A stretch of DNA of 64,000 nucleotides from Streptomyces sp. NBC_00162 (GTDB taxonomy: Bacteria; Actinomycetota; Actinomycetes; Streptomycetales; Streptomycetaceae). Position numbers and translations under genes: made by a program. The notes under the pieces were generated by a model. The model saw only the letters and a list, made by a program, of their open reading frames with translations, was not told the DNA's origin and searched no databases. The stretch spans positions 310,001 to 374,000 of the forward strand of contig NZ_CP102510.1 of assembly GCF_024611995.1 (NCBI RefSeq), written 5' to 3'. Positions 1 through 64,000 of the stretch are shown in pieces (the stretch's first letter is position 1; every line of letters starts with the position of its first letter).

Positions 1-915
1 GAGCGCCGAGCCATCGTTGCTGCGCTGCGCATGCTCGACGAACGTGGCGTGGTCGAGCGTCTCGACGGCGACCTCGACGGATATCTGCACGACGATCACG
101 CGCCCGTGCTTCTCGCCATCCATCACACCCGGCTGGCCTACGTCGTCGCCAATCCTGGTGCCGTCGACCCTGCTGCCGACCCGCAGGCATGGCTTGAGCA
201 GGTGCAGCGCGAACCGGACGCGGCCCGCCGGATGCGCCGGGCCCTGGTGGATGACACCTGCGTTCATGTCGCGCTGCTCGATGAAGCTGAGGCGCAGTGG
301 CTGAGCCAGCGGGTGCGGGGCGACGACGGCGGTCCGCTGGCGGATGCCTTCGGGTTGGTACTGGAACGACGCGCGGAGGGAGCTGCGTTCGTCGTGCCCG
401 ATGAGGCATACCGGCACTTGCACGAGCTCGGCCCGATGCCCTTTCCCGCCCCAGGCACCGTCAATCACGCAGCGTTGCTGCTGCTCGACCATGCTGCCCT
501 GCATGGCACGACCGGCGATGGGCCCGGGCCGGGCTGGCGCGGCATGACCGAGGACCAGGTGGTGGCGGCACTGACGGGGTTCGCCGACGGTAACGCCAGT
601 GGCAGGGGTGGCTGGGGAGCCGAGTACGCCCATAACCCGGTGCTGCTTGCTAGCAAGGTCCGTGATCTTCTGGTCGGCGCCCACCTGGCCCGCCTCAACT
701 ACGGCGGCTCGCGCGCCGGCGAGGAAGGTGCAGCGGCGTGGTGGTTCGCTCCCACGGCTGGCCGGTGGGCGCAAGGAGGCAACCAGGATCCCAAGGGCGG
801 CCGTTCTCGTTCGTCCAGGTCCGCAACCGCGGAACGTCACCCGCACATCGCAGTCCAGCAGGGCTTGTTCGGCGACACCAAGGTCGGGGACATGACGGAG
901 GAAAGCACGCGTTGA
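1..915 (+). CDS. jetB: Wadjet JetB-like subunit (TIGR02678/DUF2398 family), 5' truncated
   Basis: The frame is open from the first base with no convincing start, so the N-terminus lies left of the window; 304 residues are visible. The sequence looks like the TIGR02678/DUF2398 family, recognised mainly from context: it sits directly before a TIGR02680-type SMC-like ATPase and a TIGR02679 protein. In Wadjet systems JetB is the MukE-like winged-helix partner of the kleisin JetA, and with JetC it forms a loop-extruding complex that detects small circular DNA. Its TGA stop overlaps the TTG start of jetC (TTGA), which implies translational coupling. jetA (TIGR02677) is expected just upstream, outside the window. 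Confidence 0.8.
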   Translation, partial: ERRAIVAALRMLDERGVVERLDGDLDGYLHDDHAPVLLAIHHTRLAYVVANPGAVDPAADPQAWLEQVQREPDAARRMRRALVDDTCVHVALLDEAEAQWLSQRVRGDDGGPLADAFGLVLERRAEGAAFVVPDEAYRHLHELGPMPFPAPGTVNHAALLLLDHAALHGTTGDGPGPGWRGMTEDQVVAALTGFADGNASGRGGWGAEYAHNPVLLASKVRDLLVGAHLARLNYGGSRAGEEGAAAWWFAPTAGRWAQGGNQDPKGGRSRSSRSATAERHPHIAVQQGLFGDTKVGDMTEESTR

Positions 916-3900
916 ACGACATCTTTGATCTCGATTTCTCCTCACCGCAACCGCTGCCGCCCTCCGGTAGCCCCCACCGGTTCGGCGGCCGCTGGCGCTT
1001 GGTCGGCGCCGGTCTGTCGAACGTGTGGCGCTACGGCGACCTCGACCTCCCGGCGGCCTCCGGACGCCTGCTGCTGCGCGGACCCAACGGGACCGGCAAG
1101 ACCACAGCGCTGGAGGCCCTGTGGCCCTACCTGCTGGACCTGAATGCCGCCAGACTCGCCGCAGGCAAATCGCGCCCCACCACCCTGAAGCTCCTGATGA
1201 GCCAAGGCGCCCCGGCCAAGGGCCGCCGTTACGGATACCTGTGGCTGACCTTCGCGGCTCCGTCCGGCGAACCCGCAGCGGACAGCGCTCAGCAGCCGGC
1301 GGCAACCGTCGAAGAAGTTGTGAGTTTCGGAGTCCGGCTCCAGTACTCGCCCAGCTCCACCCCGGCCGTCCGCGTCATCCCCTTCACCGTGCCCGGCCGC
1401 CCCCTGCAGGAGTTGGCGCTGCGTACTCCCGAAGGCGGCGCGCTGGAACACGAGGAGTTCTCCACCCTCGTGGGGGCAGCCAGCGGTCACGTCTTCACCG
1501 AACCCGACGACTACATCGAGCACCTGGCACACCACATCTGGTCCACCACCCCTGGTGAGCTGCGCTTACTCGCCTCACGGCTGCGGGAAGTACGCAACCC
1601 CACCCTGCTGGGCGACGTCTCCCCGTCCGCGGCCGCCGACGCACTACGGCAGTCCCTGCCGGGCGTGGACGGAGACGTCCTCAAAGCGACAGCGGAGGCA
1701 CTCGCCGAATCGGACACCACCCGTGATGCCTTCGAACGCGACGATCACGCCGCCACCCTGCTCGCAGAGTTCGCCCGTGTATGGACCGGGCACGTCGTCG
1801 ATGTCACCCGCACCGCTCACACCGCCGCGCGTGAAGCCGAGACCGCAGCCGCCGAATGCGCCCGTCACGTCCGGAAGTGCACCAGCCGCCTCGACGACGC
1901 GAGGGCCGCTGCCGAACAGGTCAGCGCTGCTGCTCAACGGCTCAATGAAGACCACCGCGTCGCCCAGGCCGCCGCGCGCGCCATCGAAACCAGTGACGCC
2001 TACCAGTCCCATGGCCGTGTCATGGACCTGCGCAAGCGGCTGAAAGCCGAGCAAAGCGCTGCATCCAGCAGCTACGACAGGCTCAACTCCGCGGCTGACC
2101 AGGCACGAAAGCAGACCGAGGACGGCCAAGCAGCCCTTGAAGACGTCATCGGCGACATCGCCGACCTCTCTGCCTCCGCAGCGGCCGCGGGCGCCCAGCC
2201 GACAGTGCTGGCCACCCTGCTCACCCACCACCCCCGCGCCCGCGCGACCCGGCCTGTCGCCGACTTCGTCATCGACCCGGGCCCCGGACTGACCCTCACC
2301 CATGACCGTGCCGGACTCGACCAGCTCGCCACCGCCTGGACGCACACGGCACAAGCGCACCGGACCGCAGCTGACCGGGCCGCGCTCATCCTGCGCGACT
2401 ACGAATCCGTCGCAGCAGCAGAGAAATCAGCAGCGACTGCTGACCACACCGCGGCCAGCGTCGAAGCCGCCTACGACGAGGCATCCCAAGCTCTCGCCAT
2501 CGCCGCCGCAGCGGCCCGCGCAGTGGCCCACCAGTCCCTCGCCGATACCGCCCGATGGGCCCAAGAGCATCCCCATCTCCGCGGCCTGCGCCAAGAGGCG
2601 GAACCTGTCTGGGAGCAGCAAACGGTGTGGGACGCGGACGACGTCCACGCCCTCACCGCAGCCGAACCTTCGACGGTCCGCGACCAGCTCAACGACTGGG
2701 CCGATCAGGCCCTGCGTATCGGTGAAGCGTTCGCAGCCATCCATGAAAGCGCAGCCAAGCAGCACCAGGCCACCGCAGCCACCCTGGACGCCACGGCCGC
2801 GGAGCACCGTGGCGAGGCCCGGCGACTGCGCTCCGGGCAGCTGCTGCCACTGCCTCGCCCGCATTGGGCAGGGTCCGGCCAGGACGACACCGCGCTCGGC
2901 GCGCTACTCGAATGGCATCCCGCACTCGATGCCTCAGACGACCAGAAGGCACTCATTGAGCTGGCCTTGGCCACCTCCGGAGTCCTCAGCGCTCACCTGC
3001 ACCCAGGTGGAGCCACCAACCACACCTGGCACATCAGCCCCGCGGGCACCGTCCCGGAGCCTAACCTGACCGCTGTCCTGGACATCGTGCACGACCATCC
3101 GCACACGGCCCTCGCCCGCGCCGTCGTGGAGCGCATCGCACTGACCGACACCGCACCTGGCCACCACGGCCTCGCTGCGATCGTCATCGGACGCGACGGC
3201 ACCTTCACCACCGGCCCCCTCGGGGCAGATCCCGTCGCCGCGCTACAGGCCACCGACAGCCAGGTTCCACCCGCCTCCCACATCGGCGCCCGCACCCGCC
3301 TGGCCCAGGCCCAGGCCAAAGCCGACGAGCTGGACGCAGCCGCCCAAGAACTCGAGGCCAGCGCCGCGGCCGAGCGCAACGCCGCAGCCGAGTGCCGCCA
3401 AGAGCGCAACCACATCCGCGCCCAGGCCCAGGCATTCCCGTGCCGGCGCGAGCTGACCGAGACCGAGGCACTGCGCGCCAGCGCAGCGAAAGAGGCAGAC
3501 CAGCGGCATACCACCGCACGGACGCTCCGGGAGTATGCCGACGCTGCCGCCGCCGAGCACACCCGTTTGCGGATGGACTGGGCAGTCCGCGCCCGAAGCA
3601 TGCAGTTGCCCACCGACCCCGCAGCCCTCGACAGGCTCAGTGCAGACGGCCGGACCTGGGCTGAAGCACTAGTGAAAGCCGCGGATCAGTTGTCTACACG
3701 TCTGCTGCCCCGGCTTGAGCGGGTCCTCAAGACCCTGCCCGACGAAACCGCCCTCGCCGAACGCCTGGCCGACCTCCAGCACACCGCCCAGAGCGCTCAC
3801 ACCACAGTCCTTGAGACCACGGCCGAACTCACCGAGGCTCAGTCCCACGGCGACGCCGAGGAAGCAGCACGCCGCTTCGAGGCAGCCACCGACCGGGCCG

Positions 3901-5153
3901 ACGACCTCCACCGGCGTCTCGAATCGGCCCGAACACAGGTCGTTGAAGCAGAGAAGAAGCTCAGTACCCGCGAGAGCGAACTCAACTCCGCCCGAGAGCG
4001 ACTGAACGACGCACACCCACACCAGACAACCACACGCGCGCATCTGGCCACCCTGCTCTCCTGGGCCCCACTCGCCCGGGCGATCGAAGCCGGTCCCGGC
4101 CGCCTCCCCAACGCCACTGACGGCCCGGAATTCCTCGACACCGTCGAAGAACTCCTCCGACGCCGGCCAACCGCCTCCAAGAAAACCCTCGGCGAACGCT
4201 ACGACACCATCCGCGCCGAACTCGCCCAGACATGGACCATCGCCCGCGACGACACACCCACCGGACTCGAGCAGCTAGACACTTTCGTCCTCACCCAAGC
4301 CGAAACCGACTACGACCCCCTCAGCGCCGCAACCCGCGCGCAGGACCTCGCAGGCCGGGCCAAAGCCGCACTCGACGCCGCAGAAGCTGCCGCACTCCGT
4401 GACTTCGTCATTGGCCGCCTGCCTGCCGCCATCGGAACCGCCTGGACCGCCCTGACAGGGTGGGCAAAAACGGTCAACCGCAAGATGCGTGCAGCCCAGG
4501 CATCCTCCGGAGTCGGAGTCCAAGTCCACATCAACCTGCGTGACGACCTGGACCCCGCCACCCGCACGGTGTACGAACTGTGCTGCAAGATCAGCGACGC
4601 CGTCCGCACCGAAACGCAAAAGGACCAGGTCGGACAGGCGCTGCGGTCCCTACTTGCCGCGGCCGACGGCACCACCATGGAGGAACGCCTGACCGCGGCA
4701 GTCGACATCCGCAACTGGGTCGATGTCCACTACCTCGTGGAACGCCCCGGCTCCGACGGCAAACCGGTCACCGGTCGGTGGGGCCCACGCACCGGCCTGT
4801 CCGGAGGCGAACGACGACTCGTCGTCCTGGCGCCCATGCTCGCTGCGATCGCCGCCTACTACGACCGCTACCCCGCCACGGCACTGCGTCTGGTCCCCCT
4901 TGACGAAGTCCCCGCTGAGGTCGACGAACGCGGTCGCGAGGGCCTGGCGCGCTACCTCGCCGAACTCGACCTGGACATCCTGTGCACCTCCTACTTGTGG
5001 GACGGCGCACCCGGCGCGTGGGACGGCATCGATGCCCACGACCTCGAAGCGGGTGCCGACGGAACCGTCGTCGCATTCCCGATGCTCATCCGTACAGGCC
5101 AGGACCTGCCCGGGAACACCGACGCCGAACTTCGGGCCGGGAGTCCCTCATGA
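912..5153 (+). CDS. jetC: Wadjet JetC, SMC/MukB-like ATPase (TIGR02680 family)
   Basis: A 1413-residue SMC-like ATPase, the motor of the Wadjet plasmid-defence complex. Seen: Walker A GPNGTGKTTALEALW near residues 57-71; a long Ala/Glu/Arg/Gln-rich coiled-coil middle (roughly 190-1230) interrupted by a hinge-like globular part near 690-790; a C-terminal ABC signature GLSGGERRLVV near 1294; and a D-loop/Walker B region LVPLDEVPAEVD. The TTG start at 912 is chosen because GGAGGAAAG lies 6-7 bases upstream and it overlaps the jetB stop. An upstream ATG at 738 would add 58 residues of unrelated sequence read across jetB. The stop overlaps the jetD ATG (ATGA). A TTA codon lies at 1566-1568. Confidence 0.93.
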   Translation: MNDIFDLDFSSPQPLPPSGSPHRFGGRWRLVGAGLSNVWRYGDLDLPAASGRLLLRGPNGTGKTTALEALWPYLLDLNAARLAAGKSRPTTLKLLMSQGAPAKGRRYGYLWLTFAAPSGEPAADSAQQPAATVEEVVSFGVRLQYSPSSTPAVRVIPFTVPGRPLQELALRTPEGGALEHEEFSTLVGAASGHVFTEPDDYIEHLAHHIWSTTPGELRLLASRLREVRNPTLLGDVSPSAAADALRQSLPGVDGDVLKATAEALAESDTTRDAFERDDHAATLLAEFARVWTGHVVDVTRTAHTAAREAETAAAECARHVRKCTSRLDDARAAAEQVSAAAQRLNEDHRVAQAAARAIETSDAYQSHGRVMDLRKRLKAEQSAASSSYDRLNSAADQARKQTEDGQAALEDVIGDIADLSASAAAAGAQPTVLATLLTHHPRARATRPVADFVIDPGPGLTLTHDRAGLDQLATAWTHTAQAHRTAADRAALILRDYESVAAAEKSAATADHTAASVEAAYDEASQALAIAAAAARAVAHQSLADTARWAQEHPHLRGLRQEAEPVWEQQTVWDADDVHALTAAEPSTVRDQLNDWADQALRIGEAFAAIHESAAKQHQATAATLDATAAEHRGEARRLRSGQLLPLPRPHWAGSGQDDTALGALLEWHPALDASDDQKALIELALATSGVLSAHLHPGGATNHTWHISPAGTVPEPNLTAVLDIVHDHPHTALARAVVERIALTDTAPGHHGLAAIVIGRDGTFTTGPLGADPVAALQATDSQVPPASHIGARTRLAQAQAKADELDAAAQELEASAAAERNAAAECRQERNHIRAQAQAFPCRRELTETEALRASAAKEADQRHTTARTLREYADAAAAEHTRLRMDWAVRARSMQLPTDPAALDRLSADGRTWAEALVKAADQLSTRLLPRLERVLKTLPDETALAERLADLQHTAQSAHTTVLETTAELTEAQSHGDAEEAARRFEAATDRADDLHRRLESARTQVVEAEKKLSTRESELNSARERLNDAHPHQTTTRAHLATLLSWAPLARAIEAGPGRLPNATDGPEFLDTVEELLRRRPTASKKTLGERYDTIRAELAQTWTIARDDTPTGLEQLDTFVLTQAETDYDPLSAATRAQDLAGRAKAALDAAEAAALRDFVIGRLPAAIGTAWTALTGWAKTVNRKMRAAQASSGVGVQVHINLRDDLDPATRTVYELCCKISDAVRTETQKDQVGQALRSLLAAADGTTMEERLTAAVDIRNWVDVHYLVERPGSDGKPVTGRWGPRTGLSGGERRLVVLAPMLAAIAAYYDRYPATALRLVPLDEVPAEVDERGREGLARYLAELDLDILCTSYLWDGAPGAWDGIDAHDLEAGADGTVVAFPMLIRTGQDLPGNTDAELRAGSPS

Positions 5154-6427
5154 ACTGCCCGCTGTGCAACGGAGCCTGCGCAGAGGCCGACTTGGTCCCA
5201 CTGCTCAGCCCCGAACTCACCTGGCTATGGCAAGCCCTGGCGGCAGCAGCCGACCGACGAGGGGACGAGACACTCACCTCCGGCACCCCGGTCACGGTAT
5301 TGCTGCCCGTCTCGGCAGCCCAGTGCGCTGCGGCAACCGGCCTCATCGGCGGACGGCCACCAGAGCCCGGCCAGCGACGTCGCCTCAACCTGGAGGAACT
5401 GGCCGCTGCCGTGGCCATCCGCGGACCAGCGCTTACACCCGGCGCCGTCGCTGCCCATGCCTGCAACCGAAGGCTGGCAGCCAAGGCCCGTAGCCGCGCC
5501 GAGCACACGGCCGCTTCCGACCGGATCCGTTCCCTCCTCGAACACTCCGCAGCCGACCTACCCCACCACGTACGTGAACGCATCCAACCGGCCACCGCCT
5601 TCACACGCCTACACAAGCTCGGGTGGATCACCCGCCTGCTCAAGACACCAGACCCGGAAACGCTGCTCACCCAGGCCCTGCAGGTGGCCGCCCGCCTACC
5701 CCCACCCGGCCGACGCATCGACCGCCGAATCCTCGTGCCGGGCAATCCCCACGCCCTCGACGCGGGCACACTGCCCGCCTTAGTTCTCGCGCTGACCGGA
5801 ACATCCGCCACAAGGGGGCGTTCAAGCTGGGTCCATCTTGGAGTCGACTGCGACGACCTGCTTGGCGGACTCATCATCACCGGAGTCACACCACGTGGAT
5901 GGCAGATTCCCCCTGGCGCGACCTTCGCCCTGCCTCCCAGAGAACTTGCCGACATCACCTGGCAACCACCCGACAAGAACAACGAGTGGGCTTTCGTCAC
6001 GGAAAACCCATCCGTGCTCGCCGCAGCAAGCAACCACGCCTTGGCCAACGACGGGGTCCGGACACCCCGCGTGATCTGCACGGCCGGCACACCCTCACAA
6101 CTGGAATGCCAAGCAATCGGCGCGCTGTCCACCGCTGGATGGCGGATCGCCATCCGCGCCGACTTCGACCAAGCCGGTCTGGCTCACATGCGAGCACTAC
6201 TCGCAGCCGCACCAACCGCGCTCCCATGGAGAATGAGCGCAGCTGACTACCTTCAAGCCGCTCCCAAGGGAACCGACATACTTCACCTCCAGGAGTCCGA
6301 CGCCCCCTGGGACCCGTTTCTCGTTACTGCGATGCTGACCCAGTCCACCCCCGTGTACGAAGAGGATCTGCTCGTCAAACTACTCGCTGACATCGCTGAC
6401 GGCCGACCAGAGTTAATCGAGGCGTGA
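5150..6427 (+). CDS. jetD: Wadjet JetD nuclease-like subunit (TIGR02679, DUF2399/Toprim C-terminus)
   Basis: A 425-residue protein matching the TIGR02679/DUF2399 family, the Toprim-type nuclease subunit that cleaves DNA trapped by JetABC. Near residues 334-345 the segment IAIRADFDQAGLAHMRALL resembles the GDFD-x-x-G Toprim acidic motif of the family. The N-terminus carries a CPLCNGAC cluster. Start: the ATG at 5150 overlaps the jetC stop by four bases (ATGA), so the two are translationally coupled. Two TTA codons are present (5780-5782, 6413-6415), one of them four codons before the stop. The gene ends 70 bases before the oldest degenerate repeat of CRISPR array 1; no terminator hairpin is obvious. 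Confidence 0.9.
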   Translation: MNCPLCNGACAEADLVPLLSPELTWLWQALAAAADRRGDETLTSGTPVTVLLPVSAAQCAAATGLIGGRPPEPGQRRRLNLEELAAAVAIRGPALTPGAVAAHACNRRLAAKARSRAEHTAASDRIRSLLEHSAADLPHHVRERIQPATAFTRLHKLGWITRLLKTPDPETLLTQALQVAARLPPPGRRIDRRILVPGNPHALDAGTLPALVLALTGTSATRGRSSWVHLGVDCDDLLGGLIITGVTPRGWQIPPGATFALPPRELADITWQPPDKNNEWAFVTENPSVLAAASNHALANDGVRTPRVICTAGTPSQLECQAIGALSTAGWRIAIRADFDQAGLAHMRALLAAAPTALPWRMSAADYLQAAPKGTDILHLQESDAPWDPFLVTAMLTQSTPVYEEDLLVKLLADIADGRPELIEA

Positions 6428-6497
6428 TCAGCTGGTCAACAGCACTTCCCAGCGCAGAGTGCTCCTGAGGCATCGCCTAGCCTGCGAGTACGACCGA

Positions 6498-7132
6498 AAA
6501 CTGCACCCCGCGTGCGCGGGGAGCATCGTCGCCAACGAACCTTCCCGGCAACGCGGGGATCATCCCCGCATGCGCGGGAAGTAGATCACCAAGCGGCCTG
6601 GATCGCGGCGTACTCGGGGTCATCCCCGCGTACGCGGTGAGCAGACCTTGCGGGTCGGCATCCGGCCCTGGATCGGGGTTTCATCCCCGCATGCGCGGGG
6701 AGCAGTCGGTAGACGGGCCGCGCGAGGCCAGCGGGAGGGGTTCATCCCCGCATGCGCGGGGAGCAGGCCCCGGCCAGCGGCGCGGGGCGTGGGGGTTAGG
6801 GTTCATCCCCGCATGCGCGGGGAGCAGCACGCTGCTGATGCAAGTCGGCCCCGGCCGGAGGGTTCATCCCCGCATGTGCGGGGAGCAGCCTCCAGCGTCA
6901 CCTACTCCTGGTCCTCGCCCGGGTTCATCCCCGCATGCGCGGGGAGCAGGTCTCACTCGGGCCGGGTATCGAGGACGCCAGGGGTTCATCCCCGCATGCG
7001 CGGGGAGCAGTGCCACTCGGCGAGCTCGGCGGATCCGGCCTCGGGTTCATCCCCGCATGCGCGGGGAGCAGCCGGCGTAGTCGAGGGCTACGCCCCACGG
7101 CTCGGGTTCATCCCCGCATGCGCGGGGAGCAG
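6498..7132 (-). CRISPR. Type I-E CRISPR array 1 (about 11 repeats, transcribed leftward)
   Basis: 29-base repeats at a 61-base period start at 6677, 6738, 6799, 6860, 6921, 6982, 7043 and 7104, with 32-base spacers. Three more degenerate units start near 6616, 6556 and 6498. On the minus strand the repeat begins CTGCTCCCCGCGCATGCGGG and ends GATGAACCC, a typical I-E palindrome (CCCCGCGCATGCGGGG core). Repeat decay at the low-coordinate end marks that side as the trailer, so the leader is on the right, next to cas3. The copy at 6860 has one substitution (ATGTGC). Protein-like frames across the array come from the repeat and are not genes. Confidence 0.97.
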
Positions 7133-7548
7133 GCTGGCTGACCTGGCACTCTACGACGGTCGCAGGCTGGTTTGCAGCACTTCCTCTGAATCCGGCAATC
7201 CGGACACCGAGGCTGCTGTGTCACCATCCCCGCGTGCACGGGGAGCGGTTCGGACGCTCTCTCGTTCAGGCTGCCACGACCGTAGTGACTGGCCGCGCGG
7301 AGTGTGGAGAGATCTCGCTGCAGGCTCCCTTTGCGACTTGCTGCGGGAGGAAAGTCGGTTCCACTACGGTGTCGACGTAGCTGGTGGCCGCCCAGGCCGC
7401 TGGCCGTGCTTCTCGTTGCCGTATTGGCAGAAGGAGCCGGATCCCGACTGCCCATGGATGCCGACATCCGGGTCACTGTGGTGATGGTGTTCGTGCTGGC
7501 GTTCGTCCGCGGTTCACTCCCGACGAGGGGGGCTCGGAGGGGGATCTG
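7133..7548. promoter_or_regulatory. CRISPR array 1 leader and divergent cas operon promoter region
   Basis: About 415 bases without a supported gene between array 1 and cas3. Read on the minus strand, the last bases before the first repeat are CCAGGTCAGCCAG. Array 2 has CCAGGTCAGTCAG in the same position, so this is a conserved leader-end motif, likely used by Cas1-Cas2 for polarised spacer insertion. A decayed repeat-like block (CATCCCCGCGTGCACGGGGAG) lies at about 7224-7244, out of phase with the array. The cas promoter must also lie here; I cannot assign -10/-35 boxes with confidence. Confidence 0.6.
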
Positions 7549-10422
7549 ATGCAAGACAGTACGCCGCACTGGAGTGCGAAGCTCACACCCGAGGCCCGTT
7601 CCGTGTGGGCCAAGCATGACCGGAAGACGGAGAAATGGCTGCCGTTGTGGCGTCACATGGCCGACTCCGCAGCCATGGCGGGGCGACTGTGGGACGCATG
7701 GGCTCCGCGTCATCTGCGGGACCTCGTGGCCGGCAACCTGCCTGGCGGTGACGAGGACGGGAGGTTGCTGGTCGTCTGGCTCGCCGCCGTCCACGACATA
7801 GGCAAGGCAACACCGGCCTTTGGTTGTCAGGTTGACGTCCTGGCAGGCCGAATGGACCGTTTGGGGCTGAAGATGCCCACGCTGAAGCAGTTCGGCGCTG
7901 CGCGCAGCCGTGCGCCGCATGGTCTGGCCGGGCAGGTCCTCCTGGAGGAGTGGCTGGAGCAGCAGGACTGGCCGCCCCGGCATGTCATGTCCTTTGCCGT
8001 GCCTGTGGGCGGGCACCACGGTCTGCCTCCGGCACACGAGCAGTTTCATGACCTGCGCCGGCACAGTGAACTGTTGCGGACACCAGGCCTCAGTGAGGTC
8101 CTCTGGCGTGCTGTGCAGAGTGAACTTCTCGACGCATGCGCGGCGGCGTACGGGGTGCGGGAGCGCCTTTCGCAGTGGCGGGCGGTAAGGCTGTCGCAGC
8201 CTGTCCAGGTCATCTTATCCGCCTTGGTCATTTTCGCCGACTGGATCGCCAGCAATCCGGACCTCTTCGTGCTGTTCCCTGAGGACCGGCACCGCGATGA
8301 GGCTGACCGTATCGACGCCGCATGGCGCGGCATCGGCCTTCCCCGGCCCTGGTCACCGCAGGTGCCAGAGGGGACGGCGCAGGAACTCTTCGCCGCTCGT
8401 TTCGGCTTGCCCTCTATCCGGCCTTTGCAGGAGGAGGCGGTGCGCCTTGCCCGGGAGGCGCATTCGCCGGGACTGATGATCATCGAGGCGCCGATGGGCG
8501 AGGGGAAGACAGAGGCCGCCCTGGCGGTGGCAGAAGTCTTCGCCGCGAGGACGAGGGTGGGAGGCTGTTTCATCGCTCTGCCCACCCGTGCCACATCGAA
8601 CGCGATGTACGGGCGCACGAGACGGTGGCTCGAGCGTCTGCCTGGGGATGTGGATCTGACGGTGTTCCTGGCCCACTCGAAGGGCCCGCTCAACGACGAC
8701 TACGCGAAGGACATGAGGGCGGGGGCCCGCACTGTTGCCGCGGTCGACCTGGATGCGGTTTCCGATGTCACCACCTCACGGCGAGACGATACGTGCGCCG
8801 CCTCTTCTCAGCTCGTCGCCCATCAGTGGCTCCGCGGACGCAAGAAGGGCATGCTCGCTCCGTTCGTTGTGGGCACCATCGATCAGCTTCTCTTCGCCGG
8901 GCTCAAGAGCCGGCATCTTGCGCTTCGGCATCTTGCTCTCGCGGGCAAAATCGTCGTCATCGACGAGGTCCACGCCTACGACGCCTACATGAACGAGTAC
9001 TTGGAGCGTGTGCTGTCCTGGCTCGGGGCGTACAAGGTTCCCGTCGTCATGCTGTCGGCGACCCTGCCCGCAGGCCGCCGCCGCCGGCTGGCCGAGGCCT
9101 ACGCCGGCGAGGCTGATCCGCGTCCTGAGCTGGAGGAAGCCGACGCCTATCCACTGATCAGCGTCGTCACCCCCGGTCAGGAATCCGTCATCAGCCGTCC
9201 CGAAGCAGCAGCCGACCGCCGTACAGAGGTTGAGATGGAGCAGCTGGGCGACGACCTGGGAGCACTCGCGGACCGGCTCGAGAGCGAGCTGGCCGGGGGC
9301 GGCTGCGCGCTGGTGGTCCGCAACACCGTTGACCGTGTTCTCGAGGCGGCAGCAGTGTTGCGTGAACGCTTCGGCCCGGGGGCGGTGACGGTTGCCCACT
9401 CCCGTTTCCTCGATGTGGACCGGGCGCGCAAGGACGACGATCTCGTCGCCCGGTTTGGTCCCACGGGTCCGCGGCCTGCCGGGCCGCACGTCGTGGTTGC
9501 CAGCCAAGTCGCAGAGCAGTCGCTCGATATCGACTTCGACGTTCTGGTGACCGATCTTGCCCCTGTCGACCTCGTCCTGCAGCGGATGGGACGGCTCCAC
9601 CGCCACCGCCGTGGGCGGGGCCAGTGTGAACGCCCGGCCCGGCTGCGGACGCCGCGATGCCTGGTCACAGGTGTCGACTGGGGGGCGTTACCCCCGGCGC
9701 CGGTCAGCGGTTCGGTGTCTGTCTACGGTCGGCATGCCCTGCTGCGGTCCCTGGCGGTGCTGCTCCCGCACTGGAAGACGCTGCCGGTCGTGCTCCCGGA
9801 CGACATCAGCCTGCTGGTTCAGGCCGCCTACGCGGACAGGGCTGCCGCCCCTCAGGACGGCTGGGTGGATGCGATGGCTGAGGCGTTGACGGAGCACGAG
9901 ATTGCTGTCGTCAGACAACAGCGGGCTGCGCAGGTCTTCCGGCTTGCGGAGGTCCGCAAGCCGGGACGTTCCCTGGTCGGCTGGATCGACGCCGGTGTGG
10001 GTGACGCGGACGGCACCAGGGCCGGCCGAGCTCAGGTGCGGGACAGTGACGAGAGTCTGGAAGTACTCGTCATCCAGCGGCGCGGCGATGGCACGTACGC
10101 GACGCTGCCCTGGCTGGACTGGGGGAGGGGAGGGCTGGAGGTACCTGTTGACGCGGTGCCACCACCCCATATCGCGCGGGCTGTTGCAGCCAGCGCGCTG
10201 CGTCTGCCGTACCACTTCTCCAAACCGTGGGTGATCGACCGTGCCATCGAGGAGCTCGAGAGATTCGGGCCGGAGGTGTGGCAGAGACCGGAGTGCCACT
10301 GGCTGGCCGGTGAACTGATTCTTGTGCTCGACGAGGATTGTCAGACCCGGCTGGCAGGCTTCGAGGTCCACTACAGCGAGGCCGATGGGCTGGAGATCAA
10401 TCCGGCTGGGGCCAGGACGTGA
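7549..10422 (+). CDS. cas3: Type I-E Cas3 nuclease-helicase
   Basis: A 957-residue fusion of HD nuclease and SF2 helicase, the enzyme that degrades DNA opened by Cascade. HD domain: His36 in the RHMADSAAM segment, HD at 82-83 in AAVHDIGKATPAF, and a later GGHHGLP. Helicase: Walker A APMGEGKTEAAL near 314-325, DEVHAYD near 471 (DExH box), SATLP, and motif VI region LQRMGRLHRH. The ATG at 7549 follows GGAGGGGG at a good distance; an in-frame GTG-type extension to 7384 reads into the leader and is not favoured. It is the first gene of the cas operon; its TGA overlaps the GTG of cse1. TTA codons at 8215 and 9688 suggest bldA dependence. Confidence 0.97.
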   Translation: MQDSTPHWSAKLTPEARSVWAKHDRKTEKWLPLWRHMADSAAMAGRLWDAWAPRHLRDLVAGNLPGGDEDGRLLVVWLAAVHDIGKATPAFGCQVDVLAGRMDRLGLKMPTLKQFGAARSRAPHGLAGQVLLEEWLEQQDWPPRHVMSFAVPVGGHHGLPPAHEQFHDLRRHSELLRTPGLSEVLWRAVQSELLDACAAAYGVRERLSQWRAVRLSQPVQVILSALVIFADWIASNPDLFVLFPEDRHRDEADRIDAAWRGIGLPRPWSPQVPEGTAQELFAARFGLPSIRPLQEEAVRLAREAHSPGLMIIEAPMGEGKTEAALAVAEVFAARTRVGGCFIALPTRATSNAMYGRTRRWLERLPGDVDLTVFLAHSKGPLNDDYAKDMRAGARTVAAVDLDAVSDVTTSRRDDTCAASSQLVAHQWLRGRKKGMLAPFVVGTIDQLLFAGLKSRHLALRHLALAGKIVVIDEVHAYDAYMNEYLERVLSWLGAYKVPVVMLSATLPAGRRRRLAEAYAGEADPRPELEEADAYPLISVVTPGQESVISRPEAAADRRTEVEMEQLGDDLGALADRLESELAGGGCALVVRNTVDRVLEAAAVLRERFGPGAVTVAHSRFLDVDRARKDDDLVARFGPTGPRPAGPHVVVASQVAEQSLDIDFDVLVTDLAPVDLVLQRMGRLHRHRRGRGQCERPARLRTPRCLVTGVDWGALPPAPVSGSVSVYGRHALLRSLAVLLPHWKTLPVVLPDDISLLVQAAYADRAAAPQDGWVDAMAEALTEHEIAVVRQQRAAQVFRLAEVRKPGRSLVGWIDAGVGDADGTRAGRAQVRDSDESLEVLVIQRRGDGTYATLPWLDWGRGGLEVPVDAVPPPHIARAVAASALRLPYHFSKPWVIDRAIEELERFGPEVWQRPECHWLAGELILVLDEDCQTRLAGFEVHYSEADGLEINPAGART

Positions 10423-12071
10423 AGTTGGTGAAGGGCGTGCCCAGTTTCGACCTGGTCTCCCGTCCGTGGGTGCCCGTCCAGTTACGCGACGGCACTTCCA
10501 CGGAGCTGTCGCTGAAGGAGGTCTTCGCCTGTGCCGGCGATGTGCGGAGACTGGTGGGGGACGTGCCTTCACAGGAATTCGCCCTGCTGAGGCTCTTATT
10601 GGCAATCTTGCACGATGCCGTGGAGGGGCCGGAGGATCTCGAGGCTTGGCAGGAGCTGTACGAGAGCCCGGAGCCTTTCGCCGATATCCCCCTGTATCTC
10701 GATCGGCATCGGGAGAGGTTCGATCTTCTCCATCCCGCCCGGCCGTTCTTCCAAGTCTCCGATCTGAGGACGCAGAAGGACGAGGTGGCATCGCTGAACC
10801 GCATCGTCGCGGACGTCCCCAACGGCGATCCCTTCTTCACGATGCGCCAGCCCGGAGTGGACCGGCTGTCGTTCGCGGAGGCGGCGCGCTGGGTGGTACA
10901 TGCCCACGCTTTCGACACGTCCGGCATCAAATCGGGTGCCGTGGGGGACCCTCGGGTCAAGGGCGGCAAGGGCTATCCGCAGGGTGTCGGATGGGCCGGC
11001 AACCTGGGAGGCGTCTTCGTGGAGGGCGACAGCCTCCAGCAGACTCTCCTGCTCAACCTGGTGGCTTCCGACGCGTCCGCGCTGACCGTCGGCAAGGACG
11101 ACAGACCGGCGTGGCGGCGGGAGCCCTGCGGGCCGGATGTGCAGCAGGGCCTGGAGTCGCGGCCCACCGGTCCTCGGGATCTGTACACGTGGCAGTCGCG
11201 GCGTATCCGGCTCCACCATGACGATCAGGGTGTCCACGGCGTGGTCCTGTCGTACGGAGATCCTCTGGCGTCGGCCGACAGGCACCTGTACGAGCCGATG
11301 AGCGGCTGGCGCCGCAGCAAGCCGCAGGAGAAGCGACTGGGCCGCTCGCCGGTCTACATGCCCCGCGAACACGACCCTTCGCGCGCCGCATGGCGCAGCC
11401 TCGCCTCGTTGCTCATGTCTCAGGGACAGGAGAGGACTGCCCAGCGCAGTGAACCTGCTCCGTATCTGCGGGCGGGGGTTCTGAAGTGGATCGCCGAGCT
11501 GACGTACGAGCGTCTGCTGCCCCGGGAGATGTTCATCAGGCCCCGGCTGGTCGGTGCGAGGTACGGCACTCAGCAGTCGGTCATCGATGAAGTTGTTGAT
11601 GACGGCGTCACGATGTCGGTGGTCCTGCTCCACGAGCAGGACCAGCGGTATGCGACGGAGGCCTTGGGGGCGGTCGAGGACAGCAACGCCGGGGTCGGGG
11701 CTCTGGGTGACCTGGCGGCCGATCTCGCCCGGACGGCAGGCCGTGACCCGGAGGCGCCGCGTGAGACGGTCCGGGACCTGGGCTTCGGCCTGCTGGACGG
11801 CCCCTATCGGCAGTGGCTGGCCGGCCTGGGTGACACGCAGGATGCGGGGGAGGCTCGAAGGAACTGGCAGCGGACGGCCTACCGGATCCTGCGGGAGACG
11901 GCCGACAGGCAGCTGGCAGACGCAGGTGAGACTGGCTGGCTGGACCACGCCTCATCCGAGCGGGTCTTCCACGCCCGGCTCAACAAAGCCTTTCCCCTGC
12001 GCCATGAGTCCGGGGCCGGCTTAGTGCCAGATCTGGAAGGAGCCGACAACAGCAAGGGGGTATTTCCATGA
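10419..12071 (+). CDS. cse1: Cascade large subunit Cse1/CasA (Cas8e)
   Basis: A 550-residue Cse1-family protein, the large Cascade subunit that reads the PAM and recruits Cas3. Identified by position, length and family-like segments: the N-terminal PSFDLVSRPWVPVQLRDG, then RPFFQVSDLR, and the loop region DTSGIKSGAVGDPRVKGGKG. The GTG at 10419 overlaps the cas3 stop (GTGA); an alternative GTG lies at 10428. The gene is coupled to cse2 by an ATGA overlap. Three TTA codons (10482, 10596, 12021) are the highest count seen in any gene of the window, so this subunit may be the point at which bldA gates interference. Confidence 0.95.
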   Translation: MKLVKGVPSFDLVSRPWVPVQLRDGTSTELSLKEVFACAGDVRRLVGDVPSQEFALLRLLLAILHDAVEGPEDLEAWQELYESPEPFADIPLYLDRHRERFDLLHPARPFFQVSDLRTQKDEVASLNRIVADVPNGDPFFTMRQPGVDRLSFAEAARWVVHAHAFDTSGIKSGAVGDPRVKGGKGYPQGVGWAGNLGGVFVEGDSLQQTLLLNLVASDASALTVGKDDRPAWRREPCGPDVQQGLESRPTGPRDLYTWQSRRIRLHHDDQGVHGVVLSYGDPLASADRHLYEPMSGWRRSKPQEKRLGRSPVYMPREHDPSRAAWRSLASLLMSQGQERTAQRSEPAPYLRAGVLKWIAELTYERLLPREMFIRPRLVGARYGTQQSVIDEVVDDGVTMSVVLLHEQDQRYATEALGAVEDSNAGVGALGDLAADLARTAGRDPEAPRETVRDLGFGLLDGPYRQWLAGLGDTQDAGEARRNWQRTAYRILRETADRQLADAGETGWLDHASSERVFHARLNKAFPLRHESGAGLVPDLEGADNSKGVFP

Positions 12072-12799
12072 CCGACACCGCGCCGAAGATTCCGGCGCCC
12101 ATCCGGTCGCAGAAGTTGCAACACGAGCCGGTCAAACAGCTCGGTCCGCTCCGTCAGGCCGTCACCCAGCACATCCGTACCCTGCAGGTCGACTACCTCA
12201 ACGACCGTTCCCACGCCGTGCAGGCCCTTGCCCGCCTGCGCCGCGGCGTCGGTCGTCAGGCCACGGAAATGCCGGACCTGTGGGGCTTGGTCGGCGTCGA
12301 ACAGTTCCACGAAGTCCGGTTCACCCAGCGGCAAGCGCCTGCTGGGGAGGCCGAGGCGCTGCGTGCCGAGCGCGCCGCGCACGTAGCCGTCACCCTGTGG
12401 GCCTTGCATCAGCAGTCCAACCGGACCAAGCGCATGCACGTCGCCGACGGGCCATCCATGGGAGCGGCGGTGCGCCGATTGATGTCGGGGACCGATTCGG
12501 ACGAGCCGATCCGCAAGCGACTCGTACGCGCGGGGACGGCCACCACGCTCGAGGTGATGGCACAGAGGCTGCGGGACCTGGTCGTCCTGTTGCGGACGGC
12601 GGAGGTTCCCCTCGACTACGGCTTGCTCGCCGAGCAACTCGACACATGGCAGAAGCCGGGCGGGCCGAGCCAGGTTCGTCAGGCCTGGGGACGCAGCTTC
12701 CACGCCTACCGCCCCCCGGCCTCCAGCACGGCGAAGGGCGGGGACGTCCCCGCCGTGCAGCCTGAGACCGCCGCGAACGAGATGAGGGAAAACGCGTGA
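12068..12799 (+). CDS. cse2: Cascade small subunit Cse2/CasB
   Basis: A 243-residue, mostly helical protein of the Cse2 family; two copies form the belly of Cascade and stabilise the R-loop. It starts at an ATG overlapping the cse1 stop and ends overlapping the GTG of cas7e. The Arg-rich segment ALARLRRGVG and the middle region LWALHQQSNRTKRMH fit Cse2 of actinobacteria. It is longer than the E. coli protein (about 160 residues), mainly through an N-terminal extension of about 25 residues and a C-terminal tail after residue 210 rich in Pro, Ala and Gly. Confidence 0.93.
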   Translation: MTDTAPKIPAPIRSQKLQHEPVKQLGPLRQAVTQHIRTLQVDYLNDRSHAVQALARLRRGVGRQATEMPDLWGLVGVEQFHEVRFTQRQAPAGEAEALRAERAAHVAVTLWALHQQSNRTKRMHVADGPSMGAAVRRLMSGTDSDEPIRKRLVRAGTATTLEVMAQRLRDLVVLLRTAEVPLDYGLLAEQLDTWQKPGGPSQVRQAWGRSFHAYRPPASSTAKGGDVPAVQPETAANEMRENA

Positions 12800-14007
12800 G
12801 CCGCACGATTCTTGACGTCCACATCCTGCAGACCGTCCCGCCGAGCAATCTCAACCGTGACGACACAGGAGCCCCCAAGAGCGCTGTCTACGGTGGGGTG
12901 CGCCGCTCGAGGGTCTCCAGCCAGGCGTGGAAGCGGGCCACCAGGAAGGCCTTCGATGACCTGCTGGACCCGGCTGAGCTGGGGGTTCGGACGAAGAAGG
13001 TGGTCGAGGCGCTGACGGAGCGGATTGCGGTCCTCGAGCCCTCGCTGGAGGCGGAACAGGTATGGCCGATGGCCGCCGAGATCATTCAGGCGGCGACCGG
13101 CGCGAAGATCGAAACGCCCTCGCGGAAATCGGGTGGGAAGGACGGCAAGGACGACGAACCCGCCGACCCTCAAGCCCCGCAGTCCTCCTACCTGCTCTTC
13201 CTCAGCGCCCACCAGCTCGACGGGCTGGCAAGCCTGGCCATCGAGGGCATCGGCAAGGGGACCGAGCCCAAGGTGTTCGTGAAGGACAAGGACAACAAAG
13301 CGCGAGCCAAGCAGATCGCCGCCACCCGGCACTCGGTCGACATCGCGCTCTTCGGCCGCATGGTGGCCGATGCGTCCGACATCAACGTGGACGCGGCGGC
13401 TCAGGTCGCCCACGCCCTGAGCGTGCATGCCGTGGACATGGAGTCGGACTACTTCACGGCCGTAGACGATCAGAACACCAGTGCGGAACCGGGCGCCGGG
13501 ATGATCGGCACGATCGACTTCAATTCCGCCACCCTCTACCGCTACGCCGCCGTGGACATCGACCTGTTGGCCAAGAACCTGGACGCCGGCCTCGCGGACG
13601 GCGAGCGCGCCGGTGAGCCGGTGCGGCGGGCAGTGGAGGCCTTCATCGAGGGCTTCGCGATGTCGATGCCCACCGGCAAGGCCAACACCTTCGGCAATCA
13701 CACCCTCCCCGACGCCGTGATCGTCAAGCTGCGTTCCTCCCGGCCCGTCAGCTTCGTAGGGGCCTTTGAGAAGCCGGTCGTCCAGGAGGACACCGGCGAC
13801 GGCCACGTTCGCGCTGCCTGCAAGGCGCTGGCGGATCACATCCCCGCGGTCGAGAAGGCCTTCGGAGCCACCGCCGACCGCACCTGGATCCTGCGCGTCG
13901 GCGAGCACACGGCTGATCTTGCTCCGCTCGGCGCCGAGGTGGACCTGCGCCCACTGGTCACCGAGGTAGGCGAGGCCGTGGCGGAACGTCTCGGGAAGCG
14001 TGGATGA
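12796..14007 (+). CDS. cas7e: Cascade backbone Cas7e (Cse4/CasC)
   Basis: A 403-residue Cas7 family RAMP protein; six copies coat the crRNA spacer. Family-typical segments are visible: LDVHILQTVPPSNLNRDD at the N-terminus, GGVRRSRVSSQAWKRATR (RNA-binding loop), and SVDIALFGRMVADASDINVD in the middle. The insertion KSGGKDGKDDEPADPQAP near residues 113-130 is charged and probably disordered. It starts at a GTG overlapping the cse2 stop and overlaps the ATG of cas5e. Confidence 0.96.
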   Translation: MSRTILDVHILQTVPPSNLNRDDTGAPKSAVYGGVRRSRVSSQAWKRATRKAFDDLLDPAELGVRTKKVVEALTERIAVLEPSLEAEQVWPMAAEIIQAATGAKIETPSRKSGGKDGKDDEPADPQAPQSSYLLFLSAHQLDGLASLAIEGIGKGTEPKVFVKDKDNKARAKQIAATRHSVDIALFGRMVADASDINVDAAAQVAHALSVHAVDMESDYFTAVDDQNTSAEPGAGMIGTIDFNSATLYRYAAVDIDLLAKNLDAGLADGERAGEPVRRAVEAFIEGFAMSMPTGKANTFGNHTLPDAVIVKLRSSRPVSFVGAFEKPVVQEDTGDGHVRAACKALADHIPAVEKAFGATADRTWILRVGEHTADLAPLGAEVDLRPLVTEVGEAVAERLGKRG

Positions 14008-14750
14008 GCGTTCTGACACTGCGCCTGGCGGGCCCCCTGCAGTCGTGGGGGGCCTCGGCCCGGTTCGCCCGGCGCACCACTGAGACGGCCCCCACCAAGA
14101 GCGGAGTGACCGGTCTGCTCGCCGCGGCTCTCGGGCGCGACCGAAGCGCCGACCTCTCCGACCTCGCCGCGCTGCGTTTCGCTGTACGCATCGATCAGCC
14201 CGGTACCCGCCTGCGGGACTTTCAGACAGCCCACCACGCAGACACCGACAAGGCGATGCCCGTCTCGGAGCGCTTCTACCTGGCCGACGCGGTTTTCGTC
14301 GCCGCCGTCGCCGGCGACGACGATCTGGTCCGGAAGCTGCACGCAGCAGTACGCGCTCCCGTCTACCTCCCCTACCTCGGCCGCCGCTCCTGCCCGCCGC
14401 AGGGGCCCGTCGATCTCGGCGTGCGGGACGCGGGCGATCCGGTCGAGGCCCTGAAAGCAGAGGAGTGGCAGGCGTTCGAGTGGTACCGCCAGCAGCGCCG
14501 CCGGGACCCGCTGGTCACCCTGACCATCCTCGGCGAGAGCACGGCCAGCAGCGGCCTCGGCGACACCCTCAGGGACCAGCCGGTCAGCTTTGACCCGCGC
14601 CACCGCCGCTATGCCCTGCGCAGCATCGTCTCCACGTCGGTCGACGTACCGAACCCCCGTTTCAGCCCACCCGTCCCAAACCGGCGCACCCCTGTCCCCG
14701 TACCTCGGCACGAACCCGAGGCCCTGCTGTCCCCGATGGACGGTCCTTGA
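14004..14750 (+). CDS. cas5e: Cascade 5'-handle subunit Cas5e (CasD)
   Basis: A 248-residue Cas5 RAMP protein that caps the 5' handle of the crRNA. The N-terminal LTLRLAGPLQSWGASARFA is the Cas5 signature, followed by TAPTKSGVTGLLAAALG; YLGRRSCPPQGPVDLG matches the family's central loop. The ATG at 14004 overlaps the cas7e stop by four bases, and the TGA runs into the ATG of cas6e (TGATG). Confidence 0.96.
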   Translation: MSVLTLRLAGPLQSWGASARFARRTTETAPTKSGVTGLLAAALGRDRSADLSDLAALRFAVRIDQPGTRLRDFQTAHHADTDKAMPVSERFYLADAVFVAAVAGDDDLVRKLHAAVRAPVYLPYLGRRSCPPQGPVDLGVRDAGDPVEALKAEEWQAFEWYRQQRRRDPLVTLTILGESTASSGLGDTLRDQPVSFDPRHRRYALRSIVSTSVDVPNPRFSPPVPNRRTPVPVPRHEPEALLSPMDGP

Positions 14751-15454
14751 TGCACCTGACGCGCTTCCGAATCAACACCGCGCGGCTCGGCGCCCGCAGC
14801 CTCCTCGCATCACCCCAGCGCATGCACGCTGCCGTGATGTCCTCCTTCGCGGGGGCACTGCCCAGCGACACCAGCAGCTCCCGGACACTGTGGCGGCTCG
14901 ACCGGAACGCCAAGGCGGAGGTCCTGCTGTACATCGTCAGCGAGGAACGCCCCGACCTCACGCACTTGGTGGAACAGGCTGGCTGGCCCACGACTGCCGC
15001 CTGGCAGACATACGACTACGGAGCCTTCCTCAGCGGACTGCAGGCCGGCGGCACCTGGGCGTTCCGCCTGACTGCCAACCCCGTCCATCACATCCGGCGC
15101 AAGGACGGCGACCCGACCAAGCGCACTGCGCACGTGACGCCCCAGCACCAGATGGGGTGGCTGCTCGCCCGGCAAGAGGCCGCAGGATTCCGGATCCTGG
15201 ACACCCCGCCCGAGCGGCGGCGCCTGCCGCAGGGCGATGAATTCCAGCTGACGGTCCGCGACGAGCGCAGGCACCGCTTCGAAAAGACCGACGCACAGGG
15301 AGGCCGGGCCAACCGCGTCCCCCTAGTGACCGTCACCTTCGACGGACGTCTGGAGGTCACCGACCCCGAGGCGCTTCGACGGACACTGACACTGGGCCTG
15401 GGCAAGGCGAAGGCGTACGGCTGCGGACTGATGACTCTCGCCAAGGCCGTGTGA
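14750..15454 (+). CDS. cas6e: crRNA-processing endoribonuclease Cas6e (CasE)
   Basis: A 234-residue Cas6e, which cuts pre-crRNA at the base of the repeat hairpin. His26 in SPQRMHAAVMSSF fits the catalytic His of Cas6e, and the C-terminal LGLGKAKAYGCGLMTLA is the Gly-rich RNA-binding loop of the family. ATG at 14750 shares its A with the cas5e stop; the TTG three bases earlier is less likely. One enzyme apparently serves two arrays whose repeats differ in the stem and 3' end. Confidence 0.95.
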   Translation: MHLTRFRINTARLGARSLLASPQRMHAAVMSSFAGALPSDTSSSRTLWRLDRNAKAEVLLYIVSEERPDLTHLVEQAGWPTTAAWQTYDYGAFLSGLQAGGTWAFRLTANPVHHIRRKDGDPTKRTAHVTPQHQMGWLLARQEAAGFRILDTPPERRRLPQGDEFQLTVRDERRHRFEKTDAQGGRANRVPLVTVTFDGRLEVTDPEALRRTLTLGLGKAKAYGCGLMTLAKAV

Positions 15455-15457
15455 GGC

Positions 15458-16420
15458 ATGGCCAACATTGCTCAGCGCCGTACGGCGTCCCCGCGCGAGC
15501 TCACGCGTGTCGCGGAGCGGATCTCCTTCATTTACCTCGAGCGGTGCACGATCCACCGCGAAGACAACGCCATCACTGCCGAGGACGCCGAGGGAACCAC
15601 TCACATTCCGTCGGCGACCATCGGAACACTGCTCCTCGGGCCCGGCACCCGCATTACCCACCAGGCGATGAGCGTGCTCGGCGAGAACGGTGCCGCCGTG
15701 GCCTGGGTCGGTGAACAGGGCGTCCGCTACTACGCGGGCGGGCGCTCCCTGAACCGCTCCGCCACGCTTCTGGAAGCACAGGCCACCCGTTGGGCGAACC
15801 AGCGAACCCGCCTGGAGGTGGCGCGCGCCATGTATCGGCTGCGCTTTCCGGACGAGGACCCTTCAGGGTTGACCCGGCAGGAACTTCTCGGGCGCGAGGG
15901 CCGCCGCCTCAAGGACTGCTACCGCCGCGAGGCGCAACGAACGGGAATTCCCTGGCGTGGCCGGCAGTACGTCCCCGGCGACTTCAGCGCAGGCGACGCG
16001 CCCAACCAGGCGGTCACGGCAGCCGCCCAGTGCATGTACGGAATCACGCACGCCGTCGTGGCGGCGTTGGGCTGCTCTCCCGGGCTCGGCTTCGTGCACT
16101 CCGGCCACGAACTGTCGTTCGTCCTGGACGTGGCCGACCTGTACAAGACGGAGATAGGCATCCCCCTCGCATTCGACGTAGCGGCCGAGAGCGGTGAGGA
16201 CGTCGGCTCCCGGACACGGCGTGCGCTCAGAGACAGGATCAACAAGGCCCGCCTCCTCGACCGATGCGTCAACGACATCAAGGGGCTGCTGCTGGTCGGG
16301 CAGGCGGACAACCCGGCTCTTTCCGACCCCTCGGAACACCTGGACCGGGTGATGCTTCAGTCTGATCGCGACGTTGCCGTACCCGCAGGCCGCAACTACG
16401 CGGAGGAGGTGACCTGGTGA
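15458..16420 (+). CDS. cas1: CRISPR integrase Cas1 (type I-E)
   Basis: A 320-residue Cas1, the metal-dependent integrase that inserts spacers together with Cas2. Expected active-site regions are present: GREGRRLKDCYRREAQRTG (Glu), and GFVHSGHELSFVLDVADLYK (His and Asp). It begins three bases after the cas6e stop and its TGA overlaps the GTG of cas2. The conserved leader end next to both arrays suggests that both are substrates. Confidence 0.97.
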   Translation: MANIAQRRTASPRELTRVAERISFIYLERCTIHREDNAITAEDAEGTTHIPSATIGTLLLGPGTRITHQAMSVLGENGAAVAWVGEQGVRYYAGGRSLNRSATLLEAQATRWANQRTRLEVARAMYRLRFPDEDPSGLTRQELLGREGRRLKDCYRREAQRTGIPWRGRQYVPGDFSAGDAPNQAVTAAAQCMYGITHAVVAALGCSPGLGFVHSGHELSFVLDVADLYKTEIGIPLAFDVAAESGEDVGSRTRRALRDRINKARLLDRCVNDIKGLLLVGQADNPALSDPSEHLDRVMLQSDRDVAVPAGRNYAEEVTW

Positions 16421-16764
16421 CAGTGATCGTCCTGACCCAGTGTCCCGTCGGCCTGCGAGGGTTTCTCACCCGCTGGCTGCTGGAGATCTCACCAGGTGTC
16501 TTCATCGGCGGTCCATCAGCCCGGATCCGGGAGACGCTGTGGGCGGAGGTACGTCAGTACGCAGGCAATGGCCGGGCTCTGCTGGCGTACAGCTCGGACA
16601 ACGAGCAAGGTTTCGCCTTCGAGACCCACGACCACAAGTGGAGTCCCAAGGACCACGAGGGCGTCACACTGATCCACCGCCCGAATGACCGCACAGCCGC
16701 CCCTTCGCCGGCGACCAAGGGTTGGAGCAAGGCCGCGAAGCGACGACGCTTCGGGAGTGGATAG
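16417..16764 (+). CDS. cas2: CRISPR adaptation protein Cas2 (type I-E)
   Basis: A 115-residue I-E Cas2 (CasX/Cse3-associated type), the dimeric centre of the Cas1-Cas2 complex. MTVIVLTQCPVGLRGFLTRW and EISPGVFIGGPSARIRETLW are typical. The C-terminus beyond residue 95 is basic (SKAAKRRRFGSG). GTG start overlaps the cas1 stop. It is the last gene of the cas operon, 83 bases before array 2. Confidence 0.96.
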   Translation: MTVIVLTQCPVGLRGFLTRWLLEISPGVFIGGPSARIRETLWAEVRQYAGNGRALLAYSSDNEQGFAFETHDHKWSPKDHEGVTLIHRPNDRTAAPSPATKGWSKAAKRRRFGSG

Positions 16765-16847
16765 GAGACGATTCATCCCATATACGCGAATCGAAAGAAC
16801 TGAGTCAAAGCCGGGGTTGCCGTCCGTAAAGCCCCAGGTCAGTCAGT
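16765..16847 (+). promoter_or_regulatory. CRISPR array 2 leader
   Basis: 83 bases between cas2 and the first repeat. The end CCAGGTCAGTCAG, directly before the repeat, matches the leader end of array 1 with one difference, and the preceding CCGTCCGTAAAGCC resembles CCGTCGTAGAGTGCC there. The leader is short for I-E, so transcription may start inside cas2 or continue from the cas operon. Confidence 0.65.
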
Positions 16848-17610
16848 CTGCTCCCCGCGCACGCGGGGATGTCCCCGCCCACCGCTTCGACCTCGACACC
16901 GCGCTCAACTGCTCCCCGCGCACGCGGGGATGTCCCCAGCAAAATTCGCGGAGCAGCAGCCGCAGCCGGCTGCTCCCCGCGCACGCGGGGATGTCCCCAG
17001 TAGCCCGACGCGCGTATCGGGTGCGCCCCTCTGCTCCCCGCGCACGCGGGGATGTCCCCCCGGGCCAGGCGGCCGGGCGGGTGCCGCTGGTCTGCTCCCC
17101 GCGCACGCGGGGATGTCCCCTACACCGACGAGCCCACGTTCCCGGAGATCTACTGCTCCCCGCGCACGCGGGGATGTCCCTCTTCGTGGGGCAGGCAATC
17201 GAGGGAGACAAGACTGCTCCCCGCGCACGCGGGGATGTCCCCCGGGGAGGGCCTCTGTGAACCTCAGCGACGTCCTGCTCCCCGCGCACGCGGGGATGTC
17301 CCCGCGGACAAGCGGCACTGAGGTGTGCCCGTTCGCTGCTCCCCGCGCACGCGGGGATGTCCCCGGCGGGGTGATCTCCTGCGTGTAGACGCGGGCCTGC
17401 TCCCCGCGCACGCGGGGATGTCCCCGCCTTAGTCACCTTCTCGAGGGTGCCGAACAGCTGCTCCCCGCGCACGCGGGGATGTCCCCGCGACTCCGAGGCC
17501 GACCGTCGCCGGAAGCACCTGCTCCCCGCGCACGCGGGGATGTCCCCCGATCATTACCAACGAGCAGCTGATCGAGTTCCCCTGCTCCCCGCGCATGAGG
17601 GGATGGCCTC
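16848..17610 (+). CRISPR. Type I-E CRISPR array 2 (13 repeats, transcribed rightward)
   Basis: 29-base repeats start at 16848, 16909, 16970, 17031, 17092, 17153, 17214, 17275, 17336, 17397, 17458, 17519 and 17582. The twelve spacers are 32 bases, except the last, which is 34. The repeat begins CTGCTCCCCGCGCACGCGGG and ends GATGTCCCC. All copies are perfect or nearly so except the last (GCATGAGGGGATGGCCTC), which marks the trailer on the right. Array 1 differs in the loop (CATG against CACG) and the tail (AACCC against TCCCC). Apparent proteins on either strand here are repeat artefacts. Confidence 0.97.
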
Positions 17611-17619
17611 TCGGCCCCG

Positions 17620-17800
17620 GTGGGCCAGGTCGAGGGCCGTTCGGAGCGGAACTGCCGGTCTGGCTCGGGCGGGGACCGCAGTACGACCGGCTCCGCCTGC
17701 CCGGCCAGGTCGACGCGGTACGTCGTGTTGGACACGCCGCCGCCCACCTCGGTTGCGTCCAGGACCTCGGTGTCGGCGTCAAAAGGCGCGACGGCACACC
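17620..17800 (-). pseudogene. N-terminal stump of a phosphotransferase-like gene
   Basis: Read leftward from about 17800, the frame gives FDADTEVLDATEVGGGVSNT, then TYRVDLAGQAEPVVLR and PDRQFRSER. This is the N-lobe of an APH/ACAD10-type phosphotransferase (Gly-rich loop, ATP-binding strand). It breaks off where the degenerate last repeat of array 2 begins, so it looks cut at the array trailer. There is no full kinase and no catalytic loop. It is distinct from the intact kinase at 19638. Confidence 0.6.
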
Positions 17801-18402
17801 GTCTGGATCTCGCGATCGGTGAGTCCTCGCTGGAAGGCGCCGGCGGGACGTTTCGATGGCGTGCAGTTTCGCGGGATTTCCCTTCTGAGCGGGTGAGGAA
17901 GCGCGGGGCGCCGCTACTGGCGGGGTTGGCGGCCGGTTGCCGAGGCGACCGGCGCCCTGTCCACGACGATCAGTCCCTCCCCGTAGCGCGCGATCGGGCC
18001 GTCGGTTGGCCGGTTCACGATCTCCAGGCTGCTCCGACCGGCCCGCCCACGCAGCGGGATCTCCCGAAAGCGGTACGGGGGACGTCACCCAACCCGCATC
18101 ACCAGAGCCCGTACGGCAAGGCTGGGCCCTTTGGCCGGCGTTCTACCTGGCCGCCGAAGCGCCAGCCGTCACCCGCACCCGCACAACAGAGCGGTGGTGC
18201 GCAACTCGGTGCGAAGAAGCGGCAGAAGCGCCTGTTACAGAGCCGTGAACCCATTCGGCGCACAGCACACGGCATGGCGTGAATGAACTGCTTATGTGGC
18301 TGAAACTTCCTTGCTTCGACATCGGGCGGGCTGCCCCCACCTCCCGCCCCGACTTCGTCAACTGGACCTGACGCTTGCATCTTGCAAGGGAGAGTTACGG
18401 AC
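17801..18402. other. Gene-free stretch with a repeat block shared with 45834-45966
   Basis: No complete gene is supported. On the minus strand, about 17950-18098 reads PYRFREIPLRGRAGRSSLEI and further on GEGLIVVDR. A diverged copy of the same DNA (about three quarters identical by eye) lies just upstream of the gene at 45260-45844, where it reads PYRFRWITVRGRLGRGSL. The rest (18100-18300) shows no recognisable homology. Confidence 0.45.
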
Positions 18403-18543
18403 ATGTCCGCATTGGGCAACGTGAGTCCGAGGTTGTGGCGGTTAGTGGTGGGTGCGGGCCAGAGTGTGGCTCCTCGGCAAGGACGCCGGGAACCGTACGG
18501 AGTCCGCCCGGCTTGTACGAGGCCGGGCTGGGCTGACTGTTGA
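18403..18543 (+). CDS. Possible 46-residue leader ORF before the lamin-tail gene
   Basis: ATG at 18403 has GGGAG eight bases upstream. The frame runs 46 codons to a TGA at 18541, just before the GAAGGAG ribosome binding site of the next gene, and contains a TTA codon. No homology recognised; it is Arg/Pro/Val rich without a clear domain. It may be a translated leader, or chance. Confidence 0.25.
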   Translation: MSALGNVSPRLWRLVVGAGQSVAPRQGRREPYGVRPACTRPGWADC

Positions 18544-18556
18544 AGGAGTCGTCTTT

Positions 18557-19048
18557 ATGTCTGCTTCTCTCGCCACTCGCCGTCTTCTCACCGCGGTGCT
18601 GGCCGCCGGCGCCCTGGTCGGCGCGGCCGCCGTCCCGGCCGCCGCCCACGACGACGACCGGCGCGGCCACCGAGGCCCGCACTCCTCGATCGTCATCGGC
18701 GACGTCCAGAACGACAGCCACGGCCGCGACAACCGCGCCCTGAACCAGGAATGGGTCGAGGTGAAGAACACCGGTCGTCACTCCGTCGACCTGCGCGACT
18801 TCACCCTCACCGACCGCGACGGCAACCGCTACCGCTTCAACCACCTCCGCCTGGACGGCCGCTCCAGCGTCAGGGTCCACACCGGACACGGCCGCGACAC
18901 CCACCACGACGTCTACCAGGACCGTCGACACCAGATCTGGGACGAGCGCGACACCGCCACCCTCCGCGACGACCGCGGCCGCGTCATCGACACCGAGTCC
19001 TGGGGCGGCCGCAGCCACCACGGGCACCACGAGAACCACCGCCGCTAA
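18557..19048 (+). CDS. Secreted lamin-tail-domain (LTD-like) protein
   Basis: A 163-residue exported protein. Signal peptide: basic ATRRLL, then LTAVLAAGALVGAAAVPAAA with an Ala-x-Ala cleavage site near residue 30. The mature part holds the LTD pattern: IVIGDVQ...LNQEWVEVKNTGRHSVDLRDF, TLTDRDGNRYRF, a VHTGHGRDT loop, and IWDERDTATLRDDRGRVID. The mature chain is unusually rich in His, Arg and Asp. Role unknown; LTD proteins are extracellular beta-sandwich binding modules. ATG 18557 follows GAAGGAG at 9 bases. It is transcribed alone. Confidence 0.75.
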   Translation: MSASLATRRLLTAVLAAGALVGAAAVPAAAHDDDRRGHRGPHSSIVIGDVQNDSHGRDNRALNQEWVEVKNTGRHSVDLRDFTLTDRDGNRYRFNHLRLDGRSSVRVHTGHGRDTHHDVYQDRRHQIWDERDTATLRDDRGRVIDTESWGGRSHHGHHENHRR

Positions 19049-19276
19049 CCCAAACCGGCAGCCACACCGTCGGGGACAGTGAACTGCCAGCCATCAGCAG
19101 CAACCGCGTGCCGCGGCCACCAGCCGCGGCACGCAACCCCCGACCACCTTGGGCGCCTGACGTGTCTGACCCGTCAGCCTGCACTCCATGTCTGCGGCAC
19201 ACGCGGGCGGCCTACTGCAGGCGGAGCCCCGAACTTTCTGGAAGCAGCAGCGACACCCGACCCCGGGAGATTCCTT

Positions 19277-19591
19277 GTGGAGTTCTGGCAGTATTGCCCG
19301 TCCGAAGTGACGGCCCCTCAGCTGGACCTTGACCCCTACCGCTTCCCCGGCGCAGACACCGGCGAGCCTTCCTGCGGCGAACAGCATCCGCAGGCACTCA
19401 GGCCGAAATCCGACCCCCGCCTCGCCTGGTCGCTGAAGCCCGTGGACGAGCGACGGTTGGACCTGCACGTGGCACTGACTACCGTCGGCATCCCACCGCT
19501 CCCCGGTGACCTGGAAGCCATCCACACCCTGTCCTCACTCGACGACACGACCAACGCAGCCCTCGTACGGTGGATCACCACCAACCGCTGA
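19277..19591 (+). CDS. Hypothetical protein
   Basis: 104 residues starting at a GTG with GGGAG seven bases upstream. Coding-type third-position GC. It contains QLDLDPYRFPGADTGEPSCG, then LAWSLKPVDERRLDLHVALT and LPGDLEAIHTLSSLDDTTNA. No membrane segment or signal peptide. I do not recognise the family; the beginning may be truncated, because the upstream frame has weaker coding character. It ends 46 bases before the kinase gene at 19638. Confidence 0.4.
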   Translation: MEFWQYCPSEVTAPQLDLDPYRFPGADTGEPSCGEQHPQALRPKSDPRLAWSLKPVDERRLDLHVALTTVGIPPLPGDLEAIHTLSSLDDTTNAALVRWITTNR

Positions 19592-19637
19592 ACCCCGGCA
19601 CTGCCCGCATTGAACGGCTGCATGGAAGGATGAGTGC

Positions 19638-20666
19638 ATGTGGTTGCGACTGCCGTTCGGGGACGAATTACGGACCGAGCTGGGATCTCCCAGGCGCTCT
19701 CGCAGACTGGGCAGCAGCCCTCGCTCGCGCGTGTGGCGCGTCGAGTTGCCAGAGGCAACGGCGGTGGTGAAGCAGATCGTCGGCGGTCTTGATGCCGACG
19801 AGCGATACGCCCGTGAGGTGGCCGCCCTGAGGCTCGCCGCCCGAGCTGAAATACCCGTGGTGCCCGCGTTGCTGGCCACCGATCCCAGCGAGCGGGTCTT
19901 GGTGCTGGAGCATCTGGATCACCGACGCCCGGCCAGCGACTGGATCGTCGACTATGCAGCCGCGCTGGCACGGCTGCATGCCACCGCCCGCCCGGAGGAC
20001 GTCGGGGTACTTCCCCGGTGGCAGGGCCCGAACGAGGCCGATATCGAGTCTTTCCTGCAGCTGGCCGGGGCTCTGGAGGTTCCTGTCACTTCTGCCGTGT
20101 CCGGCGAACTCGATGACCTCGTGAACCGGCTCGACCAGGCATCTGGGCATGCCCTTCTCCACGGGGATCCCTGTCCCGGTAATGATCTCCACACCGCCAC
20201 GGGGATCCGATTCATCGACTTTGAGCAAGCGTCACTGGGCAGCGGCTTGATGGAGCTCGCCTACCTGCGCATCGGCTTTCCGACCTGCTGGTGTGTCACT
20301 TCAGCGTCGGAGCCGCTGCTGGAACGGGCGGAGAGCGCATACCGCAACGAATGGCGCACCCTGACCGGCTCCGATGCCCAAGACGGGCTCGCTGACGCGT
20401 GTGCCGGCTGGCTGCTCCGCGGCGACGCGCTGGTTGAGCGGGCACGCCGCGAGAGCACTGATCACCTGGCCCGGATTCCGCACCGGGACTGGACGTGGGG
20501 CACCGCGACCGCCCGACAACGGCTCGTCCACCGGCTCGGGGTCGTTGGCCAGATGACGGCCGACCACACCTCCCTTAGCGGCATGAGCAGCCTCAGCACC
20601 GCTATGCGCCAACGTATGCTCGCTCGCTGGCCCACGCTTCTGCCCGTCCCAGCAAAGCGACCATAG
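19638..20666 (+). CDS. Aminoglycoside phosphotransferase (APH) family protein
   Basis: A 342-residue small-molecule kinase of the APH/choline-kinase fold. Seen: ATP-binding strand with Lys in EATAVVKQIVGG; hinge region VLVLEHLDHRRP; catalytic loop LLHGDPCPGNDLH near 173-185 (HGD...N); and metal-binding IRFIDFEQASLGSG. The ATG at 19638 has GGAAGGA seven bases upstream. The substrate cannot be told; such proteins phosphorylate antibiotics, sugars or choline. Monocistronic as far as can be seen. Confidence 0.75.
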   Translation: MWLRLPFGDELRTELGSPRRSRRLGSSPRSRVWRVELPEATAVVKQIVGGLDADERYAREVAALRLAARAEIPVVPALLATDPSERVLVLEHLDHRRPASDWIVDYAAALARLHATARPEDVGVLPRWQGPNEADIESFLQLAGALEVPVTSAVSGELDDLVNRLDQASGHALLHGDPCPGNDLHTATGIRFIDFEQASLGSGLMELAYLRIGFPTCWCVTSASEPLLERAESAYRNEWRTLTGSDAQDGLADACAGWLLRGDALVERARRESTDHLARIPHRDWTWGTATARQRLVHRLGVVGQMTADHTSLSGMSSLSTAMRQRMLARWPTLLPVPAKRP

Positions 20667-20955
20667 AGGTCGGCTGAAACCCCCCAGAATCACAACCCAC
20701 AACTGCGCGCCGCACTGGAAAGGCGGGAGCTGGGCTACGTCCTCGCGGTCTTCCGTTCCACAGCGAGGGGAGAGCCCAGGAGGAGGTTGACGAATGGGGG
20801 CCGGGCTCAGTAGTGATGCGAATCCGTCGCTCCGACGTGGATCCGAGTAGAGATATTCAGGTTCACGATACGGACATCGACTTCGGGTTCTTCGAGGAGG
20901 AGCATCTACTCGAAGGGGTAATTTAAGCGGCGGAGATCAGGATAGGGAATGGGTC
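20667..20955 (+). other. Intergenic stretch with a small IS701-like transposase scrap
   Basis: A frame at about 20703-20810 reads LRAALERRELGYVLAVFRST, like the conserved block of IS701-family transposases, and stops at a TAG soon after. No inverted ends are visible. Another frame continues to a TAA at 20928 (FGFFEEEHLLEGVI) without a clear start. I see nothing intact. Confidence 0.3.
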
Positions 20956-21267
20956 ATGGTTCAATCCGCGATCACGATAGGAGCGCACGTGGAGCGAGAT
21001 GAGCTGAGGCAAGCGTTCGCTGTCGAATCAACTGTCAACTCGCAGGCTAAGAGTGCCCTTACCGCTGGGGCGCCGTTCGAAATCTTGCCAGGGAGAATGC
21101 CTGCCGCGAGACTGCATCACACCTACGCCCGGCGGTTGCGGAGACTGCAGAAACTCGAGCGCCCATCATTGGGTTTCGAGGAGGCGGTGGCTAGCCTCGA
21201 GAAAATCGGCAGGAACTGCTGGTCGGGTTTATCGATGACCGAAAGAGGGGAGAATATCGCTTTATAG
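20956..21267 (+). CDS. Hypothetical protein in a lower-GC patch
   Basis: 103 residues from ATG 20956, with a GGGA eight bases upstream. Basic and helical: ARRLRRLQKLERPSLGFEEA. Codon use is less GC-biased at third positions than in the neighbours, so it may be recently acquired or not a real gene. No family recognised. Confidence 0.3.
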   Translation: MVQSAITIGAHVERDELRQAFAVESTVNSQAKSALTAGAPFEILPGRMPAARLHHTYARRLRRLQKLERPSLGFEEAVASLEKIGRNCWSGLSMTERGENIAL

Positions 21268-21285
21268 TATTCCTCAGTGCCGATC

Positions 21286-21829
21286 TTACGCGGGTGATCG
21301 CATGCATCGGCTTGATAGTTCCCTCGCGAGAGGTGCCGCCCTACGGGACTCCTGATGGAAAAGATTCTCATTGAGGGCTTCGAAGTCAGCCAGTCTGGAA
21401 TAGAACAACGTCGCCGGGGTGTGCGTGGATGCACTCCCCGGCGACGGCCGTTGTGGCCAGTGGGGGTTTCGACGGCACCGGTGACGGCCCTGTTCTCCCG
21501 AAGCTACGGCGAAGTCGATGTAGGCCTGTTCGAGAGCTTCGGGGTACGCCTCGCGCTTGGCCTGCTCGGCGAGCGCCCGGTAGATGCTCGCGACGGAGGG
21601 GCTGTGTCCCTTGCGCTTGTGTGCGACATCCCGCGAGTTCTTCCGAGCCCCGCCGAGTGACCGCGGCCGTGGCCAGGGGCTTCGTCCTCTTTCGGCTGCC
21701 CTGCCCGGCTGTGACATTGCTTCGGAATTCCTGAAGCGTCCTCAGCTCGTGTGATCGATCTGCAGTCTGGATGAAGGCAAGGAGGTACGGGTCGTCGGCA
21801 CTGGCGGTGAACTGGCGACCTGGTGACAT
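21286..21829 (-). pseudogene. Possible decayed coding sequence
   Basis: The minus strand shows coding-like pieces spread over two or three frames: ASADDPYLLAFIQTADRSHE, then SVASIYRALAEQAKREAYPE, then FEALNENLFHQESRRAA. The jumps between frames suggest an old gene broken by indels. I cannot name the family. Confidence 0.25.
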
Positions 21830-21842
21830 CGGGGTTCTGTCG

Positions 21843-22433
21843 TCAGCTTTCGGGCAGCTGAGGCGGCGCGGATTTCAGTCCGTCCAGGGTGAGGTCGAGG
21901 AGGCGTTCGGCCTGCTCTCGCTGCTCGGGCTTAGCCGAGGTGAGGGCGATTCCGGCGAGGGCGGCGAACATGTCGGCCGGACGGATGTCGGAGCGGATCG
22001 TTCCGGCAGCGGCACCGGCCTCCATCAGGGAGTTGAGGGCGCCCTGAATCATCTCGTGACTGTCGGCGTAGGGGTTGCTGCCCGAGGCGACGACGGCGCG
22101 CAGGGCGTCGGCCATGCCGAATTTGGCGGTGGCGTAGTCGATGAAGCGGCGGGTCCACACCCGCAGGGCCTCGGCAGGCGGCATCGTCGCCAGGAGGCCG
22201 GAGGCGGCCTCGCACAGCCGGGCCACTTCGTTGCGGTACGCCGCCTCGATCAGAGCCTCTCGGGTCGGGAAGTTGCGGTAGAGCGTGCCCGTTCCCACGC
22301 CCGCTTCCCTGGCGATGCGCTCGAAGTGTGCGTCGAGCCCCTCCTCGCTGAACACGCGCACCGCGGCGGCCAGGATCTTGTCCCGGTTTCGCTGTGCGTC
22401 GGCCCTCAGCGGGCGTCCTGCCTCTCGGGTCAT
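21843..22433 (-). CDS. TetR family transcriptional regulator
   Basis: 196 residues. The N-terminal HTH is clear: RDKILAAAVRVFSEEG, then IAREAGVGTGTLYRNFPTRE. The ligand domain follows (MADALRAVVASGSNPYADSH). It is divergent from a short-chain dehydrogenase with a double palindrome between them, so it most likely represses both. ATG 22433 is preferred because an alternative ATG at 22478 lies inside the operator and lacks a ribosome binding site. Ligand unknown. Confidence 0.85.
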   Translation of the reverse strand: MTREAGRPLRADAQRNRDKILAAAVRVFSEEGLDAHFERIAREAGVGTGTLYRNFPTREALIEAAYRNEVARLCEAASGLLATMPPAEALRVWTRRFIDYATAKFGMADALRAVVASGSNPYADSHEMIQGALNSLMEAGAAAGTIRSDIRPADMFAALAGIALTSAKPEQREQAERLLDLTLDGLKSAPPQLPES

Positions 22434-22460
22434 CGGCGGCTCGTTCCCTTCTCCGTTGCT

Positions 22461-22511
22461 AAGTGGAGGCTCCGCCATTTAGTCTGGGCGAAGTGGCGGA
22501 GCCTCCGCTTT
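22461..22511. promoter_or_regulatory. Paired palindromic TetR operator
   Basis: Two near-palindromes face each other: AAGTGGAGGCTCCGCCA (22461-22477) and TGGCGGAGCCTCCGCTTT (22494-22511). Each contains GNGGAG-N-CTCCGC and the two are inverted copies of one another with one mismatch. They lie between the TetR gene and the dehydrogenase gene, as expected for cooperative TetR binding and autoregulation. Confidence 0.75.
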
Positions 22512-22584
22512 CACTCTAGGGCATGGTCCGGCCTGCCCGGACCCTCTCTGCTCCGCACTCCGCACTCTGGAAGGACAGTTGAAT

Positions 22585-23316
22585 ATGCCGGGAATCGAAG
22601 GCAAGGTCGTGGCAATCACCGGCGCCAGCAGCGGCATCGGGGAGGCGACCGCGCTTCTGCTGGCCGAGCGCGGCGCGAAGGTCGTCCTCGGGGCACGCCG
22701 TCCGAAGCGTCTTGCGGCCTTGGCCGCCCGCATAGAACGAGCCGGTGGCGAGGCCGCCTGGATCCGCACGGACGTGACGCGGCGCGAGGACCTCTCCGGC
22801 CTCGTGCAGCTGGCATGCGACCGGTACGGCAAACTCGACGTCCTCGTCAGCAACGCCGGGATCGGTCTGATCTCCCCCCTCGACGACCTGCGCGTCGAGG
22901 ACTGGGAGAAGATGATCGACGTCAACCTCAAGGGGGTCCTGTACGGGATCGCCGCAGCCCTTCCCCTCTTCCGGGAGCAGGGACTCGGACACTTCGTCAA
23001 CACCGTGTCCACCGCCGGACTGCGCATCGTGCCACTCCAGTCGGTGTACGCCGCCACCAAGAACGCCGTGCGCACCGTCTCCGAAGGCCTGCGCCAAGAG
23101 GCCGGCGACAGCCTGCGCGTGACCGTCGTCTCGCCCGGCGCCGTCCGTACGGACTTCGCGGAGCACATGGATCCGGCTGCGAAGGCCCAGATCGACAAGC
23201 TGATGGAGATCGCCCTCCCGCCGGCCGCGGTGGCCCGCGCCATCGCCTTCGCCATCGAGCAGCCGGACGGTGTCGACGTCGGCGACATCGTCGTTCGCCC
23301 CACTGCCCAGGGATAG
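22585..23316 (+). CDS. Short-chain dehydrogenase/reductase (SDR)
   Basis: 243-residue classical SDR, NAD(P)-dependent. Cofactor loop TGASSGIGEATALL near residues 12-25; NAG motif in LVSNAGIGL; catalytic Ser in NTVSTAGLRI and YxxxK in QSVYAATKNAVRT; PGxV in VVSPGAVRTDF. ATG 22585 follows GGAAGGACAG; the TTG at 22579 is less likely. The target of the divergent TetR is probably this gene; the substrate is unknown. Confidence 0.9.
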   Translation: MPGIEGKVVAITGASSGIGEATALLLAERGAKVVLGARRPKRLAALAARIERAGGEAAWIRTDVTRREDLSGLVQLACDRYGKLDVLVSNAGIGLISPLDDLRVEDWEKMIDVNLKGVLYGIAAALPLFREQGLGHFVNTVSTAGLRIVPLQSVYAATKNAVRTVSEGLRQEAGDSLRVTVVSPGAVRTDFAEHMDPAAKAQIDKLMEIALPPAAVARAIAFAIEQPDGVDVGDIVVRPTAQG

Positions 23317-23489
23317 GTCCGCCCAGCCCACCCCCGCGCGCCTGCCAAACCCACGGATATCCCCAGCCGATGCACACGGACCGACCCGCGAGTTCCGGCC
23401 GCACAAGGCTCAGTTCCGTTGAACCCACGGGCATCCCCGGGCTTGGTACTGGTGGGCTCTCGTATTCAACTGTCGCCAGTTCTCCGTGG

Positions 23490-23774
23490 AACCCAGCCTG
23501 CCGGTGACCGTGTGTGATCTCCAGGGGCGTATCGGCTCCAGGTTCCGCCGGTCTCGTTGAGCAGGCGGGTGGTGGTCTTGTTGTGGTAGCCGAGAGCGTC
23601 CGCGACGACGGGAGCGGGCATCTCAAGGAGTTGTTGTCGGATGGCGGCGCCGCGGGCGGCGGCCACAGGGACGCCGATCTCGTTGAGGAGTGCGGACAGG
23701 TGGTCGGGACGGAAGGGCTGCCCCGCCCGGCGTCCGGGGAACAGCCGGCCGACCGCCTGCTCCGCGAACTCCAC
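23490..23774 (-). pseudogene. Duplicated C-terminal fragment of the zinc-ribbon integrase
   Basis: Encodes LFPGRRAGQPFRPDHLSALL, then AARGAAIRQQLLEMPAPVVA and GGTWSRYAPGDH, which matches the last 90 or so residues of the integrase at 24253-25839 with few changes. Upstream the match ends abruptly near 23745. The copy is in the same orientation, about 780 bases from the intact 3' end, with a secreted-protein gene in between. This may be a leftover of a tandem insertion of the same element. Confidence 0.75.
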
Positions 23775-23798
23775 GACCGCGGCGTCGGGGCGGACGGG

Positions 23799-24167
23799 TC
23801 AGGAGACGCGCTTGAGCGTCCAGGCGTTGTTGTTGAAGCTGGGGACCGAGGAGGAGACACAGCTGCCGCTGTAGTACGAGGCGGTCTGAACCCAGCCGAA
23901 GGGCTGGTAGGTGGAATTGCAGGCCTGGACCACGGTGCCGACGGGCAGCCCGGTGAGCTGCTTTATCTGCTTGATGTTCGGGCTGAAGCTCTGCGTGCCG
24001 CAGCTGCTGCTGTACCCCCAGCTGACGTCGACGAAGCCGCTCGGGGTGAGGACGCTCGAACAGGAGGTGGTCACGTCGCCGGGGGCGGCGTGCGCGGGCG
24101 CGGCGGTCAGGGCGAACAGCGCCGCGGTGCCGGTGAGGGCCATGCACAGGGTGCGAAAGCGAGTCAT
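23799..24167 (-). CDS. Small secreted protein of unknown function
   Basis: 122 residues. Signal peptide MTRFRTLCMALTGTAALFAL followed by TAAPAHAAPG with an Ala-x-Ala site near residue 27. The mature part of about 95 residues has four Cys in two pairs (SCSSV/SCGTQ and QACNS/GSCVS) and many Ser, Thr, Tyr and Trp, consistent with a compact disulfide-bonded extracellular fold. AAGGAG lies ten bases before the ATG. It lies between two copies of an integrase 3' end, so it may be cargo of that element. Confidence 0.65.
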   Translation of the reverse strand: MTRFRTLCMALTGTAALFALTAAPAHAAPGDVTTSCSSVLTPSGFVDVSWGYSSSCGTQSFSPNIKQIKQLTGLPVGTVVQACNSTYQPFGWVQTASYYSGSCVSSSVPSFNNNAWTLKRVS

Positions 24168-24252
24168 GGGTGATGGCTCCTTGAGATCGTGGACGGCCGG
24201 TGGGCCGCGAAGCCAGTACTACGGGTCGCCGACCGGTTTCAGATAGACGTTT

Positions 24253-25839
24253 TCAGGCCCAATGATCAACATGTAATCCGCCGGGGACGGGTGGCGGCGG
24301 ATCACCCGTGTGCCCGGCATGGGTTGTGGGCGTTCGGCCCGGTTCGTGATCTCCTGGTGCGTATCGGCTCCATGTCCCGCCGGTCTCGTTGCGGAGCCGG
24401 CTGGTGGTCTTGTCGTGGTAGCCGAGAGCGTCCGCGACGACGGGTGCAGGAAGTTCGAGGAGTTGCTGCCGGATCGCGGCGCCGCGGGCTGCCGCGGTCG
24501 GGACCCCGACTTCGTTCAAGAGCGCGGACAGGTGGTCGGGGCGGGTCGGCTGCCCCGCCCGGCGGCCCGGGAAAAGCCAGCGGGACGCGGGGTTGGTAGC
24601 GGTGTTCATGTTGTCGCGGTTCGCGATGTGCTCCAGCAGCAGGGCGGCGACCGGATCAGGGACGGGCGAGGCCGGCTCACCGAGCCGCAGCAGCACGGTG
24701 TCGCCGTCGCGGATGACGTCGTCAACGCCGAGCCGGACGATGCGGCTCGCGGGCTGCGCGTAGAGGAGCACGATGACTCCGGCGACACGGAGTCGCATCG
24801 GTATCTCGGTATCGGTCAGCAGCCGGCCAAGGGTATCGAGGCGCTCGTCTTCGCTCAGTGCGGCCCGGCGGGAGACCTTCATCTTGGGGATGGACAGGGA
24901 GCGTCGGCAGCGTCGGCTCTGCATGGCCCAGTTGAGGAAGGCTCTCAGGCAGGTGCGGGCGTGTTCGGTGTTCTCGGCGAACCAGGCGTCGACGTCGATC
25001 TGGCCGCATGACGCGAGGGTGCTGTTTCGCTCGCCGAGCCATTGCAGGAACGCGGTCGCGTGCTTGACCTGTTCGGCGGCGAACCGGCGGATGCTGGGTG
25101 TGATGTGGCTCCTCTCGGCGCGGGTCCGCAGCCGGGGAAGGATGTGCCAGGTCGCGAAGAGCCGGATCGTCTTGGCGTGCTCGGGGTCGGCGATGCCGGT
25201 CAGGTGGCCGGGAAGCCAGCGCTGGAAGGAGCAGAGGTACTTGTCGACCGAGGGCAGGGCTCCGCACGTCATCAGGAGTTCTTCCAGGTGAGCGGCGGCC
25301 CGCCAGGGCTGGAGCTCGTGGAAGGCGTCGTGGGTCAGTGGGATCTCGCCGAGGCCGAGCCGCCGCAGTAGCTGCGAGGCGCTGCCCGGCTGGTCGCGGC
25401 GCATCTCCAGCCAGGCCAGGCCGCTTCTGGGCTTGTCCATTGCCACCAGCAGGTCGAACAGCGGGACCAGTGTGGGTCGGATGCGGCTGTCTCCGTCGTC
25501 CAGGAGTGCGGTGAGGCGGTCGGTGAGGGTGCAGCGTTCACACAGCCGTCCGCCCAGGAGCTTGCCCTCGAAGCCGCAGCGTGAGCAGTCGAAGGTCTGC
25601 GAGAAGCCGGCGCAGGTGGTGCAGATCGCGGCCCCGTCACCGGGGCGGAGTCCGGGGAGGGCACGGTCCTGGCCGCATCCCGGGCAGGTGCCCCGTGTCC
25701 GGACGGCGCGGTCGGAACAGGTCCGGCAGACGTATCCGTCCGGCCACGTGCCAGCCTTGTGTCTGCGGCGGCCGCAGCGGCAGCACTCGGCCATGTACCA
25801 GCGTTCGTACTGTTCGTCGGTGGCGTAGGGGCGGGTCAT
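24253..25839 (-). CDS. Zinc-ribbon integrase/recombinase-like protein (third gene of a recombinase trio)
   Basis: 528 residues. The N-terminal 130 residues hold several zinc ribbons (CCRCGRRR, CRTCSDRA, CPGCGQDR, CTTCAGF, CSRCGFEGK, CERCTL). A helical middle resembles a SAM-like core-binding domain (AFLQWLGERN...). The C-terminus is like a tyrosine recombinase catalytic domain (VIVLLYAQPASRIVRL; LGYHDKTTSRL; GGTWSRYAPGDH), but a clear HxxR...Y set is not visible, so catalysis is uncertain. The ATG at 25839 overlaps the stop of the XRE gene (ATGA). The stop is at 24253. Confidence 0.7.
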   Translation of the reverse strand: MTRPYATDEQYERWYMAECCRCGRRRHKAGTWPDGYVCRTCSDRAVRTRGTCPGCGQDRALPGLRPGDGAAICTTCAGFSQTFDCSRCGFEGKLLGGRLCERCTLTDRLTALLDDGDSRIRPTLVPLFDLLVAMDKPRSGLAWLEMRRDQPGSASQLLRRLGLGEIPLTHDAFHELQPWRAAAHLEELLMTCGALPSVDKYLCSFQRWLPGHLTGIADPEHAKTIRLFATWHILPRLRTRAERSHITPSIRRFAAEQVKHATAFLQWLGERNSTLASCGQIDVDAWFAENTEHARTCLRAFLNWAMQSRRCRRSLSIPKMKVSRRAALSEDERLDTLGRLLTDTEIPMRLRVAGVIVLLYAQPASRIVRLGVDDVIRDGDTVLLRLGEPASPVPDPVAALLLEHIANRDNMNTATNPASRWLFPGRRAGQPTRPDHLSALLNEVGVPTAAARGAAIRQQLLELPAPVVADALGYHDKTTSRLRNETGGTWSRYAPGDHEPGRTPTTHAGHTGDPPPPVPGGLHVDHWA

Positions 25840-26171
25840 GCTTCGGGCAGGATCCGGGCGGCGCGGGGCCGCAGCTTCGCCACGTTCGCGAGCGGGGTGG
25901 GCAGGTCGCCGGTGGCGGTCTTGCGGACGCCGGCGTTCTCTGCGGTGGTGGCCACCAGGTCGGCCGGGGTACAGGACAGGATGTCGCAAAGCGCGGCCAT
26001 GACCTGCAACGACAGGCGTTCCGGAGTGCCGGAGACCAAGCGGTGGACCTGGGAGGCGGACAGGTCGATGCCGCGTTCGTGCAGCAGCGGCACCAGTTCG
26101 GTGGCTGTGAAGATCCGGTGCTGGGCCATGACCTCGCGCAGCCGCCAGGTGTAGCCGACCTTGCGTTTCAT
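25836..26171 (-). CDS. XRE-type helix-turn-helix protein (middle gene of the trio)
   Basis: 111 residues with a Cro/C1-like HTH: LREVMAQHRIFTATELVPLL, then DLSASQVHRLVSG and LSLQVMAALCDILSCTPADL. It overlaps both neighbours by four bases (ATGA at each end), so the three genes form one translationally coupled unit. It probably acts as a DNA-binding cofactor or regulator of the two recombinases. Confidence 0.75.
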   Translation of the reverse strand: MKRKVGYTWRLREVMAQHRIFTATELVPLLHERGIDLSASQVHRLVSGTPERLSLQVMAALCDILSCTPADLVATTAENAGVRKTATGDLPTPLANVAKLRPRAARILPEA

Positions 26172-27429
26172 GCCTGCCTCCCGGGCTGGGTCTGGAGGGC
26201 GGCAGCGATGGTGGAGTCCAGATGCCGCCGCAGGGTGCGGGTGCGGAAGTCCGAGGACACGCAGGTGTAGAGCGAGGTGGTGCTGGCGTGCTCGTGGCCG
26301 ACCTGCTCCTGGACGAAGCGCGGGTCCCAGCCGTCCTCGATCAAGTGGGTGACGTAGGACCTGCGGAAGGAGTGGAAGTCGAGTCCGTCGTCCAGGCCGA
26401 GGGCCTTGCGGTAGGCGATGAAGCGGGAGTTGAGCCGCTGGCAGCCGATCCGCAGGCCCCGTTCGGAGGGCCAGGCCGCCGGGTTGTTGTCGGTGCCGAA
26501 CAGCGGGCGGACCTCGGTGAACCACTCGTCCAGGATGTCCGGGGTCCAGTCGAAGACGGTCAGCACGCCGCGGCGCTTGGGCGGGGAGCCCTTCTTGGCC
26601 TTGCCGAACCGGACCTGGCAGCGACCGTACTGGCCGAACTCGCCGCCGTGCGGGTTGCGACCGAAGTCGGCGGCGTCGAGCATCCGCGTCTCGTTGCGCC
26701 GTGTCCCGTAGGCGTAGGCGGTCTTGAACAGCGTGGCGTCGCGGAAGGCGGGCAGCCAGCCCTTGCGGCCGAAGGCCCGGATACGGGCGACCTCGTCGTC
26801 GCAGTGCGCGAAGAAGGCGTGCAGCTCGGCCTTGGTGAACGCGCGCTTCTTCGCGTCTGCCTCGTTGTCCTGGACGTGCACCGCGGTGTTCCACTCGTGC
26901 ACCACCTGGACCGGGTGCGTGCCGAACCGTTCCTCGCAGGTCGCTGTCCACTCGTAGAGCGGATCGGTGATGAAGTGGCAGAAGGCCCGCACGGCCTCGG
27001 AGTACGAGCGGATCGTGGAGCGCTTCAGGTCCCGCAGTGAGCGCAGGTCGCCGAGCCATTCATCGATCATCGCCGGCGTCCAGAGCCAGGGGTAGGCGAT
27101 CACGTAGGCCGCGAACGCCTTGACCGTGTTCTCCCGGCCCTCGACGGTCGTCCGGGCCAGATTCCGTGCGAGCTGTTGGTTGGCGAAGCCGGTCAGCATC
27201 GCCGCGAAGACCTGTTCGCGAAGTCCTCGCGCGGCAGTTCCACGGTGGCCCGGAACGCAGCCGCCTGCGGGCCACCCCACGGGCCGGGACCGGTGCCGAG
27301 GTAGGCCAGGTCCAGGTCAACGACCCGGGCCTTGTTTGTTTCCTGACCGCCGACGCCGGCGCGGAGGCCGACGGCCCGGCGCGCACGCCACGGGTGGGTG
27401 GCGTGGCTGCCGGGCCGTCGGTCACTCAC
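26168..27429 (-). pseudogene. Tyrosine recombinase with an N-terminal frameshift
   Basis: The catalytic domain is complete: Arg in YAYGTRRNETRMLDA, HSFRRSYVTHL (HxxR), VGHEHASTTSLYTCV (H/x and the Tyr nucleophile). The N-terminal frame starts at GTG 27429, six bases after the hydrolase stop, and reads ...FRATVELPREDFANR before a stop. The family-like continuation EQVFAAMLTGFANQQLARN is in another frame. One missing C in the TTCGCGAA at about 27220 explains it (TTCCGCGAA would restore the frame). An ATG at 27199 could still give a 343-residue protein retaining the core-binding and catalytic domains. Confidence 0.75.
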
Positions 27430-27435
27430 GCGGTC

Positions 27436-29214
27436 TCACTTCCCGTGCAAAGCCTTGCGGCGACGTCCGCGAAGCACCAGGACGCTGCCGGCAGCGATGA
27501 CCAGCAGGCCACCGATGGCGCTGTACGTGACAGCGTTGCCCGCCCCGGTGGAAGCCAGGCCGCCGGACGTGCTGCTCGGGGTCGGCTGGCCCACGGGTGC
27601 GCCGATCCCCGCCTGCGCACGGGTGCCGGTCGTGCCGGAGACAACCGGCGTGGGGACGGTCGGCGTCGGGACGGGCGTCGGCTTGTCAGCGCTAGCAGTC
27701 CCCGCCGCGGGCTTCAGCTGAAGAGTCGTGATCGAGTACGGCGGCAGCGTCTGTGCGACCGCCGTGCCCCGCTCCGCCGTCGTCAGGGCGGTGCCTTCCT
27801 TGGCATACGAAACGGTCGTGACCGCCCCGGCGGCCGGGGTGAATCCGGCGTACGAGAGCGACACCTCCGCCGCGTTCTCCGGGCTCTTGTTGGTCAGCAT
27901 GACGTTCAGACCGCCGTTGCTGCTCCGCACCGCGTGCACAGTGACCGACGAGTTGCCCGAGGATGACTTGACTATGGTGTCACCAGGCTGCGCCAGTGCG
28001 GTCAGGGAGCGGATGCCCCAGTAGGTGGGGAAGGTTGTGTCGCGCGGCGGTTGGCACTTCCCCCCGGCGCAGGTTCCAGCGGAGAGAATGCCCCCGTCCT
28101 GGTAGTCGGTCTGGCCGTGGACGGTGGTGGGCGCTTGGTCCGTGCCGTTGTGCAGGTTCCACCAGTCCACGTGGGTGGCGCCCTGCTCGAACCAGGTCAT
28201 GTAGGTGTCCGGCGCGAACAGGGCTGCGGCCTGGCTGGTCAAGGCGGGCGAGCCGACGGCGTCGGTCTCGGTGACCGCGATCTCCACCGAAGCGGCGCGC
28301 GAGCCCGTGTACTTGGCGATCAGCGAGCGCAGCTCGGACGTGGTAGCGGCGATCCGGGAGGGGGTGTTCAGCAGGTCGGCCGTGGTGGTGCCGCCCGGAT
28401 ACCAGTGGACGATGACGAAGTCGATCGAGCTTCCCGCGATGGAGAGCACCGTGTTGTTCCAGTCGGCGGTGTCACCGGGAGCCTTCTCCTTGTCCGGCCA
28501 GCCGCCGGGGGTGGTGAGCACCGCTCCGATCTTCACCGTCGGGTCCACGGCCTTCATCGCCTTCGAGTAGGCGACCAGGTTCTTCCCGTACTCCCTCGGG
28601 CTCTTGTCGGCGTGATCGTCCCTTTCCCAGCCCTTGCCGTTGCCGTAGTGCCCGTTGCCGTAGACCTCGTTGCCGATCTCCCAGTACTTAACGCCGTAAC
28701 CCTTGTCGACGTTGGAGTACTTGACCCAGTCGGCGGCCTCCTGGGCGGTGCCGGAACCGTAGTTCGCGGTCAGGATCGGCTGGGCGCCGACCTTCTTCGC
28801 GATGTCCATGAAGCGGTCGAAGTTGGTGTTGGAGGGGATCCAGCCCTTGCCGTCGCCGGAGGTGTGGGTCTTCCAGTGGTATTCGTCCGCGCCGGAACCG
28901 CCGGGATAGCGCAGCTGCCGAACTCCCGCGGCCTTCATCAGCGAGGTCACATTGGCGTCCCCCATGTGCTCGTCGCCGAAGCCCAGATTGAGGCCGACAC
29001 CACTGCTGGGCACCGTGCCCAAGGAGGTACCGGCATTCACACTGATGTCGACGGTCGGCGCGGCGCCCGCGCTGGGCGCCAGGGCGCCGACACCGGCCGA
29101 GGCGGCGAGCACCGCCACCGCCCCCACGACAGAATGCCGGAGCATCCGGCTACGGCGGGGCGTGCGACCCCAAGGCATCGGCTGCTCGGCGGATCTCGGG
29201 TCGTCTGGTGACAC
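27436..29214 (-). CDS. Secreted, sortase-anchored glycoside hydrolase (GH-A clan, arabinofuranosidase-like)
   Basis: 592 residues from GTG 29214 (GGAG 6-7 bases upstream; ATG 29178 is possible). Signal peptide with twin basic stretch (RTPRRSRMLRHSVVGAVAVL) ending ...PSAGAA. TIM-barrel segments: RQLRYPGGSGADEYHWK, then VKYWEIGNEVYGNGHY (NE: acid/base Glu), DFVIVHWYPGG, and VEIAVTETDAVG (likely nucleophile Glu). The C-terminus has a Pro/Thr linker, then LASTG, a hydrophobic helix and RGRRRK, a LAxTG class E sortase signal typical of Streptomyces. It probably trims arabinose- or glucan-containing polysaccharide at the wall. Confidence 0.75.
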   Translation of the reverse strand: MSPDDPRSAEQPMPWGRTPRRSRMLRHSVVGAVAVLAASAGVGALAPSAGAAPTVDISVNAGTSLGTVPSSGVGLNLGFGDEHMGDANVTSLMKAAGVRQLRYPGGSGADEYHWKTHTSGDGKGWIPSNTNFDRFMDIAKKVGAQPILTANYGSGTAQEAADWVKYSNVDKGYGVKYWEIGNEVYGNGHYGNGKGWERDDHADKSPREYGKNLVAYSKAMKAVDPTVKIGAVLTTPGGWPDKEKAPGDTADWNNTVLSIAGSSIDFVIVHWYPGGTTTADLLNTPSRIAATTSELRSLIAKYTGSRAASVEIAVTETDAVGSPALTSQAAALFAPDTYMTWFEQGATHVDWWNLHNGTDQAPTTVHGQTDYQDGGILSAGTCAGGKCQPPRDTTFPTYWGIRSLTALAQPGDTIVKSSSGNSSVTVHAVRSSNGGLNVMLTNKSPENAAEVSLSYAGFTPAAGAVTTVSYAKEGTALTTAERGTAVAQTLPPYSITTLQLKPAAGTASADKPTPVPTPTVPTPVVSGTTGTRAQAGIGAPVGQPTPSSTSGGLASTGAGNAVTYSAIGGLLVIAAGSVLVLRGRRRKALHGK

Positions 29215-29730
29215 GTGGGGCTCCGATCGGGTGTTGACACAGAGGGCGTAGCGCCGCTGACCACGGCTCGCCCTCGTCGGTACACCCCTAAGTGGCCACT
29301 CAGAGCGGAAAGGTTGCCGTCTCAATCGTTTTTTTGCCCCGAGACGCGGTCGCACCGTCTCACCGGACCCGGTGAGACGGTGACCCCGTGACCCGGTGAC
29401 ACGCCCAGGCTCCCTTTCGACCTCGACGGCGCGAACCATCACAGGCTTCCGGCCGCACACCGCCCCGCGGTGGCCGAGCGGCTGAAGCCGCACAGGAAGC
29501 ACAGGAAGAGACAGACGGCGGCCGCCGCCACCGCGACGGCCCTGTTCTCGTATATGGCTTTGTTCACGAGAACGGGTTCTGGCTCAACTTCTGTGGAGCT
29601 GCGCCGTGCGCGCTCGTGCCCGCGTCGGGCCAATACACCGACCTGCTGGTTCTCGTCGTTCCGCGTCCCGACGTACTGAGGGTCGAGCCGTCACCACAGA
29701 AGTCGAGCCAGACCCCGTTCTCCAGACGCG
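29215..29730. repeat. Intergenic region with nested inverted repeats
   Basis: No gene supported over 515 bases. A hairpin CCTGTTCTCGT / ACGAGAACGGG lies at 29541-29551 and 29566-29576. A larger inverted repeat has arms at 29568-29597 (GAGAACGGGTTCTGGCTCAA...) and 29693-29722, about 27 of 30 positions matching. Read as protein, the arms give ENGFWLNFCG and ENGVWLDFCG. They may be terminal repeats of a lost element or copies of one conserved motif in opposite orientation. Confidence 0.5.
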
Positions 29731-30786
29731 TCAGACTCCCCCGGTGATGGCGCTGAGAACGTCGATTGTGCGCCTTACGTTTCGTCCGAATGCGATGAGG
29801 AAGGCAGCGGCCAGTACGAGGGTGTAGACGTACGGTTCGGCACTTTCTGGGAGAACACCTGTGAGTGCCAGCGCGGTCACGCCACCAGCGCCAACGACGT
29901 AGGCGGTGAGAAGCCGCAGCACGTCCCAGTTGCGCTGGGGCTCGATGTCGTTGAGTTGATCCTCGTCCAGGAGCTCGCCGATACGGGTCTGGCAGTATCG
30001 GTCAGAGATGGTGAGAAGAGCTTCAGCGATGTCGCGCAGTGCTTCGTTCGGGGCATGGTCAAGTTTGGATTCCAGCACGCGTAACGCCCCGGCTACATGA
30101 CGTTCGTGGCGCTTCAGGGTCTTTGTGCGGTGGGACCAGCGGGCCACGGTCCCGCGGCTGTGGTGCGCGTCCAGCACACCGCGCTGTACGATCTTCAGCT
30201 CCTTGGCGAGCTTTCTGAGTCGGGCCGGCCTCTGCTCCCCGCTGCGCCGGGCCTGCGCGCAGGCGTGAATCGCCGCAGCGCACTGCGTGACGAGGGCGTA
30301 TCGGCGCGCTACCAAGAGCCTTGCGGCCCGGGAAGTGGCGCGCCTGGGCAAGAGCCGCGGGTTGACGTACATCTCCAGCGCTCCGAGAAGCAGGAGACCG
30401 ATCGCCACTGCCAGACTCAGAATCGACACAGTCTGCTGCCAAGGATTTGATGCTGTGAGGTCAAAAGACCACGCAGATTCCCCCTGCCGCGGGATCCAGC
30501 CGAGTCTCCACTGCAGCAGGGCCATGCCTACCGACAAGCTGCACAGAAGAGGCAAAAGAAACAGCAGTATGAGGGCGTTCCGCTTCCAGCGCTGGAGGTG
30601 GAGGCGCCGTCTAAGCGCGACCCTGACCCGGAGGGGTACCTGGCGTTCCATGCCAAGCGCGGCGCAGTCCCGTATGAGCTGACCCACCGTCTCCTCGAAA
30701 GGGCGGTCAGTATCCGACGAGGCGTCAAAGTTGGCAAGCCTTGCATGTAACGACGTGGTCTCCAGCTGTTCCGATCGGGTAGTCAT
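29731..30786 (-). CDS. Membrane protein of unknown function with four predicted helices
   Basis: 351 residues from ATG 30786. The N-terminal 70 residues are soluble. Two transmembrane helices follow (NALILLFLLPLLCSLSVGMA; VSILSLAVAIGLLLLGALEM), then a basic cytoplasmic stretch of about 150 residues (RSGEQRPARLRKLAKELKIV; HRTKTLKRHERHVAGALRVL), then two C-terminal helices (LLTAYVVGAGGVTALALTGV; VYTLVLAAAFLIAFG). No enzymatic motif. The layout (paired helices around a helical soluble core) resembles a sensor or pore rather than a transporter. Family not recognised. Confidence 0.65.
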   Translation of the reverse strand: MTTRSEQLETTSLHARLANFDASSDTDRPFEETVGQLIRDCAALGMERQVPLRVRVALRRRLHLQRWKRNALILLFLLPLLCSLSVGMALLQWRLGWIPRQGESAWSFDLTASNPWQQTVSILSLAVAIGLLLLGALEMYVNPRLLPRRATSRAARLLVARRYALVTQCAAAIHACAQARRSGEQRPARLRKLAKELKIVQRGVLDAHHSRGTVARWSHRTKTLKRHERHVAGALRVLESKLDHAPNEALRDIAEALLTISDRYCQTRIGELLDEDQLNDIEPQRNWDVLRLLTAYVVGAGGVTALALTGVLPESAEPYVYTLVLAAAFLIAFGRNVRRTIDVLSAITGGV

Positions 30787-31046
30787 GGCGAAGCATCCTG
30801 CCAGACATGCGGTGGGTGATGTATGTGGCTGCCGCTGCCGACGCGACCACACCGATACGTGGTGGAAGGACCAGATGATGGCCTGGACTTGGCGTTCCGC
30901 TGGACACACTCGGCGAGGCGCACGCACGCGCGGCGAAGCACGGGTTGTCGCTGTCTCTGGAGACCGGGTGGGGCGTGCACGACTACGGGAACACTCAGGC
31001 CTGATCCTTCCGGATGCGTGCCCCGGGCGTCCAGCCGTGAAGAGGG

Positions 31047-31451
31047 TCAGCCGCCGTCGACGTAGGAGCGTGCCGCGACCATCACGTCTTTGTAGCGTCC
31101 TTCTGCGATGACGGTGAGGGGTGCTTCGTCCTCGAGCTGCGGGTTCATGCCGATCATCCAGGCGCGGGCGGTGTAGAGGCTTTCGGCGTCCTGGATGAGT
31201 TGGAACACTTGCAGTGCAGCCCTCAGCCTGTCTTCGGCGTCCTGGCGTGGTGCGGAGTTGCCCAAGGCCCACTTTCCGACCTGCCGGGGATCGCTGATGT
31301 TGGTGATCCGGGCGGTCAGGCGCTGGCCGAGGTTGTCCTGCAGGAAGCGGGCGATGTCCGCGATGGACATGCGCACAGTGACGGCGTGGGCTCGCTCGGC
31401 ACTGGCGGTGCTCTTGGGGTCTGCAGAGGCGTTGGCGGCTGTGGTGGGCAT
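31047..31451 (-). CDS. Xre/MbcA/ParS-type antitoxin (DUF2384-like)
   Basis: 134 residues from ATG 31451 (GAGGGAG six to seven bases upstream). The N-terminal part is HTH-like (DIARFLQDNLGQRLTARITN). The C-terminal half carries the toxin-binding pattern of DUF2384: AWMIGMNPQLEDEAPLTVIA, then EGRYKDVMVAARSY. Such antitoxins neutralise RES-domain NAD-consuming toxins; a RES-like gene lies upstream on the same strand (32117-32797), 665 bases away rather than adjacent. Confidence 0.65.
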   Translation of the reverse strand: MPTTAANASADPKSTASAERAHAVTVRMSIADIARFLQDNLGQRLTARITNISDPRQVGKWALGNSAPRQDAEDRLRAALQVFQLIQDAESLYTARAWMIGMNPQLEDEAPLTVIAEGRYKDVMVAARSYVDGG

Positions 31452-31660
31452 GGGTGTCTCCCTCGTGTTCCGGCTACGCGCTGGCATTTGGGCCTTTGGT
31501 CGCGTGTCGGGCTACGGGTGCAGGATTCGTGCGCGGTCCGTTCCAGCTGCGGCACAGGTGAGGTGCGGAGTGGACGGTCGCGGGGCGTGGTGACGCTTCG
31601 AAGTGATGGTCCGGCGGGAAGCGTGACCGCTGCGGACTTTGGGGCGCGGAGCGCCTCGGT

Positions 31661-31849
31661 TCAGTGTCGCTGCGTACCGGTCGCGGAGGATCCGGTGCAG
31701 GGAGGACTGAGGGGGTGCAGGCGATGCAGGAGGACGGTGTCGTGCCTGCTGCTCGGCCGGCTGTTCACGGGCAGGTTCTGCTGGGGCATGAGGAGCTGCG
31801 GGGGCGGGGCGATGCTCCTGGGCCGTAAGAGGCAACCAGTTGCCATCAT
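31661..31849 (-). CDS. Possible 62-residue protein between toxin and antitoxin
   Basis: ATG 31849 is preceded by an excellent GAGGAGG ribosome binding site, and third codon positions are almost all G or C, unlike a chance frame. The product is rich in Pro, Ser, Leu and Arg (LLRPRSIAPPPQLLMPQQNL), without a known domain. It may be a leader peptide of the antitoxin transcript or a third component. Confidence 0.4.
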   Translation of the reverse strand: MMATGCLLRPRSIAPPPQLLMPQQNLPVNSRPSSRHDTVLLHRLHPLSPPCTGSSATGTQRH

Positions 31850-31916
31850 GAATCCTCCTCAGTAGTCGATGAGTTAAGACTACCCAGAATCCACCTCTAA
31901 CTCCACCACTTTTACT

Positions 31917-31931
31917 CATACTTGCAGTATG
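31917..31931. promoter_or_regulatory. Palindrome upstream of the antitoxin transcript
   Basis: CATACT-TGC-AGTATG is a perfect six-base inverted repeat in the only AT-rich patch nearby, about 68 bases upstream of ATG 31849 on the minus strand. It could be an autoregulatory operator for the Xre-type antitoxin. Confidence 0.4.
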
Positions 31932-32116
31932 TGATGCGCCGTCAAGACAGGGGAGCCGAGGGCGGTCTTGGGGTTTTGACCTGCGGCTTTCAGATCAACG
32001 AACGCAGTGGCCTGTCAGAAGGCAGGCCGGATTTTCCTTCGTTCGGGCTATGGCCTTCAGTGGCGTTTAGAGGGGGATCCGGGGAGGGCAGGAGCAGGAC
32101 TGGCTCGGGCTTCGCG

Positions 32117-32797
32117 TCAGCGGATGGTGAGTCCGTACTCGTCCGCGACGGTGCGCAGACCTTCGGTTTCAGGCCAGATGGGCTGCTGTTCGATTTCTTC
32201 CAGGTCGACGTCGCTGAAGATGGCCCAGCACTGGCGCATCCCGAAGCGGGATCGGTAGGCGATCCCGTGGATGAGGCGTCCCTGTTCGGGGGTGCGCTGG
32301 GTGATCGCCCAGGCTGCGATCTGCCGCGTGACCCTGCGGTTCGAACCGCGGATATGTTCTCGTGTCAGCGTGGGGACTCCCAGTACTGCCAGCTCGTCCT
32401 TGAGTTCTCGGGACAGGAGGCGCAGGGCTTCTTCGTCGTCGATGTTGAGGAACCGTGCTTCCTTCGTCGGCTGCAGGCGCACCAGGGTGTGGCGGGTGCG
32501 CCAGTCCCGGGGAAGGGTGCCGGGGGGCATGAAGTCGGGCGTCCGCCAGTCGTCGGCGATCAAGGCCTGCAATTCCGGGTCAACGCGGAAGGGCTCCAGC
32601 GCCTCGGCGAAGCATCCGTCGAGTTCAGAGGAGCAGTACAGGGTGCCATAGCCCACCAGGCTCCACAGGTTGCCGCCGGTGCGATTGTTGTCTGCCTTGC
32701 TGATCTTGTTGTACTTCAGGGGGTCTTTCGCTTTTCCTAAGTGCCACACACCGTGCTCGGGTGCCGCGATCAGCTGTAACCGGGTTGCCTCGTTCAC
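32117..32797 (-). CDS. RES-domain-like protein (probable toxin partner of the Xre antitoxin)
   Basis: 226 residues from GTG 32797, with GAGGAG six to seven bases upstream. RES-like pattern: HGVWHLGKAKDPLKYNK, then GGNLWSLVGYGTLYCSSELD and CFAEALEPFRVD (conserved Arg, Tyr and Glu region), with a C-terminal GIAYRSRFGMRQCWAIF matching the Y/S-rich end of RES domains. Known RES toxins degrade NAD+ and are held by Xre/DUF2384 antitoxins. The order toxin then antitoxin with a wide gap is unusual. Without a profile search the assignment is moderate. Confidence 0.6.
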   Translation of the reverse strand: MNEATRLQLIAAPEHGVWHLGKAKDPLKYNKISKADNNRTGGNLWSLVGYGTLYCSSELDGCFAEALEPFRVDPELQALIADDWRTPDFMPPGTLPRDWRTRHTLVRLQPTKEARFLNIDDEEALRLLSRELKDELAVLGVPTLTREHIRGSNRRVTRQIAAWAITQRTPEQGRLIHGIAYRSRFGMRQCWAIFSDVDLEEIEQQPIWPETEGLRTVADEYGLTIR

Positions 32798-33101
32798 GCG
32801 CCACTCCTCACGCCGGCGGGTTTGGGCGGATGGGCCCACCGGATCTCGCTCGACATCTTTCGCGTCCGCCGGCGGCGGGGGCTTCGCGGCGGATGTCCCT
32901 TGCCGTGGGCGGGATGGATTCCGCCCTGGGGGATCTTGCCTCGTGCAGCGTGTTGCTGGGATCGGCTTGAGGTTCTGGAACGCCAGGCCGACCGGCACGG
33001 GTGCTGCCGAACGATCATTTTCTGCTGCCTGACAGGCGGGAACAGTCCACTTAATGATCCATCAGGGGGCGCACGAAGGACTTCGGGGGGCGCACACCGT
33101 G
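32798..33101. other. Gene-free stretch
   Basis: About 300 bases between the RES-like gene and the end of the caspase-STAND gene, both on the minus strand. I see no supported gene, clear hairpin or repeat. Confidence 0.4.
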
Positions 33102-36100
33102 TCACAGGTTCTCCAGATCCAGACTGAAGACCGCGACTCCCGCGTCTCCGGCCATGGTCAGGACGATGCCGCCGGACTGGTCACAGTGCTGCGCGGACAG
33201 GGTGTACACGGGGCTGCACGTGGCCAGTTGCAGGACGCAGCGTGATGTCTGAGCGTCCCAGAACCTGATCGTGCCGTCCCGGGAGGCGCTGGCGACCCAG
33301 TTCCGCGGCTCATCTGCCACGGTCGTCCAGGTGGCAAGGGCTTCGACAGCGTCTGCGTGTTCCTGCAGGGGCTCACCGAGCGGTTCGTAGGTGGTCAGGT
33401 CCCACAGTCGCACGCTGCCGTCATTTCCTCCGCTGGCGAGGAACGCGGGCAGCCGGCTGGGCCGGGCATTGACGGCTATGGCCTTGATGGGGCCCTGACG
33501 GCAGGACAGGACATGCTCGGGCGCGCCGTTCTGGCCGTCCCACACTTTCACCGTCCCGTCGAAACTGCTGGAGGCGAACCAGGTGCTGCTGCCACCGGAT
33601 GCTGCGGCCACGCTGGTGATTCGGAACTGGTGGCGCCAATGGTGCACCCTCAGCCCGTCGTTCAGGTCCCAGAGGCACACCCTGGAATCGTCGCCGCCGC
33701 TGATGACGATGCGATTCCCGGTATGGGTCATGGCAGCGGCGAGGGAGCGGACGGGTCGGGAGTGCCCCGCAAGGGGGACCGCTGTGCGGGCGTGGCCGGT
33801 ACTCAGCGGGTCCCAGGTGAGGATGCTGTGGTCGGATGCCGCCCACAGCAGCAGGGGCTGGCCGCCTGCGCCGGATGACGTCCAGACCAGGGCGGGTACC
33901 GCGGGTTCCTGGGCAGCGGACAGAGTGCTGAGGGTCGTTCCACTGCCTGTGTCCCACAGCTGTACCTTCGCGTTCGTGCGGCTGACGGCGACAGCAGGAA
34001 AGGCGTGCGAACGCGCGGTGAGTGCTGCGGATACCACGGCAGGGGCGGTCTCGGCGGCGGAGAGGGCGCGCCGGAAGGCCTCGGTGTCCCACACGCGTAC
34101 GGTGTTGTCCCGTGCCGTGGAGGCGAGGATGCCTGCCCCTGGGGCGGGCGGCAGGGTACACAGAGCGGTCACGGCATCGGTGTGGCCGGTGAGCCGGCCC
34201 CTCCACTGCTGGGCGTCGATGTCCCAGATGTCGATCGTGGACCCGGTGCCTGCTGCTGCCAGCAGGTTCGCGCCGTCGACGTGCACAGCCGCAAGAGCGA
34301 TGACAGGTTCACCTGTTCCGGCCAGAGCGGCCTTCGGCCCTGCGCTCACGTCCACCAGCATGATGGAGCCGTCGCTGTGCCCGCAGGCGATCAGACCGGG
34401 CACCGTCGTGTTCGTCAGCGACCTGACCGGGGATCCGATGGGGTATTCGTGCAGTAACTCATGGCTGGCGATGTCCCATACATGAAGCGTTCCGCCTGCC
34501 CCGACCAGCAACCTCCTACCGTCGGGATGGTCAGTGAGGGTGAGAGCGAACGCGGCGGGCTCAAGGGAGTGAGCGCTCATTTCGGCGAACTGCTGGGCCC
34601 CCGCCTGGTCCCGCCACAGCGTGACAGCCCCCTCGCCATTGACGGCGATGGACGTCAGTACGTGTGCCTCGTCGCGAAAGCCTGCGATGTCGGACGTCCA
34701 GACGTGCCCTTGCCCTTTCCTGTGATTGACCAGAACCCCCCGGTTCGTGTCCCACATCCGCACTGTGCCGTCTGTGCTGCCCGAGAGCAGTGCGCCGCCG
34801 CCCGCAGGGTGCGGCACGAAGCGGAGGCTGCGCACGGCTCCCTCATGGGCGGGAATCCGGTCTCCGACAGCGGTGCCGCTGCCCGCGTCGACGAGCTCGA
34901 TGCTGCCTGACTCGTTGCCCAAAGCCAGCAGCACACCGCCGCCGGGCCCATCGAGCGCGGTCAGGGACAGGCAGGTACGGCTCAGGGTGGCGAGCACGTT
35001 GGACGGGGGAGACCACTGCGACCAAAGGACCCTCAGCGGAGAGCCGGCGAAGGACCGGGCCTCAGGCGGCAGCTGCGCGTGCGGGGTGCCGGGATGACGT
35101 TGAGCGGTGTAGGCGAGGTGGAGGCTGGCACAGCGGGAGGCAGCATCGGCGGTCTTCACATAGGGCTCGACCGATGCCCAGGCGGTCAGCCACGGCCGCT
35201 CGTCATCGCCGGCGTGGGGGAGGGTGAGAAGGCCGCGGATTCCGTCTCCAGCGAGCCAGGGCAGCACAGCAGGCGGCACATGCCCGTCATCCAAGGTGCG
35301 GCCCAGTGCGGCATGATGCGCCAGATACCGACTCAGATAAGGGTGCGGCACACGCGCGGAGTGCGCCGCGACCAAGCGGGCCAGCTCCGCCGCGATCCGC
35401 GCATGAGCCTCCTGCTCGTCGGCGCCTGGATCTCTCGCCTGGTCGTCCGCTGCCATCCCTGAGCCCCCCGGCGTCCCCTGCGGCGACCGCGGATGCGGCC
35501 ACTGGCGAAGAATGGCGGCCAGCTGCTCATGCGCTGGCCGATACACCACACGATCGTCCTCGGTGTCATGGGTGAGATACCCCGCCAGCCGGCTTTCCAG
35601 CAGCCGGCGAATCTTCTCGTCCGCGTGATCGATACGCGCCTGCAACAGGCCCTCGGCCGCCGCCGGCCAGACCTGCGCCCAAGGGATCCCCCGCCCCAGC
35701 CCGAACGCGGTGACACGCAACAGCGCCACCGCCTCCTGAACGCTCACGCCGCTGTCGGCGACGTGCTCGAGATCCTCAGCGAACAAACCCACCGTGCCGC
35801 GGTCAAGCTGTGCAAACCACTGCGGGTCACGCAACAGGGCAAGCCCGTCACTGCGCCGCAACTGCTCTGCCGCCAGGCGTGCATCGAGGAACGAACGCCT
35901 GACATGAGGTGCCACAGCCTGGGCCGCCCGGGCGACCTCCGCCGCATCCCTGGCCCAGGGCGCCGCCGCCAGCAGAGCCGCGATGTATGCGGAGATATCC
36001 GCCTCCACCCCGTCCGCGTCAGTCCGCGCTTCCCGCGCACCGGGAAACGCGGTACGCAAGTCCTCCAGCAGCCCTGGCACGCTGGGGGCCGCCGACGCCA

Positions 36101-37610
36101 GCTGTGTGCCGGGCCTGCTGCTGCGCACAGCGAGCAGCAGCCGAAGCCCCCGCTGTCCCGCCCGCCGTCCAGGCGGCGGCGGGCCGGCTGCCTGCTGGGC
36201 GGGTACGGATGCTCTGACGGAATCCTGCGTCCCGCGGGTGTAGGGGGCCAAGGGCTCGAGGACGTCGCGGATGCAGGCCGCCGGATCCAGGGATTCGTCG
36301 ACACCGTCGATGACCACCGTGACCGTCTTCCCCCACCCGGCGGTGAAGAAATTACGCAGCCCTTCTTGCCACTGCCGCAGCGGATCGGCAGCCGGCCGTG
36401 AACGGTCCGGGGCACAGCCCAGGCGGCTGCCGATCGCCTCGATGAGACTCACCGGCCCACGATTGCGGGCGGACACCGCGACATGCACCGACCCCTCGGC
36501 GGGCACGCTGTCTGCGGGAGCCATGCGCACCGCCTGGGCATAGCGCGGGGACGCGCGGAAATCAGGATCGCTGAGTGTGACGGTGCGCGCCAGCAGGGCG
36601 GACTTTCCGCTCGCAGCGCTCCCGGTGACGATGAGTACTCCGGGGTCGTGGGAAGCGAAGCGGGCCAGCTGCCGGTTGAGGTCTTGGCGGCCGGAGAAGT
36701 ACCAACCCGGGTCATCGCTGCTGGCGCGGCCGCTGGCGCGGTCAAGCCAGTACTCCAGTTCGTCGTGTGTGGCCGCGACCTCCGCCCGGGCGGGAGCGAC
36801 CACCTGCGGCTTGGGCCGGTACCCGGGGTTGGGCAGAGTGAGCGCCACCGCCCCCAGCTTGGAGTGGTAGACCAGGCGCGGGCCTGGCAGCTGGAGATCG
36901 CGCTCTGCGTTGAGCCGGCCGGTGGCCTCCTCCAGGGCGCTCATGAACTCGCCGGCCGACAGATGGGAGCGCGTGATGCCTGCCGCATCCCGAAGCCAGC
37001 CGAACGCCATCTGCAAGATCGTGGCGAACTCGCGCCCCAGGACAGGCGAACGAGTTGCCGTCGTGGCCACGACGGTCATCGTGCCACTCGAGGTACGGGT
37101 CCGCGAAAGATCGCGGATGAAGGCCGTCAGCTCCACGTCGATGCCCCCGGACTCACAGGCATTGACGATGACCAGCACATGCCTGGCCTGTGAGTCGAGC
37201 GCTGCAATAACAAGTTCGTTCGTGGGCATGCCGGTTGCCTGCAGCCGGCTGTCGTCGGTGTCGGGCAGACGCAGGAAGTGCCTGCCCGAGGGGCTGACCG
37301 CGCCGTGCGAGGTGATGTACACGACCAAAGGTTCGTCTTCGGCGGCGTCCCGGATGCCGGACGTGTAGAGGAAGCGCTCAACGTCATGGCGCTCCGTAGG
37401 CGAACGCAAGACGGTCTGCACGAAACCCGCCTCAGCCTGCCACCACCCGGTCACCACCAGCAGCTGCTCCTCGATGGCCTTGGCGAACTCGGGATCTCCG
37501 TCCTCGACCGTCACCATGACCAGCGAGCCCGGCCTGACGGCCTCCGCGTCAGCCTTGGCCGCCTGCGGGCTGCCCCCGACCAGGCCGATGTGCCCGCGCT
37601 CCCCCTGCAT
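33102..37610 (-). CDS. Caspase-like protease / STAND NTPase / WD40 protein
   Basis: 1502 residues with three parts. (1) Caspase-like domain, residues 1-250: catalytic His102 in LVVYITSHGAVSPSGRHFL and Cys152 in VLVIVNACESGGID, the spacing expected for C14 peptidases. (2) NTPase, about 300-480: Walker A GSAASGKSALL (330-340), Walker B VTVVIDGVDES (430-440), then a helical region to about 850 as in NACHT-type STAND proteins. (3) At least ten WD40 units to the end (e.g. DGTVRMWDTNRG, DNTVRVWDTEAF, DDSRVCLWDLNDG, DGTIRFWDAQT). Expected logic: WD40 senses, STAND oligomerises, caspase cleaves. ATG 37610 is only 20 bases from the divergent lipase start. Confidence 0.85.
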   Translation of the reverse strand: MQGERGHIGLVGGSPQAAKADAEAVRPGSLVMVTVEDGDPEFAKAIEEQLLVVTGWWQAEAGFVQTVLRSPTERHDVERFLYTSGIRDAAEDEPLVVYITSHGAVSPSGRHFLRLPDTDDSRLQATGMPTNELVIAALDSQARHVLVIVNACESGGIDVELTAFIRDLSRTRTSSGTMTVVATTATRSPVLGREFATILQMAFGWLRDAAGITRSHLSAGEFMSALEEATGRLNAERDLQLPGPRLVYHSKLGAVALTLPNPGYRPKPQVVAPARAEVAATHDELEYWLDRASGRASSDDPGWYFSGRQDLNRQLARFASHDPGVLIVTGSAASGKSALLARTVTLSDPDFRASPRYAQAVRMAPADSVPAEGSVHVAVSARNRGPVSLIEAIGSRLGCAPDRSRPAADPLRQWQEGLRNFFTAGWGKTVTVVIDGVDESLDPAACIRDVLEPLAPYTRGTQDSVRASVPAQQAAGPPPPGRRAGQRGLRLLLAVRSSRPGTQLASAAPSVPGLLEDLRTAFPGAREARTDADGVEADISAYIAALLAAAPWARDAAEVARAAQAVAPHVRRSFLDARLAAEQLRRSDGLALLRDPQWFAQLDRGTVGLFAEDLEHVADSGVSVQEAVALLRVTAFGLGRGIPWAQVWPAAAEGLLQARIDHADEKIRRLLESRLAGYLTHDTEDDRVVYRPAHEQLAAILRQWPHPRSPQGTPGGSGMAADDQARDPGADEQEAHARIAAELARLVAAHSARVPHPYLSRYLAHHAALGRTLDDGHVPPAVLPWLAGDGIRGLLTLPHAGDDERPWLTAWASVEPYVKTADAASRCASLHLAYTAQRHPGTPHAQLPPEARSFAGSPLRVLWSQWSPPSNVLATLSRTCLSLTALDGPGGGVLLALGNESGSIELVDAGSGTAVGDRIPAHEGAVRSLRFVPHPAGGGALLSGSTDGTVRMWDTNRGVLVNHRKGQGHVWTSDIAGFRDEAHVLTSIAVNGEGAVTLWRDQAGAQQFAEMSAHSLEPAAFALTLTDHPDGRRLLVGAGGTLHVWDIASHELLHEYPIGSPVRSLTNTTVPGLIACGHSDGSIMLVDVSAGPKAALAGTGEPVIALAAVHVDGANLLAAAGTGSTIDIWDIDAQQWRGRLTGHTDAVTALCTLPPAPGAGILASTARDNTVRVWDTEAFRRALSAAETAPAVVSAALTARSHAFPAVAVSRTNAKVQLWDTGSGTTLSTLSAAQEPAVPALVWTSSGAGGQPLLLWAASDHSILTWDPLSTGHARTAVPLAGHSRPVRSLAAAMTHTGNRIVISGGDDSRVCLWDLNDGLRVHHWRHQFRITSVAAASGGSSTWFASSSFDGTVKVWDGQNGAPEHVLSCRQGPIKAIAVNARPSRLPAFLASGGNDGSVRLWDLTTYEPLGEPLQEHADAVEALATWTTVADEPRNWVASASRDGTIRFWDAQTSRCVLQLATCSPVYTLSAQHCDQSGGIVLTMAGDAGVAVFSLDLENL

Positions 37611-37630
37611 TTTCCCTATTGTTCACAGCC

Positions 37631-39103
37631 ATGAATCACCGCACGCCGGAACCCGAGAAAAACGCCGCGTCACTCCTCACCGCGGACATCACCCAGGACG
37701 CCGTCGTCATCGTTCCCGGCATCATGGGCAGCGAGCTCTATGACACCACCAGGCAAAAAACCATCTGGGGATTATCCGGTGTTGCCTGGCTCCTCAAGGC
37801 GTGGACACAGCCCAAAGGCCTGGAGCCCCTGCGACTGACCGAGGACGAGCTGGAAGGCAAGACCGGCCGCATCACAGCCACCCAGCTCATGCGCCACTCT
37901 TCATGGACGCCTTACCTCCAGGGTCTGGAGCCCTACACCAGCCTCATCAACACCGTCCGCGACTGCGTCGCCCACCCCGCGGCAATCATGCAATTCCCCT
38001 ACGACTGGCGCCTGCCCGTCGCCACCAACGGCCGGCTCCTGGCCGATGCCGCCCGCCGACACCTGACCACCTGGCGCCAGCACGACGCCCACGATGCCGC
38101 CCGCCGCCACCGTGTCGACGAGCGGCCCGCACGCCTCGTCTTCGTCGCCCACTCCATGGGCGGCCTCGTCACCCGAGCCGCCCTCGACCCCGCTCACGAC
38201 AGAGACCTCGCCCAGGACACCCGAGCCGTCCTCACCCTCGGCACTCCGTTCTACGGCGCCGTGAAGGCCACCGCCATCCTCAACACCGGGCGCGGCACCC
38301 CCGTCCCCCTCCCTCACCGGCAGCTGCAGTCCATCTCCGCCACCATGCCGGGCCTGCACGACCTCCTGCCCCAGTACACCTGCCTCATTGACGGCGACCA
38401 CATCCGCCACCTCACTCCCCAAGACGTGGCCGCCATCGGCGGAAACGCCGACCTCGCCCGCGACGCAGCAGACTCCCACCGCCGACAAGCCCACCTGGCC
38501 CTGCCCGCCCACCGAGCCGTCGTGGGCACCCAGCAGAGCACCCTGCAGAGCCTGACGATCCACGCCGGGGTCGTCGAAGCCCATCACCACGGAGCTCGCC
38601 AGCACACCAACGGCGACTTCATCCGTGACCCGCGCGGGCGCCTGAAGTTCTACGACGTCAAGGGCGACGGAACCGTCTACAAGGAGTCAGCGGCCGTCGG
38701 CCCGGCCATCACGCCCCTGCCCCTCCAGCACGGAGCCGTCGCCTCCGACCACATCGCGCTGAAAGCCGTCGCGGAAATCCTGCGCGATGACGAGCACCTC
38801 GGCCCGCCCCAGGGGACCCCTGGATGCGGCCTGGACGTCCCCGACCTCGTTGAGGTCGGCAACCCCTGGACCCTCACGCTCAGCGGCGTGGACTCCCTGG
38901 GCGGCGTCCGGTGCGAAGTCACCGACCTGAGCACGGGATCCACCCAAAGGCTCCGCCTGGGTTGGGGCGACGGCGACATCGTGGCTCGAGCCACGGCCTA
39001 CACACCGGGCCTGTACCGCGTGACCGTGCGCACCCTAGACGACCTCACCGTCACCCAGCTCGTCCTGGCCGCAGAAGCGGAGCCGAAACGAGAGACGGCC
39101 TGA
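37631..39103 (+). CDS. LCAT/PGAP1-type alpha/beta-hydrolase (lipase)
   Basis: 490 residues. Oxyanion region VVIVPGIMGSELYD near 27-40; nucleophile elbow VFVAHSMGGLVTRA with Ser175; candidate catalytic His in VASDHIALKAV. The core is like lecithin:cholesterol acyltransferase/PGAP1 lipases. The last 100 residues form a beta-rich domain (LTLSGVDSLGGVRCEVTDLS; TPGLYRVTVRTLDDLT) reminiscent of a CARF-free Ig-like sensor. No signal peptide, so it probably acts inside the cell on membrane lipids. It is divergent from the caspase-STAND gene. The TTG at 37619 is an alternative start. TTA codon at 37772. Confidence 0.75.
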   Translation: MNHRTPEPEKNAASLLTADITQDAVVIVPGIMGSELYDTTRQKTIWGLSGVAWLLKAWTQPKGLEPLRLTEDELEGKTGRITATQLMRHSSWTPYLQGLEPYTSLINTVRDCVAHPAAIMQFPYDWRLPVATNGRLLADAARRHLTTWRQHDAHDAARRHRVDERPARLVFVAHSMGGLVTRAALDPAHDRDLAQDTRAVLTLGTPFYGAVKATAILNTGRGTPVPLPHRQLQSISATMPGLHDLLPQYTCLIDGDHIRHLTPQDVAAIGGNADLARDAADSHRRQAHLALPAHRAVVGTQQSTLQSLTIHAGVVEAHHHGARQHTNGDFIRDPRGRLKFYDVKGDGTVYKESAAVGPAITPLPLQHGAVASDHIALKAVAEILRDDEHLGPPQGTPGCGLDVPDLVEVGNPWTLTLSGVDSLGGVRCEVTDLSTGSTQRLRLGWGDGDIVARATAYTPGLYRVTVRTLDDLTVTQLVLAAEAEPKRETA

Positions 39104-39257
39104 CGCTGCGGCACGGCCTTTCGCAGCCATCAAGCCCCGTGAGGCACGTCCGCAATGGGTCGGTGCACTCTCACGTGCAGCGCCCGGAAGGGCGGCCCCG
39201 GCGTGTGAATGTGCTGGGGCCGTTGTGTCAGCCTCGTCGTGCTGCAGGGAGCGGGGC

Positions 39258-39614
39258 ATGATCCATTCAGCCGATATCCGCGAGCGGCGCGACTGCGACG
39301 TCGTCGACCCGAAAGGAGACAGGATCGGCTCACTGGAAGCGATCTACGTGCACACCGCTACCGACGAACCGGCCATGGCCACCGTCCTCACCGGCTTGCC
39401 CACCCGCCGGCGCCTGGTCTTCGTTCCTTTCGACGAGGCGATCCTGGGACCGGGCTACGTCAAGGTCGCGCACGCCAAGGCAGTCGTGAAGAAGGCCCCG
39501 GCCATCGGCACTGATGACATCGTGCCCGCCGAGCAGGAAGAGGCGATCTTCAAGCACTACGAGATGGCCTACCAGCCGGGTGCCAGCGGCGAACGGCAAC
39601 TCGCTCGCCGCTGA
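39258..39614 (+). CDS. PRC-barrel-domain protein
   Basis: 118 residues. Barrel motif at the N-terminus: CDVVDPKGDRIGSLEAIYV, then EPAMATVLTGLPTRRRLVFV, FDEAILGPGYVKVAHAKAVV. The C-terminus is acidic then basic (EQEEAIFKHYEMAYQ). ATG 39258 with GGAGCGGGG upstream. PRC-barrel proteins in actinobacteria are common small stress- or RNA-related proteins; the role is unknown. A small hydrophobic protein follows 37 bases downstream. Confidence 0.75.
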   Translation: MIHSADIRERRDCDVVDPKGDRIGSLEAIYVHTATDEPAMATVLTGLPTRRRLVFVPFDEAILGPGYVKVAHAKAVVKKAPAIGTDDIVPAEQEEAIFKHYEMAYQPGASGERQLARR

Positions 39615-39651
39615 CCGCTCCGAGCCCCGTGCCGGAGGAGATGTTCTCCCT

Positions 39652-39822
39652 ATGGCGATCTTCCTGTTCCTGCTTCTCGTGGCCGTCACCCTGGGACTGA
39701 TCGGCGTGGTGGCGGACGGCATGCCCTATCTCCTGATCATCGCCATCCTGCTCGTCGTGGCCGACGTGGTCTTCATCGCCACACGTTGGTCCCGACGCTC
39801 GCATCGCAGCCACCTTCGGTAG
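39652..39822 (+). CDS. Small hydrophobic membrane protein
   Basis: 56 residues, two helices (AIFLFLLLVAVTLGLIGVV and YLLIIAILLVVADVVFIATR) and a basic tail (RWSRRSHRSHLR). GGAGGAG lies 11 bases before ATG 39652. It belongs to the widely occurring short hydrophobic proteins of Streptomyces, often next to PRC-barrel or stress genes. Probably cotranscribed with 39258-39614; a terminator follows. Confidence 0.6.
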   Translation: MAIFLFLLLVAVTLGLIGVVADGMPYLLIIAILLVVADVVFIATRWSRRSHRSHLR

Positions 39823-39829
39823 TACCGGC

Positions 39830-39860
39830 AAGGGCCCAGGTCAGCGAACTGGGCCTTCTT
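39830..39860. terminator. Bidirectional terminator hairpin
   Basis: AAGGGCCCAG / CTGGGCCTT with an 8-base loop (GTCAGCGAA region) followed by TCTTCG, between the hydrophobic-protein gene on + and the TetR gene on -. The same loop sequence recurs in the hairpin at 42271. Confidence 0.7.
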
Positions 39861-39875
39861 CGTTGTCTGTCATGG

Positions 39876-40448
39876 TCAGCGCGCCAACTCGGCCAGGGCC
39901 CGGACGCCTTCGAGCACCTCGGCGGCGGTGGGGGCACTGGAGGGGTCGCTGAGGCACTGGAGCATCACACCCGACACGAGCGCCAACTGCACGGTGCCGA
40001 GGGTGCGGACGGAGGTGTCCGACACCTCCTCCTCGCGGACGCTGTCCAGGATGGCCGCCATGCCGCGACGGCCCTGGGCGGTGCCGCCGGCCAGCGCGGC
40101 CCGCAGCTCCGGCTGCCGCTGGGCCTGCATGAACAGCTCCACCGTGGCCAGCCAGAGGTCGGGGTGCGCGCTGAACTGCTCGATCAAGCTCTCCCAGATG
40201 CGCTCGAAGTGCGCCCGGGAGGAGCCGTCGGCGCCGGGCACCAGCGCCCGGCCGATCGCGTCGCCCCACTCGTCGAGGATCTCGAACAGCGCCTGGTTGA
40301 GCAGTGCCTCGCGCGAGCCGTAGTGGTAGCCGATGGCGGCCGTGCTCACGCCGGCGGCCGTGGCGATGTCGCGTACGGCCGTGCGGTCGTAACCCTTTTC
40401 CCGCAGGCAGGCCTTGGCGCCGATGAGCAGGGCTTCGCGGTTTCCCAT
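39876..40448 (-). CDS. TetR family regulator
   Basis: 190 residues from ATG 40448. HTH: AKACLREKGYDRTAVRDIAT, then AAGVSTAAIGYHYGSREALL. The C-terminal domain resembles TetR_C with SLIEQFSAHPDLWLATVELF. Divergent from the carboxylesterase gene with a perfect palindrome between them, its likely operator. Confidence 0.85.
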   Translation of the reverse strand: MGNREALLIGAKACLREKGYDRTAVRDIATAAGVSTAAIGYHYGSREALLNQALFEILDEWGDAIGRALVPGADGSSRAHFERIWESLIEQFSAHPDLWLATVELFMQAQRQPELRAALAGGTAQGRRGMAAILDSVREEEVSDTSVRTLGTVQLALVSGVMLQCLSDPSSAPTAAEVLEGVRALAELAR

Positions 40449-40510
40449 GCCCCGGAGCCTAGCGCCCGCATGGCACGAACGCCTCACGCGATCGAGCTAT
40501 ACAAACGTAT

Positions 40511-40526
40511 TGCACGATCGTGCAAA
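40511..40526. promoter_or_regulatory. TetR operator palindrome TTGCACGATCGTGCAA
   Basis: A perfect 16-base palindrome midway between the TetR gene and the esterase gene (20 bases before the ATG), suited to repress the esterase and autoregulate. Confidence 0.75.
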
Positions 40527-40545
40527 TCTGCGTACGGTTCGGGCC

Positions 40546-42114
40546 ATGAGACACACCAGGAACGTTTCCAAGGAGTTCACCGCCGCGCTGACGCTGGCCA
40601 CATTAGGCCTGGGGGTCGGACTGGCCGGCCCTGCGCAAGCGGCAGCAGGCAGCGCCGCCCGTACGGTCGTCGCCACCACCGGCGGCGCCGTGCGTGGCAC
40701 CGCAGACAACGGCGGCCTGCGCAGCTTCCAGGGCATCCCATATGCCGCCCCGCCGGTGGGGGACCTGCGCTGGGCCTCGCCGCAGCCCGCCGCGCCCTGG
40801 ACCGGGATACGCGAGGCGACCGCTCCGGGATCCCCCTGCGCCCAGCCGAAGGGGCTGCCCGTCGGAGTCCCCAGCGAGGCCGAGGACTGCCTCTACCTGA
40901 ACGTCACCACCCCCGCCACGCAGACCGGCAAGCGGCCGGTGATCGTGTGGATCCACGGCGGCAGCCTGATGTTCGGCAGTGGCGACCTCTACGGCCCCGA
41001 GCGGCTGGCCGCCGAGGGCACCGTCGTCGTTTCGGTCAACTACCGGCTCGGTGTCATGGGCTTCCTGTCCGACCCGGCGCTCAAGACCTCCGGCGGCCTC
41101 GGCCTGGAGGACCAGCAGGCCGCGCTGCGCTGGGTCCGCGCCAACGCGGGCGCCTTCGGGGGCGATCCCGGCAACGTGACGATCATGGGTGAGTCCGGCG
41201 GCGGGTACAGCGTCTGCGGCCACCTCACCTCGCCGAAGTCGACCGGACTGTTCGACCGCGCCATCGTGCAGAGCGCGCCCTGCGCCACGGGCGGCTCCCG
41301 CACCCGGGAGGAAGCCGAGGCCGAGGCCAAGGCCACGCTCGCCAAGCTCAAGGAGCTGAAGTCCAAGGAGGGCAAGGACTGCAATGATGCGGAGTCCTGC
41401 CTGCGCGGCACGGACGCGGCCACGCTCATGAAGGTGTACGGGACCTGGAACGAGCCACGCCCGATCGCCGGTACGGACCTCATGCCACTGGCCCCCGCCG
41501 AGGCGCTGCGCACGGGCAAGTTCAACCGCGTCCCGGTCCTCATCGGGGTCAACCACGACGAGGAGCGCGGCCGGATCCTCGGCCAGGAGCTGACGGGCGA
41601 TCCCATGCCGCCCGAGGCGTACGAGCCCGAAATCCGCAAGGAGTTCGGAGCCCAGGCCGACGCGGTGCTGGCCCGCTATCCGCTAAGCCGCTTCAGCTCC
41701 GCCGGCGAGGCCCTGGCAACGGTCCTGACCGACCGCAGCTGGTCGGTTCCGACGCTGGACACCGCCCGGCTGCTGTCGCAGTGGACGCCGACCCGGATGT
41801 TCGAGTTCAGCGAGCGCGAGACGCCCTCGTGGGCAGGTGACCCGAAGCTCAGCTTCGAGCTCCGCGCCTCGCACATGTCGGAGCTGTCCTACCTCTTCGA
41901 CCTCAAGCTGCCCCTGTTCGAGAAGCTGACAGAGAAGCAGGAACGCCTCGGCAAGCGAATGACTGACACCTGGGTGGACTTCGCCGAGTCCGGGAAGACG
42001 GATTGGCCGAGCTTCCGCAGCGGCGGCTACGTGCAGTCGCTGGCCTCGGGGCCGTGGAAGCGAACGGAGTTCACCAAGGACCACAACCATGCGTTCTGGA
42101 AGAACCTCCGCTGA
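40546..42114 (+). CDS. Secreted carboxylesterase (type B, carboxylesterase/lipase family)
   Basis: 522 residues. Signal peptide with LTLATLGLGVGLAGPAQAAA. Type-B features: oxyanion HGGSLMFGSG; N-terminal EDCLYLNV; nucleophile elbow GESGGGYSV (Ser217); acid residue region GVNHDEERG; catalytic His in KDHNHAFWKN at the C-terminus, an odd position only five residues before the end. Substrates of this family are short-chain esters. No ribosome binding site is obvious before ATG 40546. Regulated by the divergent TetR through 40511-40526. Confidence 0.85.
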   Translation: MRHTRNVSKEFTAALTLATLGLGVGLAGPAQAAAGSAARTVVATTGGAVRGTADNGGLRSFQGIPYAAPPVGDLRWASPQPAAPWTGIREATAPGSPCAQPKGLPVGVPSEAEDCLYLNVTTPATQTGKRPVIVWIHGGSLMFGSGDLYGPERLAAEGTVVVSVNYRLGVMGFLSDPALKTSGGLGLEDQQAALRWVRANAGAFGGDPGNVTIMGESGGGYSVCGHLTSPKSTGLFDRAIVQSAPCATGGSRTREEAEAEAKATLAKLKELKSKEGKDCNDAESCLRGTDAATLMKVYGTWNEPRPIAGTDLMPLAPAEALRTGKFNRVPVLIGVNHDEERGRILGQELTGDPMPPEAYEPEIRKEFGAQADAVLARYPLSRFSSAGEALATVLTDRSWSVPTLDTARLLSQWTPTRMFEFSERETPSWAGDPKLSFELRASHMSELSYLFDLKLPLFEKLTEKQERLGKRMTDTWVDFAESGKTDWPSFRSGGYVQSLASGPWKRTEFTKDHNHAFWKNLR

Positions 42115-42179
42115 CGCCAAGCATCGTCCCGCCGACCGAGGTGCCTGGGACGCCGGGCAGCACACGACTCGTGCCACTA

Positions 42180-42209
42180 CGTGCCAGTCAGGGCGGTAAA
42201 CAGCGGTCA
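42180..42209. repeat. 30-base perfect direct repeat, copy 1
   Basis: CGTGCCAGTCAGGGCGGTAA followed by ACAGCGGTCA; the identical 30 bases occur at 43418-43447. On the minus strand it encodes TAVYRPDWH. The two copies bracket chimeric gene stumps. Confidence 0.8.
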
Positions 42210-42270
42210 GCACGGGGGTTCCGCGGGCCCCGGAACTCGGCTCCGCAGCCCCGTCATCCGCTCCACGACA

Positions 42271-42298
42271 AAGCCCCAGGTCAGCGACCTGGGGCTTG
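42271..42298. terminator. Terminator hairpin
   Basis: AAGCCCCAGGTC / GACCTGGGGCTT with a short loop, then GCTTATTG. It closes the esterase transcript. Confidence 0.75.
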
Positions 42299-42533
42299 CT
42301 TATTGTCTAGACCTCTAAGGGCTCTCGCCGGGATGGACCTGCGCCACACCCGCGCCCCCGTGCTGCGCGGGCTGCTGTCTTGTGCCACCCCGGCCCAGGT
42401 GCACAGATGCCCAGCGGCCGATCGGCAGGCCCCCGTACGGGCAGGCCGATTCGCTTGGACCATCTGGTCGTTGATCGGATGTGTCGCTGACTCACGCGCA
42501 TAGGCGATCGACGGCACGTGGGAGCGGGTACCC

Positions 42534-42963
42534 CTACGGTCGGACATCCGGGCTCACGGTGCGGAAGGTGCGGCGGTATGCCTGGGGAGAGACGCCGATG
42601 GCGGCGTGGAGGTGCTGGCGAAGCGAGGTGCCGCTGCCGAGGCCCGCGTGGTCGGCCACTGTGTCGATCGGCCAGTCTGTGGTCTCCAGCAGGTGCCGCG
42701 CCCGCTCGATCCGCTGCTGTACGAGCCACTGACCGGGGCTCGCGCCGACTTCGTCGCGGAAGCGGCGGGTGAAGGTACGTACGCTGACCTTGGCGTGGGC
42801 GGCCATGTCGGCCAGCGTTACAGGTTCGGCGAGCCGCTCCAGGACCCAGGACCGGGTGGGGGCCGTGCCGTTGTCGGTGGGGGCAGGTACGGGTCGACGG
42901 ATGTACTGTGCCTGGCCGCCGTCGCGCCAGGGCGGAACGACGCAGGCGCGCGCCACTTCGTTG
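42534..42963 (-). pseudogene. C-terminal half of an AraC/GlxA-type regulator
   Basis: Encodes the linker ACVVPPWRDGGQAQYIRRPV, then the two AraC HTHs: LADMAAHAKVSVRTFTRRFR and IDTVADHAGLGSGTSLRQHL, ending AYRRTFR. The N-terminal sensor domain is missing: at about 42963 the sequence switches to an NmrA-like gene on the opposite strand. Confidence 0.8.
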
Positions 42964-43353
42964 GCGACCGCGTTCGCATCAGACGTGGCCGAGCAGCTGA
43001 TCGCGGTGGAAGACATCGGTACCTTCGTCGCGCTCGCGGTCGGCGACCCGACGCAGTATCTGGGCAAGGCCGTCGCCATCGCCGGAGACGCCCTCACACC
43101 CTCCCAGACGGCCGCGGCCCTCACCCGGGCATCGGGCCGTCACATCCCCTGCGTCCACATCCCGGTCGAGGCTGTCCGTGCGCAGAGCGAGGACTTTGCC
43201 GACGCCGTCGACTTCCTGAACGCTTCCGGCGGCTACGGGGCCGACATCTCCATCGCACGGAAGCTGCACCCAGGAGTGATGACCTTCGATGCCTGGCTCG
43301 GCCGACAGGGGAAGGCGAAGCTCCTCGCGCTGCTCCGCCCCCGGCAGGCATAA
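42964..43353 (+). pseudogene. C-terminal half of an NmrA-like NAD(P)-binding protein
   Basis: Reads TSFATAFASDVAEQLIAVED, then IGTFVALAVGDPTQYLGKAV, and VMTFDAWLGRQGKAKLLALL to a TAA at 43353. The Rossmann N-terminus (GxxGxxG) is absent; it is joined head to head with the AraC stump. Confidence 0.75.
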
Positions 43354-43417
43354 GGACGGGACAGAACCACGGAGCCTCGCTCCCCCAGCTCTGGCCGGTG
43401 ACGCGCTACGCCGGGCG

Positions 43418-43447
43418 CGTGCCAGTCAGGGCGGTAAACAGCGGTCA
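43418..43447. repeat. 30-base perfect direct repeat, copy 2
   Basis: Identical to 42180-42209 and in the same orientation; the sequences outside the 30 bases differ. Confidence 0.8.
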
Positions 43448-43454
43448 ACAGGGT

Positions 43455-43793
43455 CTAGTGCGCCGGCGGCCCCAACATCGAGGCGATGGAGTCCACGACC
43501 TGGGTCACCGCCGACGTCCTGGAGCCGATCGACGGCTCGACCTCACCCGGGTACCGACCCACCGGATCCTCCCCGACCTCCCACCACCCCGCCCCGGATG
43601 GATCCACGTCCCAGCTCCCGGCGGCCGGGGTTCGCTCATCCACGGGCACGACTGTGCACACGCGGCCGGCGGCGGGGTCGAGGTGGAGAACCTGCAGGCC
43701 CTGGACGTGCTCATGCGGCCCGGCGTGCGGGCATGTCACCACTGCGACGCCGCGGCCATCTTCGGAGCAGTACTGCAGCTGGGCGGCGGCCAC
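43455..43793 (-). CDS. Hypothetical protein
   Basis: 112 residues if GTG 43793 is used (in-frame alternative GTG 43904). Coding-type codon use. Contains VVTCPHAGPHEHVQGLQVLH, then VCTVVPVDERTPAAGSWDVD and GGWWEVG-like acidic stretches. No membrane segment. Family not recognised. The 3' end lies eight bases from the second 30-base repeat. Confidence 0.5.
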   Translation of the reverse strand: MAAAQLQYCSEDGRGVAVVTCPHAGPHEHVQGLQVLHLDPAAGRVCTVVPVDERTPAAGSWDVDPSGAGWWEVGEDPVGRYPGEVEPSIGSRTSAVTQVVDSIASMLGPPAH

Positions 43794-43911
43794 GCGTAGC
43801 CGCCCCGTTCCCGCGTCCGTCGCGCGCGGGGAAGAGCCGGCGCAGCGGAACAGCGGCACAGCGGCCGGTCCGGGGTGCAAGGGGCTTCCCGGACCGGCCG
43901 TCACGGTGTTG

Positions 43912-44241
43912 TCAGACGGTGTCCGGTAGTCCGCCGGGCAGCTCGGCTCCGTTGATCTCCCGGTACAGCTTCTGCAGGTGGGCGAGGTCCGCCGGGAAGA
44001 GGGATTCGATCACCGCCGGGTCGGGCTGGCCCGCCGTGCCCAGGCGTGTGATGACCAGGCCGAGGAGGACGACACCCAGATAGGACGGGTTCTCCCGTAC
44101 CCGCGGGTCTACCAGCGGGGCCAGCTCATCGTTCTTGGTGGCCAAGCGCATCATCCCCTCGCGGTGGGTGACACCAGCCGGATCGGTGTACCCGTGGGGA
44201 AGCGTGAAGGGGAACTCCCGGGGCGCTGCTGAAAGGCTCAT
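43912..44241 (-). CDS. Phage-tail-assembly-like protein
   Basis: 109 residues from ATG 44241 (GGGAG five bases upstream). FPFTLPHGYTDPAGVTHREG, then MMRLATKNDELAPLVDPRVR and PSYLGVVLLGLVITRLG fit a small tail-assembly protein usually found in contractile-injection-system clusters of Streptomyces. No sheath, tube or baseplate genes are present here, so it is isolated. Confidence 0.5.
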   Translation of the reverse strand: MSLSAAPREFPFTLPHGYTDPAGVTHREGMMRLATKNDELAPLVDPRVRENPSYLGVVLLGLVITRLGTAGQPDPAVIESLFPADLAHLQKLYREINGAELPGGLPDTV

Positions 44242-44347
44242 GACCACTCCCGCATCGACGAAATACGGCACCGGCACCTGACCAGCGGGCCACCCGCCGG
44301 GAGCGGGGGACCGGCCAGGTGCGGGCCCGGTCCGCCCGCCACGGCCA

Positions 44348-45085
44348 TCACGCGGCCGGCTCGTAGATGACGGTGGTGTTCGGGCAGTCCTCCGCGACAC
44401 CGAGCAGGGCCTGGCGCTCGGCCTCGTCCGCGGCCAGGTCCCACCGGAGCTTGGTGCCCACCCACTTCGCCACGTACTCGCAGTGGTAGGCAGCGGCCGG
44501 GGGCAGCCACTGCGCCGGGTCCTTGTCAGCCTTGCTCCTGTTCGAGGCCGCGGTGACCGCGACCAGGGTGTCCGGGCTGTTCTGGTCGTTCGCGTACGCC
44601 TCACGCCGCGCCGCACTCCAGCGGACGCCGTCGGGAGTCTTGAGCTCGGAGTCGAAAACCTCGGCCAGCGGGACGAAATGGTCGACGTCGAGGCGGGCGG
44701 CGTCGGTGACGACGATGTCGTCGTAGGGGCTGAGCCAGGAACCGCCCGTCAGCCGGCATCCGGCCGCGACCTGCGGTGCCTCGACCGCCTCGGAAAGGAT
44801 GACCTCCTTGCGGGTGTCACACCCGTCCGTCGCGTTCAGCCCGCGGTTCCAGTGCTTGTAGAGGTCCCGCTTGTAGCCCTCGCGGTGCTCGTCGGCGACC
44901 GGGATCTGGTCGATCGCCTCGAACAGCGGCAGTGGCGCGCGGACTCCGGGGGCCCCGGCGATGCCGAACACGGCGGAAACGGCTGGCTGTGCTCCGGTCG
45001 CGTGTGCGGCGGGAGTAGTGGTGAGCAGGGGCAGGGCGGCGAGTGCGAGCGCGGGCAGACCACGCTGCAGCAGGTTCTTGATCAC
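44348..45085 (-). CDS. Secreted HNH/DUF1524-family nuclease
   Basis: 245 residues, GTG start. Signal peptide GLPALALAALPLLTTTPAAH. The nuclease core shows LDVDHFVPLAEVFDSE (DH...P), then AASNRSKADKDPAQWLPP and YHCEYVAKWV, typical of secreted DUF1524/GmrSD-C HNH proteins. Four Cys may form disulfides (DGCDT, AGCRL, YHCEY, EDCPN). It probably degrades extracellular DNA. The 57115-57336 relic is a diverged paralogue. Confidence 0.8.
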   Translation of the reverse strand: MIKNLLQRGLPALALAALPLLTTTPAAHATGAQPAVSAVFGIAGAPGVRAPLPLFEAIDQIPVADEHREGYKRDLYKHWNRGLNATDGCDTRKEVILSEAVEAPQVAAGCRLTGGSWLSPYDDIVVTDAARLDVDHFVPLAEVFDSELKTPDGVRWSAARREAYANDQNSPDTLVAVTAASNRSKADKDPAQWLPPAAAYHCEYVAKWVGTKLRWDLAADEAERQALLGVAEDCPNTTVIYEPAA

Positions 45086-45259
45086 CCCCTGGGTGTAGCG
45101 CGGCCGATCAGGCCCGGAACAGGGTGCCGGGAGTCAACTCACTCGGGCGGGTGTCTCAATTCACCGGCGAAACGATCTTGCCGGTCCAGTCGAGAGGGCC
45201 GGACCGTCGCGCTCCCGAGGAGGTGAGCGAGGTACCGGGTGGGGTGGGGTATTACAGGG

Positions 45260-45844
45260 TCAGGGCTGGAGGTAGCTCCTGAGGTAGCCGCGGGCCGCGG
45301 GCTCGCTGGTGCCGAGCGCGGTTGCTACCTGCTCGATCGGCACCTCCCCGGCGGTGAGTTCGTTTACCGCGGCCAGGCCGACCTGGGCGATCATGTGCCG
45401 CAGGTCGGCCAGGGCCTTCAACGCGACCAGCGGGTCCCCGGCGGCCAGACCGTCAAGCCGGCGAGCGAGTTCGGTGAGTAGCTCGGTGAGTGCCGCTGGG
45501 AGTTGGACGGCCGCGTCCCGGATCACCGACAGGTGCGCGTCGTAGTCCGCGATCGGCCCGGACACGTCGACGTCCGCCTCGTACAAGGGCTTGTCCTTGG
45601 GGAGGGTGGTCCAGTCGAGCGGGTACTCGGCCATCCCCCGCCAGCCGCATGAGCAGCTGCCCCGCAGGACCATGGCCTGGGGCCGGCCGAACCGGCCGTC
45701 GTAGACGTGCCACTCCTTCGACGACGGCATGTTCGAACCGCTGCCCACATCGAAATAGACCGGGCCCGGCTCACTGCCGTCGGCCAGCAGCACCCCCACC
45801 GACCCCTCGTGTGCGGCCCCCAACGCCTGCAGCACCCTGTCCAC
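45260..45844 (-). CDS. Hypothetical protein with a CSCGW motif
   Basis: 194 residues if GTG 45844 is the start (GGGGAGGGG upstream). Contains GPVYFDVGSGSNMPSSKEWH, then RGSCSCGWRG, which could bind metal, and a helical C-terminus ending in an HTH-like region (EVPIEQVATALGTSEPAARG). Family unknown. The 120 bases upstream are a diverged copy of the block at 17950-18098. Confidence 0.5.
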   Translation of the reverse strand: MDRVLQALGAAHEGSVGVLLADGSEPGPVYFDVGSGSNMPSSKEWHVYDGRFGRPQAMVLRGSCSCGWRGMAEYPLDWTTLPKDKPLYEADVDVSGPIADYDAHLSVIRDAAVQLPAALTELLTELARRLDGLAAGDPLVALKALADLRHMIAQVGLAAVNELTAGEVPIEQVATALGTSEPAARGYLRSYLQP

Positions 45845-45966
45845 GACGATCAACCCCTCCCCGCAGCGCGGCCGGGCCGGCCGAGAGGCCGGACCACACC
45901 GCCAGGCTGCCCCGACCGAGCCGCCCACGCACCGTGATCCACCGAAAGCGGTACGGGCGAAGTTCC
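45834..45966. repeat. Repeat block shared with 17950-18098
   Basis: The shared string GTCCACGACGATCA with later matches CGCCCACGCA and CCGAAAGCGGTACGGG shows that the two blocks are homologous in the same orientation. Here it forms the upstream region of the gene at 45260-45844. Confidence 0.6.
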
Positions 45967-46120
45967 AGTGGTCAACGGGAGGCCGGAGCGGAGGCTCGTG
46001 AGGAGGACCGGGATCTCCCGATCGGCGCATCACCCTGCTCCGACCGGGGGATGCCATGTCAGACCAGGCCCCTACCGTCCGCCGCGGACAGGGATCTGCC
46101 ACGGAACGAAGGAGAGAGCG

Positions 46121-46290
46121 ATGGTGTTCGTCGGGGTTTACGGGGAGTGGGGTCGTATCGACGTCACCCAGGCCGACCTCGGATGCGGACAGGACCGGGA
46201 GAGCATCTACAAGACCAAGTCGCCCGCACCCGCCGACCTGCAACGAGTGCGCCTGGCGGCTCCACCTGGTCCACAAGACCCACAGCGCGT
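46121..46290 (+). pseudogene. N-terminal stump of a CoiA-like protein, frameshifted
   Basis: ATG 46121 follows GGAGAGAG. MVFVGVYGEWGRIDVTQADL and GCGQDRESIYKTK are in one frame; the zinc-finger-like TCNECAWRLHLVHKTHS continues in another, so there is an indel near 46220. It then runs into the resolvase stump. CoiA-like homology is a recollection of Streptomyces proteins that begin this way, not verified. Confidence 0.4.
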
Positions 46291-46485
46291 ATGACGGAGC
46301 AAGTACGTCACGCCCGCGACCTGCTCGCCCGCCCCGAGAACACCGTGACCTCGATCGCGAAGCTTCTCGGTGTCTCCCGCAACACCATCTACAACTACGT
46401 GCCCGAGCTGAAGGGCGGCCGCCAGGTGCTTGCCGAGGCGACCAACACGGCCGAGCTGCCGCGGCTGGCCAAGGCCAAGGACTGA
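46291..46485 (+). pseudogene. C-terminal HTH of a serine recombinase (resolvase)
   Basis: EQVRHARDLLARPENTVTSI, then AKLLGVSRNTIYNYVPELKG, the HTH_7 region that ends resolvases/invertases. The catalytic domain is missing. Confidence 0.75.
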
Positions 46486-46828
46486 TCACCGCCGTTTGCG
46501 GCTGGTGACGATCCTGCTGGCTTATTCGGTCACGCGGCGAGGGAGAGGTCGAGGCGGGCAAGGTGACTGACGCGGGTGCGGTCGAGTGGGTGGCCGTTCC
46601 ACCAGGCATCGAGGCGAATGAGGTTGAGTGCAACGGCCTTGCAGCTCGCGGGGTTGCAGGGAGAGGGTTCGGCCGCCGGTCTTCGAGCGGGTGCACTGGT
46701 CGCGCACCGGGCAGGGGCGGCATGTCTCCTTGTCGAACTTGATCACGATGGCCTTGATGCCGCGCACCCTGGCCTGCCACGCCCATGGACTGATCACCAC
46801 CGTTTGCGGCTGGTGACGATCCTGCTGG
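46481..46828 (-). mobile_element. IS1182-like transposase remnant between two 40-base direct repeats
   Basis: The minus strand reads RVRGIKAIVIKFDKETCRPC, then PVRDQCTRSKTGGRTLSLQP, the C-terminal CxxC and basic block of IS1182-type transposases, followed by RELQ. On both sides lies the 40-base string beginning ACTGATCACC(G/A)CCGTTTG (46481-46520 and 46789-46828), with one mismatch. No complete IS ends. Confidence 0.55.
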
Positions 46829-46959
46829 GCACGACTGCGCGCACGCAGCCGGAGGCGGGATCGAGAGTAGGCAGGGCTGCCCCAGCTGGAAGCAGCATCG
46901 AAGAACAGTTCTGTCCCGTGCTCACGCGTCGTGATCACGGGGCAGAACTGGCCGGTCTG

Positions 46960-47637
46960 TCAGTTGAGCTGCAAGACGTTCTCGTCCGCATCCTCGAAGA
47001 GCCTGACGATCAGCTTCCGAAGACGCATCGCGGCGTTGGCCCTGTCAAGGAACCCGTCGAGCATGTCGGCGTCCTGCTCCGAGTGGGAGGGCTTGGAGAG
47101 CTTCTCGGTCCAGCCGGTGACCTGATCCTCCAGGGTCTCCTGGACCACGTCGAATTCGGATCCGGCGGACTCCTTCGTGATCCTTTGGTCGGCCAGTAGA
47201 TCCGTGATGCGGTTCAGTTCGCGGCATACGAGCCAGAGGGCAGCAAGCGGGTTCGCCCCGGCGCCGGGGGGTGTCACCTCCCGATTGGGGTGCTCTTCCA
47301 GCTCATCGATGAAGGCTTCTACCTGGAGCACTTCTTTCTCGACGGCGTCCACCGCAGACGCCAAGGTAGAGCTGCGTGTGGTGTGCACCACCCACATCTC
47401 GATGTCCGGCGCGGGTACCTCCGCGACGTGGACAACGTGTGTTGTCTGAATGTTTTCGGCTAGACGCCTCCACTGGCGCTTCGGCTCACGGCCAAGCTGT
47501 GCGAGACCTGTTCGGATATCCAGGGCGGATGCGAGCGCGGAGTGGAGGTCGGCCTGGTGTCCGATGAGAAGGGCGTCGAGGGCTGCTTCGGCTGCGGCGT
47601 CGGCGCGGGTGTCGATGTCCTGGTAGTGGTCACTCAT
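46960..47637 (-). CDS. Sigma-cassette partner protein (cassette A), unknown function
   Basis: 225 residues, ATG 47637, overlapping the sigma-factor stop by eight bases. Acidic and helical: ALASALDIRTGLAQLGREPK; EVLQVEAFIDELEEHP; LWLVCRELNRITDLLADQ; DVVQETLEDQVTGW. No enzymatic motif or membrane segment. By position it could be an anti-sigma or the effector of the sigma factor. Confidence 0.6.
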   Translation of the reverse strand: MSDHYQDIDTRADAAAEAALDALLIGHQADLHSALASALDIRTGLAQLGREPKRQWRRLAENIQTTHVVHVAEVPAPDIEMWVVHTTRSSTLASAVDAVEKEVLQVEAFIDELEEHPNREVTPPGAGANPLAALWLVCRELNRITDLLADQRITKESAGSEFDVVQETLEDQVTGWTEKLSKPSHSEQDADMLDGFLDRANAAMRLRKLIVRLFEDADENVLQLN

Positions 47638-48193
47638 TTGTCTCCGCCTCCTGCTTCAGCGCGAGAGCGTTGATCAGCCGTGCACGTGCACGCGAGTAGG
47701 CCTGCCGCACCGCGGCGGGGTTCTTGCCCAGGATCTTGGCGGTCTCCTCGTGATTGAAGCCGTCCAGGTTCCAGGCCATGGCCTCCCTTTCCGCCGGCGG
47801 CAATGTTGCGAGGAGGTCGAGCATCCGCTGCCGCTCGTCGGTGAGGATGACCAGTTCGACCGGACAGGTGCCGCCCGGCCGCTCCGGGACCGGGTCCGTC
47901 GGGAGTACCCGGCTGTTCGACTGCCGGAGGTAGTTCCGCTTCGCGACCGTGCGGAGGTACGCCCTGGGGTGCTCCAGGTACCGCCATTTGTCGGGGAGCA
48001 GAGTCTCGAAGGCCTCGTGCGTGGCGTCGGCTGCCTCATAGGGGCTGGCGCCCAGGTTCATGAGGAACGCCGACACCTTGGTCATTTCCACGGTGTAGAA
48101 GGCCTCGAACGCGTTGTCCTGCTGGGTTGGCAGCGGGAGCTGGGCCGCCGGGGGCACGTACACAACGTGGGCGGGCGCGGGAAGCTCTGTCAC
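47630..48193 (-). CDS. ECF-like RNA polymerase sigma factor (cassette A)
   Basis: 187 residues. Sigma-2: ATHEAFETLLPDKWRYLEHP, then RAYLRTVAKRNYLRQ. Sigma-4: LLATLPPAEREAMAWNLDGF, then NHEETAKILGKNPAAVRQAY. The GTG at 48193 overlaps the stop of the small membrane gene (GTGA). Such sigma-70-family proteins recruit polymerase to few target promoters, probably including their own. Confidence 0.85.
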   Translation of the reverse strand: MTELPAPAHVVYVPPAAQLPLPTQQDNAFEAFYTVEMTKVSAFLMNLGASPYEAADATHEAFETLLPDKWRYLEHPRAYLRTVAKRNYLRQSNSRVLPTDPVPERPGGTCPVELVILTDERQRMLDLLATLPPAEREAMAWNLDGFNHEETAKILGKNPAAVRQAYSRARARLINALALKQEAETNE

Positions 48194-48429
48194 TGCTCCC
48201 CGCCGTGGCGGGCGGAGGCGCCGATCCGGATCTCGACCTCACGGTCCGCGGACCGCTCGGAGAGGCGACTGCCAGGCGGCAGAGACCGGACCCGATCCGA
48301 AAGGCCCTGCTGGGCCACCTCTGCCCGGCGGACCTCCGCCCGCGTCTTGACCACCCTGTACGTCAGTCGTGCCAGGGTGCCGATCACTGCGGTCACTACC
48401 GCCACCACCGCCATCATCGTCGGATCCAC
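48190..48429 (-). CDS. Small membrane protein (cassette A)
   Basis: 79 residues: one N-terminal helix (MMAVVAVVTAVIGTLARLTY), then a basic/acidic cytoplasmic tail (RAEVRRAEVAQQGLSDRVRS). It overlaps the sigma-factor start and is the first gene of the cassette. The analogous gene at 54581 has the same size and place. Confidence 0.55.
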   Translation of the reverse strand: MDPTMMAVVAVVTAVIGTLARLTYRVVKTRAEVRRAEVAQQGLSDRVRSLPPGSRLSERSADREVEIRIGASARHGGEQ

Positions 48430-48497
48430 GATCTGCCTCTCGACCTGAGCGGTGCAGATGCGCCCCGCGTCTGAGTCCTAAAGCAACGACGGGGCCA

Positions 48498-48890
48498 GAG
48501 TGTGACATCGGACCAGAAGAATTTTTGGACGAGGTCGACCGCGAGCGCAGCGAACTCCACGACTTCCTCTGCGCCACCACCAACGAAGGCCACACCGCCA
48601 TGACCCGAGAACTCGGTGAGTGGATCCTGGCCAAGCTCCAGGAGGCGTAACTACCGGCCAAGGCGCCCTCGTCGGGCCCGGGACGTGCTGGACCGGACCC
48701 GACGAGGGCGAGCCCCACCCGTTTCATGGGCTGACAGTGTGAGATGCCACCCGCCAGCCCGGGCGGCCCCGGGGAGCAGAAGTGGGGGAGTTCATGACCG
48801 ACGCCGAGATGCCGACACCCATGGCTGTCTCTCGCGCACCTGGTGAGGGCCGGCTTTGGCCAGGGACTGAAGGGACTTGGTTTTGGAAGT
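48498..48890 (+). pseudogene. Relic of a third sigma cassette and an unknown C-terminus
   Basis: 48498-48650 reads DEVDRERSELHDFLCATTNE to a TAA, with strongly GC-biased codons. 48737-48890 resembles the junction at 54750-54822: EMPPASPGGPGEQKWGSS then ATGA, giving MTDAEMPTPMAVSRAPGEGR before a stop. It is a copy of the end of the membrane gene and the start of the sigma gene. Confidence 0.5.
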
Positions 48891-49016
48891 GACGCGCCAC
48901 CTCGCTGGCGCGGTCCTGATCCTGCGAGGGGTCTGCAGATTGGCCGTTGGCGTGCACGCCGACACCTGCCGGGCACGGCCGCCACGACCTGCTGCTGTGC
49001 GCGATCGGCCCAGCCG

Positions 49017-49235
49017 ATGGTGATCACCGCGTGGGGCAGCCGGAACCGCAAGCGATCCTTGGCGGCGTGGCAGGAGTACGACGCGAGGGAGGCGGCGCTC
49101 GCTTTCGCGACGGCCCACTCCGCCACACAGTCGGGGCAGGTGAGCGGTCGCCCGCCTACCCGCAAGCCGACGCCCCACACCGACGAGCAGGACTACGACC
49201 AGGCTCGAGGCGGAGGGAATCAGAGGTGTCGATGA
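49017..49235 (+). CDS. Small hypothetical protein
   Basis: 72 residues from ATG 49017. Third codon positions are nearly all G or C. MVITAWGSRNRKRSLAAWQE, then YDAREAALAFATAHSATQSG. The family is not recognised and the beginning may be incomplete. Confidence 0.35.
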   Translation: MVITAWGSRNRKRSLAAWQEYDAREAALAFATAHSATQSGQVSGRPPTRKPTPHTDEQDYDQARGGGNQRCR

Positions 49236-49260
49236 ACCCGTCGGTGGACTTCACCCAGGC

Positions 49261-49354
49261 GTGACGAGAGACCTGACGGCGGGTTCGAGTTCCTCCACCG
49301 CCTCCCGGGTGATCCGGCGCGGGCACCACCGGCCGTAACCGTCAAGACGGCTGT
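49261..49354 (-). pseudogene. Short C-terminal gene stump
   Basis: The minus frame reads RLDGYGRWCPRRITREAVEE and ends LVTPG at a TGA at 49261. Only about 30 codons remain; the regulator stop at 49355 precedes it directly. Confidence 0.25.
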
Positions 49355-50110
49355 CTATCCGCGGTCTGAGCTTGGCGTGGCAGTGCCGCCTGAGGTCGGT
49401 TCGGCCTTCGTGTAGAGGATCTCGCGGGCCTGGTCCGCGGCGCGGGTGATGCTCTCGGAGACGAAGTCGACGAAGCGGGCGATGTTCTCGAGGCGGGTGG
49501 CGGCCGGGGTGTCAGGGCCGAGGATGCCCACCCCCTGCCGTGCGGTCTCGGCGAGCTGAGCGGTGGAGCGCGCGCTGGCGATCATGGACTGGTACCAGAC
49601 GTCGTCGTCGACGATGTAGCGCTCGCGGCGGCGTTCATCCCGTTCCCGGCGGACGAGGCCCTGACTCTCCAGGAACGCGATCGCTTTGGAGATCGACGCC
49701 GGGCTGACCTGGAGGCGCTGGACGAGTTCGGACGCGGTGAGGCTGCCCGCGTCCGTGGTGTACAGGCAGGTCAGCACCCGGGCCATCATCTTGGGCAGGC
49801 CCGAAGCCATGAGCAGGGTGGTGAACGTCTCCTCGTACGCGCGCACCGCCTCGGGGTCGCGCCCATGAGCCTGCGGGGACGCCTGCGGCCCTCGGGGCGT
49901 GGCCTGCTTGCGCCGGTGGGCGCGGTGTTCGGTGGCGCGGTGGGCCAGATCGGCGCGGTAGCCGGCGGGGCCGCCGTTGCGCATGACCTCGCGCGTGATC
50001 GTCGAGGTCGGGCGATCGAGACGTCTGGCGATCTCCGCGTAGGCGAGCCCGTCGGCCACCCCCAGCGCGATCTGCTGGCGTTCCTGCTGGGTGAGCCTGC
50101 CTCCCGGCAT
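49355..50110 (-). CDS. GbsR/MarR-type regulator with an extra N-terminal HTH
   Basis: 251 residues, ATG 50110. N-terminal IS30/HTH_38-like LTQQERQQIALGVADGLAYA, then EIARRLDRPTSTITREV. C-terminal GbsR/MarR winged helix: MASGLPKMMARVLTCLYTTD, then LTASELVQRLQVSPASISKA, IAFLESQGLVRRERD. A DUF4097/ABC operon lies on the other side of a cluster of GCAACG half-sites. This architecture is common for Streptomyces regulators of drug-type ABC exporters; it probably represses that operon. Confidence 0.8.
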   Translation of the reverse strand: MPGGRLTQQERQQIALGVADGLAYAEIARRLDRPTSTITREVMRNGGPAGYRADLAHRATEHRAHRRKQATPRGPQASPQAHGRDPEAVRAYEETFTTLLMASGLPKMMARVLTCLYTTDAGSLTASELVQRLQVSPASISKAIAFLESQGLVRRERDERRRERYIVDDDVWYQSMIASARSTAQLAETARQGVGILGPDTPAATRLENIARFVDFVSESITRAADQAREILYTKAEPTSGGTATPSSDRG

Positions 50111-50165
50111 CGCGATCTCCTTCGTTCTCCTTGATGCCGCCACTATAGCGTTCACCCTCAATCCA

Positions 50166-50289
50166 TTGCAACGCACAGACGGCTGTCGTTGCGTTAATTT
50201 CAAAGACTGTTGCAACGATTTCTAGCCTTTGACCTGCGAAAATAACAATCTTTCGCAACGAACACATTGAACGATCTTTGAATGCAACG
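50166..50289. promoter_or_regulatory. GCAACG half-site cluster between regulator and DUF4097 operon
   Basis: TTGCAACG at 50166-50173 and 50210-50217, inverted CGTTGCG at 50187-50193, CGCAACG at 50254-50260, GCAACG at 50284-50289. Spacing of about 21, 23, 44 and 30 bases. Likely binding sites for the GbsR-type regulator. Confidence 0.5.
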
Positions 50290-50332
50290 TAGCGTTTTCG
50301 ACATCAGAAACAACGAGTCGAAGGACAGCATC

Positions 50333-51004
50333 ATGCAGAAGTTCGCCACCCCCGCCCCGATCGCCACCGTCCTGGACATCCCCGCGGGACTCATCCGGTT
50401 CATCGCCGCCGACCGGGCCGACACCACGGTCGAGGTCCGGCCGGTGAACGCCTCGAGCAGCCGTGACGTGAAGGCGGCGGAGCAGACCACGGTCGAGTAC
50501 GTCGACGGCGTGCTGCGGATCGCAGCCGCTCCGGCGAAGAACCGGATCCTGGGCCACTCCGGTTCCGTCGAGGTGACGGTCCAGCTGCCCGCCGGTTCCC
50601 GCGTCGAGGCGAAGACGGCCGCCGCCGAACTCCGGGGCGTCGGACGGCTGGGCGATGTCACCCTCGAGGCCGCGCAGGGCTCGATCAAGCTCGACGAGAC
50701 CGCGGGCGCCCGCCTCACGCTCCTCGCCGGCGACATCTCCGTCGGCCGCCTCGGCGGCCCGGCCCAGATCAGCACGCAGAAGGGCGACATCCAGGTCGCC
50801 GAGGCCGTCCGCGGTGCGGTCGAACTGCGGACGGAGGCGGGAAACCTGTCGATCGGCGCCGCCCGGGGCGTCTCGGCCTCCCTCGACGCCGGTACCGCCT
50901 ACGGCCGCATCCACAACGCGCTCAAGAACACCGACGGCGCCACCGCCGGCCTGACCATCCACGCGACCACCGCCTACGGCGACATCACCGCCCGCAGCCT
51001 CTAA
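50333..51004 (+). CDS. DUF4097-family beta-helix-like protein
   Basis: 223 residues, ATG 50333 (an upstream ATG at 50282 is possible but lies in the operator region). Repeating beta pattern: VEVTVQLPAGSRVEAKTAAA, GVGRLGDVTLEAAQGSIKLD, LAGDISVGRLGGPAQISTQK. No signal peptide. The family is often next to DrrAB-type transporters and GbsR-like regulators; the role is unknown, possibly surface or chaperone. Confidence 0.75.
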   Translation: MQKFATPAPIATVLDIPAGLIRFIAADRADTTVEVRPVNASSSRDVKAAEQTTVEYVDGVLRIAAAPAKNRILGHSGSVEVTVQLPAGSRVEAKTAAAELRGVGRLGDVTLEAAQGSIKLDETAGARLTLLAGDISVGRLGGPAQISTQKGDIQVAEAVRGAVELRTEAGNLSIGAARGVSASLDAGTAYGRIHNALKNTDGATAGLTIHATTAYGDITARSL

Positions 51005-51017
51005 AGGAGCACTCCTC

Positions 51018-51977
51018 ATGACCAACCTGGCCATCGCGGCGAACGGGCTGCGCAAGTCCTACGGCGACAAGGTCGTCCTCGACGGCATCGACCTGCACGT
51101 CCCGGCGGGCACGATCTTCTCCCTGCTCGGCCCGAACGGCGCCGGCAAGACCACCGCCGTCAAGATCCTCTCCACCCTCATCACCGCCGACGCCGGCGAC
51201 CTGCGGGTCGCCGGCCACGACCTGACCGCCGACCCGCAGGCGGTCCGCGCCGCGATCGGCGTCACCGGCCAGTTCTCCGCCGTCGACGGCCTGATCACCG
51301 GCGAGGAGAACATGCTCCTCATGGCGGACCTGCACCACCTGTCGAAGCGTGAGGGGCGGCGGGTCGCCGCCGAGTTGCTGGAGCGCTTCGACCTCACCGA
51401 GGCGGCGAAGAAGCCCGCCTCCACCTACTCCGGCGGCATGAAGCGCCGCCTCGACATCGCCATGACCCTGGTCGGCAACCCGCGGATCATCTTCCTCGAC
51501 GAGCCGACCACCGGCCTCGACCCCCGCTCCCGCCACACCATGTGGGGGATCATCCGCGAGCTCGTCTCCGACGGCGTCACCGTCTTCCTCACCACGCAGT
51601 ACCTGGAGGAGGCCGACGAACTCGCCGACCGCATCGCCGTGCTCAACGACGGCAAGATCGCCGCCCAAGGCACCGCCGAGGAGCTCAAGCGGCTCATCCC
51701 CGGCGGCCACGTCCGACTCCGCTTCGCCGACCCGGCCGCGTACCAGAGCGCCGCCTCCGCGCTGCGCGAGGTCACCCGGGACGACGAGGCACTGGCGCTG
51801 CAGATCCTCAGCGACGGCAGCCAGCGCGAGCTGCGCTCCATCCTCGACCGGCTGGACTCGGCCGGCATCGAGGCCGACGAGCTGACCGTGCACACCCCCG
51901 ACCTCGACGATGTGTTCTTCGCCCTGACCGGCGGGGGAACCAACATCCCCAACCAGCCCAAGGAGTCAGTCCGATGA
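51018..51977 (+). CDS. ABC transporter ATP-binding protein (DrrA-like)
   Basis: 319 residues. Walker A GPNGAGKTTAVKIL near residues 38-51, signature YSGGMKRRLDIA, Walker B RIIFLDEPTTGLDPRSR, H-loop FLTTQYLEEADELADR. The C-terminal domain (LDSAGIEADELTVHTPDLDD, then VFFALTGG) is the DrrA type that follows daunorubicin-exporter ATPases. ATGA overlap with the permease. Probably exports a lipophilic drug. Confidence 0.93.
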   Translation: MTNLAIAANGLRKSYGDKVVLDGIDLHVPAGTIFSLLGPNGAGKTTAVKILSTLITADAGDLRVAGHDLTADPQAVRAAIGVTGQFSAVDGLITGEENMLLMADLHHLSKREGRRVAAELLERFDLTEAAKKPASTYSGGMKRRLDIAMTLVGNPRIIFLDEPTTGLDPRSRHTMWGIIRELVSDGVTVFLTTQYLEEADELADRIAVLNDGKIAAQGTAEELKRLIPGGHVRLRFADPAAYQSAASALREVTRDDEALALQILSDGSQRELRSILDRLDSAGIEADELTVHTPDLDDVFFALTGGGTNIPNQPKESVR

Positions 51978-52765
51978 GCTCCCTCTCCCTCGCCGTACGC
52001 GACTCGTCCACGATGCTGCGCCGCAACCTCCTGCACGCCAGGCGCTACCCGTCCCTCACCCTGAACCTCCTGCTCACCCCGGTCATGCTGCTGCTGCTCT
52101 TCGTCTACCTCTTCGGCGACGTGATGAGCGCGGGCATCGGCGGCGGCGGCGCGGACCGCTCCGCGTACATCGCCTACCTCGTCCCGGGCCTCTTGCTGAT
52201 GACCATCGGCAGCACCACGATCGGCACCGCGGTGTCCGTCTCCACCGACATGACCGAGGGCATCATCGCCCGCTTCCGCACGATGGCGATCCACCGCCCT
52301 TCGGTGCTCATCGGGCACGTCGTCGGCAGCGTGCTGCAGTGCGTGATGAGCGTGGTCCTCGTCGGGGCCGTCGCCGTGGCCATCGGCTTCCGCTCCACGG
52401 ACGCCACGGTCCTGGAGTGGATCGCGGCGTTCGGACTGCTCGTGCTCTTCGCCCTGGCACTCACCTGGATCGCCGTCGGCATGGGCCTGATCAGCCCGAA
52501 CGCCGAGGCCGCCAGCAACAACGCGATGCCACTCATCTTCCTGCCGCTCATCTCCAGCGCCTTCGTCCCGGTCGACTCCATGCCCGGCTGGTTCCAGCCG
52601 ATCGCCGAGTACCAGCCGTTCACGCCAGCCATCGAGACCCTGCGCGGGCTGCTGCTCGGCACCGAGATCGGCCACAACGGGTGGCTCGCGGTCGCCTGGT
52701 GCCTGGGCCTCGCGGTGCTCGGCTACTTCTGGTCGGCCTCGAAGTTCAACCGCGACCCGAAGTAA
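51974..52765 (+). CDS. ABC transporter permease (DrrB-like, ABC-2)
   Basis: 263 residues, six helices, e.g. LTLNLLLTPVMLLLLFVYLF, AYLVPGLLLMTIGSTTIGTA, LIGHVVGSVLQCVMSVVLVG and WIAAFGLLVLFALALTWIAV. ABC-2 motif FVPVDSMPGWFQPIAEYQPF matches DrrB permeases. Coupled to the ATPase by ATGA. Confidence 0.93.
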   Translation: MSSLSLAVRDSSTMLRRNLLHARRYPSLTLNLLLTPVMLLLLFVYLFGDVMSAGIGGGGADRSAYIAYLVPGLLLMTIGSTTIGTAVSVSTDMTEGIIARFRTMAIHRPSVLIGHVVGSVLQCVMSVVLVGAVAVAIGFRSTDATVLEWIAAFGLLVLFALALTWIAVGMGLISPNAEAASNNAMPLIFLPLISSAFVPVDSMPGWFQPIAEYQPFTPAIETLRGLLLGTEIGHNGWLAVAWCLGLAVLGYFWSASKFNRDPK

Positions 52766-52960
52766 CCGCCATGACAGCGCGGGCCGCCCCGGGGCGGCGT
52801 ACTCCGACACCGCGTCGGGCGTACGCCGCCCCGTCGGCGTTCTCGGCCATCCACCGGGCCCGCTCCGCCGACACCGTCGGCCGGAACCGCCGTAGCACCC
52901 GGAGCCGTTCGGCTGGCACGAGCAACCGCACCGCGGAAGGCCAGCGGGCAAGGCCCGCCG

Positions 52961-53464
52961 TCAGGACGACGCCGACGCAGAAGGTGACGTGGGAGCAGAG
53001 GAGGTACTGCCGTCGTCCAGACACATCAGCGACACGATAACCGGCGCCTGAATGCCCTGTGCCGGCTCCCCCGAGAAGCTGGTGATGACCGTCCAGTTGT
53101 TCTTCACGAGGGTGAGCGTCTCGCTGCCCATGTCGGGACCGGTCTGCCAGCCATGCTCGGAACGGGCCCGCGCGAAGGCCGCCTTCAGAGCGGCGTCCAC
53201 CGTCTCCGGCGCATGCCGTCCCGAGAGCCGTTCGCGGCACCTGCCCAGATAGGTCGAGGGCTCCCTCTCCACCGTGATGCCCTCTGCCGCCAGTATCGAG
53301 GTCATCTCCGGCACCACCGTGTCCGCAGGCAGCGGCGGACCCGAGAAGCGCGGGGGCAGCGGGCCGAGGTCCCGCAGCGGGAAAGCGCAGGCCGTCGCCG
53401 TCGCTGTCATCAGTGCCGCCATGACCAGGGACGCCAGGGCTGCGCGCCTGTGTCGCCGTCGCAC
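52961..53464 (-). CDS. Putative secreted lipoprotein
   Basis: 167 residues from GTG 53464. N-terminus VRRRHRRAALASLVMAALMT then ATATAC, a lipobox-like Cys near residue 26. Mature part: LGPLPPRFSGPPLPADTVVP; LAAEGITVEREPSTYLGRCR; WTVITSFSGEPAQGIQAPVI; Ser/Thr-rich end. Function unknown. A longer in-frame start exists at 53512 but places a long hydrophilic stretch before the signal peptide. Confidence 0.6.
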   Translation of the reverse strand: MRRRHRRAALASLVMAALMTATATACAFPLRDLGPLPPRFSGPPLPADTVVPEMTSILAAEGITVEREPSTYLGRCRERLSGRHAPETVDAALKAAFARARSEHGWQTGPDMGSETLTLVKNNWTVITSFSGEPAQGIQAPVIVSLMCLDDGSTSSAPTSPSASASS

Positions 53465-53613
53465 TATGGTGTCCGTCCTCTCTGTTCTCTGCACGGCCGG
53501 CCAGTCTCCCATCCCGCTGATCTTGACGGACCACCGGCCACGGACACGTGCCCGGCCGGCCCCTCGAACGCTCTCGTCCACAGGCAGGTGCTGCCTGCCG
53601 GCTCGCACCGCCT

Positions 53614-54132
53614 CTACTCAGACAAGACGGTCGAGTCCGGGCGCTGACGACGCACCTTCAGGCGCAGCACCGCATGCCGGGCGTTCCGGCATCTCGCGGC
53701 CAGTGCGACGCGTGCGGGATGGCGGAGTTCGAGCAGCCGGACGCGGTCGTAGTCCGGCGCGATGCCGTACGACAGCACGCTCGCCGGGTCGATCCTGGAG
53801 CCGACGATGAGGGCGGAGTTGATCCGTGCCCTGCGCCGGTAGTCCGCCAGCTCCCCGGACCCCCATCCGTCCCCGTCGCAGCCGATGGGCGTGCGAGCGG
53901 GAGAGCCGGAGTCGCTCACTCCCACCCCCCAGTGCAGGTAGCCGCCGGGGTTGCCGAAGTAGTGCTGCTCGGCATAGCTGAACCGACGGGCTCCCAGCGC
54001 AGGCCACGGCCCAACAGGGTTCGGACCGAGGGCGGGCAGAGAGGCCAGCGGCGTTCTGCCGAGCCTGATGCGGTGGGGTCCGACAGCCACGCGCGGACGG
54101 AAGAGCCGACTGCGCGTGGGCAGGGAGTACAT
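53614..54132 (-). CDS. Hypothetical protein
   Basis: 172 residues from ATG 54132 (AGAGGG nine bases upstream). GC-biased third positions support coding. Contains FSYAEQHYFGNPGGYLHWGV, then SGELADYRRRARINSALIVG and DPASVLSYGIAPDYDRVRLL. No signal peptide or domain recognised. Confidence 0.5.
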   Translation of the reverse strand: MYSLPTRSRLFRPRVAVGPHRIRLGRTPLASLPALGPNPVGPWPALGARRFSYAEQHYFGNPGGYLHWGVGVSDSGSPARTPIGCDGDGWGSGELADYRRRARINSALIVGSRIDPASVLSYGIAPDYDRVRLLELRHPARVALAARCRNARHAVLRLKVRRQRPDSTVLSE

Positions 54133-54580
54133 CGGCGGCGGCCCTCTCGTATGCCTGCGCGTCCGAGCACGCCGGGACCAGGCCCCGTGCGCGACCGGTC
54201 GGCGGAGGTCGCGGGGGCCCGTGTGGGGCGCGGTTCCGCCCGCCCGCCCGTCGCCGGGTTCCGTCCGTCGTGGTCGCCAGACTCGCTCGTTCCTCACCGC
54301 TGATTTTTGATCGCCCGCGTGCCCGCTGCTGGTGTGCCGCGATCGGGCCCGGGAGGGGTCTGGCCAGGGAGGTTTCCGCCCGTGTGCGCGGCGCGTGGGG
54401 GCGTGCAGGCAAGCGGATGTGATTGCTCCGGAAAATTTACGAAATCCCTCTGAACGTTTGGGGGTTCTTTTCGCTTGGCTGATGAGTAGGAGCCGGCTTT
54501 GAGCCGGTTCCCGGCTGCCGGACCTGGGGGGAGGCACGCCTGGACTCTCAACTGATCCGCTTGGAAGGACTCCCTTCGAC
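54133..54580. other. Gene-free region upstream of sigma cassette B
   Basis: About 450 bases without a supported gene. It holds an AT-rich patch (GGAAAATTTACGAAAT near 54430) that could contain the promoter of cassette B; boxes cannot be assigned. Confidence 0.35.
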
Positions 54581-54808
54581 GTGAACAGCACTGAGCCCCT
54601 CGTCCTGGCGCTGATAGGCGCGACTGCTGCCCGGGTGTTCGCGCCCGATGTGGTGAGAGGTCTGCGGCGCCTGCTGGGCGCCGGTGTCCGGGTCGGCGCG
54701 GCCGAACTGTCCGCGAGCCGCCCGCCCTACGGCCCCGTGGTCCGTCAGCGGGAGATGCCTGCCGCGAGCCTGGACGGGCCGGGGGAGCAGCCGTGGGGGA
54801 GTTCATGA
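54581..54808 (+). CDS. Small membrane protein (cassette B)
   Basis: 75 residues from GTG 54581 (GGAAGGA 11 bases upstream). One N-terminal helix: LVLALIGATAARVFAPDVVR; then basic/Ala-rich and EMPAASLDGPGEQPWGSS. The stop overlaps the sigma-factor ATG (ATGA). Same size and order as cassette A; partial relic at 48737. Confidence 0.55.
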   Translation: MNSTEPLVLALIGATAARVFAPDVVRGLRRLLGAGVRVGAAELSASRPPYGPVVRQREMPAASLDGPGEQPWGSS

Positions 54809-55380
54809 CCGACGCCGAGTACGACCCCTTCGGGGAGCAGGCGGTCTCCAGCGAGCTCGCTGGCGTTATGCCGGTGGAGTTCGTCGCCTTCCACTCGCAG
54901 AACCACGTGGCCTACCTCGAGTACGCCCACCTCGAACTCGGCGGGGAGGCCGCCCAGGCGGTGGTCGAGGACGTGTTCACCTTCCTCCTCGAGGTCTGGC
55001 CCGATGTTCTCCAGGAGGCCAACCTGCAGGCGTTCGCCTGGGCGCAGCTTCGCGAGCACGTCGAGCGCTACCGGGCTCGGCAGGTCGTCCCGGTCGCGCT
55101 CGTGGACACCGCCCGCTACGCGGCTCTGCGCCGCGGTTCGAGGCGGAGCCTGGAGCTGATCGAGTCCCGGTCCGGCGTGTACGAGGCGATCGCGGAGCTT
55201 CCCGACCGGCACTACGACGTGGTGCTGCTGACCTTCCTGATGGGGCTGGAGACCTCTGAGGTGGCGCAGCGGATGGGTATCGCCGTCGGGACGGTCCGCT
55301 CCCACCTGCACACGGCCCGCCGCATGCTCGCGAAGAAGATCGGAATCGACTTGACTCCCGGAGAGGAGAAGGACCTGTGA
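54805..55380 (+). CDS. ECF-like sigma factor (cassette B)
   Basis: 191 residues, ATG 54805. Region 2: FVAFHSQNHVAYLEYAHLEL, then EDVFTFLLEVWPDVL. Region 4: IAELPDRHYDVVLLTFLMGL, then ETSEVAQRMGIAVGTVRSHL. Region 2 lacks a crisp polymerase-binding core, so it may be a divergent sigma or a sigma-like regulator. GTG of the next gene overlaps its stop (GTGA). Confidence 0.8.
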   Translation: MTDAEYDPFGEQAVSSELAGVMPVEFVAFHSQNHVAYLEYAHLELGGEAAQAVVEDVFTFLLEVWPDVLQEANLQAFAWAQLREHVERYRARQVVPVALVDTARYAALRRGSRRSLELIESRSGVYEAIAELPDRHYDVVLLTFLMGLETSEVAQRMGIAVGTVRSHLHTARRMLAKKIGIDLTPGEEKDL

Positions 55381-57044
55381 ACGACATGATCCGCAACGAC
55401 GCGGACGCCGGCAACGAGATGGACGAGGCTCTCCTGGACGCCGAAGTCTTCACCGACGAGTACGCGTCATACGACGAGGATGCCGCCCGCCGCCGTATCG
55501 CCCGCCGTATTGCCGCCGCCCGCCACAGCCGCGCCCTCACCGCGCCGAGGGCCGCAGACGCCAGACTCGCGCTGTCGCCCGCGGGCCGGCCCAGCAGCCC
55601 GGCCGAGCGCAAGCTCGTCCTGGACGCGGCCTGCAACGTACGGGCCGCCCGCACGCTGGACACCCTGGCCCGCGCCCTCGTCGACAGCCCCACCTTCACC
55701 CGCCTCGCGCTCGACTCGGAGGCCTGGCCCCACAGCCAGCCCTCCGCACTCCTCTTCGCCAGCCTCCTGCACCTCTCCGGCCGGATGGAGGCAGCCCAGT
55801 TCTGGTTCCAGTACGCCGCGGGCGCCGGATCCGACACCGCCGCCCGCGCCCTCTACCTCCTACACCTCTCCCGTGCCGAGATCGCCACCGCTCACCACTG
55901 GCACAACCAGCCCCCCGACCCCGGCCCCGGCGAGGCGCTGCCGCCGCTGCCTTTGGCCGACGCAGTCGAGGACACCCTGCAGGCGTCAATCATCTGGACC
56001 TCCCCGCCCATCTCCACCACCAAGATCACCCCCACCCCGCCCACGCAGCCCCACCTGCGGAACCTGCCCGACCCCATCCGCTTCGCCCTCGACACCACCA
56101 CCCCCCACGACCACGAAGAGCTCGGCGACATCTACATCCCCACCCCCCGCCTCGCCTCCGCGCTGGCCCGCTGCGCACGACTGGACCCCGCCGGCCTGGC
56201 CGCGGACGCCAAACCGGGGGCCCGGATGGCAAAGCGGCCCAAGCGGCAGCAGCCGGTGAACACCCGCCTCGAGACCGCCCAGCGGGCCCTGCGCGTCCTG
56301 GAAGTCATCCACCGGCACGCCGAGGGTGTTTCCCGGACGCAGATCGCCCGCGAGACCGGTCTGCCCCAGCTGTATCTCGCCCACGCGATCGAGCACCTGG
56401 TCCGAACCCAGCTCGCCACCCCGATCGCCCCCAGCGTCTACGCCGCCGGCTCCTCCCTCAAACTCGCCGAGACCGGCCGCAACGGCGGCGCGCTGCTACG
56501 CGAGACGCTCGCGTTCCTGCGCGACGAGGTCGGCGCCGCCGTCTACGTCGCCAGCTATACCGACGGCGAGGTCTCCATCACCCAATATGCCGACAGCCCC
56601 ACCGCCCCCGCCGTCCACGAGTGGGTCGACTTCCGCGAAGCCGCCCACGCCTCCGCCGTCGGAAAAGCCCTCCTCGCCCAGCTCGAGGACGACGAGCGAC
56701 GCGAACACCTGAACCGCCACCGGATGGAAGCCTTCACTCCCCACACCATCACCAGCCCCGAAGTCCTCTTCACTGAACTCGACACCCGACACCCGGGCGA
56801 GCCCCTCCTGGATCTGCAGGAGTACGCGCTCGGCACCGTCTGCGCGGCCGTCCCCATCCGTACAGGCCCCGAACCGGAATGCGTGGCGCTCTCCCTGCCG
56901 TCGCCGGACCCGCACAAGCTGCAGCAGGCAGCCCGCGTCCTGCGCAACGAAGCGATCGCCGTCCTCCTGGCCCTCCTGGTCGGAGGAACCCACCCGACTG
57001 CTCCCAGCGAGAACGGTGCTTCCCGCGTGGTGATCCACCGCTAG
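55377..57044 (+). CDS. Sigma-cassette partner fused to an IclR-type regulator (cassette B)
   Basis: 555 residues. N-terminus acidic then Arg-rich (DEYASYDEDAARRRIARRIA), followed by a helical sensor-like region with SQPSALLFASLLHLSGRMEA. Residues about 300-545 form an IclR protein: HTH ALRVLEVIHRHAEGVSRTQI, then ARETGLPQLYLAHAIEHLVR; effector domain ETLAFLRDEVGAAVYVASYT, EAAHASAVGKALLAQLEDDE, DLQEYALGTVCAAVPIRTG. A sigma factor and an IclR domain in one coupled unit is unusual. Confidence 0.75.
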   Translation: MNDMIRNDADAGNEMDEALLDAEVFTDEYASYDEDAARRRIARRIAAARHSRALTAPRAADARLALSPAGRPSSPAERKLVLDAACNVRAARTLDTLARALVDSPTFTRLALDSEAWPHSQPSALLFASLLHLSGRMEAAQFWFQYAAGAGSDTAARALYLLHLSRAEIATAHHWHNQPPDPGPGEALPPLPLADAVEDTLQASIIWTSPPISTTKITPTPPTQPHLRNLPDPIRFALDTTTPHDHEELGDIYIPTPRLASALARCARLDPAGLAADAKPGARMAKRPKRQQPVNTRLETAQRALRVLEVIHRHAEGVSRTQIARETGLPQLYLAHAIEHLVRTQLATPIAPSVYAAGSSLKLAETGRNGGALLRETLAFLRDEVGAAVYVASYTDGEVSITQYADSPTAPAVHEWVDFREAAHASAVGKALLAQLEDDERREHLNRHRMEAFTPHTITSPEVLFTELDTRHPGEPLLDLQEYALGTVCAAVPIRTGPEPECVALSLPSPDPHKLQQAARVLRNEAIAVLLALLVGGTHPTAPSENGASRVVIHR

Positions 57045-57114
57045 CCAGTCCTACGCCGCAGCGGTGTGGGTCCCGCCACTCATCGGGGGTGGCGGCCCAC
57101 CCAGTATGTTGTCC

Positions 57115-57336
57115 CGGCGGTGGGTGTCCGGGCAGGGCCCCATTGCCGGGGCGGTCTCGGCCGCATCGAACCGGTCGAAGGGCGACCAGTCGCCGGAGAC
57201 CTGGGTGCCGACGAACAACCTCTACTGGTGCACGTACAGCCGGGCCTGGACGCACGTGAAGTCGATGTACGGGCTGTCGGTCACCGCGGGGGAGAAGTTC
57301 GCCCTGGAAGGCATGCTCAACACCTGCACATCGTGA
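57115..57336 (+). pseudogene. C-terminal relic of a secreted HNH nuclease
   Basis: SAASNRSKGDQSPETWVPTN, then NLYWCTYSRAWTHVKSMYGL and KFALEGMLNTCTS match the end of DUF1524-type nucleases such as 44348-45085 (AASNRSK...W.P...Y.C.Y). The DH...P active site is missing. Confidence 0.7.
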
Positions 57337-57649
57337 GTTCGAACCGGGCGAGGACCGCCGTGACGGTGGGGCCCTGACCAACGAGGAGGGACCCGCCACG
57401 GTGGTCTCCTATCAAAGCCGGTGCTCTGACTATCGGACGCGCCGGGGCACCGGCGGTGATGGTGGCGGGCCGTCGCCAGACACCCGCAGGTGTCGTGTTA
57501 CGCAGTCACGCCGCGGGCACCCAGGCGCGGGCCGGGCGACGAGCGCACGGGGCACCCGGGCGGCAGGGCTGCGCGTAGAGCTGACCGACATCGACCACAT
57601 TGCATTCGATTCTGAGGCACAGCGAAAGTATCAGTTGATCAAAGTCTGT
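57337..57649. other. Gene-free stretch
   Basis: About 310 bases between the HNH relic and the AbiE operator. No supported gene, RNA or repeat seen. Confidence 0.35.
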
Positions 57650-57711
57650 GCAGCGTTCGTTACGTCTTAGGTGTAACGAACGCTGCTCATGAATCGGTCC
57701 ACTGTTACTAT
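57650..57711 (+). promoter_or_regulatory. AbiE operator and likely promoter
   Basis: Perfect 14-base inverted repeat GCAGCGTTCGTTAC / GTAACGAACGCTGC at 57650-57663 and 57673-57686. A -10-like TACTAT lies at about 57706-57711, seven bases before the ATG, with no ribosome binding site, which suggests a leaderless mRNA. AbiEi proteins bind inverted repeats upstream of their own gene. Confidence 0.6.
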
Positions 57712-57717
57712 TGCTGT

Positions 57718-58869
57718 ATGGAGCGGAGTGAAGCGATCAGGCAGCTCGGCGCTATCGCCGCAGATCAGTGGGGCCTGGTCACAGCCCGCCAAGCCCAGGC
57801 TGCCGGACTCTCCCGAGTCGACCTCACCCGACTGATCGACGCCGAACTCCTCCTTCGGTCCGCACACGGGATCTACCAGCTGGCCGGCGCCACGCCGACC
57901 TCGCACCTCGATATCAAGGCTGCATGGCTCCGACTGGACCCGGCCACCCTGGCCTGGGAGCGCCCGCTCGACGGGGATCGGGCCGCCGTCGTCTCGTACG
58001 CCTCCGCCTGCCAGCTTCACGACATCGGAGACATCCCCGCCGACAACGTGGAGATCTCCGTACCCGTCCGCAGAACCACACGCGAGAACGGCGTCATCCT
58101 CCATAAAGCCGCCATCCCATCCGGTGACATGACCTTCCTCGAGGGCCTACCGGTGACCACCGTGGACCGCACCATCTGCGATCTCCTCAGAAGCCGAGCC
58201 GACGGCGGCCACATCGGCCGCGTCCTGGCCGACGCCGACCAGCGCGGCCTCACCGATACCCGCGCACTGGCCGAGCGAGTGCAGCCCTACGCGCGCGCCT
58301 ACGGCCTGCCCAAAGACGCCTCCGGAGCCGACCTCCTCAACTTCCTCGCCGAGGAAGCAGGCTTCACCCTGAGAGATGAACAGATCACCGCAGCCGGAGC
58401 GCGCGCCATCTCCACGATCGAAGAAGCTCTCATCGCTCACGGCACACGAACACCAGGCCTGGCGGCCGCGTATGAAGCTGTCGCTGCGCGCACCGCTGGG
58501 CTGTACCGGATCGACCAGGCGACAGCTGAAGCAATCGCTCGAGGCCCCTCGGAAGCCGTACAACGAGCGCTGGCACAGATTGCTCTCCAGAGCCCAGGAC
58601 AGGCCTACCTGGATGCGATGAAGTCAGCTACCTCCATCGCTGCCCAAGTGGCAGCGCTCCAGGACACCGCCACCCTCGCGGAGCGCTTCGCGGAAGCGGC
58701 TGCCAACAGCCCTGCAGTACTTGCTGCGGAGTGGCTCACGAAACCGATGAACACCACCTCGCCGGCGGTCCGGGCTGCGCAACTGGCCACCCCGACGGCT
58801 GAACTCGACGCTGCCAGCCCCGAATCGGAGGACGAAGACGCCGAGGGGGGCACGCCCCCGTCTGAATAG
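57718..58869 (+). CDS. abiEi: AbiEi-family antitoxin (type IV TA)
   Basis: 383 residues. N-terminal winged HTH: IAADQWGLVTARQAQAAGLS, then RVDLTRLIDAELLLRSAHGI and YQLAG, typical of AbiEi_4. The middle TFLEGLPVTTVDRTICDLL matches the C-terminal antitoxin domain. An extra Ala-rich C-terminus (from about 270) and an acidic tail are longer than usual. It represses its own transcription (57650-57686). Next to an AbiEii nucleotidyltransferase. Confidence 0.85.
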   Translation: MERSEAIRQLGAIAADQWGLVTARQAQAAGLSRVDLTRLIDAELLLRSAHGIYQLAGATPTSHLDIKAAWLRLDPATLAWERPLDGDRAAVVSYASACQLHDIGDIPADNVEISVPVRRTTRENGVILHKAAIPSGDMTFLEGLPVTTVDRTICDLLRSRADGGHIGRVLADADQRGLTDTRALAERVQPYARAYGLPKDASGADLLNFLAEEAGFTLRDEQITAAGARAISTIEEALIAHGTRTPGLAAAYEAVAARTAGLYRIDQATAEAIARGPSEAVQRALAQIALQSPGQAYLDAMKSATSIAAQVAALQDTATLAERFAEAAANSPAVLAAEWLTKPMNTTSPAVRAAQLATPTAELDAASPESEDEDAEGGTPPSE

Positions 58870-59004
58870 CTTCCGCCGGGCGGCCGGACTTACCCTGGGA
58901 CGCCTGAGGTCAGAACCGGGGGAGTCGAGATCAGCGCCAACGGCAAGAGCTACGCCACGCCTGCCAGCTTCGAGAAGGCTCTGAAGGACCACGCCAAACA
59001 GGTC

Positions 59005-59856
59005 GTGCGGCAGGACGGCGGAACCGTCCAAGGGGTGATCCGCGGCTTCTTCTTCCAGCGCCTGACCGCCCGCGTCTTCACCGCAGAGCCTGCCGGTTGG
59101 CTCCTGAAAGGCGGTCAGGCCCTCCTCGTCCGCTACCCGTCCTTCGCCCGCCTCAGCAAGGACATCGACCTCCAGCGCCTCCACGGGACGACCGAGGAGG
59201 CCCTCGAGGCCCTCCTGGCCGGTGCCGCTGTCGATCTCGGCGACCATCTGAGGTTCGTGCCCCAGCGAATGAAGCTCCAGGGCACCAACGGTGACGGCAT
59301 CGACCAGGCCTTCGACGTCTACATCGGGCCCCGCAAGGTGGACTCCGTCCACGTAGACCTGGTCACCGGCAAGAACGTCACCGCCAACCCCGCGGACTTC
59401 CAGCTCATGCCCCGCCCCGACCTCCCCTGGCCGACCGACTGGCCGCAGATCCGCCTCTACCCCGTTGTCGACCACCTCGCGGACAAGATCTGCGCGATGT
59501 ACGAGTGGCGCGGCACTGCCCCGTCCAGCCGCTACCGCGACCTGGCGGACATCCTGCTCATCAGTCAGAAGGAGACCATCGCCGCGGCGGAGGCCCACCA
59601 CGCCCTGCACAGCGAAGCGGCCCACCGCAGCGCGCTTGCCGCCAGCACCGAGTTGCGGCTGCCCTCCGAGTTCCAGATGCCCGACCCGGCATGGCGTGCC
59701 GGTTACGCGAAGGCCGCCAAGGACGTGATCGGCCTGGTTGGCTGCACGAACTGGGACGACGCGGCCGTCGCCGCTCACGCCTTCGTCACGCCGCTCCTGG
59801 GGGAGGTCTTCTCCGGGACCTGGTACTCGGACAAGGCGGAGTGGGTTGGGGGGTGA
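59005..59856 (+). CDS. abiEii: AbiEii-family nucleotidyltransferase toxin
   Basis: 283 residues from GTG 59005. Nucleotidyltransferase motif LKGGQALLVRYPSFARLSKD, then IDL (GG...SxDID). Later HLADKICAMYEWRG and RYRDLADILLI match AbiEii. Coding sense continues upstream to about 58930 (SANGKSYATPASFEKALKDH) but has no ATG, GTG or TTG; the GGGGGAG at 58918-58924 lies before an ATC codon at 58930. The true start may be that ATC, a lost ATG, or GTG 59005. Confidence 0.85.
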   Translation: MRQDGGTVQGVIRGFFFQRLTARVFTAEPAGWLLKGGQALLVRYPSFARLSKDIDLQRLHGTTEEALEALLAGAAVDLGDHLRFVPQRMKLQGTNGDGIDQAFDVYIGPRKVDSVHVDLVTGKNVTANPADFQLMPRPDLPWPTDWPQIRLYPVVDHLADKICAMYEWRGTAPSSRYRDLADILLISQKETIAAAEAHHALHSEAAHRSALAASTELRLPSEFQMPDPAWRAGYAKAAKDVIGLVGCTNWDDAAVAAHAFVTPLLGEVFSGTWYSDKAEWVGG

Positions 59857-60198
59857 CCTCCAAACGGCTGTCGCCGGGTGCCGACGGGCATGCCGTCGGG
59901 TTCCGGAGCCTCCCGGCGATTGAGAATCCGTGACGCACCCGGCTGAGGAGCCCGCCACCCCGTGATGGGCGGCCCCTCTGCCGTGCGCGGTGTTGCTACT
60001 TGCCCTTCGTACGGCGTGCCCCGAACCAGAGCATCGGTTCGGGACCCGGCATCGTCCGCTCAAGCACCCTGCGGGTGACGGGCCGGTGGACGTGGCCTAG
60101 CCGAGGGAGTCGGTGGGGCATCCAAGGCACCCCCGTGGGCGGGGATCTTTGTGGTGGAACTTGGGATTTGATCATGCTGTGTGGGTGAGCATGGAGCC
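59857..60198. repeat. Intergenic region with hairpin repeat copy 1
   Basis: 60009-60055 holds GTACGGCGTGCCCCGAACCA, then AGAGCAT and CGGTTCGGG, an imperfect version of the hairpin at 63125-63170, followed by the shared GTCCGCTCAA. No gene is supported. The two copies flank the STAND gene pair. Confidence 0.5.
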
Positions 60199-60588
60199 AT
60201 GGCGGGATGGTTGAGGGCGTGCTGGTGGGGATTGGCGGTCGTCGGGGTTGCCGCGGCGGTCGTGTTGGTGGTCTGGGTGTCGGTCGGGCATCCAGAGGGG
60301 GCCGATCAGGGCTGGGGCATCGCCGGGGCGGTCGCCGGGATTGCCGCGCTGGGGGTCGCGCTGTGGCAGCTCAAGCTCACCGCACAGACTGCGAGCAGCA
60401 CGGCGCCCGCGGTGACTGCGGATGGCGGGTCGGTCGCGGCGGCCGGCACCGTCCGCAACGCAAGGGCGCGTGACACCGCGCCCGGTACGGGGCCGGGTGC
60501 AGCGGCGGGCCCGGGGGTCTCCGCAAGCGGCGGGTCGGTCGCGGCGGGCGGGGACGTCGACGGGGCGAGCGCCCACCACGGCCCGTGA
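60199..60588 (+). CDS. Two-helix membrane protein with GGSVAAGG motif (STAND partner)
   Basis: 129 residues from ATG 60199 (GTG 60181 possible). Helices: CWWGLAVVGVAAAVVLVVWV and WGIAGAVAGIAALGVALWQL. The C-terminal half repeats GGSVAAAGTVRNA and GGSVAAGGDVDGA, motifs that recur in the downstream STAND protein as GAIAARGDINNS. Its stop overlaps the STAND GTG (GTGA). It may anchor the STAND protein at the membrane. Confidence 0.6.
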   Translation: MAGWLRACWWGLAVVGVAAAVVLVVWVSVGHPEGADQGWGIAGAVAGIAALGVALWQLKLTAQTASSTAPAVTADGGSVAAAGTVRNARARDTAPGTGPGAAAGPGVSASGGSVAAGGDVDGASAHHGP

Positions 60589-62963
60589 AGCACCGCTGGT
60601 GGCGCCGTAACCCCGACTCCGCTGTCCCTGAGCCTGCCGGAGTGTCGGCAACTCAAGGGGCGATCGCGGCTCGCGGCGACATCAACAACTCGGTGGCGGT
60701 GTACGCCGAGCGGGCGCTGCCGGCCGAGGCGTACGCGCCGATCCCCGCGGACGCAGCGGCGCAGGGGGTGTCGAATATCCCTGCGGCGGCTGGGTTCGTC
60801 GGCCGAGGCACGGCGTTGGATGCATTGGACGCGGCGTTCGCCGACGGTGCGGGCGGGGTGGTGCTACACGCGGTGCACGGGCTGGGCGGGGTCGGAAAGT
60901 CCGCTCTGGCCGCGCACTGGGCCGCGTACCGTGCGACGGCTCGCGTGCGGTGGTGGATCACCGCGGACAGCCCGGACGCGGTCGACGCTGGACTGGCATC
61001 CCTGGCCCGCGCGCTTGAGCCGGGGCTGGGAGAGCTGCCCGCCGAGCTCCAGATTGAGCGCGCGGTGCAGTGGCTCGCCACGCACGTCGACTGGCTGGTC
61101 GTCCTGGACAACGTCGACCGCATCGATGATGTGGGCGCGGTTGTCGACCGGGTCGCGGGCCGGGGCCGGGGCCGGGTCCTGGTCACCACCCGGCGCGCGA
61201 CCGGCTGGTACCGGCACGCCGCCACCGTCCGCCTGGACGTCTTCGAACCAGACGAGTCGGTCACCCTGTTCGCCCGCCTCCTGACCCACCATGGGCCGCG
61301 TGACGCCGACGGCGCCGACACACTCTGCGCGGAGCTGGGGCACCTGGCCCTCGCCGTCGAACAGGCCGCCGCCTACTGCGCCGAGACAGGCACCAGCCCC
61401 CGCGCCTACCTCGACATGCTGGCCCAGTGGCCCGCAGCGATGTTCGCCGCCGCCGCCGAAGGTAGCGACTCCGAACGCACCATCGCGAGGATCTGGCGCC
61501 TGACCCTCGACCGCCTGACCGACACACCCCTCGCCGGAGACCTCCTGCGGATCCTGGCCTGGTACGCCCCCGACGGCATCCCCCGCGATCTCCTGGACGG
61601 CACCGCCGAACCGCCCGAACTCACGGCCGCGATCGGCAGACTTATTGCCTACAGCATGGTCACCGACAATCACGACGGCACCTTGACCGTGCACCGCCTC
61701 GTCCAGGCCCTCGCCCGCACCCCCGACCCCGACGACCCACACCGCCGCCCCGAAGACGTCGACCACGCCCGCAACCAGGCCGCCGCCCGCCTCGCGGACG
61801 CCTTCCCCATCGACGTCGACCAGCCCGCAACGTGGCCCCGGTGCCGGGCGCTCCTCCCGCACACCGACGCCCTCACCCGGAACCACACTCCCGACCTCGA
61901 TACCGACGACACCGCCCACGCCCTCGACCGCGCCGCCACCTACCAACAGGGACAAGGCGCACTCTCCCTCGCTGTCAAGGCCTTCCAACGCGCCCTCGCC
62001 ACCCGGGAGCGGGTGCTGGGCCCGGACCACCCCAGGACTCTGGTCTCCCGCAGCAACCTGGCGGGCGCGTACTGGTCGGCGGGGGATCTCGTGCGGGCGG
62101 TGCCGCTATTCGAGCGCACTCTGGAAGACTCCGAGCGGGTGCTGGGTGCCGATCATCCCGACACGCTGATCTCCGGCAACAACCTGGCGCACGCGTACGA
62201 GTCGGCGGGGGATCTGGTGCGGGCGGTGCCGCTGTACGAGCGCACCCTGGAAGATCGGGTGCGGGTGCTGGGTGCCGATCACCCCGGCACGCTGCTCTCC
62301 CGCGATAACCTGGCGGGCGCGTACGAGTCGGCGGGGGATCTGGTGCGGGCGCTGCCTCTGTACGAGCGGACACTTAGGGACCGGGTGCGGGTGCTGGGCC
62401 CGGACCACCCCAGGACTCTGGCCTCCCGCAACAACCTGGCGTACGCGTACGAGTCGGCGGGGGATCTGGTGCGGGCGGTGCCGCTGTACGAGCGGACCTT
62501 GGAAGACTCCGAGCGTGTGCTAGGTGCCGATCACCCCGACACGCTGATCACCCGCAACAACCTGGCGTACGCGTACGAGTCGGCGGGGGATCTGGTGCGG
62601 GCGGTGCCGCTGTACGAGCGCACCCTGGAAGATCGGGTGCGGGTGCTGGGTGCCGATCACCCCGACACGCTGGTCTCCCGCAGCAACCTGGCGGGCGCGT
62701 ACTGGTCGGCGGGGGATCTGGTGCGGGCGGTGCCGCTGTACGAGCGCACCCTGGAAGATCGGGTGCGGGTGCTGGGTGCCGATCACCCCGACACGCTGGT
62801 CTCCCGCAACAACCTCGCGGGCGCGTACTGGTCGGCGGGGGATCTAGTGCGGGCGGTGCCGCTATACGAGCGCACCCTGGAAGACTGCGAGCGGGTACTG
62901 AGCCCAGGCCATCCGACGACTGCGCTGGTGCGTTCGAACCTGGAACTAGCGCGGTCTACATAG
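60585..62963 (+). CDS. NB-ARC/TPR STAND NTPase
   Basis: 792 residues, GTG start. Residues 1-65 carry GAIAARGDINNSVAVYAERA. NTPase: Walker A HGLGGVGKSALAAHW (98-112), Walker B DWLVVLDNVDRID near 165, sensor-type RVLVTTRRATGWYR, GLPL-like LGHLALAVEQAAAY. From about 475, seven near-identical 42-residue TPR units plus a partial (ADHPDTLVSRNNLAGAYWSA, then GDLVRAVPLYERTLED). The units are almost identical at DNA level with a 126-base period, showing recent amplification. No catalytic effector domain is seen; the coupled membrane protein may be the output partner. Confidence 0.85.
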   Translation: MKHRWWRRNPDSAVPEPAGVSATQGAIAARGDINNSVAVYAERALPAEAYAPIPADAAAQGVSNIPAAAGFVGRGTALDALDAAFADGAGGVVLHAVHGLGGVGKSALAAHWAAYRATARVRWWITADSPDAVDAGLASLARALEPGLGELPAELQIERAVQWLATHVDWLVVLDNVDRIDDVGAVVDRVAGRGRGRVLVTTRRATGWYRHAATVRLDVFEPDESVTLFARLLTHHGPRDADGADTLCAELGHLALAVEQAAAYCAETGTSPRAYLDMLAQWPAAMFAAAAEGSDSERTIARIWRLTLDRLTDTPLAGDLLRILAWYAPDGIPRDLLDGTAEPPELTAAIGRLIAYSMVTDNHDGTLTVHRLVQALARTPDPDDPHRRPEDVDHARNQAAARLADAFPIDVDQPATWPRCRALLPHTDALTRNHTPDLDTDDTAHALDRAATYQQGQGALSLAVKAFQRALATRERVLGPDHPRTLVSRSNLAGAYWSAGDLVRAVPLFERTLEDSERVLGADHPDTLISGNNLAHAYESAGDLVRAVPLYERTLEDRVRVLGADHPGTLLSRDNLAGAYESAGDLVRALPLYERTLRDRVRVLGPDHPRTLASRNNLAYAYESAGDLVRAVPLYERTLEDSERVLGADHPDTLITRNNLAYAYESAGDLVRAVPLYERTLEDRVRVLGADHPDTLVSRSNLAGAYWSAGDLVRAVPLYERTLEDRVRVLGADHPDTLVSRNNLAGAYWSAGDLVRAVPLYERTLEDCERVLSPGHPTTALVRSNLELARST

Positions 62964-63124
62964 TGCTTCGGCGGGTATTGGCCGATGCCAACCTGTGGGC
63001 GGGCAAGCCGTGCCTGGCCGATGGCCAGTCTCGCCTGCCACTCCGAGGACTACCCGTACGCGATGGGGTACCAGTACGGGCGACCAGAGCTGTGACGGCG
63101 GTTGCACCGGCCGCGGAGACAACT

Positions 63125-63170
63125 GTACGGCGGGCCCCGAACCAAAGGATTGGTTCGGGGCCCGCCGTAC
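63125..63170. terminator. Perfect 20-base-pair hairpin, repeat copy 2
   Basis: GTACGGCGGGCCCCGAACCA, loop AAGGAT, then the exact inverse. It ends the STAND transcript and faces the desaturase relic on the other strand. It is a better-preserved copy of 60009-60055. Confidence 0.75.
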
Positions 63171-63188
63171 GTCCGCTCAACCGCTTCG

Positions 63189-63745
63189 TCAGGTCAGCGC
63201 TGCGCGGTGGCGCCGCATGACCGAGGCCTGGCAGGCGAACAGGCCGGTCGGTGTGAAGTGCGGTTCGGGCAGATGCCGTTCCAGGGCGCGCAGGTAGTTC
63301 CAGCGCAGCCCGGGGTGTGCGGAGTGCGCGTAGTGGTGGAGGTCGCCTAGGGGAGCCAGGTGGCGGCGGCGAGCGCAGCCAGGGCGCGGTTTCGCGGGTA
63401 CAGCCGCAGGCAGCGGCCGGCCTCGATCTCGGCGGGGGTGCCGGTGCGGTGCTCGGGGTCGAACCAGGTGTGCTCCACCAGCAGACTCCACCAGGCCAGC
63501 AGCGGGTAGAGCGGCAGCCGCGGCAGGAGCACACCCGCCAGGATTGCGGCCCCGCCGCCTGTCAGGTACGCGGCGCCCAGCACCAGGACCAGGGCGGCGG
63601 CCCCTGCGCCTCCGTACCGGCCGGGCCGTTGGCGCAGGTTGGAGGTCAGGGAAGCGGCCGTGGCCCGGATGCCCCGGGCGGTGAGCGGAAAGAGCAGCGC
63701 GAAGACAACCGCGACGCGCCCGGTCTTTAGCACCCAACCGACGGG
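63189..63745 (-). pseudogene. Frameshifted fatty-acid-desaturase-like gene
   Basis: The N-terminal frame shows membrane segments (GGAAILAGVLLPRLPLYPLL) and HTWFDPEHRTGTPAEIEAGR, ending ATWLP at a TAG at 63347. Another frame continues LGDLHHYAHSAHPGLRWNYL and RALERHLPEPHFTP, with a His box (HHYAHSAH). One base near 63346 breaks the frame. The N-terminal start is not defined. Confidence 0.6.
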
Positions 63746-63759
63746 GGAGCAGCTGCCCT

Positions 63760-63820
63760 GTCTCAAATGATCTGGTCTGCGGGTAGGGCTGTGACCTGCG
63801 GCGACCAGATCACCTGAGAC
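63760..63820. promoter_or_regulatory. 18-base inverted repeat before the XRE gene
   Basis: GTCTCAAATGATCTGGTC (63760-63777) and GACCAGATCACCTGAGAC (63803-63820), two mismatches. It could be an operator or the end of a transposable element. Confidence 0.5.
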
Positions 63821-63852
63821 GAGGGGCGGCCCGAGCCATCTAGTCTGCGGGC

Positions 63853-64000
63853 ATGTTGGAGCATCCCGGGTTCGGCGTGATGTTGAAGTGGTTGCTGGAC
63901 CGCAGAGAGCTCAGCGCACAGGAGTTGGCCGACCGCGCTGGGTTGGCCGCGGACGAGGTCCGGGCGGTGCTCGCGGGGGAGAGCCCCGGCGAGGTGCTGC
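63853..64000 (+). CDS. XRE-family regulator, 3' end outside the window
   Basis: ATG 63853; at least 49 residues: MLEHPGFGVMLKWLLDRREL, then SAQELADRAGLAADEVRAVL, an HTH with the pattern of Cro/C1 proteins. No strong ribosome binding site; the inverted repeat upstream could be its operator. Confidence 0.65.
   Translation, partial: MLEHPGFGVMLKWLLDRRELSAQELADRAGLAADEVRAVLAGESPGEVL

What the first reader, a model, noticed from the sequence alone, without database searches (positions are those of the whole stretch)
33102..39103. Caspase-STAND-WD40 protein divergent from an LCAT/PGAP1 lipase: candidate two-arm suicide defence module
Seen: His102/Cys152 caspase pair, STAND NTPase with Walker A and B, at least ten WD40 repeats in one chain, and 20 bases away on the other strand an intracellular-type lipase with a Ser175 elbow and a C-terminal beta domain. 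Known: STAND NTPases with effector domains abort phage infection (Avs), and bacterial caspases and phospholipases are effectors in other defence systems. Inferred: WD40 sensing triggers the caspase, which may activate the lipase to break the membrane. This pairing is not a named system that I know.
Basis: partly seen in the sequence, partly recalled or inferred. Interest (0 to 1): 0.88.

Follow-up and report, generated by a model that had tools for sequence, protein, structure and literature searches.

The report
Bacterial apoptosome-like four-gene suicide cassette
A Streptomyces replicon carries a protein built like the animal cell-death apparatus (caspase, switch ATPase, ring-shaped sensor), found together with a predicted membrane-cutting enzyme and a predicted NAD-destroying toxin with its antidote, which suggests a built-in suicide circuit that can now be tested.

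Summary
The window encodes a caspase (His102/Cys152), a STAND NTPase and about 14 WD40 blades in one chain. Starting 20 bp away on the other strand is a phospholipase-like protein with triad Ser175/Asp346/His367; its closest fold is lysosomal phospholipase A2, with an Ig/filamin-like C-terminal domain. Two further genes belong to it: a RES toxin (best fold MbcT) and an MbcA-like antitoxin. In 199 sampled Streptomyces genomes the antitoxin was found at 11 places and the RES protein at 11, in the same 11 genomes, always in this cassette. Five more RES-positive genomes and four more distant plasmid copies show all parts in the same order. More widely, 44 of 49 examined caspase-STAND loci have an adjacent alpha/beta-hydrolase gene (22 of this lipase type, 22 of a smaller type). 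Four relatives sit beside the known defence gene mkoA. Kaur et al. 2020 already noted that caspases of VMAP systems always neighbour an alpha/beta-hydrolase, so the pairing principle is known. The STAND-WD40 setting, the LPLA2-like lipase and the linked RES/MbcA toxin-antitoxin are, as far as I found, new. Mechanism is inferred.

The parts
37631..39103 (+). LPLA2/LCAT-like phospholipase, 490 aa; triad Ser175-Asp346-His367; alpha/beta-hydrolase core about residues 20-387
38816..39079 (+). C-terminal Ig/filamin-like beta-sandwich of the lipase (residues 396-483), behind a lower-confidence linker around 390-399
33102..37610 (-). caspase-STAND-WD40 protein, 1502 aa
36825..37532 (-). caspase domain (residues 27-262), His102/Cys152
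35484..36758 (-). STAND NTPase (residues 285-709), Walker A 330-337, Walker B 432-439
33105..35003 (-). WD40 region (residues 870-1502), about 14 blades
   Evidence: encoded as a separate gene in several relatives
37611..37630 (.). 20-bp divergent start-to-start spacer with motif TCCCTATTGTTCAC, read as overlapping, near-leaderless divergent promoters (inference)
   Evidence: CCCTATTSTTC within one mismatch in 10 of 16 cassette loci by eye; diverged in 5 and not seen in 1
32117..32797 (-). RES-domain toxin, 226 aa, MbcT fold (predicted NAD+ phosphorylase)
31047..31451 (-). MbcA-like (Xre/ParS-type) antitoxin, 134 aa
   Evidence: only PDB hit of the family profile is 6fkg_C MbcA, E 1.7e-4; no convincing Pfam match; the homologue is annotated 'XRE family transcriptional regulator' on NZ_CP109380; 11 of 11 places found are in the cassette
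31452..32116 (-). apparently non-coding leader between RES and antitoxin (207-740 bp between called genes in 10 loci) with a conserved promoter-like motif TGGAGT...GGGTAG (about 31877-31907) and a hairpin
   Evidence: DNA alignment of 10 loci, gap lengths; no Rfam match

Best explanation
A conserved four-gene, plasmid- and chromosome-borne cell-suicide (immune) cassette of Streptomyces, organised like an apoptosome. Step 1 (inferred): the WD40 propellers, fused or encoded as a separate gene, bind an infection cue or hold the STAND switch off. Step 2 (inferred from STAND biology, recalled): ATP-dependent oligomerisation of the STAND domain crowds and activates the N-terminal caspase. Step 3 (inferred): the caspase acts on cassette partners, either by clipping the MbcA-like antitoxin and freeing the RES enzyme to consume NAD+, or by clipping or recruiting the phospholipase, which then attacks the membrane. 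The cell dies or stops before the invader spreads. Shown here: the parts, the intact catalytic residues of caspase, STAND and lipase, predicted folds of lipase and RES, and consistent co-occurrence and order. Not shown: trigger, substrate, lipid and NAD activities, and phage protection.
For: Linkage: antitoxin 11 places and RES 11 places in 199 genomes, the same 11 genomes, all in the cassette (against 16, 32, 76; in G076 the parts lie on two contigs, read as one split cassette); 5 of 5 further RES-positive genomes; 4 of 4 distant plasmid copies opened (44-48% RES identity). In protein-database lists, 26 of 53 RES contig lengths recur among the caspase or lipase contigs (lists truncated). Catalytic residues. 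Folds: lipase LPLA2 (69), RES MbcT (113); antitoxin by sequence MbcA (80). General rule: 44 of 49 examined caspase-STAND loci have an adjacent alpha/beta-hydrolase, by two hydrolase types. Part swapping: lipase beside CHAT protease (L040/L075); lipase fused to an AAA_16/STAND-like protein with EAD1-trypsin genes (L058/L061); a caspase-STAND without hydrolase fused to GT4-conflict (L090). Defence context: mkoA beside 4 relatives, E 1e-185 or better. Lipase and caspase-STAND distances correlate over 37 pairs, Spearman 0.452, 0 of 2000 permutations as high.
Against: No activity, cleavage or phage test. PADLOC gives no hit for the window proteins; the own genome's second caspase-STAND protein hits its 'caspase' model only weakly (E 3.1e-5). 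RES active site only partly conserved by eye: residue 44 is R 22, A 6, Q 3, L 1 (the window) of 32 rows, and residue 19 is R in 29 and H in 3 including the window, so NAD+ phosphorolysis by this copy is uncertain. The antitoxin is apart from and downstream of the toxin, unlike canonical pairs. 9 of 53 lipase loci have no protease or STAND partner: five truncated or degenerate (L062, L074, L082, L103, L109), two near contig ends (L063, L099), one that looks like loss of the caspase gene (L100), one unexplained (L104). 4 of 49 caspase-STAND loci have no adjacent hydrolase. No cleavage site was identified in lipase or antitoxin. The genome searches score a limited number of candidates per genome, so counts are what was found.
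Confidence: 0.6

Rival explanations
1. The RES/MbcA pair is a plasmid-addiction toxin-antitoxin that hitch-hikes with an independent caspase-STAND/lipase immune pair; the two share a replicon and an operon neighbourhood but not a pathway.
For: RES genes are common on plasmids: 47 PLSDB records match the RES protein, including non-Streptomyces ones; the one opened (Arthrobacter) has an antitoxin homologue and the toxin side by side. The caspase-STAND/hydrolase pair exists widely without RES.
Against: In what was opened, this RES clade was not found without the caspase-STAND/lipase genes (11 of 11, 5 of 5, 4 of 4), with fixed order and strand, on chromosome-sized contigs as well as plasmids. The antitoxin is separated from the toxin by a leader with a conserved motif, unlike an ordinary addiction pair.
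Confidence: 0.25
2. The caspase mainly activates itself (or the STAND assembly) and the hydrolase is an independent second effector recruited by protein contact, not a substrate.
For: Kaur et al. propose auto-proteolysis for EACC1 caspases (passages). The hydrolase type is swapped (LCAT-like or about 290 aa) while the caspase stays, so no shared cleavage site is evident. Some lipases are fused to an NTPase.
Against: The separate gene and a lower-confidence linker in the lipase would suit cleavage; nothing excludes it.
Confidence: 0.3
3. A developmental or stress-response programmed death or signalling system of multicellular actinobacteria, not phage defence.
For: Outside Streptomyces the lipase-type module was seen in one other family only (L128). 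RES toxins studied so far act in persistence and stress (PMC11535050, passages).
Against: Patchy distribution (11 of 199 genomes), plasmid copies and mkoA beside relatives fit mobile defence better than a core developmental role.
Confidence: 0.2

Closest known systems
Caspase + alpha/beta-hydrolase pairs of VMAP (vWA-MoxR) ternary systems (Kaur et al. 2020, PMC7159879)
   Same: A caspase-bearing component always next to an alpha/beta-hydrolase gene; multicellular actinobacteria. One VMAP locus here (L155) shows it: caspase GHG/DAC motifs by eye and a weak profile hit, with a hydrolase next door.
   Different: No VMAP, vWA or MoxR domain among the window ORFs scanned near the pair. The caspase is fused to STAND-WD40. 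The window lipase is LPLA2/LCAT-like, whereas the two VMAP hydrolases seen match the small-hydrolase profile weakly (33 and 53 bits). RES/MbcA is added.
EACC1-caspase two-gene systems (Kaur et al. 2020)
   Same: Caspase of the EACC1-associated type at the N-terminus, variable C-terminal domains that include STAND NTPases.
   Different: No EACC1 membrane gene beside it; a lipase and RES/antitoxin instead.
MbcT-MbcA and other RES-Xre toxin-antitoxin pairs
   Same: Toxin best fold 6fkg_B MbcT, antitoxin profile hits 6fkg_C MbcA.
   Different: Toxin precedes the antitoxin with a gap of 207-740 bp between called genes, and both are tied to a caspase-STAND-WD40/lipase unit. The published statement that no RES pair had been implicated in immunity is in PMC11535050 (passages).
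Animal apoptosome (APAF-1) and caspase; bacterial Avs/NLR-like STAND defence (recalled)
   Same: STAND switch with WD40 or repeat sensor driving an effector; works like.
   Different: The caspase is in cis with the STAND, the candidate effectors are a lipase and an NAD enzyme; no Avs profile match.
Lysosomal phospholipase A2 / LCAT; T6SS phospholipase Tle4
   Different: No secretion context seen; extra C-terminal Ig-like domain; genetic link to caspase-STAND.

Membership tests
Caspase superfamily (C14) | His/Cys dyad | tested here: met
   50 of 50; 20 of 20 cassette loci
Caspase superfamily (C14) | Curated profile match | tested here: inconclusive
   NF047832 E 1.8e-13 but 50 bits against cut-off 140; PF00656 did not list the window locus
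STAND NTPase | Walker A and B, family-wide | tested here: met
   50 of 50
VMAP ternary system | VMAP, vWA and MoxR genes | tested here: not met
   none among the 7 ORFs scanned between 29731 and 40487 (gene A's table shows its best 25 of 45 families); the rest of the window was not scanned
VMAP ternary system | Caspase accompanied by alpha/beta-hydrolase gene | tested here: met
EACC1 two-gene system | Adjacent EACC1 single-TM gene | tested here: not met
   immediate neighbours are the lipase and RES
RES-Xre / MbcTA toxin-antitoxin | RES fold of toxin | tested here: met
RES-Xre / MbcTA toxin-antitoxin | Homologous antitoxin nearby | tested here: met
   36% and 47% identical to proteins beside RES genes of two other plasmids
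RES-Xre / MbcTA toxin-antitoxin | Antitoxin gene directly upstream, overlapping or abutting the toxin | tested here: not met
   downstream, with a gap, in all 10 loci aligned
RES-Xre / MbcTA toxin-antitoxin | Active-site residues (NatT R23, R82, Y93, S184, N193) | tested here: inconclusive
   no residue-level superposition; Tyr54, Glu65, Ser183 invariant in 32 rows, residue 44 variable
RES-Xre / MbcTA toxin-antitoxin | NAD+ phosphorolysis, neutralised by antitoxin | not testable with these tools
   needs biochemistry
LPLA2/LCAT phospholipase | Ser-Asp-His triad and fold | tested here: met
LPLA2/LCAT phospholipase | Phospholipase activity | not testable with these tools
   needs biochemistry
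Avs and other catalogued defence systems | PADLOC profile match of the window proteins | tested here: not met
   0 families for 4 proteins and for RES and the 134-aa antitoxin

The most novel reading that the evidence does not exclude
A bacterial apoptosome whose caspase triggers a toxin-antitoxin: the WD40-STAND switch activates the caspase, which destroys the MbcA-like antitoxin and so unleashes a RES NAD+-consuming enzyme, while a phospholipase is fired in parallel. This would be the first protease-gated RES toxin-antitoxin and the first RES pair with an immune role that I know of.
Probability: 0.27. Interest if true: 0.92.

Novelty: new variant of a known kind. Interest (0 to 1): 0.8.

Why it matters
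It supplies a compact system in which candidate substrates of a bacterial caspase-STAND protein are genetically fixed beside it, so an apoptosome-to-effector pathway can be tested in one cassette. It gives RES toxin-antitoxins, whose physiological role was called unresolved and not tied to immunity (PMC11535050, passages), a concrete candidate immune role. It also extends the caspase/alpha-beta-hydrolase rule of Kaur et al. from VMAP systems to stand-alone caspase-STAND genes, with two hydrolase classes.

Tried and rejected
Considered and rejected: chance adjacency of caspase-STAND and lipase (44 of 49 loci have an adjacent hydrolase seen from the caspase side). A two-gene-only module (RES and antitoxin accompany every window-type locus examined). 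Membership in VMAP or EACC1 systems (defining neighbours absent nearby). Phage origin (no match for the lipase in the phage collection). A known RNA family in the RES-antitoxin gap (no Rfam match). A missed protein gene in that gap (low, non-coding-like conservation; not tested formally).

Led nowhere: PDB sequence search with the caspase domain (0 hits) and with the RES profile (0 hits at E 1; only unrelated CheY chains at E 10). The phylum-wide lipase profile search found 3 of 246 genomes, all of the window's own genus. The class-wide search with A2 was swamped by WD40 matches. Scanning 20 VMAP loci for the same hydrolases gave 2 weak relatives. Literature searches (open-access PMC full text only): no listed title describes this cassette; some searches listed only part of their hits (7 of 8, 20 of 53, 12 of 111, 8 of 10). 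The promoter/terminator scan was at chance level. No structure was predicted for the caspase-STAND protein; the last structure job went to RES instead.

Correction: an earlier count said 55 lipase places; the table has 54 rows, which I count as 53 loci (two rows of G127 are one broken gene). That entry's 'about 33 of 41' is superseded by the recount. An earlier count gave the leader as 0.35-0.74 kb; one search gives 207-740 bp (L045, whose antitoxin was called with a long N-terminal extension, is the 207).
Full report

IS THE PAIR REAL. Lipase side: 42 of 199 sampled genomes of the genus carry a lipase homologue at E 1e-10 or better, 54 rows, which I count as 53 loci (at most 7 candidates per genome are scored, so this is what was found). 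All 53 were looked at. 38 lie beside a caspase-STAND gene, in divergent, co-directional-upstream or co-directional-downstream order: 37 by profile (in L073 the caspase profile matches but the STAND profile does not, Pfam gives AAA_16/NACHT) and the contig-edge locus L046 by tblastn. 2 lie beside a CHAT protease (L040, on this genome's own chromosome, and L075). 2 are fused to an AAA_16/STAND-like protein with EAD1-trypsin and EAD1 genes (L058, L061). 2 lie beside a large protein without a recognised domain (L107 scanned with Pfam; L108 by my profiles only). 9 have no such partner: L062, L074, L082, L103 and L109 are truncated or degenerate, L063 and L099 are near contig ends, L100 looks like loss of the caspase gene, and L104 is unexplained.

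Caspase side: the caspase-STAND part (720 aa) finds 42 of 199 genomes at E 1e-10, 63 rows, which I merge to 52 loci (at most 5 candidates per genome scored). 49 were examined; three were not fetched (a second copy in G090 read as a terminal duplicate, and fragments in G076 C80 and G120). 22 have an LCAT-type lipase next door. 22 have a different alpha/beta-hydrolase of about 290 aa (VHGIxQ, AHSLGS, Asp and His motifs); this includes L080 and L092, found by tblastn after the gene caller missed them, and L091, whose hydrolase is split by a frameshift. 1 is a remnant of both genes (L082). 4 have no adjacent hydrolase (L090, L111, L113, L115). L090 instead carries a fused GT4-conflict effector domain, and in L115 a hydrolase lies three genes away. 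A machine tally over 67 called caspase-STAND genes, partly sampled from the lipase side and including loci outside the genus, gives 61 with an adjacent hydrolase. Pairwise distances of lipase and caspase-STAND correlate over 37 pairs (Spearman 0.452, 0 of 2000 permutations as high). The own chromosome carries a second lipase/caspase-STAND operon (L039). Outside the genus, of the five caspase-STAND loci with both profiles (L124-L128), three have the small hydrolase, one (L128) the LCAT type and one (L124) none.

THE CASSETTE IS LARGER. The gene after the WD40 end, 32797..32117 (-), is a RES-domain protein (PF08808, E 1.1e-8), and the next, 31451..31047 (-), is a small Xre/ParS-type protein. Both recur beside gene A in the 10 window-type loci compared. 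Searched independently in the same 199 genomes, the small protein was found at exactly 11 places and the RES protein at exactly 11 (E 1e-6; a few genomes had more first-look candidates than were scored). The genomes are the same 11, and all are those with the divergent LCAT-lipase/caspase-STAND locus (in G076 the parts lie on contigs C50 and C80, read as one split cassette). An order-level search with the RES profile (147 genomes) found 7 places, all in the same genus. Two were already known and the five new ones all carry lipase, caspase, STAND, WD40, RES and antitoxin in the same order. Four more distant plasmid copies (RES 44-48% identical) were opened and all four have the same order; of the 47 plasmid records matching RES, 7 were opened in all. 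Two ordinary RES genes opened as outgroups (34% and 28%) have an antitoxin homologue but no caspase-STAND match in the 7-11 kb opened. In the protein-database lists 26 of 53 RES contig lengths recur among caspase or lipase contigs (lists truncated, so a lower bound). Some of the sampled genomes and plasmid records are probably the same strains (equal contig lengths), so these counts must not be added.

RELATIVES POINT TO DEFENCE. In four relatives of a different subtype (L052, L053, L055, L057) the gene next to the caspase-STAND gene is mkoA (PADLOC, E 1e-185 or better; that this is the Mokosh system is recalled). In four others (L064, L066, L068, L102) it is a small gene; in the three scanned (L064, L066, L068) it matches CHAT/SAVED-CHAT. 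The window proteins themselves match no PADLOC model; the own genome's second caspase-STAND protein hits the PADLOC 'caspase' model weakly (E 3.1e-5).

HOW IT MOST LIKELY WORKS. By analogy with STAND proteins (recalled), ligand sensing by the WD40 propellers lets the STAND domain assemble and activates the caspase in cis. The fixed neighbours are then the best candidates for what it controls: the antitoxin (its loss would free the RES enzyme to consume NAD+) and the phospholipase (membrane damage). Which of these is cut, or whether the lipase is merely recruited, is open. Against RES activity in this copy: residue 44, before Trp45, is R in 22, A in 6, Q in 3 and L (the window) in 1 of 32 rows, and residue 19 is R in 29 and H in 3 including the window. 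No structural mapping of the active site was done.

WHAT IS KNOWN. Kaur et al. 2020 (PMC7159879; passages read) report that whenever a VMAP component has a caspase, a neighbouring gene encodes an alpha/beta-hydrolase, and describe EACC1-caspase systems whose variable C-termini include STAND NTPases; word counts over the main text give 0 for 'lipase' and 'RES domain'. One VMAP locus here (L155) shows the caspase/hydrolase pair; its hydrolase, and that of L141, is a weak relative of the small type (33 and 53 bits), not of the window lipase. PMC8195603 (passages) links caspases, AP-ATPases and lipid-hydrolysing alpha/beta-hydrolases through effector-associated domains. [quoted passage not shown] My searches of the open-access library (listings, some partial) showed no title describing the present cassette; most subscription papers and preprints are not held there.

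VERDICT. Observation confirmed. New variant of a known kind, of high interest because it ties a caspase-STAND-WD40 protein to a phospholipase and an MbcTA-like toxin-antitoxin in one testable cassette.

Noticed in passing
L052:804-4535, L053:13624-17001, L055:526-4218, L057:13913-17001: Homologues of MkoA sit next to (L052 6 bp apart, the others overlapping in the gene calls, same strand) the caspase-STAND gene of lipase/caspase-STAND operons: a possible composite defence operon.
   Followed up: partly
L058:3081-7535 and L061:5112-9392 with neighbours: The same lipase is fused to an AAA_16/STAND-like NTPase and stands next to EAD1-trypsin and EAD1 genes: protease, NTPase and lipase reshuffled.
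   Followed up: partly
L040:5885-9576 (own chromosome) and L075: Lipase directly behind a CHAT-domain protease gene, without STAND.
   Followed up: partly
L039:3206-9596 (own chromosome, G000:C1 about 6.06 Mb): A second, diverged lipase/caspase-STAND operon in the same genome, co-directional and overlapping by 8 bases.
   Followed up: partly
L090:7300-10689: Caspase-STAND protein without hydrolase partner but fused to a GT4-conflict glycosyltransferase domain (PF20706, E 2e-148).
   Followed up: partly
L064, L066, L068, L102, gene after the caspase-STAND gene: A conserved gene of about 208-246 aa follows the caspase-STAND gene; in the three scanned (L064, L066, L068) it matches CHAT/SAVED-CHAT.
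   Followed up: partly
window 31452-32116 and equivalents in 9 loci: Apparently untranslated stretch between RES and antitoxin with a TGGAGT...GGGTAG motif and a short hairpin; could be a regulated leader.
   Followed up: partly
L082 (G140:C2 about 4.324 Mb): Remnant: a STAND fragment next to a lipase C-terminal fragment.
   Followed up: no
L100, L074: Lipase (L100) or broken lipase (L074) beside the same flanking genes that surround a lipase/caspase-STAND operon in L039, L066 and L068, but with no caspase-STAND gene: apparent loss.
   Followed up: no
L107:8208-14707, L108:8440-15098: Lipase overlapping by 4 bases a 1688-1741 aa protein; the L107 protein has no convincing Pfam domain, the L108 one was not scanned with Pfam: possible further sensor/effector type.
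   Followed up: no
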